NCBI RefSeq assembly: GCF_000002995.4
Contig: NW_025062478.1
Coordinates: forward strand, 806,001 to 870,000
Direction: 5' to 3'
Source: Brugia malayi
Taxonomy: Eukaryota; Nematoda; Chromadorea; Rhabditida; Onchocercidae
DNA length: 64,000 nucleotides
Of the stretch, positions 1 to 64,000 are shown piece by piece (position 1 is the first letter of the stretch; each line of letters begins with the position of its first letter). The notes below the pieces were generated by a model. The model saw only the letters and a list, made by a program, of their open reading frames with translations, was not told where the DNA came from and did no database searches. The position numbers and the translations under genes were made by a program.

Positions 1-3000
1 GTGACAATGACTTGGAATAATTCCTTCTCGTCCATGACCTAAATACTTATAATTTATGCAAATTCTTATAAGTTAAATTATTTAATTTTATATATTACTT
101 ATATATATATATATCAATTTACTTATATATATATATTAATTTACTTATATACTTATATGAATTAATTATATATTTATATATATTAATAAATTATTTAAAT
201 TAGATGAAAACTAATTGAAATTACTTTACCATATCCGGCATCAATCCAGGCAAACATCCGATCAGAAGCTTGAAATTGAGCATTTTGTGTTGCATTATAT
301 AAAAAATACGGCTTTGAATTAACAATTATATTGTAATCAGCGCTATTTGCTTCCGGATGATAACGCATTTTTGGACCAAATTGCCAATCTGAATTTGCAC
401 TTTTTTTTCAATTTGAAATAGTTTAAAAAAAAAAAACAAAAAAAAACATAGATATATTATTAATTTCTATACTAATTGCATAACTGTGAAAAAAAAAAAC
501 AATTGTTTTTGTAACATTTAAATTTATTAAATTATCAAATTCATTAAAAAGTTTCATTACTTTGTTGTTCTCGTCGAATAATACCTTCCATTTCTTCTCG
601 ATACCTATATAACGGGAGATCATTCATAGACATTTCAAATATCTGAAATTTTTTCTGATTAATATTAATTGATAAAAAAAAAAAAAAGATTAATTTTTTT
701 AATTAAATTTTTGACAATTTAGCAAATTCTAACATTGATATTAGTTGAAATGAAATTTATTCCACAAATATTGAGGATAATATCAGACAAAATGAAATAA
801 ACAATAATAGCACCTTGGTATTATCAGCATTTCGCATTTGTCGTACAAAATTTGCTCCACTTGCATCAGTGTAAATGATAAGACAATTTCTTAATTTCAA
901 TAAATGCTTCAGGTAATTCATGTATTGCTCATAAGTCCTCGTATATCTAGGCCATTTTCCACGACCAATGTCAAATAAGGCTGTGACAATCACTGGTGAT
1001 TGACGATCATCATGTGTGCACTGATAATGTTGATGATAATGTTGATGATGATGATAATGATGATGATGATGATGGTGATGATGATCATGAGATTGTGATA
1101 TTGGACTGAACTAGAATTGATATTTTAATTCATATTCGATAACTGGATTATCATCATTATTGGTAGATGAATAATGCAAAAATAAATATTTGTTTAACAA
1201 ACAAAGTTTATTTGTTTTTTTTTCTCAAAAAATTTGAGTAATTGAAGTAAATTTAAATTGTAAACAAATTTAGCAATTCATTTCTTGTTTTTGATAAGCA
1301 TAGAAGTAAATTGAAAATGAATTGTTATTTTGGAGGATAAAACATAACTTTTTTAAAAACAGATATAATTTTTAACAAGATATAATTTTTTTTTTTTTTT
1401 TTTTTTAAGAAATAAAAGCTAATTTAAAATGAATTGTGAAAAGCCTTACTTGATGGAATGTAATAGTAGTAGTAGTAGCTGTTGTTGTTGTTGTTGTTAT
1501 TGTTGTAGCAACAGGTGGCCTTAGATACAGAATATCTTCATATTCATAATCATAATCATCATCATCATTCTCATTTTCTTCATTGCTTATCATCCTGTTA
1601 TCTTCCTGTTGCATTCGTGATAAAGCAATGGTGACATTTACCGTTGAAATTGTCGTTATTCGTAAATGTGCGGTAAATTTTGTCGTTGTCATAGTAATTT
1701 TATTACTATCATTTTTCTCTTTGCTTTTAATAAATTGTGAATTAATTTTACTAAAATTTGAGAATTTTCGAATAATTGGTGTTATGGAATTTTTATCAAA
1801 CAATAATGTTCCATTTGTTGTGTTAGAATTTGAATGTAAATTAGTTTTTGTAGCATTTAATAAATTTGAAAGACTTGCATTTACAGTAAAAAGTTTTGGA
1901 CGCAAAGAAGTTTTAATATATGCATTAAATTTATATTTCTTATCAGTAGCTGAAGTAATTTTACTTGTAATAGGAATAGAAATAGGAGTAACAGTAAAGG
2001 TAGGTAAATTGAAAAAATTTTCATCTGTAAGTGTAGTTTTAGATATATCTGAGAGGATTAGTGGTTTTAAAAATTTCGTAAATACTTCATCGTCTAATTT
2101 TATCTGTTCCACTGCTTCTGTTATATCATCATCTGAAGATAATTTCAATAAAATTTCAATAAGAATCAGACAATAACATTAAAAAAAAATTTAACATTAC
2201 TTAAAAGTTTAACAAAATTTAACATTGTAAATTGACTTTCACTTTTTTTTTTTGGGACAAATTTAAATTTTTTGATAAAATTTCTTAATTTTTTTTTGGC
2301 AATTGATAAAAAGTATGTATGAAAAAAAAAAAAAAAGAAAGAAAGAAAACCTTTAATTGATTTTTGTGATTTATCATTATAATATTGTGATATAGCTGAA
2401 TTTTCATTGATCACATTGAATTGTTGTTCAGCATTATCAGTATTATCAGTGATCTGTTGAATGTCAAATGTATGATCATTGCTTTCTTCTTGATCATACG
2501 AATCAATAAAATCAGAAGAAGAATGCATAAGTGAATCAGATCGTTGCACAGATACTCGTTTATAGATATTTGATAAGAAGAAGAACATAAATACAAGAGT
2601 GATAGCTACACTGATAATTCCAAAAAGCCATCGTCCAAAATGATTTATTGATTCATCAGGTTGTCGCATATATTTTTCATCTAATAATATATGAAATAAA
2701 TTTTTAATTCAAATATTTTCTAATATCAATATGAGAAGCATAGAAAAGATAAATATTTAATGCATACAAGAATGGAATATTAATTGATAAGAATGATAAA
2801 TTAATGATAAGATTAGTGAGAAAGTAAGAGAAAGCAAAAAGCAATGAAATGATGAGCTTAAGTAACGAATTCTTTTAATCATAGCAAACAATGCTCAATT
2901 AAAAAGCTATTTAAAAAAGCTTTAAATAAATAAAAAAAAAAAAAGATTATTTTAAAATTGTAATTTATGAATGATTTAGTGAATAAAAATTTATCACTTA

Positions 3001-3304
3001 AATTTTAAACATGCTTTACACATTTATCATTTAGTTGAATTTATCACTTACAAAAATTAATTTCAATTTTAAAAATTAAATTAACAACAACTCATAATGC
3101 AAATAAATTTCTTAAAAAAAAAAAGGAAAAAATTATGGAAATAATTTGAAAATAAGCACAAATAAATGATTATTAGTTAATTAATTTATTACTCATAAAA
3201 TTTAAATTACCTTTAATTAGTTTATTCTTTGAGAGTAATGATTCCATAGCTTCTGGTATATATGCTTCATCCTTCCATTCATCTTCTAAAGTGCTGTGAA
3301 CCAT
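1..3304 (-). CDS. Type II membrane protein with Thr/His-rich stem and HtrL/YibB-type domain (3' end outside window)
   Basis: Seven exons join in phase on the minus strand: 3304-3211, 2680-2351, 2132-1450, 1110-814, 642-561, 388-230 and 38-1 (cut by the window edge), giving at least 561 residues. Order of parts: an acidic cytoplasmic segment (1-48); one membrane span at 49-68 (starts WLFGIISVAITLVF) followed by basic residues; an acidic, Ser/Thr-rich stem with a Thr tract near 352-365; a His tract at 379-387 with further His/Gln/Tyr; then from about residue 408 a domain with VTALFDIGRGKW, LIIYTD, VNSKPYF and WIDAGYG. These motifs match what I know of the HtrL/YibB family (PF09612), a glycosyltransferase-like family common in nematodes; its reaction is not established. 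The topology suggests a Golgi or surface protein with a lumenal domain. The start at 3304 is chosen because AG stands one base upstream, suiting cis- or SL trans-splicing. The family call is fairly sure; the function is not. Confidence 0.8.
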
Positions 3305-3330
3305 TCTGTGATATCAGAAAAGCTTCGCAT
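3305..3330 (-). promoter_or_regulatory. Putative spliced-leader acceptor before the HtrL/YibB-like gene
   Basis: On the minus strand the bases before the ATG read TTTTCTGATATCACAG, then one A, then ATG. A pyrimidine stretch ending in CAG next to the start codon is typical of SL1 trans-splice sites in nematodes. It could equally be an ordinary acceptor for a 5' untranslated exon. Confidence 0.35.
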
Positions 3331-3449
3331 AGAAATTTATTCAAATTTAATTTAACAATTTCATCAACTTTCTTTCTATTCAATTTTTTCCTTTTTCTGT
3401 AAATAATAAAATGCTAATATCTTTTAGAAAACGAACGAAAGAACATATA

Positions 3450-4080
3450 AGTATTCGTTTTATCACATTTATCAAAAAAAAAAAAGTAAGAAAAATAAAA
3501 TAAATAAAATAAAAAAAGAAAATTGAAAAAAAAAAAAAAAAAAAAAAAAAACAAAGCAAAAGTTTGATTGAAAATTTGGTGTGAATTTTGCGCGCTATAT
3601 TTATGTCAAAAAAAGATAATTATGGCATATTGTGAAGCATATGGCGCATATGTCATAAATAAAATATCACACAAACACATTGGTTGATTTCAAGGAGAAA
3701 ATTTGAATAAATTAGATTAAAATTCGAAGGTTAAAGTTCATTATGGCATATTAATTTAAAGTGTAAGGAATTGAAATGAAAAAAAGAGCAAAAGATATAA
3801 GTTTAAAACAATTTGAATTAAATTAAAAATAAATATTAAAGTTAAAAAAAATATTATTGAAATTTTAATTGTAAAAAGTGATTAAAAAATTCAAAATTTA
3901 GCAGTGCTTATGATAGAATTTATTATAATTTGCATTTGTTAGCTAAATTTTGCTGTCAAAATTGCAAATGTTAGCTGCAAATGTCAGTTGTGCTAACAAT
4001 CATCTTCAACAGTTACTCTATGTGAAATAGCCGCCGTGCGCAAAAACGATACATTTTATTTCATTGTTACCTGACATTTC
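3450..4080. repeat. Dispersed repeat R1, copy 1
   Basis: This stretch aligns through most of its length with 11455-12090 in the same orientation, sharing for example TTCATTATGGCATATTAATT, AAATTTAGCAGTGCT and GCCGCCGTGCGCAAA. Differences are single bases and short indels, with a larger insertion of TATTATATTT-like sequence in copy 2. No long reading frame is present. It starts at a poly-A tract and ends in the GC-richer GCCGCCGTGCGC block, so it may be a non-autonomous mobile element, but no terminal repeats were identified. Confidence 0.7.
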
Positions 4081-4361
4081 TATAAAAAATTTTTGAATTT
4101 TGATTATTTACTAAATTAAATTAGTAATGTATTAATTTTCCTTTTTTGACAAATTTCTTATTTTTAAATATGTGAATAAAATTCAAATACATTGAAATTG
4201 ATTATTCAATTCTTTATGAGTATAATTTATTTTCAAAATTGATTTTTGCATTATTATGCAAACTTTCAACTTTTTCATATTTTATTTGTCAGTTAAAAAA
4301 TTTTTCATCAAAATCGCTTAAATTTAAAACATTCTTACGCAGTTGTTCTAAAAAGAAAACT

Positions 4362-4432
4362 GCATGTCGCATGTCGCATGTCACACGTCGTATGTCACAT
4401 GTCGCATGTCGCATGTCACATGTCGCATGTCA
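4362..4432. repeat. 7-bp tandem array (RCATGTC)
   Basis: About ten imperfect copies of a 7-base unit, GCATGTC or ACATGTC, stand head to tail. The short reading frame across it (Cys-Arg-Met-Ser-His repeats) follows from the repeat. The same motif recurs briefly at 60407-60419. Confidence 0.85.
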
Positions 4433-5452
4433 TTTGCGCTTTTCTACAGTGTTTTATATGGCAATTAAAGGAAGCATGTATTAGTATGGTTGAAATGAGA
4501 TTTTTTTTTTAAATAAGATGAAATATTTCAGTAATAATACAGGCAAATGAATATTTTCGGTTTCACTTTTCGTTATCATTTATCATTGATTGATTAGAGT
4601 TTAATGAATTAAGTCTGATAATAAAGAATTATACATTTAATCTTCAATCAATGATTACCTTATAAAGTTATAAGTTATAACTCTATTCCTAAATTTATCT
4701 TTCATTCAAGCATAAACGTTTATTAATTAATTAGTGTAGAGGTGACAATGAATTGTCATTTTAATGATAACATTGTTTGAACAATAATAATGAATTAGTG
4801 ATAAGGAAATAAACAGGTAGTACAGGTAAGTGAAACAAAGAGATAATAATGAAAAATATTATTCTGCTTGAATCAATGATTAAAATGAAAAGTTGTTGAA
4901 ATAAAATTTGAAATGATCTAATTAACCTGTAAAAGGTAAATTGAAAGAGATCATTAGATAATGAAGCAATAACTGAGATCGTTGATATTTGGTAGCTAAC
5001 ATCTACTAATAGTGAACTTTGACCTTCCAATTTATTTATTCATCCGTCCTTCTCATTCATTTTCTATTGGACTTTATTCCAAATAATCTAATCTTACTAA
5101 TAATTAACTTTCCTTTTTCCTTTTTTTTTTTTTAATTTCAAAAAAAAAGTGAAGAAAATTAAGAAAGTTTTTAAATATATTGCCATAGTGAAGTGTTAAG
5201 TTTTAAATTTTCTAATATATGAAATTTAAATGCCTTTTTTTGAGCATTCATTTTATTAAATTATATACTGAAATTGATTTCAGGAAATCATATACTGAAA
5301 TTCATTTTATTAAATTATATATTTGATAAAAAAAAAACAGTTAGACTAGTGATCAACGGAGATTAGACTAATGTTTGATTATCACTCAAATTAATTAATA
5401 TCATTCAAACTTAATAATTTTCTAACTTTAAAAATTCATACTTATTGCATAG

Positions 5453-5516
5453 TGATTGATTGATTAATTGATTGATTGATTAATTGACTAATTGATTGAT
5501 TGATTGATTGATTGAT
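5453..5516. repeat. GATT tetranucleotide microsatellite
   Basis: GATT units run from 5453 to 5516, interrupted by a few AATT and ACTA units. A shorter run of the same unit lies at 44680-44700. Confidence 0.9.
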
Positions 5517-8180
5517 CTGTCCTATTTTATAATATGAAAAAAAGAAGCTAATATCATTATTGAAATGCTATTTAGCAACATTTCTATTCATAATTTTTAA
5601 TCTCAATTCTTTCTGAAATTGCAAAGTTTTTTGGAAAAAAAATAGAAAAAAATGGAACGGAAGAATAATCAGAATTATAAAAAAGATAAATACTGAAATT
5701 TATATGATCAGTTTGAGATCGATTATTAAGTTATTAATTAATGATATGATCAATTGGATTATTCATTTATCAATTAATGCTTTAAGAGTAAATATTTCAT
5801 TGTTTAATTCAAAAAAATAAAAAATAAAAAGTTGTTACAATTTTAGTTTATTCTATTAATAATATCTATGCTTATCATCTATTTTTTAGTTAATTTCAAA
5901 AATAATATTAAAAAATCATTTTTTTTTTTAATTAATAATTCAAATAATTTTTTTTTTTATTAATATATTATTTCAATTTAAAATACTTATATTTCATTTA
6001 ATCTTAAAATAAATTTCAATTAGTGATTGATGTGAAAAATGAATGAAATATATTTAACAAATTTGAAATCAAAAATGATTATTAGATGAATGATTGATTA
6101 ATTTACTTACCTAAATATAAAAATAATAGGTATCAATATGAGTTCACCAAACATACCAAAGTGTTTTGAGATGTGAGATGAAGCTTAGACTTCAAAATAC
6201 ATCGCTTTTTATTTTTCTTTTTTTTTTCTAAACAATGTTCGAAACAGTTGGTTTAAGAGAAGATCATAGCAAAAGTGATGATAATACTGATAACAAACAC
6301 TGATTAGATGCTAGCAATACCTGTGCCATTGCTAATTACTAATCTGAATGAAATTAATTTAATTTAGAAACAATCAATAGTTATTGATTAAATCTTTTTA
6401 TTAATTTAAAATTAAGGAAAAATTAAACTGATAAATTTTCAAATTGTAAAATTTTAATCAAAATTATAACAAAGTTTTAAAAAATTCTATTTTAATCAGT
6501 TACTTTATGAAATAATATACTGCAAAAAGTTATGGTTAAAAAATTGAAAGTATTTTTTTGAAGTAAATTTTTATTTAAAATAAAATTATCCATTTATCAA
6601 ATTTTTTAAGTTTGAACAGGTACTAAAAAAAAAAAAAAATTTGAATTAATTATTGAGGAATAATTTGAGAAAATTATATGCAATTTTTATTGCAATTATA
6701 AATTATAGAAATAAGTTTAAAAATCTTTCAAACTTTTTTCTTATTTCAATTAAAACAATTAGAAAAAAAAAATAAAAGACAAACAAATTTTTAAATTATA
6801 AATTGTAAATTAAGTAAGAAACAAAAAAGTAAAATTAAAAGGAATGAAAGAGTAGTAACACTGCTACGTACAGTTTTGCATTTCATTTTTGTATGAATCG
6901 CAATACACTGCAAAAAACAATGTGCATGCATGCAAGTGCATGCATCTGCGTGAAGATAATCAAAATTGTCGTACTTTTTTGTTTTGTTTTGTTTTGTTTT
7001 TCTTCTGTCAATGCAAAAAAGTACTTACAAAATGATTCATACAATTTGTACTTTTTTAATTAATAGTTTAAATTTGTAAATGATTAAATCGAAAAACAGA
7101 AAAAAAAAAAAGAAAAAAACAACAAAATTTTAATGATATATATATATGAAAGTAATACTAATATAAATTATATTATATCGACTAGTTTATAATTTCTAAT
7201 TAATTAGAATTTAATTAATCAAGATTAGAACTAATTAAAAAGATTCTAATTAGAAATTTTTTTTATAAATATTAATTTCACTTATTATTAAAATTAGTTA
7301 TTAAATTCACTTTTGTAATTATTAATTTCACTTATTATTAAAATTAGCAATAAAAAATATTTTATAGTTATAATGAATAATTAGCATTTGTAATTAGGAA
7401 ATTAGCTTTTTTCTTTCTTTTTTTTTGCTTTTGATCAATTTTTTTTTTTTTTTTGTTTATTAGAAAATAAAAGTTTTATTTCAAATTTTTTTTTTTTTCA
7501 CAATGAGATTATGAACTCTCATTTTAGCAACAAATATTAAATTATTTGATAATGTTGAATGAAAAATTTGATAAGCAATGAATTTTCAATTTCACTTTGA
7601 CAAAATTTGATACGACGATTTGTATTTATTTTAGGTGCAATAAAATGTCAACAAAAATGCTAACAATCTTAGCAAAGTAAACTATGTAAGTAAACAAAAA
7701 AAAAATTTGCTAACTGTAAAAATGTAATTTAAAATAAATGTAATCAATTAAAGACAAATAATGATTATCATAGTTCAATTTTTTTTTCTTTTCGCTTAAC
7801 ATATGGATTAGATAAAGTTTAATTTTTAAAATAAATCTAATAAAATACAAAAAAAAAAAAAAAAAGAAGGGAAGGTCTTCTTAAGAATTCAGAATTAATT
7901 ATATTTGCTGTAAAGTCACACAAAATACAAAAATGAAAATTAAGGATAAAAGCTAAGTTTTTATTGTAGCATATAAAAAAAAAAAAATTCGCAGAACAAA
8001 GTTATCATTAATTTCAGTTTTATCAATTATCATTTTATCAGTTTATGAATAATAGATATTATCATACAAGGATTAAAAATGTTTTCATTGTTATAATTAT
8101 CTTCTTATCAACTACCACCACTAATTACTAATATCTAACTTTGCAAAAAAAAAAAAAAAAATCAGTAAATTCATTTCATT

Positions 8181-8206
8181 TCAGATCAGATCAGATCAGA
8201 TCAGAT
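8181..8206. repeat. GATCA pentanucleotide microsatellite
   Basis: Five consecutive TCAGA/GATCA units, degenerating downstream into TTAGACTAAATCAAATTAAATTAAA. Confidence 0.85.
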
Positions 8207-8947
8207 TAGACTAAATCAAATTAAATTAAAATATTAGAATATAAACAAATATGTATTAAATCAATTTCCTGTCACAAATTGTTATTTTCTCATACAGTAT
8301 TGAGAGGAAATATGGGCAAAATTGATACGATCATCAAATGCCTATCACATTACAAACATTTTAATCATACTTTCTAGGAAAAAGGAAAAAAAAAATAAAA
8401 ATAAAAAAGAAGAAAGAACGATGATTTTATGTCATTCAAATTTATTTTTTTTTTACCAAAAATTTTGATTGAATTTATTGCTTAAATATTAAATTTTAAA
8501 TAGAAATGTGCGCAAAATTATTGCTAAATCAATCTAATCTTATTTGATCAAAACTTTTTTTTTATAACTTTTTAAATATAATTGAAAAGCTGTGACATCG
8601 TAAGATAGATTGGGATCAAATTGATCAATTCTACATACTAAAGTATAAGTTAAAAAAAGAGAAAAAAAATATTTAAATCAAAAAGCCAGAAATAAAAAAA
8701 TGAAAAAATTTGAATTTTTTAAGAAGCGCTAAAAAGAGATAATAACATTTCCATTTGATCATAGCATTTGATCCTAAAAATCAATAATTTCTGGAAAATG
8801 TTCCCAATTTCATCCTAAAATCGAATGAAATCGATGTGACACTAAAATAGAAATTTGCAAATACTAATTTATTATATACTATAATGGAATTTAATAATTT
8901 ATTCATATATAAATTGGGGTTGAATTTTACATTATAACGGAACAAAA

Positions 8948-10850
8948 TAGAGGGATTAAAGGAATGAAAGAGGCGGTAATTGTTTAATTTATTTCTTGAA
9001 TTGGTTGTGACACTGTCACACACCAATTTCACACATTCTAATTTATTTGTGTATGTTTTTTTTTTTATCTATCATTTCATACAGAAATAAATTTTTATCC
9101 TTTCAGAAATGAAATTTAATTATAGCAATCATTTTTGAGTGACAGATCAATTCCTTAAGGCATTTTCCGTACTTTCTTCCGGTTAATATTATCAGTATCG
9201 TACGTAAATTACAACATCTTTCGATTGTGATATTATACCGGAAAGTAACTTTACGTTAAAAATAATTTCCTTTTCAACTAGGCATTCTATCTCTAATCTT
9301 TAAAATAATCAAAATTTGCTTTCTGATCGATGTTTGTTCAAATATAAGAATTGTGATGTCAGTTTATTGATTAATCGAAGCCAAGTTCCAGCAATTGGCG
9401 CAGATGACGCAGGCGCAAACGGATAGAAATGAAATATTGAGAATGCTTTTGGTGTACTATCGAAATTTCTATTTATATAAAACCTCAAATACTTGTTGAT
9501 TTAACTTTTCAAATGCAAATGAGCTAAGGATGACAATTGATTGCGGTCATCTGCGAGTGACCAAATTAGAGACTTCACGAATAGATAATTTCACGGACTG
9601 CTAAACATTGTTTGTAATTTGTTCGAAATGATAAAATTGTCTGAAATTCGTGGAATTTAATTTCTCTATTTAAATCTTTCTTAAAGTTTCTTTTTTCTTC
9701 GTCGAACTTTAGTTTGCTGTGCAGCAGCAAAAAATCAAAATTTTCAATAATTTTTTTTTCTACCGCAAAGTAATTTACACCTCGCAGTTTTGCAACGTTG
9801 AATGAGCTAAAGATCAGTTATCCGAATGAGTTAAAGATCAGTTATCTGATTGAGCTAAAGATCAGTTATCTGAATGAGCTAAAGATCAGTTATCTGATTG
9901 AGCTAAAGATCAGTTATCTGAATGAGCTAAAGATCAGTTATCTGAATGAGCTAAAGATCAACAAACCGGATGAGCTAAAGATCAATTATTCATCTTAGCA
10001 AAACAGAATGTTCGAGATCTAAAGTGATAGTCGAGAATATCGTTCTCATTATGTAACAATTATAATTTCAAAGTGCTATAATACAAATAAACTGTTTTCC
10101 AGTCAAAATCATATCTGGCGGTGCTATTGGACCAAAAATTCCTTTTTGAATTGAAATGTTTAGATTTAAAAAGTTAATTTATGGATGAATCTCTTACAGA
10201 CTCTATTTGAGGATCATAAAATTTGTCTGTCATAAAAAGAAGCCATAAATTTATTTGTGTTTGGTGTCGGATCATTTCAAGGCGACATCTAATCTCTGAA
10301 GTGACAATGCTTTCTGCCAGCATTTATGTGTACCATATTTCAATTCAAATTTGAATTTTTCATATTTCAATTCAAATTTTAATCTTTCATATTTCAATTT
10401 AAATTTGAATTTTTCATGTTTCAATTTAAATTTGAATCTTTCTTCAATTCAATTTAATTAGAATTTGCATTTCATTACTTTAATGGTATTTGATATGCCA
10501 TTAAGTTATGTGAGAAAAGCAAAGGATTGAAGTATGCAATTAATCTTTCTTTTTTTGGCTCCAACGATTGTTTACCGATGGATTACAGACACGGATCAGT
10601 GATAATGGCACTCTTTGATGAAAAAAACGGTATAAATTGTTTACCGTAATCAGATTAGCTTTATGCATCATAAAGCGAACGAAGTAAAAATCTCTATTAA
10701 ATATCGTTAATAGTAATTATTTAATTTTAATTATTTTAGTATAATTTAGTTATTTAATTGAATAAAACAACGATTCGTATATTTTATTTGAGTAGAATTG
10801 GGTTATTTTTGTTTAGTAAAATTCAATTTTAACAATCATCAAATGCCTAA
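8948..10850 (+). mobile_element. LTR-like repeat element, copy A (short minisatellite)
   Basis: Nearly identical to 21600-24996 in the same orientation, apart from minisatellite length and an AT-rich indel near 10720-10790. Features that suggest an LTR with adjoining leader: TGTGACAC at 9006, TATATAA at 9474-9480, AATAAA at 10086-10091, a possible CA end at 10110-10111, and TGGCGGTGCTATTGG at 10116 in the place of a primer-binding site. After this comes stop-filled sequence and a run of four ~27-bp repeats (10334-10445) built on AAATTTGAATTT. No gag or pol frame is present. Against a simple LTR, similarity to copy B begins about 58 bp before TGTGACAC. A duplicated non-autonomous element or segmental duplication is also possible. 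Confidence 0.55.
9798..9998 (+). repeat. 24-bp minisatellite in copy A, about 8 units
   Basis: About eight 24-bp units lie between 9798 and 9998. Read in the open frame they encode (N/I)EL(K/M)ISY(L/P). It sits at the same place within the element as the ~72-unit array at 22452-24175. Confidence 0.9.
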
Positions 10851-11454
10851 TATTATTTGACGACAGCAGTAATAAAGTTTGTGACAATGGAAAATCCACG
10901 GAAGAAGTGGCTGCGTAGAAAGATTTTACAAGTTTGAAACTTTTAACAGACAACAAATTTTGGTGTTATTTAATAAACATTTTAGTGTGCAAAGAGATCT
11001 GATTAAAAAGAAATGTTTTCTCTTTTTGAAGAGAATTAAGAAATGAAAAGATTTTTATTAATATTTGATTTTTCTTTTTTGTTAGCTACAAAAATAAATA
11101 AATTGAGAAATTCAACTATTTAATTAGATTAGTGTTTTCTTTTTTTTTTACATTCGATATTATCAAGCATTGAAAAAAAAAAAAAGAAATTACTGGTTTT
11201 TGCATTTATTTCGTCACTTACTATTTTCAAGCAAAACTAAGAAAACAACAAATTCAAATTTGCTTGTTGATTGGTTGATTTAAAGTGTTTGAATTTTAAC
11301 ACTTCACATATTTACAAAAGAAGTAAACATTTTTTCTTTTCTTTTCATTTTTTTTTTTTTTTTTTCGATGGCGCAAATTTTTAGCGCTGAATGGCGCAAA
11401 TGAGTACCAAGTGAAACGTATCGGAAAGGAATGAGAAAAGTAATTATAAAACAC

Positions 11455-12090
11455 ATTCGTTTTATTGAATTCATTCAATAAAAAAAAAAAAAAAAAAAAT
11501 AAGAAAAGAAAATTGAAGTAAAAAAAAAAAGTAACAAAAATTTGATTGAAATTTTGGTGTAAATTTTGTGCACTATTTATATCGAAAAGGTAAATATTGG
11601 CATATTTGGATGTTTTGAACTATCACAAATAAAATATTATAGAAATAAATTGAATTGATTTGAAGGAGAAAATTTGAATAAATTAGATTGAAATTAGAAG
11701 GTCAAAGTTCATTATGGCATATTAATTTAAAGTGTAAGGAATAGGAAGCAAAAAGGAGCGAAGAATATAAGTTTAAAAAAATTTGAATTAAATTAAAAAT
11801 AAATATTAAAGTTAAAAAATATGCTTAAAATTTCAGTTGTGAAAAGTGATTAAAAATTCAAAATTTAGCAGTGCTATGATAGAATTTATTATAAATTTTT
11901 TTATTATATTATTTTTTTCTTTTATTATATTATATTATTATATTTTATTATATTTTGCATTTGTTAGCTAAATTTTGATGCAATTGCAAATTTCAGTTGT
12001 ACTAATAACAATAATCTTCGACAATTATTATGTGTGAAATGCCGCCGTGCGCAAAGTGATAGATTTTATTTACTTTCTATTATTATCTGA
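11455..12090. repeat. Dispersed repeat R1, copy 2
   Basis: Second copy of the repeat at 3450-4080, same orientation, about 8 kb away. It shares the poly-A start, the TTCATTATGGCATATTAATT block and the GCCGCCGTGCGCAAA end. An AT-rich insertion near 11895-11950 separates the GAATTTATTATAA and TTTGCATTTGTTAGC blocks, which are adjacent in copy 1. Confidence 0.7.
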
Positions 12091-12482
12091 TAATACTACA
12101 CATAACAAGAAAACTTGAATTTAAAAATATCTGAGAAATTTTTAAAAATTTTTTTTCTGATTTTTTGATATACACTTACTACTAAGTTTAAAAGTATTCA
12201 CTTATTATATTTATGCAATTGTGGTGAGATTACTTGTTCACTGATAATGCTGATTAGTTTGATAAAGTTAGCATTGTGCAGATTATCACTGATAATACTA
12301 ATATTGGATAATAATATCAATAAATAAAAGTCACACAACACGAAGAAAGTGAAATATGCATAAAGACAAAGAAGAAATTAATTAATTTAATAAATGCAAT
12401 AAAGCAAATTTTATTTAAAGAAATTGCATAATTAAAATGAATGTTATTTTAAATAAAATTGATAAAATATATAATTTTATGC

Positions 12483-12548
12483 ATTGCAGATATTATCACT
12501 GATAATATTGGAGGAATTGCAGATATTATCACTGATAATATTGGAGGA
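12483..12548. repeat. 33-bp tandem duplication containing a GATAA palindrome
   Basis: Two perfect head-to-tail 33-bp copies (12483-12515 and 12516-12548). Each holds the 19-base palindrome ATATTATCACTGATAATAT, which pairs GATAA with TTATC around a central C. The same core also stands at 12283-12295. Confidence 0.9.
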
Positions 12549-13359
12549 AAGATGAAAAATGCTTTTTTCAATTAAATAATTATTAATTGTTTTTCAATAT
12601 TGACACAAGTTAGAGCCATAAATAATTTTTTTTCTTTTATCATTTTTTTAAAATTCAATGTTTTCAAGTTAATTATATAATAGTCATGTTATAAGCATTT
12701 TTTTTTCTTTCCTTTTTTGGTGGAAATTTCATAAAATAATATTTAAATAATAAAATCGAAAATTAACAAATTGTTCCATTCAAAAATTTCCTAAAAAAAA
12801 GAAAGAAAAAAAAGAAAAGAAAATATTACAACAATAATTAATTGGTTCATTTAGATGTATTATATAAACAAAAGAAAAGAGAAAATATTAATTAATTCAA
12901 ACTTTCATATTTCTATATTAAATTTAAAAAAAAAAATTCAAAAATATTATAAAAATTTTCAAACAACTATGGAATTATTTCCATTGCTGTATCATTAATC
13001 GAATGAAATCCGAATTTTGATTTTAATCCGGAAAAATGAATGAACGGATTTATATGCCTGTTTTAAAGTTTGAAATTTAACAGTTGCACTGTGCAACTAT
13101 TTTATGGCTGTGTTTTTTTTCAAATTTCAACCAAAGTTTTTTTTTTTTTCGTTGTTGTCGCGGAATTGCGGGTTTTTTCCTGATTCAGGAGATGGTGGTA
13201 GCTTGTTTTATTCAAATTCGAGAGCAGAGTTTAATTTATTGTTTGATTATGTAATTTTAAATTTGTTGTTTATGTTTCTTAAGATTTAGGCAAATGTTAT
13301 TTTTCAATGGATTTACTTGAATTGGAATAAAATATTAGCAGGAATTATTGCTTTTGGTC

Positions 13360-13375
13360 CAATTTAATTTTCAGC
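13360..13375 (+). promoter_or_regulatory. Putative spliced-leader acceptor for the synthetase gene
   Basis: TTTAATTTTCAG ends at 13374, one base before the ATG at 13376. This matches the nematode acceptor consensus very well, and its nearness to the start codon is typical of SL1-spliced messages. A cis-spliced 5' exon cannot be excluded. Confidence 0.55.
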
Positions 13376-16300
13376 ATGATAAACGACAGCAAATCAGATG
13401 TAAAAATTAATGCGGATGAATTGTCCGAGAAAGACCTGTATCGACTAAAGCTTATTACGAGGAATTTACAGGCGCGTTACAAATAGAGATTTATTATTTC
13501 ATGCCTTGAAATGGAAAAGTGATGATCACTTATCTACAAAAGGACAATTCATATGACTTATCCTTATATATTCTACTGATCGTTTATTTTAGGAAGTTTT
13601 GGGATTGGAAAAAATTACAAAACAGTTGGCATCGAAAAAAAATATTCATGTATACTGGGGTACAGCGACTACAGGGAAACCGCATGTGGGATATTTTGTA
13701 CCAATAAGGAAAATTGCTGACTTTTTGACTGCAAATTTGAAGGTTTTTTATAATACTGTTGTTAATTAATTTTAAGGTAGCTTTCTTAGTAATACTTCAC
13801 AAAATAAGTTTCGATTGTGGAACGAATTTTTAGTGGTTTTAGTTTGTTCAAGTTTTATTGCTATTGTTTTTGCTGGAAATTCTAATTTCGCAGGATAATA
13901 GAGTAACTTCGCATCCAGGTGACAATACTATTTGCTGATTTGCATGCATTTTTGGATAACTTAAAAAGCAGTTGGGAGCTTTTGGATAATCGGGTATTAT
14001 ATTATGAAAAAGTAATCAAAGCATTGCTTACTGCATTGCATGTACCACTGGACCAGCTGCATTTTGTTAGAGGGACATCCTACCAGTTGACAAGGTTAAT
14101 TTTTCATTGAAATGTTTACTGTTTACATAATTCATTGGTTGATTAGTTAATATTGATCAATTTAGCAGGCTTTTTGTTTGGTACTCAACTACGCTCTCAT
14201 CATTTTTACATGAAATTAGTTAATAATTCATATTTTAAGGGAATATACATCTGATTTACTTCGGTTATGTAATAGTGTAACAAGGAGAGACGCTTTACGT
14301 GCTGGCGCTGAAGTGGTGAAGCAAGTAAGATTTCTTTTTCTGAATATATGCTGATTAGGTACTAAAATAAGGTCTTTAAAAGGTTTCAGTAGGTAGTTTA
14401 GTAATTCTTCGTTCCTTCTAGGTAGCATCACCCTTATTGAGCGGTTTACTCTATCCATTATTGCAAGCTTTGGATGAGCAGTACTTGAAAGTTGATGGTC
14501 AGTTTGGTGGAGTGGACCAAAGAAAAATTTTCATACTGGCTGAGGAACAGCTTCCAAAATTAAAATTAGGTAAAAGGTTTCACCTTATGAATCCTATGGT
14601 ACCTGGATTGCAGGGATCGAAGATGAGCAGGTAGTTTTTTAAATTTGTCGGTTTGTTTGATTTCCATTCTATTTTTGCCGATCAATTGAATACATTTGAA
14701 TTAGTTTTGTCAGATGCTACTTAATTTCTTAAGTCTGCGTAGCTTTCTATTGTACGGAAGTTTGTGTTTTCTCTCACTAACATTTATTGGAATTTGCTTT
14801 CTATATTTGTTGAAACGTAATAGTTTTAATTTAGTTCGGAAGAAAATTCAAAAATTGATTTGCTGGATAAAGCAGATGTAGTGCGGAGGAAAATCGATAG
14901 TGCTGTCTGCAGTCGTGATTCCGATGAAAACGGTATACTAGCATTCTGTGAGCATGTTTTATTTCCAATTATTTCTCCAAAAACAATCAGTTTTGGTGGA
15001 AAGGAATATGACAACTATGAGAATTTGCTTGAAGAATATAATGCAGGAGAGATCTCTGAAACTGCTTTGAAAGCGACTGTTAAGGTCTGTACTGTCTCAT
15101 ATTTTACCCTTATATTAAATTTGCATTAAATGGAAAAACAAAAATCTCAATAAAAATTTTCGTTAGTATTTAAATGAGTTTAACTTAATAAGTTTATCTG
15201 ATTCGTGATTACTGGTATTAGTAAATAATGCGATGAAAAGTTGTAGTCGGTGACAGAAGCTTTGAATTTGCATATTCTAATACGCGTGCTATGTTTTTAA
15301 GTAGTAAGCGTGCAAAATATGCGAAATTATTAGGTAGCAAAGGGTTCTATTGGTAGTTCAAGTGAACATACAAAAAGCCTTGATGCTGCAACAATTTGTT
15401 GCTAACATTAAATCACGTCTTGAAAGTTTACACGTAAGAAGTCACTTTGTAGTATCACAATTTATTTTCCACCACATTTCTTTTTATGAGATTTCTGATG
15501 TTTCGATCGGTTAAATTTTTTCACTAAATTTATTAGTATCATTTTGAAATGTGACACTCATGAGTCTAAGAACTATTGTTATGGCGTAGTGTGAAGCTGT
15601 TCTGTTGGCGTGTTGAGGTTTTAAGGTTCATTACCATCGCTATGCATACCTCTAAAACTGATACAGGTATGTATATTCATGTATCAGTTTCGCAGTATGC
15701 AAAATAGATATCGAGTATTCTCATTAGATACAACGATAATTCGTTGTATTCTGTAGTATTTGTTCGAACAATTCGGTTATATTTCTTCTACATTGCATTT
15801 ATAATCCATGTGTTCTTGTTTTTATTTAATTTCCTTACTTTATTTCCTTTTTTTTGATTGATTGATTACTTGGGTCATTTGATCATGCTTGTTTTGTAGG
15901 AATTTATTTGTGAGGTACTGGAAGAAGTGCAAAAGAACTGTATGGACGAAGAAATGCTATTATTACTAGAAAAAGGATATTCCACAAACATATTAGATAA
16001 TAATTTAGCACACTCTTCTAATCCTATCGTCGATGATAGCATCACTCTGAGTGGTGAAGAAGATCAAAGGTTTCGAGAAATTACCTGCGATACTGAGGTA
16101 TTTGTGTTTTATGAGATTGCATGAATGATTCTTACATAAATGTTATACTTTTAGATAATTGAACCGAAAAACTTCGTACAAATTATTCAACTTTTAATTG
16201 TATATCTTGCAGTTAGTCAGTGGTGAAATATGGCTTAAAAGACGAATCAGAGAGAATAGTTTATTACATATTGTTTATACGATAGCACCAAAAGGTCGCT

Positions 16301-18321
16301 TTCATCTGGGTTTTGTTATTCCACTTTTCAAATTGAAGGTTCTTTTTTTGATTTTCTACTTTTTTTTTAAGTTGTTTATATTTTTTGGGAATCTTCTTTC
16401 TTTTTACAAAAAAAAAAATAAGATTGTTGTGGCTCATTTTTCAAAATAATTAGTTTTTCTTAGTTTTTTCTGACTTCTCACCTGCCATTTTTATTGTTTT
16501 TGCGGGTATTAGTTTTCTCAAGATTAAAAAATATACGTCATTCATGCAGACAAATGTTATTGGAGTTATTTTACATCTCGATGGAAATTGATTTCCTCTG
16601 GCAACTTTTACTACGATCTATTGATCTTACAGGGTATTGTCATTTGACGATATATTTAATACTTTTGTGTTTAGAAACTACAGTTGCTGGGAAATGTTTC
16701 TATAACAATAGTTTTGGCTGATATCGATGCTTTTTTGGATAACGAGAAATGCTCTTGGAATATTCGAGACGCACGCTGTGATTATTATAGTATGGTTTTG
16801 CAGCAGATTTTTATTCTACTTGACTTAAAAGATATCAAAATTGTTCGAGGATCGAGCTATCAATTGGAACGGTTAGTATTATTTTTCTTAAATCACAACA
16901 TATTTATGCATGAATTGAATTTTTGCCTCAGATGGGGTAAGAATATTCGGCAAATCCTGATATTGTAGCTTAACTTCAGTTAAAATAAGTTGGATCATTG
17001 ATATTAATTTATACTTAAATTTGTTAATCAAGTATGAAACAAAATGAAGTTTATATATAGGGAATATACTTTTGAAATGTATCAGATGGCTTCCAAAGTA
17101 ACACGAGATGAAGCATCCATACTGGAAGGAGTAACATTGGGCTCATTATTATCACCTCTATACTTCACCATTGACCACTATTTTATGAATGTTGATATTG
17201 TTATAATGGGCGAAGAAATGCGTCCTTTTTCGGAATTCTCTGAGCAGGTTTTTAATTACTATTTAATTTTCAAATTATGATTGAATTTCTTTTGTTGTTT
17301 GATATAGAATGCATTTTTTATTTATTTTCATTTATATGACAATATTTGTAAATATTCTTGATTTCTCATTTTTTAATAGAGTTCTAGAAATTTACTTTTG
17401 TCATCACAAGAAGGTTAAATTATTCACAGATTGTACTTCATCGTATCTTCCGGTTTTTTAGATGATGCAACGACGTGGACAACAACCTCGTGCACATTTA
17501 TTAGTCCCAACCTTGCCATCTATGTCAGGTAGTAAAATGTCTGCATCAAATCCTGAATTTCATCTGGATCCTCTGGATACACCAAAGCAAATCAAGCAGA
17601 AGATCGCACGTTCATTTTGTGAACCTGGTAATTTAAAAGGCAATATCGCTTTTGAACTTGCAAAACAGTTTATATTTCCTCATTTTGGATCAAGTGAGTT
17701 ATCTTAATCATTTTTCATACTTCATTATAAAAATTATTTGGTGCAGTGCAATCTAAGGATTATTTAGTCTTCCGCACGAGATTTCCTTTAATACATGTTA
17801 AGTAATAAAATCTGTATGGTATAGCTGTGAACTCTATCATTGATATCCCATAACTGATCTATTTTTATTGCCCTACATAATTGCTGAAAATCAAATTGCT
17901 AATTAGTCAAGTATTTCTTTATTATTATTATTTTGCTGTTTGAATGGAAATGTAATGACTCCTTTTTGCTCATTTCCTTTACCTTTAATGTTAAAGGTGA
18001 TTATATGCATTAACCGTGTACTATTTCTTTGGAGTTGTTTTAGGGATTTTCTGAATTGCTTCGATTTTATAATGAGTAAGTGAATTTTGAATTTTAGAAT
18101 TGTTAATCGAACGTTCGGAAGAAAACGGTGGAAATATAGAGATTAATGGTTGTGATGAATTGGAAAGAATAATTGTGGATGGAAGTTTACATCCCGCAGA
18201 TTTAAAAGCAGTAGTTATATCTAAAATCAATCAGTTCTGCGACCCTATTCGAACATGTTTTACAACTAAAACAAAGTTAATATCAACAGCTTTTCCTAGT
18301 AAAAAAGGTGGTAAAAAATAA
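13376..18321 (+). CDS. yars-1: Double-length tyrosyl-tRNA synthetase
   Basis: Cytoplasmic class I enzyme that activates tyrosine with ATP and charges tRNA-Tyr. Thirteen exons join in phase: 13376-13471, 13593-13742, 13919-14094, 14240-14324, 14422-14630, 14835-15088, 15357-15433, 15900-16097, 16213-16338, 16675-16871, 17061-17247, 17462-17693, 18098-18321; about 736 residues, roughly two catalytic-plus-anticodon modules. The N half (about 1-345) has Tyr53, HVGY (63-66), [15 protein letters not shown] (190-204) and KMSSS (236-240). The C half (about 416-736) has HLGF (446-449), KMSAS (610-614) and FCEPGN (637-642), but its tyrosine-pocket positions are changed. There is no EMAP-II-like C-terminal domain; the protein ends GGKK. 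Less certain points: intron 1 appears to start with GC; the exon 6/7 junction is the only in-phase one I found; exon 10 could start at 16687. A candidate AATAAA lies at 18672. The symbol follows C. elegans usage. Confidence 0.93.
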
Positions 18322-21300
18322 TTTAAGCAATAGTGGAATATGGTCTGCTTGTATATGTTGCTATAAATTTTTAAAATATTTGAAGTGACAGCAATCATCT
18401 TTTCGTTTTTGTTTTCAATGTTATCCAAAAGGAAGCCATTTAAAATCGTAGTCATGACATGCTAGCAAATTATCTAATTCTTCAGCAAGTTCCGGATACG
18501 ATTAGGCAGTGATTTCTTTATACTTTCATTACTTCCGTCTTTTTATAATATATTTGACATTATGATTATTACAAACAACAAATTCAGTATTTATGATTAT
18601 GCTTTATTTATGATTCATTTTCTCTTAATTATTCTATTATGGAACTAAATGCAACTTTCTTTTTTTGAGAAAATAAAATGGAAGGTGAGGCCTTTTTTTT
18701 CTTTTTTCTTGGTTGTTATATTTAGAGAAATTAGGGGAATTCTGTGGACCAAATTTATATAACAGATTAAGCAGTAAAACGGTTTGGTGGTAGGGTGAAA
18801 ATCTAGTGATTTATGTAAGTCTTCCCATCTCTTTTTCTTTTTTTGTAATTTAATAAAAATCAAAAATATTGATGTAAGAATTTATAAATTTGAAATATCA
18901 CTGTTATTAGAAGAAATGATTTTTTTTAATGCTTTTATATTCATTTTGTCTGCAATATTTTATTCATATAAAGTATATTGTTGAATATTGTTTTTGTTGT
19001 CAATTAATAAAAGCTAAGCTTTTGTTTCATTTATAGCCTAAATTGCTTTGGAACATTGTCTTGAAGCATTCTGATCTTAAAATTTATGACAGTCTGAGTG
19101 TAAATACAGGTGTTCATCTTATGATTTATGTAAAAATAAAGATTAAAAAAAAAAAAAAGTCAATCATTTCATATCATTTGGTAAATTGTAATAGACGAGA
19201 ATAGAAGATCAGAGCATGCTATTCTTTATCATTAATTTTCTTTCAAACAATAATTATAACTCTAATATATCAAATATTCAATTAGAATTAATCTATAAGT
19301 TTTGTTAAATTTTAAATTGTACCTAAAATAAGTCTAATTGTCTGATTGGAAATTTATTCTTTATGCATTAATATGAAAGTAAACAAAGAAGACAGAAAAA
19401 TTTTTCTACTAATGGCAATTTTGATTTATAATCTTTAAATCATCATTTGAATATTAAAACGGTAATGATGATAGTATGATGATTGTTGTTGGTAAATACC
19501 ATTTAAGTGGAATTGCAGGGAACGATTAAAAGATCAGAACGATAATGTGTTTTGTGTTTGTGGACAGTACGAAGAGCTCAAATTCTTAATTATGGACTTT
19601 TAGGAGCAATAAGACGGATGATGAAAATGATTAATAACATTTTTGAAAGGTAGTAAATAAAAAAAATGAAATTGATAAATAACATTTTTGAAAGGTAATA
19701 AATAAAAAAAAAAAAAAAAAAAGTTACCTAAAAATTAATAATAATAAATTCTTCAAATCAATCTAAATTATACCAATTCATATAGCAATTTAATGACTAA
19801 AATTTAATCAAAATTAAATCATTATAATGAATTTTAATGATAATATTAGCTAATAATTACTTACTCTTAAAATTTTATCAAAGTATGAGTCATTTATTTA
19901 TGAAGTGAAACAGTCAGTCATTTATTTAGCAAAATAATAAATAAAAACTAAAAAAAAAAAGAAAATTTTTTTTTTTCTTTCAATATCATTTTAAGTTGAT
20001 AAATTTTTTGAAATAGTATTTAAAATTGAATATAATTAAGAATGATTATAAGTGATGACACTGCTGGTATGGTTGATGACAAAGGTCATTTCATTCATTT
20101 CATTTTTGCTTTTATTTCTTCCTAACCTTTCTTTCCTTACTTCATTTCAACATTTCGGTTTCTTTTCATTTTTCTTTTTCTTTTATCTTACCGATTCTAT
20201 TTTATTCCATTTCAAATAGATTCTACACTTCACACTAACACTATTTGTCGTAGGTTTTTTTTTAACCACCTGCAGAGTGATTCATTTGCGGAATTGTTTT
20301 GTTAACTAAATGATATGCTAGCAAAATGTACTTCCACTGTTAATTAATTAATGTACCTCATATGGAGTTTTAGCAGGTAAAAATAAGCAAATTCTTTGAT
20401 CTTTTATTTTCAAATAAAATTCAAATTGTAATCATTAAATGAGTTTAAAATATGTTTGCTCAAATAAAGTGCAAAAAATTTTCTTCCTCAAATTTTTTTT
20501 TTTTTGAAGTAAAAAAAAATTAAAAAAAATTCTTCCTAAAAATATACTATGATAAAGACCTAAAAAATATATGAAAAATACACCAACAACAACAACAAAA
20601 AAAAAGTAAACCTAAAAAAACCTAAAAAAAAACCTAAAAAAAACCTGAAAAATATTATGTGATAGAGCAAACGAATATTTTTCTCTTTCAATTTCTCTCT
20701 CACTTTTAACACTTTTCATATTTATTAATGTTTTATTTATTTATTTAATTATTTTTGTTAAATATTTTAGGCAAAAATTAAAATTGAAATATATCACTAA
20801 TATTTTATTATTTCCATATAAATTTGTTAAGTTTTTTGATGACTATGAAGTAAACAATTTGAGAGCAATGAAAATAAATTTTTCAAATTTAATAAAAATA
20901 ACAAAAAAAAAAATTTTTTTTTGCTAAAATTTTTATCTAAAATATTTGAAATATAATAATTATTAATTATTATTATATTTTATACAAATGTAAAATGTCA
21001 TTAATGGATTGTTTAGAGAATGAATGATTTGATTGTATATTTTCATCAAATTAACTTTTACTTTACTTTTATACTTTACAACAAAAAAAAAAAAAACTTT
21101 CATTTTATTTTTCTTTTTGTTATTTTTGTCAAACATAAGTGCTACTTAATAGCATTTATCATATGTAACAATTAATATTATAAAATTGAATTTAAATAAA
21201 ATGGAAGGAAAAAATTTGCGCAAAATGATTAACTCTATCAGATCAGAAGATTGACTAAAAAATAAATTTAGTTTTTCATTGTTTGATCACATAAATTTTC

Positions 21301-21599
21301 AAATATTTCATTTGCGCAATTTGATTAAATTTACAAATAATTAATTCTATCAGATTTATGAAAAGTTTTGAAATTATCATTTGTATAAATTTTTCTATCA
21401 TTAAAATCTTTTAAGAAGAAAAAAAAAAGCTAAATAATGAAATTAAACTTATGCAAAATTAAGGGTAAACCAATTTTAATACTTAAAATGTAGCAAAAGC
21501 GCATAATTGTTTGCATAATTATTATTCGTCAAGGAAATTACAAGCAAACAATTATAGCACAATTACAATCACTATGCTTTTGCATTACTGCGCAACAAT
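18322..21599. other. Gene-free interval downstream of the synthetase gene
   Basis: The first few hundred bases are the probable 3' UTR, with AATAAA at 18672-18677 and another near 19136. Beyond that are AT-rich sequence, a ~50-bp duplication (19624-19710, TAACATTTTTGAAAGGTA twice) and homopolymers. No further exon set was found on either strand. Confidence 0.55.
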
Positions 21600-24500
21600 T
21601 AGAGGGATAAAAGGAGAGAGAAGAAGTGGCGGTAATTGTTCAGTTTATTTCTTGAATTGCTTGTGACACTGTCACACACCAATTTCACACATTCTAATTT
21701 ATTTGTGTATGTTTTTTTTTTATCTATCATTTCATACAGAAATAAATTTTTATCCTTTCAGAAATGAAATTTAATTATAGCAATCATTTTTGAGTGACAG
21801 ATCAATTCCTTAAGGCATTTTCCGTACTTTCTTCCGGTTAATATTATCAGTATCGTACGTAAATTACAACATCTTTCGATTGTGATATTATACCGGAAAG
21901 TAACTTTACGTTAAAAATAATTTCCTTTTCAACTAGGCATTCTATCTCTAATCTTTAAAATAATCAAAATTTGCTTTCTGATCGATGTTTGTTCAAATAT
22001 AAGAATTGTGATGTCAGTTTATTGATTAATCGAAGCCAAGTTCCAGCAATTGGCGCAGATGACGCAGGCACAAACGGATAGAAATGAAATATTGAAAATG
22101 CTTTTGGTGTACTATCGAAATTTCTATTTATATAAAACCTCAAATACTTGTTGATTTAACTTTTCAAATGCAAATGAGCTAAGGATGACAATTGATTGCG
22201 GTCATCTGCGAGTGACCAAATTAGAGACTTCACGAATAGCTAATTTCACGGACTGCTAAACATTGTTTGTAATTTGTTCGAAATGATAAAATTGTCTGAA
22301 ATTCGTGGAATTAATTTCTCTATTTAAATCTTTCTTAAAGTTTCTCTTTTCTTCGTCGAACTTTAGTTTGCTGTGCAGCAGCAAAAAATCAAAATTTTCA
22401 ATAATTTTTTTTTCTACCGCAAAGTAATTTACACCTCGCAATTTTATAACGTTGAATGAGCTAAAGATCAGTTATTTTATTGACCTAAAGATCAGTTATC
22501 CGAATGAGCTAAAGATCAGTTATCCGAATGAGTTAAAGATCAGTTATCTGATTGAGCTAATGGTCAGTTATCTGATTGAGCTAATGATCAGTTATCCGAA
22601 TGAGCTAAAGATCAGTTATCTGAATGAGCTAATGGTCAGTTATCTGATTGAGCTAATGGTCAGTTATCTGATTGAGCTAATGATCAGTTATCTGATTGAG
22701 CTAAAGACCAGTTATCCGAATGAGCTAATGATCAGTTATCCGAATGAGCTAATGATCAGTTATCCGAATGAGCTAATGATCAGTTATCCGAATGAGCTAA
22801 AGATCAGTTATCTGATTGAGCTAATGATCAGTTATCTGATTGAGCTAAAGAGCAGTTATCCGAATGAGCTAATGATCAGTTATCCGAATGAGCTAATGAT
22901 CAGTTATCCGAATGAGCTAATGATCAGTTATCCGAATGAGCTAAAGATCAGTTATCTGAATGAGCTAAAGATCAGTTATCTGAATGAGCTAATGGTCAGT
23001 TATCTGATTGAGCTAATGATCAGTTATCCGAATGAGCTAAAGATCAGTTATCTGAATGAGCTAAAGATCAGTTATCCGAATGAGCTAAAGATCAGTTATC
23101 TGGTTCAGCTAATGATCAGTTATCCGAATGAGCTAAAGATCAGTTATCCGAATGAGCTAATGATCAGTTATCTGATTGAGCTAATGATCAGTTATCTGAA
23201 TGAGCTAAAGATCAGTTATCTGGTTCAGCTAATGATCAGTTATTTGATTGAGCTAAAGACCAGTTATCCGAATGAGCTAATGATCAGTTATCTGATTGAG
23301 CTAATGATCAGTTATCTGATTGAGCTAAAGACCAGTTATCCGAATGAGCTAATGATCAGTTATCTGATTGAGCTAATGATCAGTTATCTGAATGAGCTAA
23401 AGATCAGTTATCTGAATGAGCTAAAGGCCAGTTATCCGAATGAGCTAATGATCAGTTATCTGATTGAGCTAATGATCAGTTATCCGAATGAGCTAATGAT
23501 CAGTTATCTGATTGAGCTAATGATCAGTTATCTGATTGAGCTAATGATCAGTTATCTGAATGAGCTAATGATCAGTTATCTGAATGAGCTAAAGACCAGT
23601 TATCCGAATGAGCTAATGATCAGTTATCTGATTGAGCTAATGATCAGTTATCTGATTGAGCTAAAGACCAGTTATCCGAATGAGCTAATGATCAGTTATC
23701 TGATTGAGCTAATGATCAGTTATCTGATTGAGCTAAAGACCAGTTATCCGAATGAGCTAATGATCAGTTATCTGATTGAGCTAATGATCAGTTATCTGAA
23801 TGAGCTAAAGATCAGTTATCTGATTGAGCTAATGATCAGTTATCTGATTGAGCTAAAGACCAGTTATCCGAATGAGCTAATGATCAGTTATCTGATTGAG
23901 CTAATGATCAGTTATCTGAATGAGCTAAAGATCAGTTATCTGAATGAGCTAAAGATCAGTTATCCGAATGAGCTAATGATCAGTTATCTGATTGAGCTAA
24001 TGATCAGTTATCTGAATGAGCTAAAGATCAGTTATCTGAATGAGCTAAAGATCAGTTATCTGAATGAGCTAATGATCAGTTATCTGATTGAGCTAATGAT
24101 CAGTTATCCGAATGAGCTAAAGATCAGTTATCTGAATGAGCTAAAGATCAGTTATCCGAATGAGCTAAAGATCAATTATCTCATTTTAGCAAAGCAGAAT
24201 TTTCGAGATCCAAAGTGATAGTCGAGAATATCGTTCTCATTATGTAACAATTATAATTTCAAAGTGCTATAATACAAATAAACTGTTTTCCTGTCAAAAT
24301 CATATCTGGCGGTACTATTGGACCAGAAATTCCTTATTGAATTGAAATGTTTAGATTTAAAAAGTTAATTTATGGATGAATCTCTTACAGACTCTATTTG
24401 AGGATCATAAAATTTGTCTGTCATAAAAAGAAGCCATAAATTTATTTGTGTTTGGTGTCGGATCATTTCAAGGCGACATCTAATCTCTGAAGTGACAATG

Positions 24501-24996
24501 CTTTCTGCTAGCATTTATGTGTACCATATTTCGATTCAAATTTGAATTTTTCATATTTCAATTCAAATTTTAATCTTTTATATTTCAATTTAAATTTGAA
24601 TTTTTCATATTTCAATTTAAATTTGAATCTTTCTTCAATTCAATTTAATTAGAATTTGCATTTCATTACTTTGGTATTTGATATGCCATTAAGTTGTGTG
24701 TGAGAAAAGTAAAAGATTGAAGTAAGCGATTAATCTTTTTTTTTTTTGGCTCCAACGATTGTTTACCGATGGATTACAGACACGGATCAGTGATAATGGC
24801 ACTCTTTGATGAAAAAAACGGTATAAATTGTTTACCGTAATCAGATTAGCTTTATGCATCATAAAGCGAACGAAGTAAAAATCTCTATTAAATATCGTTA
24901 ATAGTAATTATTTAATTAAATAAAACAACGATCGTAGTAGAATTGGGTTATTTTTGTTTAGTAAAATTCAAATTTTAATAATTATCAAATGACTAA
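21600..24996 (+). mobile_element. LTR-like repeat element, copy B (expanded minisatellite)
   Basis: Same element as copy A with only scattered base changes in the flanks: TGTGACAC at 21662, TATATAA at 22129-22135, AATAAA at 24277-24282, possible CA end at 24301-24302, and TGGCGGTACTATTGG at 24307. The main difference is the minisatellite, about 1.72 kb here against about 0.2 kb in copy A. High flank identity means the two copies separated recently or are kept alike by gene conversion. No transposase, gag or pol frame is visible, so any movement would depend on other elements. Confidence 0.55.
22452..24175 (+). repeat. 24-bp minisatellite, about 72 units, open in one frame
   Basis: About 72 head-to-tail 24-bp units. 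One frame has no stop for 588 codons and reads as EL(K/M)ISY(L/P)(N/I), with V, T or S at some Ile positions. The other five frames contain a stop in nearly every unit. Because 24 is divisible by three, a stop-free frame stays open without selection, and most unit differences change the amino acid, so I do not call a protein. Between about 23240 and 23880 the units form a three-unit (72-bp) higher-order pattern (KTSYPN, MISYLI, MISYLI/N). Each unit carries TTATC, that is GATAA on the minus strand. Confidence 0.95.
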
Positions 24997-27471
24997 TGTA
25001 AGCAACCAGAAAAACCATGCAAAAACTACGGTATATTTTAAGAAAAAAACTTCAAAAAATTGAAATTTTTATCGCAGATCAAATTTTTGATCCTTTAGAA
25101 CTAATAAATTTCTATCAGATATTAATTTAAAAATTTTCATTTTATTATTTTTACTTATATCTTTCATTTATTTCATTTATTTATTTATTCTTTCTTTGTG
25201 CCATTAATGGATTTGGACTAAACATTAAATGGATTTATATGCAAATTTGATCCACTGGAATATATGTTAGATTATTTATTCTTTTGTAATCTCCTTTTTT
25301 TTTTCTTTTTGTTTTAATTTTCCTTAAGCTATAAATTATAATTAGCCAGGTGTGATATTATCTGAGGTAACATTTAATTATTAGATTTCATATAAAACTT
25401 CGGATAATTTGACAAAATCTTAGTATTACTAAAAATGAGGACAATATTTAATGATTTTCTTTTTTCTTTTTTTGTAGATAAGATTAATCTCTTGAAGATT
25501 ATTCTGAAGTGGAATCCAGTTAAGCTCAAAAATGAAATCTTCGTTTGGTAACGAAACTGTTAGTAATCCGATTAAATATAACGTAACCGGTTTAAGTGAT
25601 TCGGAAAAATGAATAAGAAAATTTAATAAAATTGCTACCACTTTCTATCATTTATTTGATTTTATTGCTTTAAATAAAATTTTTATTTTCTCAAAACAAA
25701 ACAAAAAAAAAAAAAAATTATACTATTTTATTGAAGAAAAAAATTTATAAAATTAATACTATTATACTCTAATTATCATTCCAGATTCTATCCTTATCTG
25801 ATAAAGTGATAATTTAACACATTTACTATTTCTGATTATCACTTTGAGAGTGAGAGTGTTCCTTTTTTGTTTTTTGTTTTTCTATAATTCTAAAAAAAAG
25901 TGAATTAAGTTTTCCTATAATCTTGCAAATAGCATTTTTTGCTAAAAAATTTATTTGCAATTTGTCATTGGCTTATTTATAAATTTTATTCAAATTAACA
26001 ATTTTAATTAAAACACTTTTAATTTTTTTATTTTTTAACAATTTTAAATTGCTGAAACAACTTTAATTTATACTTAATTCATACATGACAATAACTAAAC
26101 TACTAAAATTATTATAAACAACTAAATTAAAATTGTTTTATTTTCTTCTTCTTCTTTTTTCTTTCTTACTTACTTTTAAATAATTTATTCTTGGATAAAT
26201 TTTTTGATAAATATTTAAAATGATTGAATTTTTTTCCTCTAATTTCTTCTCAATTTGTTTATTTATCAAATTATCAGAAATAAATAATTTATCCTATTGT
26301 TTATTGTAATAATTGTTTATCTTATAAATAATTTAGCTTATTGTTTATTTTTTTTTTCATTCCTAATTATTTCACCTGTTCATTTATTTATCATTTTTAA
26401 TGTCCACTCTTACAATTATTCATCTAATATATAATTTATTAAAATACTTTTAAAATTAAAAATGCATTCAATAAATTCATTTACCTGTTCGATTTAGGAG
26501 TACATCAAAAATTACAACTCTCTGAGTACATCCATCTTCCTATTCATTAGCACTTACCTTTCTTTTAAGTGACCGCTTCACACCTGTTCCAATGAATATT
26601 GTCATTGCATAGGTTTTTTTTTTTTTATTACACTCTATGCTTCCTTTACTTTTCTTTCTTTTCTTTTCTTTTTTTTTTATTTTATTATTTTTTCATCAAT
26701 TCAACAATAAAATATAAATTAATTTAAAAGTTATGCAAAAAAAAAAAATTTTTTTTTGCTATAAAAAGTTTATTTTTTTCATTTTTAATTAAACAAATTT
26801 TAATTATTGCATCATTTTTCAATGGTAAAAATATGAATGTTAAAATAATAATAATAGTAATAATACTTATCTTAAAAGTTTTTTTTTCCTTTTTTGTTTT
26901 AAATTAAAATATGAATATTATATGATAAATGTAAAATAGATTGTATTATTTAAATTATTGGTTCTAAATTTTATTTTAAAAAATTGTTATTCAATTTTTT
27001 TTCCTTCTTTCTTTTCTTTTTTTTGCAACAATTATTTTGAAATTATTGAATTAATTGAAGTATATTATTGAATTTATGCATAGATAGAAAATTATTTTAT
27101 ACTAAGTTTATTAAATTTAAATTGAAAAATTCATTTAGTGAATCAATCATTTGATGTTCTTCCAAATTATATCAATCTTAATGATAAAAATTGATCAATA
27201 GATCAAAAAAAAAGAAAATTTCTAATTTTGGTAGCTTTCATTTTATTGTGTAATCATAAAATTTAATTACAGAAAAATAAAAATCTTAAAATTTAATACT
27301 TTTAAAATGTCTAAAACAATTAATTCCAAATAATAACTATTACTTTACTTCTTATAAACTTCTACCTATATTACTATTATTTAATCGATTGTTAATGATT
27401 ATTTTTAAATGTGATTTTGAAAAGTTTTTTTTTTCTTTTTTAAAATTTTAAACAGATGAAAATAGATATTC

Positions 27472-27494
27472 TCTCTCTCTCTCTCTCTCTCTCG
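27472..27494. repeat. CT dinucleotide microsatellite
   Basis: A run of about eleven CT units. Similar CT-rich tracts lie at 32639-32700, 33640-33700, 41010-41052 and 49710-49763, and GA-rich on the plus strand at 58711-58748. Confidence 0.9.
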
Positions 27495-28040
27495 AATTTC
27501 TCTTTTAAGCAAACTTTACTGCAAATTATTTCAATGCTATAAAAAATCAAAAAATTAGAAAAGCATTTTTAATAAATTATTGAACTATTAGATTAATAAC
27601 AAATCAATGAAAAGTGCTTTTGTGCAATTAAATGCGTTCGTGTCGCATTGTTTACTCAAACGATTTGCAAACAATTATAATCCAAAATAAAATATCGCTT
27701 TTATCTCAGTTTCAGTTTGCAAAAGCTTAAAAATAAACTTACTAATTGATTATTTTGTTTTTTAAGTAATTTATATACTTCAATTTTGAATTAATTAAAA
27801 TCACAAATAATTATCGATAATAATTGCTTGGTACAAATTCCTTTTTTTTTTTTTTCATTCCTTTAAAGTTAAAGTAATTTTTAATGTGAGTAATTTTTTA
27901 AAAGTTAAAAAAACATTTTTTAGGTTTTAAAAAAAATTTTTTCCATTTTTACACTTTAATCATTTTCATTCATTCTTTCTTTTTTTTTTTCTCAAAATAA
28001 TGGTAAATCATTTTATACCTTAATATATCATTTGAGGAAT

Positions 28041-28232
28041 TATTTTAATTAACTATGAATTAAATATTATTTTAATTAACTATGAATTAAATATTAGTTT
28101 AATTAATTGTGAGTTAAATATTATTTTAATTAACTGCAAATTAAATATTATTTTAATTAACTATGAATTAAATATTAGTTTATTTAACTGTGAGTTAAAT
28201 TTTATTTTAATTAAATGTAAATTAAATATTAG
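28041..28232. repeat. 27-bp tandem repeat, about 7 units
   Basis: About seven degenerate 27-bp units, each with TTTTAATTAA followed by a variable ACTATGAATTAAATA-type segment. TTAATTAA makes each unit partly palindromic. Confidence 0.85.
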
Positions 28233-29092
28233 TATTTTATTAACATTTCGCTTGATGGTTTGAAAACAATAAGATTTGATGCATTTTCTTTTTTTTTTTT
28301 TTTTTTTTTGATGTTGGATTGATGACCTTGAAAAGAGACCTTTGAAATGAATGTCACCAGGTATCCATTGAAATAACAAAAAAAAAAAATGAAAAAAAAA
28401 ATTGAAATAATACAGTCTCAGTTATCAACACTACAAAAAAAAAAGAAAAAGAAAAATCGATTCAATTTGAAATTAAATATTATTATTATTTAAATAATTT
28501 TTTATGGTAGTATGAAAAAAGATTTGCAAATATATTGTTGGAAATTTATAAATAATTTATTACGAATATTTAATTATTGAAATTTTTTTCTTTTCTTTTT
28601 GCTTAATTTAAAAAAACGATTTAATTCTAGTCATTAACCTAAATTAACTGATCCAATAAATTTCTATTTGACTGTATTACTTGTTAGTTTAAATTTTTAC
28701 TCAAATTTAGCTTGCATCATCAATTTGAACTATTATAGTAATATAAAATTTATAAATTTATAAATTTGTTCATATTTTAGGTTTAATTGCTTCGTTTTAT
28801 AAAATTTTAAAAAAAAAAATTAACTATAATTTTTAACAAATAACCTAATTTAATTGTAATATTGTATCTTTTATCATCTTATCAAAGCTAAATTGAGCCT
28901 TTCAATATTGTCAAATCTTTAATTTTAATTATTATTTAATTTGAAATGAATTTGAAATAAATTTGAAACAAAAAAAAAAATAATTTCATAAAATAAATCC
29001 CTAAATTTTTTTTTATCTTCTAAAATGATACATACTGCATTTACTCATTCAATACAATAATACTTCAAGGACAATAGCTGTATTGATGAATG

Positions 29093-29125
29093 GCATGCAA
29101 TGCATGCATGCATGCATGCATGCAT
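29093..29125. repeat. ATGC microsatellite
   Basis: Repeated GCAT/ATGC units, fully self-complementary. Short TGCATGCA motifs recur at 6927-6949, 48831-48850 and 53772-53790. Confidence 0.9.
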
Positions 29126-29914
29126 ACATTGTTTGCAGCTCAATTTGTTCTTACCTTCATTGAACAAATGTTAAAGGAACGCACTTTATTTCCATACCAC
29201 CTGTCTTCAGCTGTTCCATACGCTATGATAATTCATTTCTCAATTTGACCTTTCACGAAAGTCCATTCATTTCTCAATTTGACCTTTTGTTAATCATACT
29301 AAAATACAAATTGGTACTATCTAAAAATGAAATAAATATTGATGATGAACTTTCACCTTTATTTCATTTAATCTCTGTAACAATGAAATTGTTTGTATCT
29401 AATATAAGTAAAATTAATTTTCACGTATTATATGCAAATTTACGTATTATACGTGAACTTATTTTAGTCACAAATTTGCATAAAGTTACAAAGTTTTGAT
29501 TAAAATTATCAAATCAATCAATTTGATTCGTTGTCAATTTTTTTTTTCCTTTTTTGTCAATAAATCATTTTTTTTTTTTTAAAATACATCAATTTATTTG
29601 TCATTTCATATTAATTCTTTTCATTTCAATTTTCATATTAATTTTAAATAAATCAATTGAAAAACGATATATCATATCATTTTTGCATGTGATTTGGGTG
29701 CTTTGATAAATCGATGCTAAACATTTTGAAATGAAATTATGTCAATTTAGAAATAAAATTTGAATTAAAAAAAAAAGAAAAAAAAAAAAACCAAAATTGA
29801 AAGATAGACGAAGTTGCCTTTTGTTTGATAAAATTTTAAATTTAGTTTAAACAAATAAAAATAAAAATGAAATTTAAAATTAATGTTTTAACTGTATGGA
29901 AGTAATAAGTAGTA

Positions 29915-30175
29915 CAGTTATATTAAAATATATTATTTTATATTATTCTATCAAATTCTTTTTTTGATTAAAATATATTATTTTATATTATTTTATCAAA
30001 AAAATTTTTTTAATTGAAATATATTATTTTATATTATTTTATCAAAAAAATTTTTTAATTGAAATATTTTATTTTATATTATTCTATCGAAAATTTTTTT
30101 TTTTTAATTAAAATATATTATTTTATCATATTTTTTTTTTTGTTATTAAAATATATTTTACACCATTCTATCATA
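29915..30175. repeat. Degenerate ~55-bp AT-rich tandem repeat, about 5 units
   Basis: Five units of ATTAAAATATATTATTTTAT followed by ATTATTTTATC and a T or A tract. Unit length varies with the homopolymers. Confidence 0.75.
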
Positions 30176-32638
30176 CTTTTTTTTTTAACGAAGTATTCAA
30201 TTATAGATATGTGTAAATTCATTTATCACTATCACTCTTATCACTACTCACATTTATTCCTTCATCTATCACTCTTATCACTCCTCTTCCCACCAACTTT
30301 TCAATCATCTTTGCTACATGCGGCAAAAAAATTCTACAAAAAGAATTTACAACATTCTTTCCCAAATTCTGAACTTATCATTTTAGTGATTTTGAGTGAT
30401 TAGCAAGGTCTACAGATTATCACTGACACTTCTTTTTTACACTGATAAAAGATTTAAAGTTGTCAATCGGAAGAATCTGCAAGTGACAATGTTTGATTTT
30501 AATATGATTCATTTCAATTTTACACCTTTCATTGTGATTTTTTATTTGTTAACTTTTTGGTTTATTTAAACATTTATTGAGAAAATACGAACACTTAAAT
30601 TTGTATCGATGAATTAAAATTTAATTTAAAATTTTTATTTGTTCAAAAAATTTCTATAATTTCTTTTCTTTTTTTCTTTCAACTATATATTAAATCATTT
30701 CAAATTAAAATCAAAAAAAAAAATTTTTTTAAATAAATAAAATAAAGATTTATATATTCTTATCCATAGATTGCATATATATACATATTTTTTAATGATT
30801 ATGTGTAATTTTATAATTTAAATTAATATTTTTTTTTTTTGCATGGTTTAAATAATATTACTCCAAAAAATTTAATTTCATTAATGTTAAATTTAAATTT
30901 AATTAATCGAATTTCTTTTTTTTTTTGAATAAATTTAATAAATGATAAACTTTTATCAAATTTCAACAAATTTGTAATTTTTTTTTTATTTCATTTTAAT
31001 CCTTTAATTTAAGATTTATTTTAGTTTAAATCAATTCAGACAAACAAAATAAAAAAGAAAATACAAATTAAAGAAATAAGTATTAAAAAGTTTTTGTTTT
31101 TTTTTTTTTTGTTATTTTTATAATTTTTTCTCTCCCACATTTTTAGTGATATTAACTTATTATCAATTGGTGTCATTCACAATTATTTGTCCTTGTAAAA
31201 TTTTACCATTCATTCATTCATTCATTCTTTTATTTTTTCTTTTTTTCAAATTGTTAGTTTTATTCATTCTCACATATTTTAAATTAATCGTAACAATTTC
31301 CAATATTTTTTTCTTTTTTCATTTCATTTTTATTTCTTCTTCCTTTTCAAAAATTTTTCATTAATTCTCACTAATAAATTGAAATTTTTTTTGTCTTTTT
31401 CAACTTTTCATATTTTTCAATTTTTGCACTTTTATTAATTTACAATTGGTAAAAATTGAAATAATTTTATGATCATAACAAAGTATGTATGAAATACTTT
31501 TACAGTAGTACTTGAATAAAAAATTTAAATTGTAAATTTAAATTTTTAGTCATTCATTGAAATGTAAAAAATATAATCAATTCTAATTTAACCAATTGAA
31601 ATATTAACAGAATGAATGTTAATTTTAGAAAAAAAAAAAAATTTCTTTTAATTTTGAAATTTTAAAAATAATTGCATTCATTTCAATTCTTCATAACAAA
31701 TCATTCGACATATTAAAAGTGTAAATCATTGATTACAACTAAAATTTTTTTTTTCCTCTTAATTTAATTTTTCTTTAAATCATTTCATATAAAAAAAAGA
31801 AAGTTGAAAAATTAAAACTAATTTTAAAATAAAATAAAAAGCTGAAATTAAAGTATGAAAGAGTGAGAGAATAGCCAAAAGCTTTAATTTGATGTTATTT
31901 AAGGATTTTTCACATTCATCAATTCGACCTTCTATCTTTTAACTGATTAGCACTGATTGATGAATCTCATCAATCATTTTTTTTTCCCCAGAAAACCACT
32001 TCCTATTTCTTTTTCTCCCTTTCCCTCTCTTTCTCTCTCTCTCTACTTTTGTTAGCCATTGTTCTCTTTGTTTATTTTTTTTTTTTTTGCTTTTTAGCCT
32101 AAATATTTGAAATATTTATGATTGTAATTCTGTTAGGACCATCTATTTTATCATTATTTATATTTTATTGAACACTAAATTTTTTTTTTTTTTTTTGTGA
32201 AAAAGTAAACAAAAATTAAAAATTAAAAAAACAACAATTTTGCTTCCCTTTTTTTCATCTTTTATTTATTTTTAAATTTATTAGCTATTCAAACAATTAA
32301 AATGAATTTTAATTAAAAACATTTTATAATGTTAATAAGTAGCATTTATTGCTAAAAATACATTTAATATTATGCAATCATTAAAAATAATAAATTTTAT
32401 CTAATTGATTTAAATATAATTAATTAAAAATTTAATTTTAAATTAATTAATTTCTCTTTTTTTTTTGTTGTCTTTTTGTAATATTCATAATTTTATAAAT
32501 AAATTTTAATGTGCATAACGTTAATAAGATAATATTGTATATATCCGTGATAAGTCGGTCATTTGTTTGTCCACTTCGATGGAATTTCTTCTATTAGTTG
32601 CTCTGATCCATATAAGAAATATATATTTTATAGGTTTT

Positions 32639-32700
32639 CTCTCTCTCTCTCTCTTTCTCTCTCCCTCTCTCTCCCTCTCTCTCTCTCCGTCCCTTTCTCT
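32639..32700. repeat. CT-rich microsatellite
   Basis: CT dinucleotides interrupted by TTT and CCC triplets. On the minus strand it gives an Arg/Glu-repeat frame with no other support as coding. Confidence 0.9.
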
Positions 32701-32865
32701 TGTAAATATATTCATTAATTTCATATCTTTTATGGCTTAATTAACTTTACCAATAATATGTCTCTCTTTAAGATGGTATATTATCATCTAAAATTTATTA
32801 TACTTTTATTTTTATATTTTCCTCTTTCAATATCTTAATTAAATGATATTTCTACAATAATTTCA

Positions 32866-32972
32866 ATTACTAATATTAATTCTGATATTATTAATTTGAA
32901 TTACTAATATTAATTCTAATATTATTAATTTAAATTACTAATATTAATTCTAATATTATTAATTTCAATTAT
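32866..32972. repeat. ~36-bp AT-rich tandem repeat, 3 units
   Basis: Three units of TTACTAATATTAATTCTAAT followed by ATTATTAATTT, partly self-complementary (AATATTAATT). Confidence 0.8.
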
Positions 32973-33639
32973 TATTGATAAATTATCAATCATTTATTGC
33001 ATTTTTTTTTTTTTTTTTTGACAACAAAAATATTTCTTTTTTGAATAGAATTCTTCCTATTATTTTTGTTTTTAAATTTTGATTTTTTTTTTCATTGCCT
33101 TTAATTCATATCTTTATTTTTAAATTTTAATTTTAAATAGCATTATTTGTTCAATTGTTGTTACATAAAATAATTTTTACGTTTTATTTTGTTTTTTTTT
33201 TTTATATTAGCATTTTTTAATTATATTAGTATTTAATATATTTATTAAAAATTTAATTTATTTTATTCTTTCTTCATTAACAATAATAATTAATTAACAA
33301 CAATGAAATAAGATAAGAATTGAATGAAATTCTTTTCGTTTAAAAAAAAAAGGAAAAAAAAAGATAAAAAGAAAAGATAAAATTTTCTTTCCAAAAAGTT
33401 ATTTCTTCTTTTCTTCTTCTTCTCCTCCTCCTCCTCCTTCTCTTTCATCTTATTAATTTACTTAACAAATAGTAAATAACATTTGAATTGGAGGTCAATT
33501 CTAAAAGGTCAAGCACCCATATCATCCAATTCTTTAGTGTTAGTATCATTTTCTTAAGTGCGCTAAAAAATAAGAGCAAAGTAAGTTATTACTATTTTAT
33601 TTTACCGCTATCTTCTCAATTAACCACTTCAAAATTATT

Positions 33640-33700
33640 TCTCTCTTTCTTTCTTTCTTTTCTCCCTCCCTCCCTCTCTCTCTCTCTCTCCCTCTCTCTT
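33640..33700. repeat. CT-rich microsatellite
   Basis: TTTC units pass into CCCT and then CT units, with no sign of coding. Confidence 0.9.
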
Positions 33701-33900
33701 TGTTAATAATGAAAAGTATTATCTTTTGTTATACTTTCTTCATAAATCATCAAAATAAGCGATGATCGATGTGTATTTGTCATGTTAATGCATTTCATTT
33801 ATAAATTATTTATTGTCATATGACTGTATAAGTAATTTAATTGTTAGAGTAAAAAAAAAATAAAAAGTTAAAAAAAAAAGTCTTTTTTATGATATTTTAG

Positions 33901-34061
33901 TTTAAATTTAAATTTTAGCTATTTATTGCTTAATTTTTTGGTTTAAATTTAAATTTTAGCTAATTATTGCTTAATTTTTTGGTTTAAATTTAAATTTTAG
34001 CTAATTATTGCCTAATTTTTTGGTTTAAATTTAAATTTTAGCTAATTATTGCTAATTTTGG
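33901..34061. repeat. 41-bp tandem repeat, 4 units
   Basis: Units at 33901-33941, 33942-33982, 33983-34023 and 34024-34061 (last one shortened). Each begins TTTAAATTTAAATTTTAGCT and differs from the others at only one or two bases, so the amplification is young. Confidence 0.92.
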
Positions 34062-36469
34062 TTAAATTAATTTAGATAATCTTAGTTTTTTTTTTTGCTA
34101 TCATTTGTTGCGTATCAAAAATTTAATATATATTTTTTTAAATGAATTTTTATTTTATTTTAAAAAGAAATCAAAAAAAAAAAAATTGTAATCAAGAAAA
34201 TTTTGAATTGAAATTTTTTTCTTTTTAAAAATCTTCCATAATCAAAATTAAAAATTGCAATTATTATTTTTTTTTTTTTAAATAAGGAATTTATTTTAAA
34301 TGTATGTTAGCAGCACACATTGATTATATTCTTTGATCTTTGTTTAACTAAAATTGAAATTAAATTTGAATTTGAAATGGATTATTTCTATTAGTGACAA
34401 ATTTTAATAATTTTTCAAAAATCTTAAAATTATCTGTTAGCACTAGGTGCTATGCTTTATTATTTTATAAACATTGTGATATTATATCAAATTAAAATTA
34501 ATAATAGCAATTAGAAAGTATTTTTTTTTTTGAATAGAATAAAATTAAAATTTTCAATTTACTTACAAATAATTTTATTACATATAAAATGTTTATTTTA
34601 AATTATTCGAAATTTACTATCATTTAAAATTATTTTTCTTTTCCTTCTTTTTAAGTTTAATTTTTTTTCTTTTTTTGTTCAAAATTTGATTAAAAAAAAA
34701 AATTGAAAATTATAAAATGAAATGTTTTTGTTTTTTTCTCAAAAAGTAAACAAACATTCTCAAAAAATCTTCAAATTCATTCATGCTAATACAATGATTT
34801 AATATGTAAACAAAAAAAAAAAAAATCTAAGCAAATAGTAAAATTGTTTGTATTATCGATGCTTTCCTCAGTATAAATCATTCCGTTTCATTCGATCAAA
34901 ATTAAAATTTTTGTCATTCTTGTAAATATAAATATTCATTCCTTTCTTTTTTATCACTAATTTCAAAAATCAGAAATTGTAAATCAAAATTTAAAAAATA
35001 AAAAAAAAAAAAAATTATCGAACAAAAAATTCTCTGAGAAGCTTAAAATCAGTATACTGTGATAGATAAATTAATTGATTAGAAATTGTTCATCTAGTTC
35101 TTTTTTTTTTTTTTTTTTTTTTTAAATCATAAGACCTTAAACTTAAGTAATTAATTAAGTAATTCAAACCTTAACCTTAAATAATAGTCTTTTTTTTTTT
35201 TCATTTTAACCTTAACCTTAAGTAATCGTTTAGATTTTGCATACATACATTTTTTTTTTTATTGATAAGGTTAAGTAACCATTCTTTTTTATTTTAACTT
35301 TAACTTCAAATAATTTCTTTATTGGATTAACCTTAACCTTAAGGTAATATATCAAAAAATAGGTAAGTATTTAATAATATACAATTAAAAAAAAAATGAA
35401 AAATTATATTTCTAAATTATACTCATTATTACTTATGTATGTTAACTTTTGTTATAACATTAGAGACAATACTGAAATTAGAATGTTTTTAATTTAAATT
35501 AAAAAATTTAGGCGAGAATAAAACAGCAAGTGAATTTACATTATTTAGCAACTCTTCATGGATTAATCATGTTAGCAGTTGGATATAGGGGGACAATGGG
35601 CTAAGCAGAATGTCAACCCCAAATAATTTATCTTGGCCATTGGCCACTTTGTCACTGACATAAGCCAAAGTCTAGAAGTACTCGAGAATTCAATGCCACC
35701 ACTGATCGTCGGTCTTATTTCTTTTGCTTCATTGGACACAAATTTCATTTCAAAATTTTTAAGACTATTTTTTTTTTTTTTTCGCTTAATGTCATTGAAA
35801 AGTTATAAATATACTATTAGTTTGACAATATATTTTACTTATTAACTTAAGTAATACTTATTAACTTATCTTTAGGCTTTAACTAAATTAATTTTTAATT
35901 TATTATTACTACTTTTTTTTTTTTTTTTTTTTTTTATTTTAGGGATTACTATTAAAGCTAATTTATCCCAATTGATAATGTTCAATCAACAATTTGCATG
36001 GTGCAAAATCTAGCACTCAAAATTAAATTAAATTAAATTAAATCAAATTGAATTGAATTTCAGATTTTAACTTGTAAAATGAATCAATAAATAATTCATT
36101 GCTAACATTGTAAGCAATAGAATAACATAAAGAATAATAATTCGTTGTATAAATTTTTGCATTACTTTTTGTTTTTGTTTTTGTTTTTTTTTTTTTTAAT
36201 TAGTAAGTAATATTTAATTGATTAGATAAATTAAATGAAAATTTTTTTTTTTGAAATTTTATTCTTTAATTTTTTTCTAAAATATTTCATCTAAAATTTT
36301 AATTCATTTTTTTTTTTCATTATTAAAACTTTTAAATATATTGAAAATATTTCATTTAATAAAACAAACAAAAAAAAAAAAAAATTATGTAAATAAAAAA
36401 AAAAAAATGACATTTGTATATTATAAAGTTAAACAAGAAATAATATTTATTAAATGTTTACTGTTTGCA

Positions 36470-36850
36470 TAATAAATTATTAAATTAGTTGAAATTTTCT
36501 AATTTTTTTACCTGAATAAATATTTTTCAATTTTTTAATATTTTAAATTTTAAACGTATTAATTTAAGAAAATTTTAAATTTTAAACATATTAAATTATT
36601 AAATGATTTAAATTTCCTATTTTTTTTTTACCTAAATAAATAAATACTTTTCAATTTTTTAATATTTTAAATTTTAAACGTATTAAATCATTAAATTAGT
36701 TGAAATTTTCTTATTTTTTAACCAAAATAAATAAATATTTTGTCAATTTTTTAAAATTTTAAATCTTAAATATATTAAATTATTAAATGGTTTAAATTTT
36801 CTAATTTTTTTTTTTTTTTTTTTTTTACCTAAATGATTTGTTCATTTTTT
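36470..36850. repeat. Degenerate ~110-bp tandem repeat, 3 to 4 units
   Basis: Repeated blocks combine TTAAATTAGTTGAAATTTTC, TACCTAAATAAATA and TTTTAATATTTTAAATTTTA. Homopolymer length differences make the unit length vary. Confidence 0.7.
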
Positions 36851-37249
36851 TTTAGCATTTTGAAATTTTAAATTTTTTAACATTTCAATTTCTTAAATTA
36901 TTTGAAATATTTAAAGAAGCAAATGATAGTTCTGTTTGCTTCTTTTTTAAGCTAATTTAATTAATTGTTTGTAAACAATTTTAACAGTGAGATTTACAAA
37001 TATTTTGAGAGTATAATATGATAAATTGATAGTAGGATGGAATGTTATCATTAATTGCGGTAAATGAGAATAATAAATTTTACATTCTCATTTCACATCT
37101 GCGATCGAACAATTGCTATTACTACTATTTTATATACGAATAGATATTTTACAATGTTCATAACTATTTTCAAATTCTTTTCTTGTTAATTAAATATTCC
37201 CATTAATTAATTTCTTTCGATTAATTAATTACAAAAACAATTTTTTAAC

Positions 37250-37580
37250 TCAATTTAAATTTGCAAAAAAAAAAAAAAAATGATAAATAATTTGATTAAT
37301 TGTACATTGTTATTAAAATACTCTCTTCCTATTAATTAATTTCTAAAATTGCAATTTGTTTTAAATAAATTTAAAACTTTGAAATGATAATAAATAATTT
37401 AATCAATTGCATATTGTTATTTAAATACTCTCTTTCTATTGATTAATTTCTAAAATAGTAATTTGTTTTGATTAAATTTGAAACTGTAAAAAATGCTAAT
37501 TTAATTTAACTAATTTTTAAAATAATAATTTGTTTTAAGTAAATTTAAAACTTTGAAAAGACTATAATTAATTTAATCGA
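37250..37580. repeat. Degenerate ~115-bp tandem repeat, about 3 units
   Basis: Each unit carries ATTAATTTCTAAAAT, AATTTGTTTT, AAATTTAAAACTTTGAAA and a TAATTTAATCAATTG-like end, in the same order. Confidence 0.7.
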
Positions 37581-37789
37581 TTGTATATTGAAATTAATAT
37601 GACTAGAAAAGAAAAAAAAATGCTCAAAATACAAAAAAATATTTATTTAATGCATAAAACATAAATAATAATTAAAATACTAATTGCTGATTAATTTAAA
37701 ATTTTTAATAAATCTTATCTAAAAAAAAGAAAAAAAAAACAGTATTATATTGCTATTTGCAAACTTTTATTAAATTTAATAATTTATCA

Positions 37790-38345
37790 ATTTTTTGACA
37801 AATAATTTATCAAAAGTTAGTTTTATAAGTTACTTTATAAGCTAGTAATTAATAAATTAATTACAACAAATTCTGATATTATCACTGTTAACAGTAATCA
37901 ATGAGAATTATAAAATATTTTCTTCTTTTTTGACAAATAATTTATCAATTTAATAAGTTAATTTTACAAGTTACTTTATAAGTTAGTAAATAATAACTTA
38001 ATTATAACAAATGCTGGTATTATCACTATTAGTAGTAATCTTAATTATAACAAATGCTGATATTATCACTATTAGTAGTAATTCTGATATTATCACTGTT
38101 AACAGTAATCAATGAGAATTATAAAATATTTTTTCCTTTTTTGATAAATAATTTATCAATTTAATAAGTTAATTTTACAAGTTACTTTATAAGTTAGTAA
38201 ATAATAACTTAATTATAACAAATGCTGGTATTATCACTATTAGTAGTAATCTTAATTATAACAAATGCTGATATTATCACTATTAGTTGTAATTCTGATA
38301 TTATCACTGTTAACAGTAATCAATGAGAATTATAAAATATTTTCT
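37790..38345. repeat. ~210-bp tandem repeat, 2.5 units, each with a 12-bp palindrome
   Basis: Repeated landmarks: AATAATTTATCAA at 37800, 37935 and 38145; AGTTACTTTATAAG; and TGATATTATCACTGTTAACA ahead of GTAATCAATGAGAATTATAA. The last two units are almost identical over 210 bp. ACTGTTAACAGT is a perfect 12-base palindrome. Each full unit also carries two related TTATCACTATTAGTAGTAAT segments. Confidence 0.88.
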
Positions 38346-40028
38346 TCTTCTTCTTCTCTTTTTCACATTGATTATTTCAGCTTCACTGATTTGATCTGTC
38401 ATTTCTATCAAACATTTGAACTTCACACATTCAAGGTTATACTTAATGTAAAAATTAGGGTATTTCTTGAAATTATAATTATTAGTAATTGTTAACAATG
38501 AATCATTGCAATAAAGCATTGAACCGTTGCAAAATTTTTACCTATAATTTTCCATAAGTTAAAAGGAAGTGATGCATAATGGATAAGAATGAATTTATTG
38601 ATTGCTTTTTGAAATTTATTAAATCAATTATCTATCATTTCTCATATTTACCGAGAATTTATAAATGGAATTCATTTTTATATTCAATTTTGTTATTTCT
38701 ATTTTAATATAAATTAAAATATTCTATTTCACAGTTTTATTAAAATATTCAATTTTATTATTTCTATTTCATATAAAAAATTTACTCATTGAAAATTTTA
38801 TTTTGGTACAAGTTTTTTTGGAATGGAAAGATGAAATTATTTCAATTTAAAATATATGCTAAAATATAACACGTTGAGATTTTTTTTTTTTTTTCATTTT
38901 TTGTTTTTTAATTTTTAATCTTTTATTAATTTTTAAATTGATCATATTGTATTAAATCTTCTTTTCATGTATTATTTACTTGATTTTTATTAAATATGAT
39001 TTAAGTTCAATAATTTTATAATTGATAAAAAATAATTTTATAATTATAATTGATATCTTTACAGATAAATTTTAATAAATTTAAAGTAATACTATTTCTT
39101 CTACAGCGGCCAAAAGCGCTTCATAAAATAATTCATAACGAACAAAAGCGCCTACTATAATACTTTCTTTGTTATGCATTTTTTTTCAATGCTTATTAAT
39201 AATAATAAGAAAATAATTTATCTGCTAATTTCTTTTAATTCTATTATATTAATTTATTTATGTTTTTTTTTTTAATTTTAATTTTTGCAATAAATTATTT
39301 TCAACTTTAAAATTTTAACTATATTTTTAAAAAAGTTTGCTGTGAAAATATAATGAATTTATTTATTTATTTTTTGTTTTTTTGAAAAAAGTGAAACAAA
39401 AATAATGAAAAGTATTTTTTATTCAAAAGGAATCAATTTTTTAAAATTAATTAAAGGTCAAAGAAAAAAGGAAAAAAAAAATGGATGAAAATAATTTTTG
39501 AAATAGAAGCAAAATAGATGATAGACTTTAAGAATGTAATAAATTTTATATTAGTAAAGTATGCATTAATTTTATTCCATTCAATTTATCTGTTTGTTTC
39601 GGTGAATCAATCATTTAGCTAAGGTAAAAATATTATTTATTTATTTAAGTAGAATAAATATCAAATTGGAATTTAAAATGATGAACGATTAATAATTCTT
39701 TTTCTTCAATAATTCTATCAATAAATCAAACATTTTTCAAGTTTGTTAAAATTGAATTTTTATGATAAGCAAATTAAATTTCAATTTGAAATTCAAAAAA
39801 TAATTCAAAAAAAAATTCAAAAAAAATAATTCAAAAAAAAAAAATTCAAAAAAAATAATTTCAATTTGAAACTCAAAAAATAAAAATAAGTGTAAATAAT
39901 TTGTAATATTTAACATTGCATAGGACATAATGGTAGGAGTAAAGTAAATAATAAAAAAACCAAAAATGCTAACAACCTTAAAAGCTAATGATAATAATGT
40001 TATTTGAGTAAACAAATTCATGACATAC

Positions 40029-40108
40029 ACATACACACATACACACACACATACACACATACATACACACATACACACACACACACATACACACATACAT
40101 ACATACAC
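40029..40108. repeat. CA/ACAT microsatellite
   Basis: ACAC units interrupted by ACAT. The Val-Cys frame read from the minus strand across it is a by-product of the repeat. Confidence 0.92.
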
Positions 40109-41009
40109 ATTCATATGTAATTATGTCACACCTTAATCAATCACACTTTTCAACCAATTACAGTAATTTCGTTTGCATTAAGAAGTAGTTTTAAGCTAGA
40201 TAGCTCTAAATTAAATAGATACTATCTAAAGCTAGCATATACTTTGATAGTAGTAAGTGCAAGTAAGAGTTAATAAGTAAATATTAGTCTATCATATACT
40301 TAGGTATACTTATAACAAATAATACTAATAATCCTTAAATCATTATTGATGGATAATATTGCAAAATAGCAATAAAATTTAAAAAAGAAAAAATTTTTTA
40401 GAAAAAAAATATAAATTTATTTTATAATACTTTGCTTATCAATTTACTTTTATTTCTTTTTTTGTCGATTACTTATAATACATGCATAAGTTGACAAAAA
40501 ATTTTAAATTTAGAAATGATTAAAGACTTAAAAATTGACCAATTTATATTATTGTTGGATATTGTTTACTTTTTATCTTATAGTAAACATTATGCTAATA
40601 TGAACTAATTTTATAATTTTATTATATTCTCTTTTACTTTATTCATACAAAATAACTTTTTAGCAAAAAATAATTTTCTCATTAACTGTAGCAAAATTTA
40701 AATTATCATAGATGGTTACATTTTTTAAGAATAAAGATGGAGAAAAAAAAAAAAAAAAATAGAATGAAAAGTGTTTTCTTTTTTTTTTCTTTTTTTTTGG
40801 ATGAATTTTTATTGCCTATTTACACCATAACTTTGTTGCTATTGATGAGAATTTTGCGAAGTAATAAGTACCCTACACCTGTTGCGTAGAACAACCACCT
40901 GATCGGATTTGTACCTTTCTACTACTTTCGGGGTAACAAATAATTACAGACTTGTTAACGACAAACCATTCATATCTATTCAAATGTTCTCCTTTTTTCT
41001 TATTTTTTC

Positions 41010-41044
<35 letters not shown>

Positions 41045-41673
41045 CCTCTCTTTGTAAAATGATAAATAGATAGATAACATTTGATAATATTATCAAGATT
41101 TAGAAGAGTTAAAATTTTTTGCTTGTTAATTGTTTATTAAAATTTTCAAAATATTGTCAAGAAATTTTCCATTCTTTGATAATTTAATTATTTCAAATTT
41201 TAAAAAATGTGATTTTTTCTTTTTTCTTTTTTTTTTTTTTTTTTGAATTTTTTTGATAATTTATTAAATTTCAAAAATTATGTCTGAAAATTTTTGATTG
41301 CTCTTTTCATTTCTTTCTTCCACTTTTTTTTTTGATATTTAAATGCTAGCAATTATCTTTTGCAGCAATCAAAATTTTTAACTCTATTAAAAGTTAGAAT
41401 TATCATAAAGGAATTTCTAGCACTTTTAAAAGAGGACAATAAAAGAAAGAAAAGAGAGGGAAAGGATGAGATGGGGCTAATTTATCCTTTAATTATTTTT
41501 GACACTATCGTATGATTTACCCTTTCTCTGTTATACCATATGGCATAATTTTATGCATATTACTATTCGCTTCTTAACTATTATTTAGTGTGAAATTTCA
41601 GTTGAAAATTGGTTTATGAGAAGGTCAGCAAAGTAAATTACTACTTTTTAGAGTTCGTAAAGAATAATAAAAG

Positions 41674-42165
41674 ATATCATAGTGATAGACCAGTATAATC
41701 ATTGTATCACAATTTCTTTCAAGATGAATTTCTCAAATGATGAATTTAAATAATTGCATTTTATAAGTTTTTCTTATATAGTTATATTTTACATTAATAT
41801 GTATTTAATTTTTCTTATCATAGTTATTATTTTGACTTTACTATTACAATTGTTGTTCATATGTTGTTATTATCACAAATATTATTTTCTGTTAATAAAA
41901 GATATATCACTTTAATATCATAGTGATAGACCAGTATAATCATTGTATCACAATTTCTTTCAAGATGAATTTCTCAAATGATGAATTTAAATAATTGCAT
42001 TTTATAAGTTTTTCTTATCATAGTTATTATTTTGACTTTACTATTACAATTGTTGTTCATATGTTGTTATTATCACAAATATTATTTTCTGTTAATAAAA
42101 GATATATCACTTTAATATCATAGTGATAGACCAGTATAATCATTGTATCATAATTTCTTTTCAGG
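41674..42165. repeat. 200-241-bp tandem repeat, 2 units plus a partial third
   Basis: ATATCATAGTGATAGACCAG begins units at 41674, 41915 and 42115. Unit 1 is 41 bp longer than unit 2. The extra block is bounded by direct repeats of TTTTTCTTAT, so unit 2 looks like a slippage deletion product. Unit 3 diverges after about 55 bases. Confidence 0.92.
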
Positions 42166-42197
42166 CTTCTCAGATGATAATTTTAAATAATTATTAT

Positions 42198-42460
42198 ATA
42201 TGTCAGTTTTAAATTGACTATGATCAAAAGTATTCTCAATTTGATCGTGTTAGAAATATTATTATTTATGTTTATTTATTTATCTTATTGTTAAGAGAGA
42301 AATATTTGTTCATTTGTTTCTATCTTTTAAGGTAGGCAATTCATATCTACCATATCTACCATAATCTACCCAAGAAGATATTTGGGGAACTCTGAATTAA
42401 TAATATATGATGAAAAAAAAAACTCTATTCATAGTCATTATTTAAGTTTAACTTTTGTAT
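42198..42460. repeat. Direct repeat D, copy 1
   Basis: About 260 bp shared with 42926-43185 in the same orientation, including ATGTCAGTTTTAAATTGACT and CTACCATATCTACCATAATC. Copies differ by scattered bases and short indels. Confidence 0.88.
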
Positions 42461-42925
42461 TGCTCATTTTATGATTATTCTTATCACTAATGCTGCAGCT
42501 ATTTGCTACTTTTAATTTTACTAACACAATTGTTGCTTATATCTTATCATTGTTATCATAATTATTATTAATATTTTGTTTATTTATTGTTATGTATAAT
42601 CATTATCGTCATAACAGTTCATTTTTTTTTTTTTCAGTTTAAAATGTAAATATTTAAAGCGATGAAAGTTTTTCTTTTTTATTTTTTTTTAAAAATTAAT
42701 CACAATGTTAATTATAATAAAATTATCCTCAATGAGTGCAATTAATGTGAAATGAACTGAAATTAGATTTAAATCAATCAGCAATAGACAAATAAATAAA
42801 CATCCAATAGCAAATCACTGTATCATATTACCTTCAATCATCCTTTTTCAGTTAATGGATAATACTGAATGTCATCGTATCATTATTACAAAGTAATAAA
42901 TCTTTCAGTACAAAGTAGAATATAA

Positions 42926-43185
42926 GATATGTCAGTTTTAAATTGACTATGATCAAAAGTATTCTCAATTTGGTCGAGTTAGAAATATTATTATTTATGT
43001 TACAAACATATATCTTATTATTAAGAGAGAAATATTTGTTCATTTATTTCTCTCTTTTAAGATAGGCAATTTATATCTACCATATCTACCATAATCTACC
43101 CAAGAAGATATTTGGGTAACTCTGAATTAGTAATATATGATGAGAAAAACTCTATTCATAGTCATTTATTTAACTTCAACTTTAG
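42926..43185. repeat. Direct repeat D, copy 2
   Basis: Second copy of the block at 42198-42460, about 730 bp downstream. The sequence between them contains no gene. Together with the array at 41674-42165 it shows repeated segmental duplication within 1.5 kb. Confidence 0.88.
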
Positions 43186-46100
43186 TATTGCTTATTTTAA
43201 GAAATTTTTTTTTTTTTTTTTTTTTGTATTGTTCAGGAAAATTTGTTTGTTTAGTTTATGAATTGAACATAATATACATTTGCAGAAATTATATATTCAA
43301 GGAAAAGATAGAAATGAAAATAATTTATTCATGTTAGCATATTTATGAACAGTTATAAGTGACCTTTTAATGAACTATAATTGGTCTTCTTCTGTTTTTA
43401 TGATAATTAGATGAGTGTCATATTCAGACGGTGTCTCTTTTAATCATTCTCTTCTATCTTTTTTTTTTTTATTGTGAATGTATTATTTTCTTTTTTTTTT
43501 TTTTTTCTCGTCAATTTTTTATTTATGGTTCATTGCATTTGATGAGTGCTAATATCAGGAAAGATTATAATCGAACACAATATTATCATGAAATATTATT
43601 TTTTTTTTATGCAGCTTATTTGCTTTCCATCATCATATAATCATTCTTTTTTTTTCATAATAAGAAAGAAAATGAATGACATATGACCTTTGAACTGCTA
43701 GAAGTAATATTTGATAATCCTTTCTTTCTTTTTTTTTTTTTTGTATTATAACCGGATTAAGATTATTTCTTGTTATTTTGTTTGACAAAAATCTTTTCCA
43801 TTTATTACCACTTGAAAATTATTAAAATGATATTAGATTATAATTATTATTTTTTTATTATTAAGAGGACTATTTGTCGAGAGAATATAATTCATATTCC
43901 TAACATTTGCTGCAATTTTTTTTTTTTTTTGAAAAAACAATAATTTGAAAATGTGTGCATCTTCGATTCTTACTGATTGTTTATGCAAATTTGCTAATTT
44001 TCAATATATTTTGCAGTTATTCATTCATATAAATTAGCATTTTTTTTTTTTTTTTTTTTGCTTTATTCCTTGTCTGAATGCTATTTTCAGTTTATTTTTC
44101 ACAGAATTTCTTTTCATTACCGTAAATTAAACTAAAATTCAATGTATAGTTGTAGTTATCATTGATAATTATTTTAAAGACAGAAAAAAAAAAATTAAAT
44201 TGGATATAAAATTAGCACAGTTTTGTATTTTAAACTAGTATAATTAAACTAGATTTTATTAAGAATTTAGTTAAATTAGATTTCATTAAGGATTTATTCT
44301 GTTTTATAATTCTATTTCGCATTACTTTATTGTATTCAGTTCAATTCCCAATCCTATATTTAAACTAAATTCAATGCTATAGTTTATTTCAAACTATTCA
44401 ATTAAATTTTTTTTTTTTTTTTTTTAATTTCTGCTCTATTTTAATTTTTATTATAAATTTTTATTATTTTTATTATTTCATCTTCTATTCAATGCATACT
44501 TACTGCTTAACTAAAACAGATTATCCTTTTTAAGATTTGACTAATTCCTAATTAATTGCTCACCTGTTCTCCTGGAATTATTCTATCTCTTTCCTATTGT
44601 TTGTGTATTTTAGCTGATTTACCTGACGGAGCGCTATTTCACCGCATTCTATGCGCTTAAAGCATCATTTGTGATCGAATTGATTGATTGATTGATTGAT
44701 ATTTGAAGAGAATCCAAGTGTATCATTGTAAATTGATATTCTTATTGTTCAGAATAATAACAATAATAATAATTTATTATTACTTTTACTCTTTTAATAA
44801 TATTAAATTTCAAAATTGTTTCATTTAATAAATTTTGACAATGGTACTTAAATTTTACTAAATTTATTCATTTATTTGTTTACTCAGTATTTATTATATG
44901 ATCTAATTTCTCATAGATATAAATTTTCCACGAATATTAGCTTATTTACTATCTTACTAGCTTATTTACACAATTACAGTTATAGTAAAATGACATAGAA
45001 TTTATTCATCTAAATCAATTATCAATTTTTCTATGATAAATAATCACTTAGTTTATATATCATTTTTAATTATTAAATTGAAATAATTAACAAATCATAC
45101 TAATTAACCAATAATTACCACTATTATTTACATATTTCATATCATAGTTTACTATTCTTTGAGAATGATAAAGCTTACTTCTCATAAATAATTATTGTTA
45201 CAATACCAAAATAATTCTTATTCATTCTCGATTTGCTATTTATTATAATATTTTGAAATATCTAACATTTTTGAAGAAACATTTTGAAAAATTAACAATG
45301 AAATATATAAATTGATATTTTGTGTGATATATGATAATTTCAATAATGTGATATGATACTTTTTGATTTTCATGACAATTAATAATAGAAAAGATAACAA
45401 TCTGTGATCTTTTCTAATCACTTAATTAATTTAATATTAAACAAATCACAAATAAACTTTTTGAAAGAAATTCATCAAAATGTTTAAAATGGTTCAAATT
45501 TATTTATCATTTATAATTTTCATATAATCAAATTTCAAAATATACCATAAAATTATAAAGTAATTTTGTGTCAAAAATGAGCAAATAAAATTTAACACTG
45601 AAATGACATTTATTTTTACAAATAATTATTTTCATACATACTAAAATGTTTAAGTACTAGCAAAAATTTGTTCTAATTTCATTTTTGAATTTTTTTTTTT
45701 TTTTTTTTCAAAAAGATTTTAACAAAGAAATGATGACAAATGTTAGCTCCACTATGCTTTCTTCATAAATTCTTCATTAGAAAACGAAAATTTTTTCTTT
45801 TGAAAAGCATAGATGACAATAAAGAGCCTAAACTAGGCCAAGATTTATGGCTAATAATTTAACTTGCAATCCTTTTTTTAAACGAATCAAATTCTTTCAG
45901 TTTTTCTCTTTTGTTCAAACTTTTTTTTTTTTTTTCTTTTTATTGAATTCACAACCATTATTACTTCAACAACCTTTCAATTAAGATACAATTTTCAAAA
46001 AGAAAAAAGAAAAACTCTTGGGAATTGTTAAGAAAGAATTGTGCAAAAAAATATTTTTTGAGTGTTTGAAATTCTAAATAAGTGTAAAATAATTTTTACA

Positions 46101-46420
46101 CACCTTTTTTTCTTTTTTTTTTTTTTATCAATTTTACATCCAAAAAATTTTCAAAAATCCATTTGTGAATGAAAGAAATGACAAAAATCTTAAAAAGATA
46201 AAATATTTATAATTTTTAAAATATTGTTAGTTACTTTTTTTTCTCGCATAGTAGCAGTGATTGGAAAAATTTCTTTCAGATTTTTAAATTTTTTGTAATA
46301 ATTTTTTTTTCCTAATAATTCTATTTTTAATTTTGATAAAATTTATTTAGTAAGATAAATGCTAGCAAACGAATGCTAATGAAATCGAAATTCGTCCATA
46401 TTTTAAAGAAATTGAACTGA

Positions 46421-46449
46421 AATGGTACTGAAAGATTTGAAGTACCATT
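46421..46449. repeat. Short inverted repeat (9-bp arms, 11-nt loop)
   Basis: AATGGTACT at 46421-46429 and AGTACCATT at 46441-46449 are perfect reverse complements. It lies 140 bp before the larger palindrome, in the same less AT-rich island. Confidence 0.8.
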
Positions 46450-46586
46450 TTTGGACAAAGCACTTCTGCCTAGTCTACTTGAGACACTAGCATGTCACTC
46501 GTTGTAATGAGGGAAAGAATAATCTTATGACAGATGTTTAACAAATGAATTAGTGCTCTTGAAAATTGTCTTGATGTGTTTGCTTA

Positions 46587-46634
46587 CATAACCTGAATAA
46601 CACTTCCGGTTCCGGAAGTGTTATTCAGGTTATG
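46587..46634. repeat. 48-bp palindrome with two inverted CCGGAAGT sites
   Basis: A perfect inverted repeat with 23-base arms (46587-46609 and 46612-46634) and a 2-base TT centre. The left arm begins CATAACCTGAATAAC and ends ACTTCCGG; the right arm is its exact reverse complement. The inner bases place two ETS-type CCGGAAGT sites back to back. It could be a hairpin RNA, a cruciform, a palindromic binding site or two abutting ends of a transposable element. No reading frame or second copy was seen. Confidence 0.95.
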
Positions 46635-48769
46635 CCTCATCTTGGCATTTTTCTTTTCCGGCCAAATTTTTTTTGTTTTTTTTTTTTTTTTTTTACCTTT
46701 ATTTTCTCTTATCAAATATTAGCTAAGCTAATAATTTAATTGCGATTATGAGATAATACGATATAATTATTTAAATTTCGCTTTCTTTTTTTTTTTGTGA
46801 ATTAGAATTTCTTATTTTGAAAATTTTCAATTTATTAAATTTGCTGCTGAATCAGCTGGCTTCAAAAAATTTGAAATATTTTTACCATTTTTTTTCTCTT
46901 TCTTTGAATTATTCTATGAAATATTTTGCAAATTACTGATTAGATAGAATGAATTTACAAAAATAGCTATTTATCAAATCAGTATTACCAATTAAGCAGA
47001 ATTTTATTTTATTAAATTACTTCTGTTTGTAAAAATATTTCATACTTTTTCTCATTTTTCTTACTTACTTTTTCATTCTGATAGCAAAAAAAAAGGAAAC
47101 GAAATCTTCCATTTAAATTGTTCTAACCAAAAAACAAAATAAAATAAAATGTATTTTTGACGATAAGTATCGATAATCTTTGCATTTATACTTTTACTAC
47201 TTGATTAAAATACTTATTAAGCATTTTATGACAGATATCGTTTTGATCTTTTTTCTTTTTTTTTCATTCAACAAAAAATTTTTTTAATTTCTTTTTTCTT
47301 TGTCTCATTTAATTCATTCATTTTTATCAATTGTCTTTCTAATTTTTAAATTTTTTTCTAAATTTGAATGTAACACAATTTGCGATAAGCAAAAATGAAA
47401 GGAAAATTTTGCATTGCTAACAATTGATAAGAACTGATAATAGCTGATTATTTCATGATACTTATCTTCTTAAAAGCTTTAGCATAGATATCATAAATAT
47501 TTTTAAGTGTTGCACTGATTTAATTATTAAATTATGTAAAATATAAAATTAATAAAAATATGCTAATGTAGCGTCAATTTTAACAAGTTTACTTTAGAAA
47601 AGTATTGTAAGTTAGGTAAATTTTTTTATTACAAAAGTATTGATGAGTAAATTAACTAGCAAAAATTTTATCATTTCTTAAAAAATAAAATAAAACAGTT
47701 AAAATTGACAAAATTAGTTCTGACAATTGCGCCCAACTTCCGTATCATTTGTCACAATGAAATTTCTTTACCAATTAATTATTTCATTTATTATCACAAA
47801 AATTCCTTTTCTACTATTACACAAAAATGATTCGAAATTGTTTGTTCGTTCGTTCTTTTTTATCAATTACCATTTTTAATTGTATAAAGCACAATTTTAT
47901 AGTTTTCATTCTTTAATTCGTTTATGTTTTTTTTTTTTTTTTTTCAAGACTTTTAAATTTAAAATTTTCAAATTTCAATTATTTGTTTTTTTTTTCTAAG
48001 CATATTTAAATTTGATAACTAAAATATATCCATTGAAAGTTTCATATATTAGTGTAAAAGATTATTTCTCAAATAAACTTTAGCAATAAATTCAAATGAA
48101 ATTTTCTTTTTTTGTAAATTTCAAATTGACGAAGATACTTTTGATATAAATATTTGATAAATCGTGAAGTGATTTTTTTTTTAAGTGTCAAATTTGTTTA
48201 TTATGCAAAATAAATATATAATTCAAAAATGGTAGGGAAAAAAAAAAAACAAATTTCAAATGATAAATGATTGATGAATTCAGTTGCTAAAAGTTAATTG
48301 AATAGTTTACACATTTTGCGCCTTCATTAACGCTGATTTGTTAGAATTCTTATGTAAATCATTAATCCAAATTCAATTACTATGTTAAATTTAAGTAATA
48401 CAGAATTTTGGAATTATTAACTGCTTAATCTAACATTTCAATAAATCAAATAATATATAACTAATAAGTATAAATAGTTAATTCTATCTTTAATATTATT
48501 TTAAATTAGTATAAATCTGAGTTAGTATAATTTTAAAGTTAAATTCTCAAAAATACCAAAAAAAAAAAAATGATTCATCTTCATTTTTATTTTATAATTT
48601 ATTTTATATCAAATTAATTATTTTATTTTATATCAAATTAATTTTTACAAACTAACTATTGTATCTTAAATTTTTTATTTTATATCAAATTAGTTTTGCA
48701 AACTAATTTTTGTATCTTAAAAATTTTCCGTTAAATAATTCTATTCAAATCTAATAATAAATAACAATG

Positions 48770-48804
<35 letters not shown>

Positions 48805-49709
48805 GAATGCTAAATGATACAAATTGCTAATGCATGCATCTGCATGCATTTAGGTTTGCTTGAAATACCATAAATGATTTATTTAAAAAAAAAAAAAAAG
48901 AGAAAAATTCCATTTCAAATTGAATTCCCAAATGATTCACCGGGAAAAATTGATACTCTTTTGCTAGATAGCTCTACATAAATAGTAACTAACGAATAAA
49001 TTTTTACTCTTTTCATATTTTTCATTTTGATATTTATGCAAAAAAAAAAAAAATAAATAAAATTTTAGTAAGGCTGTTAGCAAATGATAAATTTTATTTA
49101 TTTTCTGTTAAGCTTAGCAAAACTTAGCAAAGCTTACGTCATTTATGTCATTTGTCAACCCAACATTAATCATTTTAGGATGAGATTACAATTTGTAAAT
49201 TGAGCAATGCTAATCATTAAGTAATAAAAAAAAAAAAATATTTAAAGTATAAATAAGCTATTATCATATTAATTAAATTTTAAACAAATAAATGTGAATG
49301 TTTTGAAATTTTAGCAAATTAGTATAAATATTTAGCTAATGAAGCATTTTGCATATTCTTTCTTTGTTTTTTTTTTTTTTTTAAATAAAAGTTTTTATGC
49401 TACTTTTTTTTTTCTCAATTCTTTAGCAATGAAAAGAAAAAAAAACATTTTTTAGTTTTAATTTTGAAATTTTATGAAAAAAAAAATATTTTAGAATGTT
49501 AAATTAACAATGTTTCTAAGCTTAAAATTGTTAGCTTAATTTTTTTTTAAATTTGATTTATCTATTAAATCTATTTGGATGAAAGAGAAAAATAAATATA
49601 GAAAATGATGATAAGGCTAATCTTTGGAGCAAGCCTAAACATCAAACAAAATTATCACTGATTAAATTACAATCCGATTTTCATTTCTTTCTTCATTTCA
49701 TTCTCCGTA

Positions 49710-49763
49710 CTTCTCTCTCTCTCTCTCTTTCGTTCCCTTTCCCTCTCTCTCTCTCTCTCTCTC
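49710..49763. repeat. CT-rich microsatellite
   Basis: CT units interrupted by TTTCGTTCCCTTTCC, next to a less AT-rich island (49764-49880). Confidence 0.9.
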
Positions 49764-50649
49764 CTTCACCATTTCCGAAATCTTAGCCAAGCCAATTCTG
49801 TCTTCACTGAAAACGGTTCATTAGCCCAGTCCTATTAGCTTGGCTGTCCCAATCACAAAATTGTTTAACCCTTGGATCGCTATTAATAATACTTTTTCTC
49901 TTCCGTTGAAATTACTCATCGAAATTTGCTTGTCTATTTGTCGCCTATTTTGGCTAACTTTTCACTATTTTAATAAACCAAATTAAACGATTGACAATTT
50001 TCTTTTTTTTTTTTTTCACAAAAAAATTTTTTTGTGAAATTAAACTTTTTTTTATTAATTAATGTAAAAGTTAAACAAAAAAAAAAAAAAAAAAGAAAAT
50101 GTAAAAAAGAAATACTAAAAATGCTAATTGAAATTCGATTAAAGCGCATATTGCTAATAAAAGCTAAGCTAATTTGGTCATCAATTTAGTCGTTTAATTT
50201 TTTTTTTTTTTTTAAAAACTAAATTTTAGAAAAAAAATTCTAAATTTCTATAATATAAATTTTATAGTGGTAGAATGTGAATGAAATATTTAATGCGTAA
50301 TTCTAAATAACATTCTTAAAAAAGTCAAATAATAAAAAAATTTTGAATTGATGAAAATTTTTGTAAAATTTTAGAAGAAATTTGTTTACACTAAATAAAT
50401 GATATCAAATTTTGAATTAAATCAAAGAAAGAAAATAAATTTGATTTTATTGAATAATTTATTTTTACATTTCCATTTTTTCTTGTTTCTTTATTTTTGG
50501 AATAAAATAATTGAATTAACTTTTTTTTTTTAAATTAAAATTATAACAGATTTTTCATATAATTATATTTTTTTTAAATTTATATATTTACTATGCAATT
50601 ATCGTATATTTGCATTTATCATCTAATTAATTAAATTTTAATTAATTGA

Positions 50650-50663
50650 TAAAGTTATTGCAG
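50650..50663 (+). promoter_or_regulatory. Putative spliced-leader or 5' UTR acceptor
   Basis: TAAAGTTATTGCAG ends at 50663, 33 bases before the ATG at 50697. All three frames from this acceptor meet a stop or lie out of frame with the coding exon, so if used it must join an untranslated leader, either SL or a 5' UTR exon. Confidence 0.35.
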
Positions 50664-50696
50664 CGATAGAGGAATGTTTACTATTATTATTTTGTG

Positions 50697-53600
50697 ATGG
50701 AATGTGAATGCATATCACCGCCACCGGAATTTGATATTCCATCACCGCCGGATCCGTCATTGATATGGCATTTGCTTTCTGATGAATTTGTTACTGATGA
50801 ATTTACACAGGTTTTTTTCAACTTTTTTTTTTTTTTTTTTTAAAACTTATTAAATTACCAAAAAGTTATCAAAGTTTTTTTTTTTTGTTTGTTTGTAAAC
50901 TATCAAATATCGAACATAAATAATTTGGTATAATGAATTTATTGTTGTTTAAATTAGTAAACATTAAAATTTTTCATTAATAAAATTGTTAAAAATTCAT
51001 TTTATTATAAGAGTATGAATAATTAAAAATTACATTTGTAATATTTATTATTGAATAATATATAAAGTAAAAAGCATTTCTTTCTTATTCTTTAAATATT
51101 TTCAATGTTTTTTTTTTATGATTAATCAAAAAGAAAAAGAAAAAATCTTAGAAATTGTATAAAAAAGAAAAAATGGAATTAGTAGGCTTAGAAAAAATTA
51201 TTAAAAAAAAAAAAAAGAAATGGGCATATGTTATTTTTAAAAAAAAAAAAAATTGAAGAAAAAAATGATTAGAATTAAATATGTATATGTAAATTAACAT
51301 CTGCATATTATTATTATTATTTTTTTAAACTAATTTGCTATGTAAAAATATTAGATAATAAAGTTAATGAAAAAAAAAAAGTATTAAATGAAAATTGTTG
51401 TATAATAGTTGCAAAATAAATGTTGCATATTGAAAATAATAAATTTAATAAAATAATAAAAAAAAAAAATATAAAAATATTGTAAAAAATTATTTTTTTC
51501 GAAATTAGAAATTTGAGTGATAAAAATTTAGTTTTTTTTTTTTAAAAAACTTTTTAAACTATTAAATTTAAATGACAAAAATAGGAAATGAATTAAGTAA
51601 AATAATGTGTAAAATGACAAAAAAAAAAACTTAGTTTTTTCTCAAATTTGAAAATTTGAATGACAAGAATTTGATAAATTTTTTTTTTTTTTTAAATTTA
51701 GAAATTAAATGATAAAAGTGAAGTAGATTAAATAAAATATTAATAAAAGAAATATAAAAATATAAGAAAAAAAATCTAGTTTTTTTTTTTTTTTTTGAAT
51801 TTAAACATTTGAATAATAAGAATAAAATGAATTAAATTTAAAATATAACCAAAAGATAAAAAACTAAAAAATTTTTCAATTACTAATTTTTAGATTCAAC
51901 AATGTGATGCTAATGAAAAAATACAAACACAAAGTGAAGTGTCACTGATATTTTCAAATTTATCAAATTATCTCTTATATGCCTTATTTGCATCCGGTGT
52001 GCTAATTTCTGCTGCCTTATTAGTTATTATTATTTGCATTCGAATACGAAGGTTTGATTAAATTTTATCAAATTATTTCAATTTTTTTTTATTATTTGTA
52101 AAATTTATTTAAAATTAATTACCAAAAAATTTTTTTTATAAGAATTTTCACCAAAAACAACAAAAAAAAAAGGAAAGAAAAAAAGGACAATTATGAAAAA
52201 TTATTTAATAATAAATAGTAGAATTGATTAGAGTTAAAAATGTATAAAAATTTACAAAAACAAAAAAAAAAAAAAAAAAAAACAAAAATTTTTTAGACGA
52301 ATTTATGTAAAAAAAGAAAAAAAGACAATTATGAAAAATTATTTACATAAAAGAATGATTTAACAATAAATATAAAAGTTAATTAAAATTGTGTAAGCAA
52401 ATAAAAATTATCCATTTCTTATTTTTTAATTCTATTACAAGCATCGTTGATGTGCTATTTTAGCTTTAATTTATCACTTGTCTTAATTTATATTTGCTAA
52501 TTATCAAATTTTGGCTAATTAATGAGAAGTGATTAGGTAGTCAATTCTTATTACCATCTATTTACCATATCAATAAATCATATTTGCGTGCTTCTGCTAT
52601 TTTTATTGTTATTGTTTGTTGTTGTTGTTGTTGTTGTTGTTGTTATTTGGGTTTGCCCATATATATTTTACCCGATACTGATCCATATGCTTTCTTGATT
52701 TATGGACAATGATGAATGATGTGTATCATCGAGAAGAGAGATGGTTTATTTATCATCATCCAATGTCACCAATTCTCCCAAACTGTAATATAATATAAAT
52801 ATTAGTCACTTATCAGTATAATTTTATCTATCATACATTAATGTTATCACTTATCAAAAAACAAAAAAAAAAAAAAAAAATTAATAAATGATTTAACATT
52901 TTGTTTTTTTTTTAAAAAAACAAAAAATTAAAAATATATTGAAGAAGAATTAAAAAAATACAAAATTTTTCAAACAATTTCAACTTTCGTAAAATTTCAA
53001 AGAATTTTTTTTTTTTAAAAATGTATTGAAAATGAAGTAATTGCCATTTAAATTATTGAAAAGTAATTGTTACTAAATTTGCCTTTCATAAATATGTAAT
53101 TATCATTTAAATAATCAATAAATAAGTCAATCTAAAAAGATATTCCAGCCAAAAAATGCAATTGAAAATATGCCAAATGCAGAAAGAAGCGGAAATGTCT
53201 GGCATGCATTTTCGCATCTTATTTCATTTTCATTTTTAAAGCACAGTTTTCTTTTTTTTGCTATTCAATTAATTTCGTTGTGACATTACAAATTCATACT
53301 AAAATGTTTGAGCAATCAAATTTGCTAACAATTTACATTCAGAAGCATATCGAATTTTTTTCTTTTTTTTTTTTTGGAAATGATTTTATTTTGGTTTGCT
53401 TTTAATAAGATGATCTCTGATCTGTGTAGCTCTAATAGCATGACCTTTGATCTGTTTAGCATTAATAAGATGACCTTTGATCTGTGTAACATTACAATAA
53501 TTAGAATAAAATATATCTGAGCTAATTTATTTTAGCAGTTTTAATATTATTTTTTTGATAGCATTCATCAAAAAAATTTTGTGAAATATTTCACTATTAA

Positions 53601-56600
53601 CCTATTCAATAATTTGATCTATCTTTCCCAATTTTAGATCATTTCCTAATTAATTACTCATTTAGAGGAAACAAATTCAAGTACTCTTTATTAAGTAACT
53701 CATATGCATACATTTTATTTTGTAATTAGCTTATTTGAATGAGTTCAAATTGTTGTTATTGAAAAATTCTTGCATGCAACATGCATGTAACATTAAATAT
53801 TCGTGCTGCATGATGAAAATGCATTTTATTTTGCAATTTATAAAATATTGAAAAAGTAGTTAATTCATAAATTTAAAAATGGTTACTTTTCTCGTTTACC
53901 ATTAAATTCTATCCTAAAAATGTCGATTTAAATTTAAAACTATGTTTTGTTTAATTTTTATATATTTAAGAAAACAAAATGATAAATCGATTTTTTTTTT
54001 CCTTATCAATTCATTTCATTCATTATTTGGAGTAATTTTATTACTTCCTCTTTTAGTTTTGAGAAAAAGATTATTATCAAAAAAAAAAAAAAAAAAAATG
54101 AAAAAAAGAATTGAAAAATATTTTAGATCTATTTTTTTCTCGCATCAATAATTAGGTGAATTATAAATTTTCAAAATGGATGAATAAAATAAAATATTGA
54201 ATTAATAGTTAGTTTATAATGATAATTTTATTAAAAGAAATAATCAAAATTTTAAAGTTTAATTATATTTTTTAATAATTATGAAGAAAACAGCAATTAT
54301 TTAACTTTCATTTTTCTTTTTTTTTTTTTTTTTAGGTTTAATCGAAATGGACGAGCAAAAATGAAACGAAAAACGGAATTTTCGGCAGATATAATATTGA
54401 ATAGCAGCGATTGGCCATATACCACAACAATTCATGATAGTAATTCAGTGATAAATGGTGATTTATTATACGGGTCCACTGAGAATAATTTTATGAAGCA
54501 TAAAGCTATTCGGGTCACTTCAAATTCGCTAAGGTTAACCTTTAAATGATCAATTTTATCAATCGATTGATTAATTTATGAATGTGAAATATTTAAACTT
54601 TTATTAATGCATTTCGATTATAATGAGAATAACCTTTTAATGAATATTAGATGTTTAACAGTTTCAATCATTTTGCTTTAACTAAGTGATAATTAAGTTT
54701 TTTTTTTTGGTTTAATTTAAATTTGACAAATTTTATCGATTATCATTTTTAATTGAGATTTTTTTTTTTTTCAATCACTCTACCATCAACTAAATGATGA
54801 TTAAGCTTTTTTTTTTTTTTTTTTTTTTGGTTTAATTTAAATTTGATAAGCTTTATCGATTATTCTTTTTTAATCGAGATTTTTTTTTTCTCTTGTAGGA
54901 GTTATCCGTGTCATTTAAATAAATTATCAACAAATTCGATGAGAAATTCATCGCTTCAGTCCGGACCGGTATTCCGGCTTCGTGGATCAACAGACGGTTA
55001 CAGTACCATTGGAAGATTATATGAAGAAATTCCGGGAAATGAAATTTTCAATTCCGTACATGGTATAAAACATTCGGAAAACTCTCTAGCATATGTATCA
55101 AGACGAGAAGTATGAACTTTTGACCTCAATTATATTTGTTTTACAAAAATTTTTTTTCTTTACTTATTTTAAGTAACTTTTTTCTTTACTGTTTTGAATA
55201 GTTCGAAAAATCATTTTGAGAAGCAAAAATTTTCTAAATTAAATAAAATTGAAAATTTGGTTTCTTTTTTTTTTTTGAGTTTAATTACGATTTATTTTAA
55301 TTATCAGTTTTCAGTTACTTAGTGGTTTGACATCAGTGCGAAGGCCACCACCAACATGTCGTCCACCGCCACCACCATCTCAGCATTCTCCGCTTAGTCT
55401 AGACTCATCCGGAAATTCAGCGGAAAAGGAACATGAAGAGCATGATGTAATGCCTGTTTCATCTCCGAAACGGTAAAAATTTTTTCATATTTAAATCTTT
55501 TTTTTTAAGTATTATGTGACAGTGAAAAAAATTTCGCTTCTTTTTCATTCTTTAATTCATAAAGATACTATAAATTTTTATTATATATATATATTTTTTT
55601 TTTCTGAAATATAACGGATTTATTTGTAACTAAATCAAAACTGTTAATTTTATTAGAAGTTATTTTATTTTATTTCTAACAGATTCAAAAAATAAAAATT
55701 TTAATTTAAAAGCTAAAGTTGAAATAATTAATATTGAAAAATAGACACAAAAAGAGGTATAATATATCAGTTTATTAAAAAAAAAAAAGTGATGTAACAA
55801 TGATTTTACGTATAAATTTGAGTGAAAGTGTAAATTATTAATGTATTTTATATTTAATGAAATTTTATTAAATCAAAAATACATCTTATTTATAATTAAA
55901 AATGATAAAAAAGTGATTTTTTATAAATTTATAATGCAAAATTTATAATATTTTAATAAATTATTGAAGTACATTAAAATTTAATCGCAGATAAAATTGT
56001 TAATTAATTGAATTTATAATGCAAAATTACAAAGTTATATTTATATTATCATATTTATATTATCATATTTTTATTTTTTAAATTGAAAAAACTTTTTCTT
56101 TTCTCTTTTTTTTTTTTTTTTTTATTTATTCTTTTGTAGATGTAAAATTATGAAAATATTGTTGAATTTTTTGTACTAACTAATTTAAATTAACTATTAC
56201 TGATAAGGATGTAAAATTTCAGTTTGACAGATGATGAAAAATCTCGAAATTCGGGTAATTCAGGTGACAATGGACATGAAAGTGGTTATGGTACTGCACC
56301 AAGTAGGTCGTGGAATAGTCCGCTGATAATGCATCAGCAAAAACGGTACTAAATTTATTTTAATGAGAAAAATCATTTTTAATTAACTGTTAAATTAATA
56401 GAGAAAAAATGTTAAACGAATATAACATTAATCTTTAGATCAAAAATTTCGATAAATTTTCGATGATAATAAATATCAAATTCAATTTCTTATATCTAAT
56501 TTCATTTTTTTTTTTTTTTTTTTGATGATTAAATTTGCATTTAAATATTGAAATATTTCAGAATGATAATGAAAGAATCAGATGATGCATTTCATCGTCA

Positions 56601-56661
56601 AACACCGCTAACTATTTATGCTTATCGTAGTAGCAATACTCATCCAATAACTTATGTTTAA
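50697..56661 (+). CDS. Unrecognised single-pass membrane protein with Pro/Ser-rich tail
   Basis: Seven exons join in phase: 50697-50810, 51894-52051, 54336-54533, 54899-55109, 55315-55472, 56223-56345, 56562-56661, giving 353 residues. Residues 1-64 are acidic and Pro-containing (SPPPEFDIPSPPDPS near 7-21) with a possible N-glycosylation site NLS at 60-62. A membrane span lies at 65-87 (ASGVLISAALLVIIICI), followed by RIRR. The cytoplasmic tail (88-353) has a basic start, GRLYEEIPG, a proline cluster at 238-248, an acidic segment (EKEHEEHD), GHESGYGTAPSRSW and the ending THPITYV. No signal peptide precedes the ectodomain, so the start suits a signal-anchor with the N-terminus outside. The tail resembles those of signalling or adhesion receptors, but I recognise no family. 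The start is fixed by an in-frame TAG upstream at 50667. A candidate AATAAA lies at 56824. Confidence 0.78.
51480..51850. repeat. Degenerate repeats in intron 1 of the membrane-protein gene
   Basis: Three to four loose units combine AAATTTGAATGACAAAAAT-like sequence with a poly-T tract and AAAATATAA or AAAATAATG, at spacings of about 100-120 bases. Confidence 0.5.
52615..52644. repeat. GTT trinucleotide microsatellite in intron 2
   Basis: About nine to ten uninterrupted GTT units inside the 2.3-kb second intron of the membrane-protein gene. Confidence 0.9.
53404..53493. repeat. 30-bp tandem repeat, 3 units, in intron 2
   Basis: Units at 53404-53433, 53434-53463 and 53464-53493 share AATA-G-ATGA, CTTTGATCTG and TGTAGC/TGTAAC, differing at a few bases each. 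Confidence 0.88.
54685..54895. repeat. ~115-bp tandem duplication in intron 3
   Basis: Two units share a TGATTAAG-like start, a T tract, GGTTTAATTTAAATTTGA and TTTATCGATTAT. The second ends directly at the exon 4 acceptor, so it has supplied the polypyrimidine tract. Confidence 0.8.
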
Positions 56662-57470
56662 TTTATTGTTTATACAATTATTTATTATTTGAATTGTATT
56701 TTTACATCATTTATTTTTCATTTCAAATTTTACAATTAACTTTGTATCAGTGTAGAATTAATAATGTTAAAGCATTCATTTTCATTATTTTTTTTTTTTT
56801 CAAAAATTTCAAAATTTTGATGGAATAAAATTTGACAAATAATAAAAATAAAATTTCTTTTTTTTTTTTGTCCATTTGTTGATAGAATTCAGTGTATGAT
56901 TTCTTTTTTCTGTAAGTAATAAAACGTTGATGATTTGAAATTCTGTTGAAATATCTATTTTACAAAAAATTTACAGTAATTTTCATCGAGACAATTGTGT
57001 CAACCATTCCTGGTGACAGACAATGTTGTCACCGTTGAGAAGCAATGATGTGATAAATTTTCAATCACTCATAATTAACATTACATTAATTTTATAAAGC
57101 TATAAATTGTTCAAAATGAAATATAAAGTAATGTTTATTACTTAATGTCACAGCTGCTGTAGTCTATTTAGAATATAAATTAAATTAACTCTTTCAATTT
57201 CATTTCGAATATAATCAGAAAAATCATATAGAATTAAAAGTAAAACATTGAAATATTCAAATTTCAAGCAGATATTCAAATATAAAAGTTATAAAAGTAA
57301 AACATGAAATCTTGATCTATTAAATAATAATATATCACAATGAGTGACAATTATATGTGACATTTTTCAATCTACTTTTCAATCGCACATTTTAGATTCA
57401 TCATTGAATCAGTGATAAGAGTGAATGAAATTATCATTAGATGTTGGATTAGAAATGATAAAGATTTTGG

Positions 57471-57536
57471 ATTTTGGGGAAATATTTGAGAGATTTTGGG
57501 GGAATATTTGAGAGATTTTGGGGGAATATTTAGGAG
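57471..57536. repeat. 22-bp tandem repeat, 3 units
   Basis: Three units of ATTTTGGGGGAATATTTGAG plus AG, differing at one to three bases. The G runs are unusual in this AT-rich window. Confidence 0.92.
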
Positions 57537-58709
57537 ATTAAATAATTGAAATAAATGTAAAACATTTTATTTTTCCTTACTGCTTTAAATGAATTCAGTT
57601 TTAAATTCAAAAGCATTAGATAAGGAATTATCAATAGAATTATCATGGAAGAACTTGAAATAAAATAGCAATATAAGAAAGTATTAATATATTTAAATTA
57701 AAGTTTTTCTTTTTCTGAGCAAACTTGTAATCATTTAAGTGATAATAAATCATTGTAAATCATATTATTATAGTGAATCATTGAAGTGATAATATGTTCA
57801 GATCAAAGTTTCCTTTTTGGTCAAATTTTGCGATCATATAAGTGATAATAAATTACTATAATATATATTTTATATTATTTTAGTGAATGATAAATGTTCT
57901 AAATTGAATTACAAATGTTTTTCAAATTTTTGAATTTGCAAATTTTAGTGCTTAAATATTAAAGTTAAATGAAGAAAAAAAAAAGAAGAAAAAGCTATTC
58001 CTTGCTAATTAATAGAATAATTTATTATTTATTCTTAAGATAGAATTGTTAACATTCATAGGAAATATACTATTATCAAATATTCTAGTCTATAATTGAT
58101 TAAAATTATCATGCTAATATGCTTGAGATATGATAAGATAAGTATACTCATGTAAAATGTATTAGACTTAAAATTTTTTAAGCAAATTTTTAATTATCAT
58201 AATTTAAATGATTATATGTACATATATAAATCAATTGATATGATAAATATTGGCATTCATAGAAAATAAAAAATAACAATTGGCTTATCATATGATAAAT
58301 ATGTAAATAATGATAAATCTGACATTCATAGAAATAAATTTAAAAAAAAATATAAATTAGAAAATATCAATTAAAATTATCAATTAGCAAATGTAAAATA
58401 TCGATTAGAAGTTTGTTGACATTTCTTTGAAAGTTAACTTATAACTCTAAAAATTGTAAAATTAATTAGCACTTCTCATTCTTACGCTTAAAACGTGAAG
58501 CGTTTAATTTTTGTAAGCGTATAATTTCAATAAAAATTTATAATATTAATATATCAAGAAAAAATTTTTATTCCTATATGAAATAATTTAATGGAAAAGA
58601 AGTTAGCATCTTATTATCATATTTAAAGGAGTCTAAATAAGTTGATAGAAATTTAAATTCTTTCTCTTATAATTTCTTTTTTTTTTTTTGTACTTACGTC
58701 GAGAAATTA

Positions 58710-58710
<1 letters not shown>

Positions 58711-58748
<38 letters not shown>
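58711..58748. repeat. GA dinucleotide microsatellite
   Basis: About seventeen GA units, followed by AT-rich sequence with long A and T tracts. Confidence 0.92.
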
Positions 58749-58855
58749 TAAAAAGAAAGAAAAACCATTGAAGTATTTCAATTTTTGCTTTAATTTTTTT
58801 TTTTTTCACAATCATATGATTTTCAAATCTATAATTAGTTCCATTAATTGATAAA

Positions 58856-58891
<36 letters not shown>

Positions 58892-60308
58892 ATAAGAAAA
58901 TTGTTTAGAAAAAAGAAAATTTTTTTGAAAACAAAAATCATTGAAAACATTTAAAATCAATTATTTAAAAATAAAATAAATAATAAATGTTAGTGTCATT
59001 TCTGTACAAAATTTCATTCCCTTTTTATCTCTTTTCTCAAATATCCTAAAATCATTCAACAAAATGAATTCATTGATTTATGATGGAAAACGAGCTCTCC
59101 TTTCTTATGAAAAAGAAAGAAGAGATGATAAAATTTAGTTCATTTGAACATTTAATATCAAACTTTTGCTACCATTTAATTAATGACTAATTTAGAGAGA
59201 GAAACTTAAGAAATTAGATAATCCGATGTTAAAATCTGTCAAAATTAAACATTTGTGGTTGAATAAGGTATTACATATTCATTAATGATAATAATGATGT
59301 TGATAATGATAATGATAATGATAAAATATGAACAAGTAGAGAAAGAATCACCCCCCATTTAAATTTCACTACATTTGTCAACAAAATTTTCAAAAGAAGA
59401 ACTATTGCATCAGCTCTTTTTGATAATTTGATTAAATCGTTATGATAAAAATTTAATTTTTTTTTTTTTCTAACATAATACTAAGGTTTATTTTAATTTA
59501 GAACTGAATTAAACAAGTTTAATTAGTAATATTATGTAGTATTATTATATTCATTACTTAACTTTTTTTTTTTTTAATAAAATATTTTTAATTTCATGGA
59601 TATTTCAAAATTTCACCATTTGCATTTCCCCACAGTATGCAATTTGGATAAAAAAAAAAAAAAAATTAATCTAATAGAAAAATCCAATTAATATTCAATG
59701 TGACATTTTCTGTTTTCATAAACAGCGATTTGTCATCAAAAAATTTTGGAACATTGTTTGTTTATTATCGTTATTAGAATCAAACAAAATGTGTAAATAC
59801 ATTATTAGAGAAGGCAATTTATCATTTTGAATTATTTTAAAAATAGCTATCAATTATGAGAAAGAAGTAATTATTTCTAACATGCAAATAAAGAAACATT
59901 TTCTTTTCTTTTAAAATTGAAATAAAATATTTTAAAATGAATAAATTTTTTTTTTTAGAAAAATTTTGTTCTCATCTGAAAATGCAGAAAAAACAAAAAG
60001 TTACATTTATCATTTATATCAATTTACCAATTTATCAATTTATTGTCAACAAATTATCAATTTATCAATTTATCAGTCACTTATATCAATTTATTGAATT
60101 TGCTGCTTGCTTTATTGCTAATTGTTATTTGCATTTATTGGTCAGTTAATTAGTTAGTGGCATATAATGACATAATGTACTATTCGGCATTTCCAGCCAA
60201 AAAATTACATTCCTGCAAAATTCATCAAATAATAAAGTGAAAAAAAAAATGATTGGTACCATAAATAACATTGGTACCATGTGAACATTCATATTTAATT
60301 TTGCATAT

Positions 60309-60310
60309 TC

Positions 60311-60344
<34 letters not shown>

Positions 60345-60347
60345 CTC
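60309..60347. repeat. CT dinucleotide microsatellite
   Basis: A CT run with a few TTT interruptions. The Glu-Arg frames read from the minus strand here are by-products. Confidence 0.9.
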
Positions 60348-60949
60348 TCCAATATTTGCTCCAATGAGATTTTGTTTTAAAAACTGCAAATATATGAGAA
60401 TTAGATGTCGCATGTCGTAGACAATGTCACGTGATTCCTAAACGATCGAACTAACGTGTCACATCAGCCACTATGCTATCATGTCCTTTTATTTATCTCT
60501 AAATCTAAATAACACAGATTTTGTTGCTATATTTAAAACAAACATAGAAAATTGGGATAAATTTAATAAACTATATTTTGAGATAACTACTTAGCACAAT
60601 TAATTAATTAATTGCTTCCTTCAGTATGTGAAACACAAGTCATCAAAATAGATTCAGTGTTATCAGAAAAGAAAGAGCAGTGATAGATATATTTTATTTT
60701 GTTAATTAAATTATCAAATGCTATTGGATTCTCATAAATTACGGGAAGCAGAATCTATTATCATAAAGCCAAGTGAAATCTTGTCAAAAAAAAAAAAAAA
60801 AAGAAAAAATTATTTATCGTTTTTATAATAGAAATTAAATTGAATACAAGTAACATACATTCAAAAGTTTTTTTTTCGAAAATGTGAATGAAAAATTTTT
60901 ACGAATGGTTGTATTACAGTGCACCAACCGTCACCAACAAGATAAACCC

Positions 60950-62230
60950 TTATGCACTGGCAAGATTGGTAACAAATTATTCAAATACTGATAATAATGA
61001 ACATGGTGATTTGTAGGTTCAATAGAGACACCGACTGCAAGTAGGAAAAATTGTATCACTGATTCTGCAAGATGAAAAATATATTTGTAATTCAAGGAAG
61101 TTTGGTCCTTTACCTTTTATAGTTTGGAGATTCCGAATTTCAGGGTAACTGTTTCCTTCTTCATTTGAAATCCGCAAATCATAAAAGTGGAGAGATATAG
61201 CATCTTGTCCAGTTAACTAATCAAGTCCAACTATCCTATAAAGTGGGAAACAATGAGACCCAATTTGAGAAAAGTTTTAAAAGAAGTGAGGATCGAAAGT
61301 AACAATAACATTCCCAACAAATTTGTATATCATAATTGTAGTCCGATAAGTAAATCGATCATTTTCAGAAGGGAGAGTCAAGCGAACTGTTTCTAAGGAA
61401 ATTTTAACTGAACTATGACCTTTCATAATGCAGAACCAGAAAGAAGATTAAAAAGCCATTTCAACAGAGAGATAAAATAAAATGTTATGATTACAGACAC
61501 ACATATTAACTTGGTTTGTAGTACAAAAAATTACAAAATTATTCAAATGAAAGAAAAAAAAAACATTTAAAATTGCTGAAAATCTTTTCTCTATTTTGCA
61601 AGACAAACAGTGAGTGAATACACCAAATCCCGAAAAGACCCCTGAAATGAACGAACAATCCGGAAACGAAAGATACCAGTGTGGACTGGTCATTCAAAAA
61701 AACCTAAGTATTACAAAGAAGGTGAAAAAGGCAAGTGAATAGAAGAAGAAAAAATACTGAGCTGAAAATTGGCAAATAAAAGATACTTTGCACAAAAAAA
61801 AGAAAAAAAAAAAAAAAGCTTAAGAGATGATAACAACGGGCATAAACATTGATCGATTGAGAAATTCCGGGAAAGTATTACTATAACAATGATACTTCTC
61901 GCAACACAACCATTAAAATTACGTACGAAAGGAAATACAAGAAAAAAAGTGCAGAAAAGAGGAATTACCATTCAGAGAAATAAAGAAATTGTACAAAGTA
62001 TAAAAGTGGAAATTTAGGGTTGGCAGCATCGTAAGATGCAGAAGGCAAGAAGATATTTATAACAAGAGAATTAAATAAAGGCATTTCAAGAAATCGATAA
62101 GGTATAATCGTACTGTTAGATTTCAAAATGCAACAATAAACACCGACTTAACCTGTCGAAGATGATATTAGTACTCGAATCTGAATTTAATTAATATTAA
62201 GCATCTACGTCTGAATTCAAATATATATGT
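60950..62230 (-). pseudogene. Decayed mobile-element segment, possibly BEL/Pao pol fragment
   Basis: This ~1.3 kb is more complex and less homopolymer-rich than its surroundings, as decayed coding sequence would be. On the minus strand around 61260-61440 an open stretch of about 45 codons includes VRLTLPSENDRFTY, and in the neighbouring frame IDLLIGL followed by a stop. These recall the protease-side part of BEL/Pao polyproteins, where a hydrophobic (D)ILIG motif follows a protease-like domain. Near 61600 a CLSC pair may be a knuckle remnant. Stops and frame changes occur throughout, and no LTRs were identified. The assignment rests on weak pattern similarity; another retroelement or a dead host gene is possible. 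Confidence 0.3.
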
Positions 62231-63004
62231 GTTATCAAAATTTCCCCCTCTTCAACATCCAAATTTCATGTATCACTACTTCTGCACTCTTTATACTTTC
62301 CTGTTATTCTCTTCTTCCAAAAAAAGAAAAAAAAAAAAAAGGGTAAATACCTCTATTTTACTTTCTACATCTTTTAGAACTATGCAATGCTAATTTTTTA
62401 AATTAAAAAATTTTTTCTATCAAACTGCTTTATCTTTTAAAAGTACTTCAATAAATCGATTTCATTATTTTATAATAATAAAGGTAATAATAAATAATAA
62501 CAAAAGTAATAATAATTTATAATAATAAAAGTAATAATAACATTGAAATAAAAAGTTTTTTTATTCATTTCGAAATTATCCAGCAATTTTTTGTTTTTTT
62601 TTTAAATCACTTTGTTCAAATGAAAAAAAAAAAATTTTTGATTTCATTCTTTGATATTCAGAAAAGCAAATTTAAACATGAATTAAACCAATCATTTTAT
62701 TCCATCTTTTAACATTTTTATGACTAAAATTTTTACTCCATTATTTGTATTAAAATAAAAATCATAAATGAATCGTTAACAACAAGCATTTACTTAATTA
62801 AGGATTAATCTTAATTTCAAACTATTTTAGACAATTTAAAATAATAAAATTCGTTTAACTCATAAATTAATCTATCAAATACAGTAGTGCATACACTTTT
62901 TTAAAATCTTTTTCATTTCATTTAGCAATTTCTCTCGGTTTATCGAAACAAAAACACTAGTAGTATTCTCCAACAATCCAAATACAAAAGCTCAAAATTC
63001 CCAC

Positions 63005-63008
63005 AAAA
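63005..63008 (-). terminator. RNA polymerase III T-run after tRNA-Arg
   Basis: Four T residues on the minus strand, 10 bases past the discriminator base, the usual termination signal for Pol III. Confidence 0.7.
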
Positions 63009-63018
63009 GATGTGGTAA

Positions 63019-63091
63019 CGACCTCGGCAGGAGTCGAACCTGCAATCTTCGGTTCCGTAGACCGACGCGTTATCCATTGCGCCACGAGGCC
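63019..63091 (-). tRNA. tRNA-Arg (anticodon ACG)
   Basis: Folds as a complete cloverleaf on the minus strand. The acceptor stem GGCCTCG pairs with CGAGGTC (one G-U) before discriminator G at 63019. The D-arm has TGGCGCAATGGATAACGCG, the anticodon stem TCGGT pairs with ACCGA around loop CTACGGA, and the T-arm has GGTTCGACTCC. The anticodon ACG is at 63058-63056 and would read CGN arginine codons after A-to-I editing. There is no intron and CCA is not encoded, as expected for a nuclear tRNA. A TTTT Pol III stop lies 10 bases downstream (63008-63005), and the D- and T-arm sequences match A and B box promoters. Confidence 0.97.
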
Positions 63092-63227
63092 CGTGCAAAC
63101 ATTAGTTAAAATATTCCAATTATCTTGAAATATTTGTTGATCTTCGATGATGAGTAATCGATTATTGTCATTGAGATAATCCATTCTTTAGTCGTAAGAC
63201 GTTGTTGTTGCATAGTGTACTGTTACG

Positions 63228-63235
63228 TGACGTCA
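63228..63235. promoter_or_regulatory. CRE palindrome TGACGTCA
   Basis: A perfect 8-base CREB/ATF-type site in a less AT-rich stretch (63184-63340) between tRNA-Arg and the putative exon ending at 63303. The position suits a divergent promoter region for the plus-strand gene. Binding is inferred only from the motif. Confidence 0.4.
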
Positions 63236-63239
63236 GAGC

Positions 63240-63525
63240 TGCGTTATTTTGTAGTTCCTGAAATATAGACCAGTTCTAGGTGTATGTGCACTCTATTGAA
63301 TTGGTAAGTTTCGCGTCCGTTGCGCTTTGTACTTCATCAATTTCTATCCTTTGCAATATTTTATCATGTTTAGTCTTAGACTTGAATAAATTCACCTTTA
63401 TTTCTAATTAGTATTATATGTTAATTTTGTTAACTTAAATATATTTAATTATAATTGGAAAAAAATTTTTTTTTTTTAAATAAGTAAACAAAACATTATA
63501 ATTGTTAGAATATATCATATGTTTT

Positions 63526-63556
<31 letters not shown>

Positions 63557-64000
63557 GTATTTGTCCTTATTATGCCCTTGAAATATAATCTTATTTCATA
63601 TTAATTTAAGGGGTTTTTATGTCCCGTTGTCGACGTACCCATCGCATGGTTATCAAAAAGTAAGTTCATTTTTATTGTTAAAAAGCAGTCCAATTTAATG
63701 GTCTAATATCTCTGATATAAGTTATTACTGGCATTATTTAGATCATGAGGCATTTTTATTTCGATGATTAAGTAAATAAAAAGGAATGAATTAATTTTAT
63801 TACTTGATGAATTTGATTCAGGATTTTACAAGTGGATTGTAATTACATTCTATTAGTTTTTCATTCTAAGTTCTATTTTGTATATATATGCTACGGCATA
63901 AAATATGAATTGATAAATAATGGAGCTTTGAGGTTTGTATGTATTTTGATCTAGTAAGTATGCTGCAGTTTATGAAGAAGCAAGCGACAAAGTTCTCCGT
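63240..64000 (+). CDS. Probable 5' end of an unidentified gene (partial)
   Basis: The splice signals are good: donor GTAAGTTT at 63304, acceptor TTTAAG ending at 63610, donor GTAAGTTC at 63660, and a possible acceptor GCTGCAG near 63981. The reading frame is uncertain. One option starts at 63284 (MCTLLN) and crosses the first intron into GFYVPLSTYPSHGYQK, ending in phase 0; the exon at about 63982 could then continue with FMKKQATKFS. The other starts at 63619 (MSRCRRTHRMVIK), ending in phase 2, with exon 1 untranslated. The base composition of these exons is clearly less AT-rich than their surroundings. I recognise no family, and the gene leaves the window. Confidence 0.35.

Follow-up and report, generated by a model that had tools for sequence, protein, structure and literature searches.

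A tyrosyl-tRNA synthetase (TyrRS) gene in the window, the 64,000-nucleotide stretch of Brugia malayi DNA analyzed here, encodes a chain in which a short linker connects two TyrRS modules, raising the question of how such a chain charges tRNA-Tyr. An initial annotation had proposed that the N half is catalytic, that the C half reads the anticodon, and that the enzyme works like the double-length TyrRS of Leishmania.

Gene structure and transcript

The gene lies on the plus strand at 13376-18321, the start and stop given in the initial annotation, and comprises 12 coding exons with a 709-residue product. The spliced translation of the window is identical over all 709 residues to P0001, an intronless 709-residue protein whose cluster has a longest contig of 2,513 nt, and the N and C halves are therefore on one transcript. 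The initial annotation had named separate transcripts for the two halves as the observation that would speak against its reading; P0001 carries both. A long, intron-rich region separates the halves, as might be expected of two adjacent genes or of an annotation merger, but P0001 refutes this explanation unless its contig is chimeric, and the same fusion occurs in all 65 complete nematode rows of our comparison; we give it almost no credence. The gene is the sole eukaryote-type (cytosolic) TyrRS gene found in the genome, and its shared intron positions are among the observed evidence.

Coding exon 1 (13376-13471, residues 1-32) begins with an ATG immediately 3' of TTTTCAG|C, which by its sequence is a likely trans-splice acceptor, and intron 1 has a GC-type donor (CAG|GCGCGT). 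Exons 2 (13593-13742), 3 (13919-14094), 4 (14240-14324), 5 (14422-14630) and 6 (14835-15084) follow on the same strand. Exon 7 (15900-16097) holds the linker and the start of the C half, which continues through exons 8 (16213-16338), 9 (16675-16871), 10 (17061-17247), 11 (17462-17693) and 12, with the stop codon (18098-18321). By its position, an AATAAA at 18672-18677 (plus strand) is a candidate poly(A) signal. An exon-like open stretch within intron 6 (15338-15433, plus strand) has splice-like ends and was included in our first models (738 and 741 residues); it is missing from P0001 and is not coding. The start of the tenth exon in a 13-exon model, 16684, was replaced by 16675 (exon 9 of the final 12). 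Past the linker, the residue numbers of the initial annotation exceed the correct ones by 27, probably from counting part of this open stretch (about 15338-15433) as exon: the C-half valine is V409 rather than 436, VIMGEEMRP spans residues 543-551 rather than 570-578, and FCEPGN spans 610-615 rather than 637-642.

Complementary residues in the two halves

The tyrosine pocket, which we take to be Y39, Y166, Q170, D173 and Q188 (human numbers), is kept at five of five positions in the N half and at one of five in the C half. Within the gene, three exon stretches of the N half scored above the PF00579 cut-off. Exon 2 carries Y53 (13653-13655) and HVGY, the HIGH motif (residues 63-66), and exon 5 carries the pocket and acceptor-stem motif (Y180, Q184, D187, Q202, R203 and K204) and the beginning of KMSSS (residue 236). 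Exon 6 contains the remainder of KMSSS, VCSRDS (residues 263-268, 14905-14922) and a degenerate anticodon domain with SETALK (residues 313-318, 15055-15072) at the place of human HPGDLK. In the C half, V409 (exon 8, 16273-16275) stands for pocket Tyr39, and S527, F531 and M549 (exon 10) stand for Y166, Q170 and Q188; exon 10 also encodes VIMGEEMRP (17200-17226). FCEPGN (exon 11, 17615-17632) is present, and exon 12 carries R641, N645, G646, G647 and HPADLK (residues 667-672, 18190-18207), the kept G34 site. The C half also retains the HIGH-like HLGF (exon 8, residues 419-422) and KMSAS (exon 11, residues 583-587), so a loss of HIGH and KMSKS of the Leishmania type is not seen; given these motifs, the C half may retain some residual role with ATP or tRNA. 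The initial annotation had read the letters of both halves correctly, including Tyr53, a 15-residue motif at 190-204 and VCSRDS in the N half, and a valine in place of the pocket tyrosine, VIMGEEMRP and FCEPGN in the C half.

The set of residues contacting anticodon base G34 is H667, P668 and D670 in the C half versus S313, E314 and A316 in the N half. The N half has thus lost the H/D pair that holds G34, and the C half retains this pair without the tyrosine pocket. FCEPGN was considered as a decisive anticodon marker on its own and set aside, being merely one part of the shed set; the G34-contact set is the better marker. This complementarity supports the proposed division into a catalytic N half and an anticodon C half, and the claim that the enzyme is not a symmetric homodimer of the human type, as neither module has both sites.

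The motif pattern is conserved across the 65 nematode rows (window included). H, P and D are each kept in 64 of the 65 C halves, and the C-half KMS residues in 63 (K or R222), 65 (M223) and 55 (S224) rows. Human W283, which is the aromatic contact of G34, is replaced by asparagine in 60/65 nematode C halves (N645 in the window gene), and D308 remains in 13/65 N halves. FGG in the window N half was aligned to human KWGG by HMMER, not by MAFFT. With key residues excluded, the N-half catalytic domain shares 66% identity with human, and the anticodon domains of the two window halves have drifted about equally (30% versus 30% identity to human). Domain-wide identity failed as a non-motif test of complementarity for the anticodon domain, with crossing in just 37/90 and 14/36 rows; the whole anticodon domain was better kept in the catalytic half in 15/65 nematode, 3/16 crustacean-type and 9/36 mirror-order rows.

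In the reading that we consider very probable, the N and C halves of a single chain associate like the subunits of an ordinary TyrRS homodimer, in which tRNA-Tyr spans both subunits, with the acceptor end on one and the anticodon on the other. The N half would bind ATP, tyrosine and the acceptor end, and the C half would hold G34 via H667 and D670. One of the two crossed paths would then survive, so that each chain would have a single charging site and handle one tRNA at a time. We envisage a tandem duplication of an ancestral gene that had introns, followed by loss of the other active site and anticodon site, presumably because one chain needs just one crossed path. The C half might instead be a decayed pseudo-enzyme with another role (regulation or scaffolding), the N half charging as an N-N homodimer; nematode C-half catalytic domains keep on average only 0.30 of conserved positions, and the C halves form long branches. 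The anticodon set is nevertheless retained in these same C halves, and an N-N dimer would be without a complete G34 site, since none of 125 catalytic halves keeps all of H, P and D, making this alternative very unlikely.

Pairing within the chain is consistent with an AlphaFold2 model of the single chain, which is predicted to form a pseudo-dimer (pTM 0.86) with its halves paired as in Leishmania. The model superposes 627 residues on 5usf_A at 3.1 Å. Foldseek whole-chain matches to Leishmania have RMSDs of 5.3-8.1 Å, indicating that the halves are positioned against each other in only roughly the same way, and AlphaFold2 was probably trained on 3p0h; both points count against the reading. The residue pattern requires N-C pairing, though not in cis, and would also suit a domain-swapped dimer, with pairing between two chains, two crossed sites per chain dimer and the same number of sites per chain. 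The confidence of the single-chain prediction, its resemblance to the solved Leishmania chains and the short linker argue against the swapped arrangement, which we regard as improbable. The mirror-order protein P0107 (see below) is likewise predicted to be a pseudo-dimer; the 50 VIA matches listed for its model include none from Leishmania, and in Foldseek Leishmania chains appear from rank 8, behind human and yeast chains covering about half of it.

Two-module TyrRSs across animals and their origins

We retrieved 125 distinct TyrRSs with two complete modules, and every one shows complementary loss (126 rows, with the window enzyme present twice, as WIN and P0001; another sixteen proteins, whose second module is partial or which have three modules, were excluded). 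The catalytic half comes first in 89, including nematodes, malacostracans and a flatworm, and 36 have the mirror-image order with the anticodon half first, including spider mites and Aceria. In Macrostomum the catalytic half retains, on the whole, more of the conserved anticodon-domain positions than the other half does (0.74 versus 0.57), yet the H-P-D set obeys the rule. Gigantopelta P0010 has three modules, the first with intact catalysis and a short anticodon part, the second and third with neither site impaired; it may be a merged gene model and was left out of the two-module count. Both sites are fully kept in 155/160 single-module rows, and the other five fall short of this: the fragments P0121 (Gongylonema), P0122 and P0123 (Anisakis), and P0194 and P0231. 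No dorylaimid nematodes (Trichinella, Trichuris) were among the matches listed.

Both window halves score far nearer to human TyrRS (N half 376 bits, C half 182 bits) than to either Leishmania half (54 and 52 bits). These bit scores, rather than a tree, indicate that the nematode and kinetoplastid fusions arose separately, a point that the initial annotation had put forward for testing. Within animals, an AU test rejected a single origin of all sampled fusions (p 0.011, one of five tests on catalytic-half clades chosen once the catalytic-half tree was known). This tree splits the mite catalytic halves instead of joining them in one clade (two changes). P0050 groups with the spider Stegodyphus (support 100/99 and 100/98). 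Trees including the degenerate halves unite all these except that of P0050 (94/91), which we take as long-branch attraction and do not use as evidence.

Taken together, tandem fusion followed by complementary loss probably recurred in animals, at least in nematodes, malacostracan crustaceans, mites, a spider relative and a flatworm, in addition to kinetoplastids, with the roles in both orders. Since largely the same anticodon positions were shed each time, an obligate homodimer with tRNA bound across its subunits would, once fused, predictably end in the crossed one-path architecture. One ancient fusion common to nematodes and malacostracans, perhaps also mites, with later losses in the insect, barnacle, spider and tick lineages, would fit the AU tests that do not reject nematodes with malacostracans (p 0.608), nematodes with mites (0.251), malacostracans with mites (0.322) or all three (0.193). 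However, single-module TyrRSs intact at both sites (11/11 and 9/9 residues) occur in all the named insects (ten), spiders (two), barnacle and tick examined, the mirror order of mites is not derivable from an already asymmetric shared ancestor, and P0050 clusters with Stegodyphus; we therefore view a shared ancient fusion as unlikely, and favor recurrence.

TyrRS homodimers have two sites, yet half-of-the-sites activity has been described for them. The existence of natural chains that appear to keep a single crossed path, in either order, suggests that one path is enough in the cell, and such chains are ready-made asymmetric enzymes for testing inter-subunit communication. With regard to filarial disease, a predicted pseudo-dimer interface, probably a single site and the lack of an EMAPII domain set the architecture of the enzyme apart from that of its human counterpart. 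The inhibitor selectivity suggested in the initial annotation is nonetheless a weak prospect, given the five human pocket residues and the catalytic-domain identity of the N half, and should be sought outside the pocket.

Comparison with known TyrRSs

Double-length TyrRS in nematodes has been published (PMC7564348); the retained KMS and HLGF beside a lost pocket, and the mirror-order relatives, appear to be new. In the open-access literature searched (titles and abstract openings of the hits listed), we found no crustacean, mite or mirror-order double TyrRS, nor complementary loss throughout the 125 two-module TyrRSs.

The C. elegans TyrRS (P0048, 722 residues) has the same layout and losses at 49% identity over 98%, and we saw no essential difference between the window enzyme and this or other nematode TyrRSs. 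The mirror-order TyrRSs of spider mites and Aceria (P0075, P0078, P0248; also P0107) show complementary loss as in the window, but with the anticodon half first and the catalytic half second. The human and yeast cytosolic homodimers (PDB 1n3l, 2dlc) represent the source type of both halves. The human pocket residues are identical to those of the N half; unlike either window half, the human module keeps both sites. The EMAPII-like domain (PF01588) of vertebrate single-length enzymes is absent from P0001. Arabidopsis At1g28350 is also a fused duplicate, but its HIGH and KMSKS are reported to be kept in both copies (PMC9437257).

The L. major and L. donovani enzymes (PDB 3p0h, 3p0i, 3p0j, 5usf) resemble the window enzyme in having two modules per chain, a catalytic N half, an anticodon-reading C half and a matching whole-chain fold (predicted for the window). 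The N-half anticodon domain is shortened in both, by six residues in Leishmania, according to PMC8319005, versus five in the window enzyme. The same paper describes a Leishmania C half that has lost KMSKS and reads ARAVL. The proposed Leishmania-like working is supported for the roles of the halves and for the predicted pseudo-dimer, and does not extend to the C-half motifs: the nematode C half, of separate origin, retains KMSAS and HLGF and has instead lost the tyrosine pocket.

The double-length gene and its transcript

The double-length tyrosyl-tRNA synthetase (TyrRS) gene lies at 13376-18321 on the + strand of the window, with 12 coding exons (2,130 nt coding, 709 aa) in a gene span of 4,946 nt. 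Its translation is identical at 709/709 positions to P0001, a transcript-derived protein that represents 10 member sequences on 2 contigs. The longest contig, at 2,513 nt, is about half the gene span, so P0001 must derive from spliced RNA. Barring a chimeric contig, P0001 places both TyrRS halves on one transcript rather than on separate ones, in agreement with the initial annotation. The first models of the gene had 13 exons; dropping 15338-15433 and setting the start of the tenth exon at 16675 gave the 12-exon model that equals P0001. The dropped stretch, in intron 6, is in-frame, splice-flanked and exon-like, has no counterpart in P0001, and may represent an exon that is rare or has failed. 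Intron 1 has a GC donor, CAG/GCGCGT (13469-13475), backed by the spliced P0001. Immediately 5' of the ATG stands TTTTCAG/C, as would be expected from trans-splicing in nematodes. The closest named relatives among the matches listed are filarial worms (79-83% identity). Of the introns, six fall within or at the N module and five within the C module. At two of these sites the modules agree in both position and phase (human 19, phase 0; human 127, phase 2), with P about 3e-4 under an even spread of introns, as expected from tandem copying of an intron-bearing gene.

A PF00579 profile search of the whole genome (86.8 Mb, 139 contigs) gave at least 11 matching stretches, and those outside the window gene fall in three other genes. 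Judged by motif, these would be of mitochondrial TyrRS type (GGNDQLGHFDAGYDY), mitochondrial TrpRS type (KKMSKSMGND) and cytosolic TrpRS type (GSLHLGHLIPFVFTKW and KMAASD). The window gene was the sole cytosolic-type TyrRS found in this search, where stretch counts are lower bounds; with no second one found, the cell's cytosolic tyrosylation would fall to the double-length enzyme.

The same composite repeat flanks the gene on both sides. Downstream, a 24-bp minisatellite of 72 copies (unit TGAATGAGCTAATGATCAGTTATC, 22453-24181) precedes a 27/54-bp AT-rich array (24513-24657); upstream, 8 copies of nearly the same unit (9799-9989) precede another 27/54-bp AT-rich array (10334-10468). ARAGORN places a tRNA-Arg (ACG) gene at 63019-63091 on the - strand.

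Division of sites between the two halves

That nematodes possess a double-length TyrRS is already stated in an excerpt of PMC7564348. The initial annotation described halves with complementary motifs, an observation that proved real and mostly well read. The tyrosine pocket (human Y39, Y166, Q170, D173, Q188) reads Y53, Y180, Q184, D187, Q202 in the N half and V409, S527, F531, D534, M549 in the C half. At the acceptor motif, human R189 and K190 correspond to R203 and K204 in the N half and to R550 and P551 in the C half. On the anticodon side, human F249, G253, N254, H305, P306 and D308 are matched by F610, G614, N615, H667, P668 and D670 in the C half, and replaced by V263, D267, S268, S313, E314 and A316 in the N half. 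The KMSSS motif is retained in both (KMSSS 236-240; KMSAS 583-587). In M. jannaschii TyrRS, anticodon base G34 is contacted by D286 (two hydrogen bonds) and by F261 and H283 (stacking), according to an excerpt of PMC10135938. Counted along aligned ranges with no gap assumed, these project onto D670, N645 and H667, so that the C half retains the D and H but loses the aromatic.

The pattern extends across 65 nematode proteins among the matches listed, 9 of them placed in nematodes by similarity. Y39, Y166 and Q170 are retained in none of the 65 C halves, D173 in 37 and Q188 in 14, and H305, P306 and D308 are each retained in 64. The position of the aromatic G34 partner is N in 60/65 C halves, and D308 remains D in 13/65 N halves.

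Complementary loss across animals

Three protein searches, with two asymmetric double TyrRSs and the window N half as queries, gave 301 proteins among the matches listed, which were split into modules; symmetric doubles such as Arabidopsis TyrRS lie outside this sample. Both modules were at least 85% covered in 126 (125 distinct, the window being in twice), which are mutually related, so that counts are not independent events. Each module was scored at 11 catalytic and 9 anticodon residues. In 126/126 of these listed matches, one half has the better catalytic set and the other the better anticodon set: 90 are catalytic-N/anticodon-C and 36 have the mirror order. Among the matches listed, H305, P306 and D308 are all retained in 124/125 anticodon halves, 0/125 catalytic halves and 155/160 single-module proteins. 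The five-residue pocket is complete in 124/125 catalytic halves; of the 125 listed anticodon halves, P0050 and P0076 alone have it complete. The 90 listed comprise 65 nematode and 16 crustacean-type proteins, Macrostomum (flatworm), P0001 and 7 further proteins. The crustacean-type proteins carry an EMAPII domain, and 10/16 are species-assigned (e.g. Penaeus, Homarus, Procambarus, Hyalella, Idotea). Of the 36 mirror-order matches listed, three are species-assigned: Tetranychus, Panonychus and Aceria.

Several proteins depart from the common architecture. P0050 (905 aa, 3,007-nt contig) is a double TyrRS with halves 71% identical and the pocket complete in both; from its N half H305, P306 and GG are already gone while D308 remains, and its C half has RE where RK is expected. 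It looks like an early-stage double TyrRS and is possibly an intermediate. P0010 (Gigantopelta, 1,151 aa) combines three TyrRS modules, two fully intact, with EMAPII, and is either a fusion of three modules or the product of gene-model merging. P0028, P0036 and P0041 (about 1,230 aa; Caenorhabditis bovis, sp. 36 and nigoni) are predicted proteins in which the double TyrRS is linked to further class I tRNA-synthetase domains; two bear the name mitochondrial methionine--tRNA ligase, and all three are probably adjacent genes fused by gene prediction.

A test less dependent on chosen motifs drew on 160 positions that human and yeast share and that 95% or more of 156 single-module enzymes retain. 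Catalytic-domain positions are better retained in the catalytic half in 65/65 nematode, 16/16 crustacean-type and 36/36 mirror-order proteins. Anticodon-domain totals differ by small gaps between catalytic and anticodon halves (0.55 vs 0.60, 0.65 vs 0.69 and 0.73 vs 0.77, respectively). In all three sets, the anticodon half retains K242, F249, G253, R279, G284, G285 and P306, most of which are gone from the catalytic half in the majority of cases. N254 and D308 tend the same way more loosely: among mirror-order catalytic halves, 0.69 still have N254 and 0.61 still have D308, and among crustacean-type catalytic halves 0.56 still have D308. K231, F263 and V267 run in the opposite direction. Outside key residues, domain identity to human crosses in just 37/90 catalytic-N and 14/36 mirror-order proteins, which speaks against wholesale decay of the anticodon domain. 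Since single contact positions swap and domain identity mostly does not, the part shed is the tRNA-contact set rather than the domain itself. The G34 loop is exactly 5 residues shorter in 52/66 nematode and 25/60 other catalytic halves, compared with 3/160 single-module proteins (6 shorter in 2 more). Its GG is present in 126/126 anticodon halves and 160/160 single modules, and absent from 112/126 catalytic halves; the window N half (SFGG) is one of the 14 that still have it.

Origin of the fusions and comparison with known enzymes

By bit score, both nematode halves are closer to human than to Leishmania TyrRS (376 vs 54 bits for the N half, 182 vs 52 for the C half), indicating that nematodes and kinetoplastids acquired their fusions separately. 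In the catalytic-half tree, nematodes form one clade and malacostracans another. P0050 groups with the spider Stegodyphus (100/99), as do both its halves in a tree with both halves (100/98). A single clade for all 35 sampled catalytic halves was rejected (p 0.0112). Joint clades of nematodes and malacostracans (0.608), nematodes and mites (0.251), malacostracans and mites (0.322), and all three (0.193) were not. A half without a site cannot be the ancestor of a half with it, so the mirror order lost its sites independently; the fusion itself could be common to the mirror-order and other groups if it was still symmetric then. The case for more than two origins therefore depends mainly on the distribution among animals of single-module enzymes. 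All species-assigned ones inspected among the matches listed are intact at both sites (ten insects, one barnacle, two spiders, one tick). We consider it likely that tandem TyrRS fusion followed by complementary loss occurred repeatedly in animals, in both orders, a confidence lowered slightly because both double-length queries were asymmetric and some shed positions differ between groups. This wider pattern, with both half orders, is the part that deserves a second look; a literature search (titles and starts of abstracts, open-access) found no mention of a crustacean, mite or mirror-order double TyrRS.

One catalytic and one anticodon half are described for some eukaryotic double-length TyrRSs (excerpt of PMC5370408) and for those of trypanosomatids (excerpts of PMC8319005 and PMC9978631); the title of a paper cited in PMC8319005 states that T. 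brucei TyrRS needs both units for activity. The proposed likeness to the Leishmania enzyme holds for the residue sets, catalytic in N and anticodon in C, within a fusion of separate origin, and fails at the class I motifs. In excerpts of PMC8319005, the Leishmania N half lacks six residues in the anticodon domain, the same domain as the nematode shortening of exactly 5, and its C half has ARAVL in place of KMSKS. In contrast, nematode C halves among the matches listed retain KMSKS M223 (65/65) and mostly HIGH H49 (53/65), and may possibly keep a leftover ATP or tRNA contact. By its residue pattern, the window gene is an asymmetric double-length TyrRS of separate origin, with a twist of its own, the class I motifs retained in the non-catalytic half.
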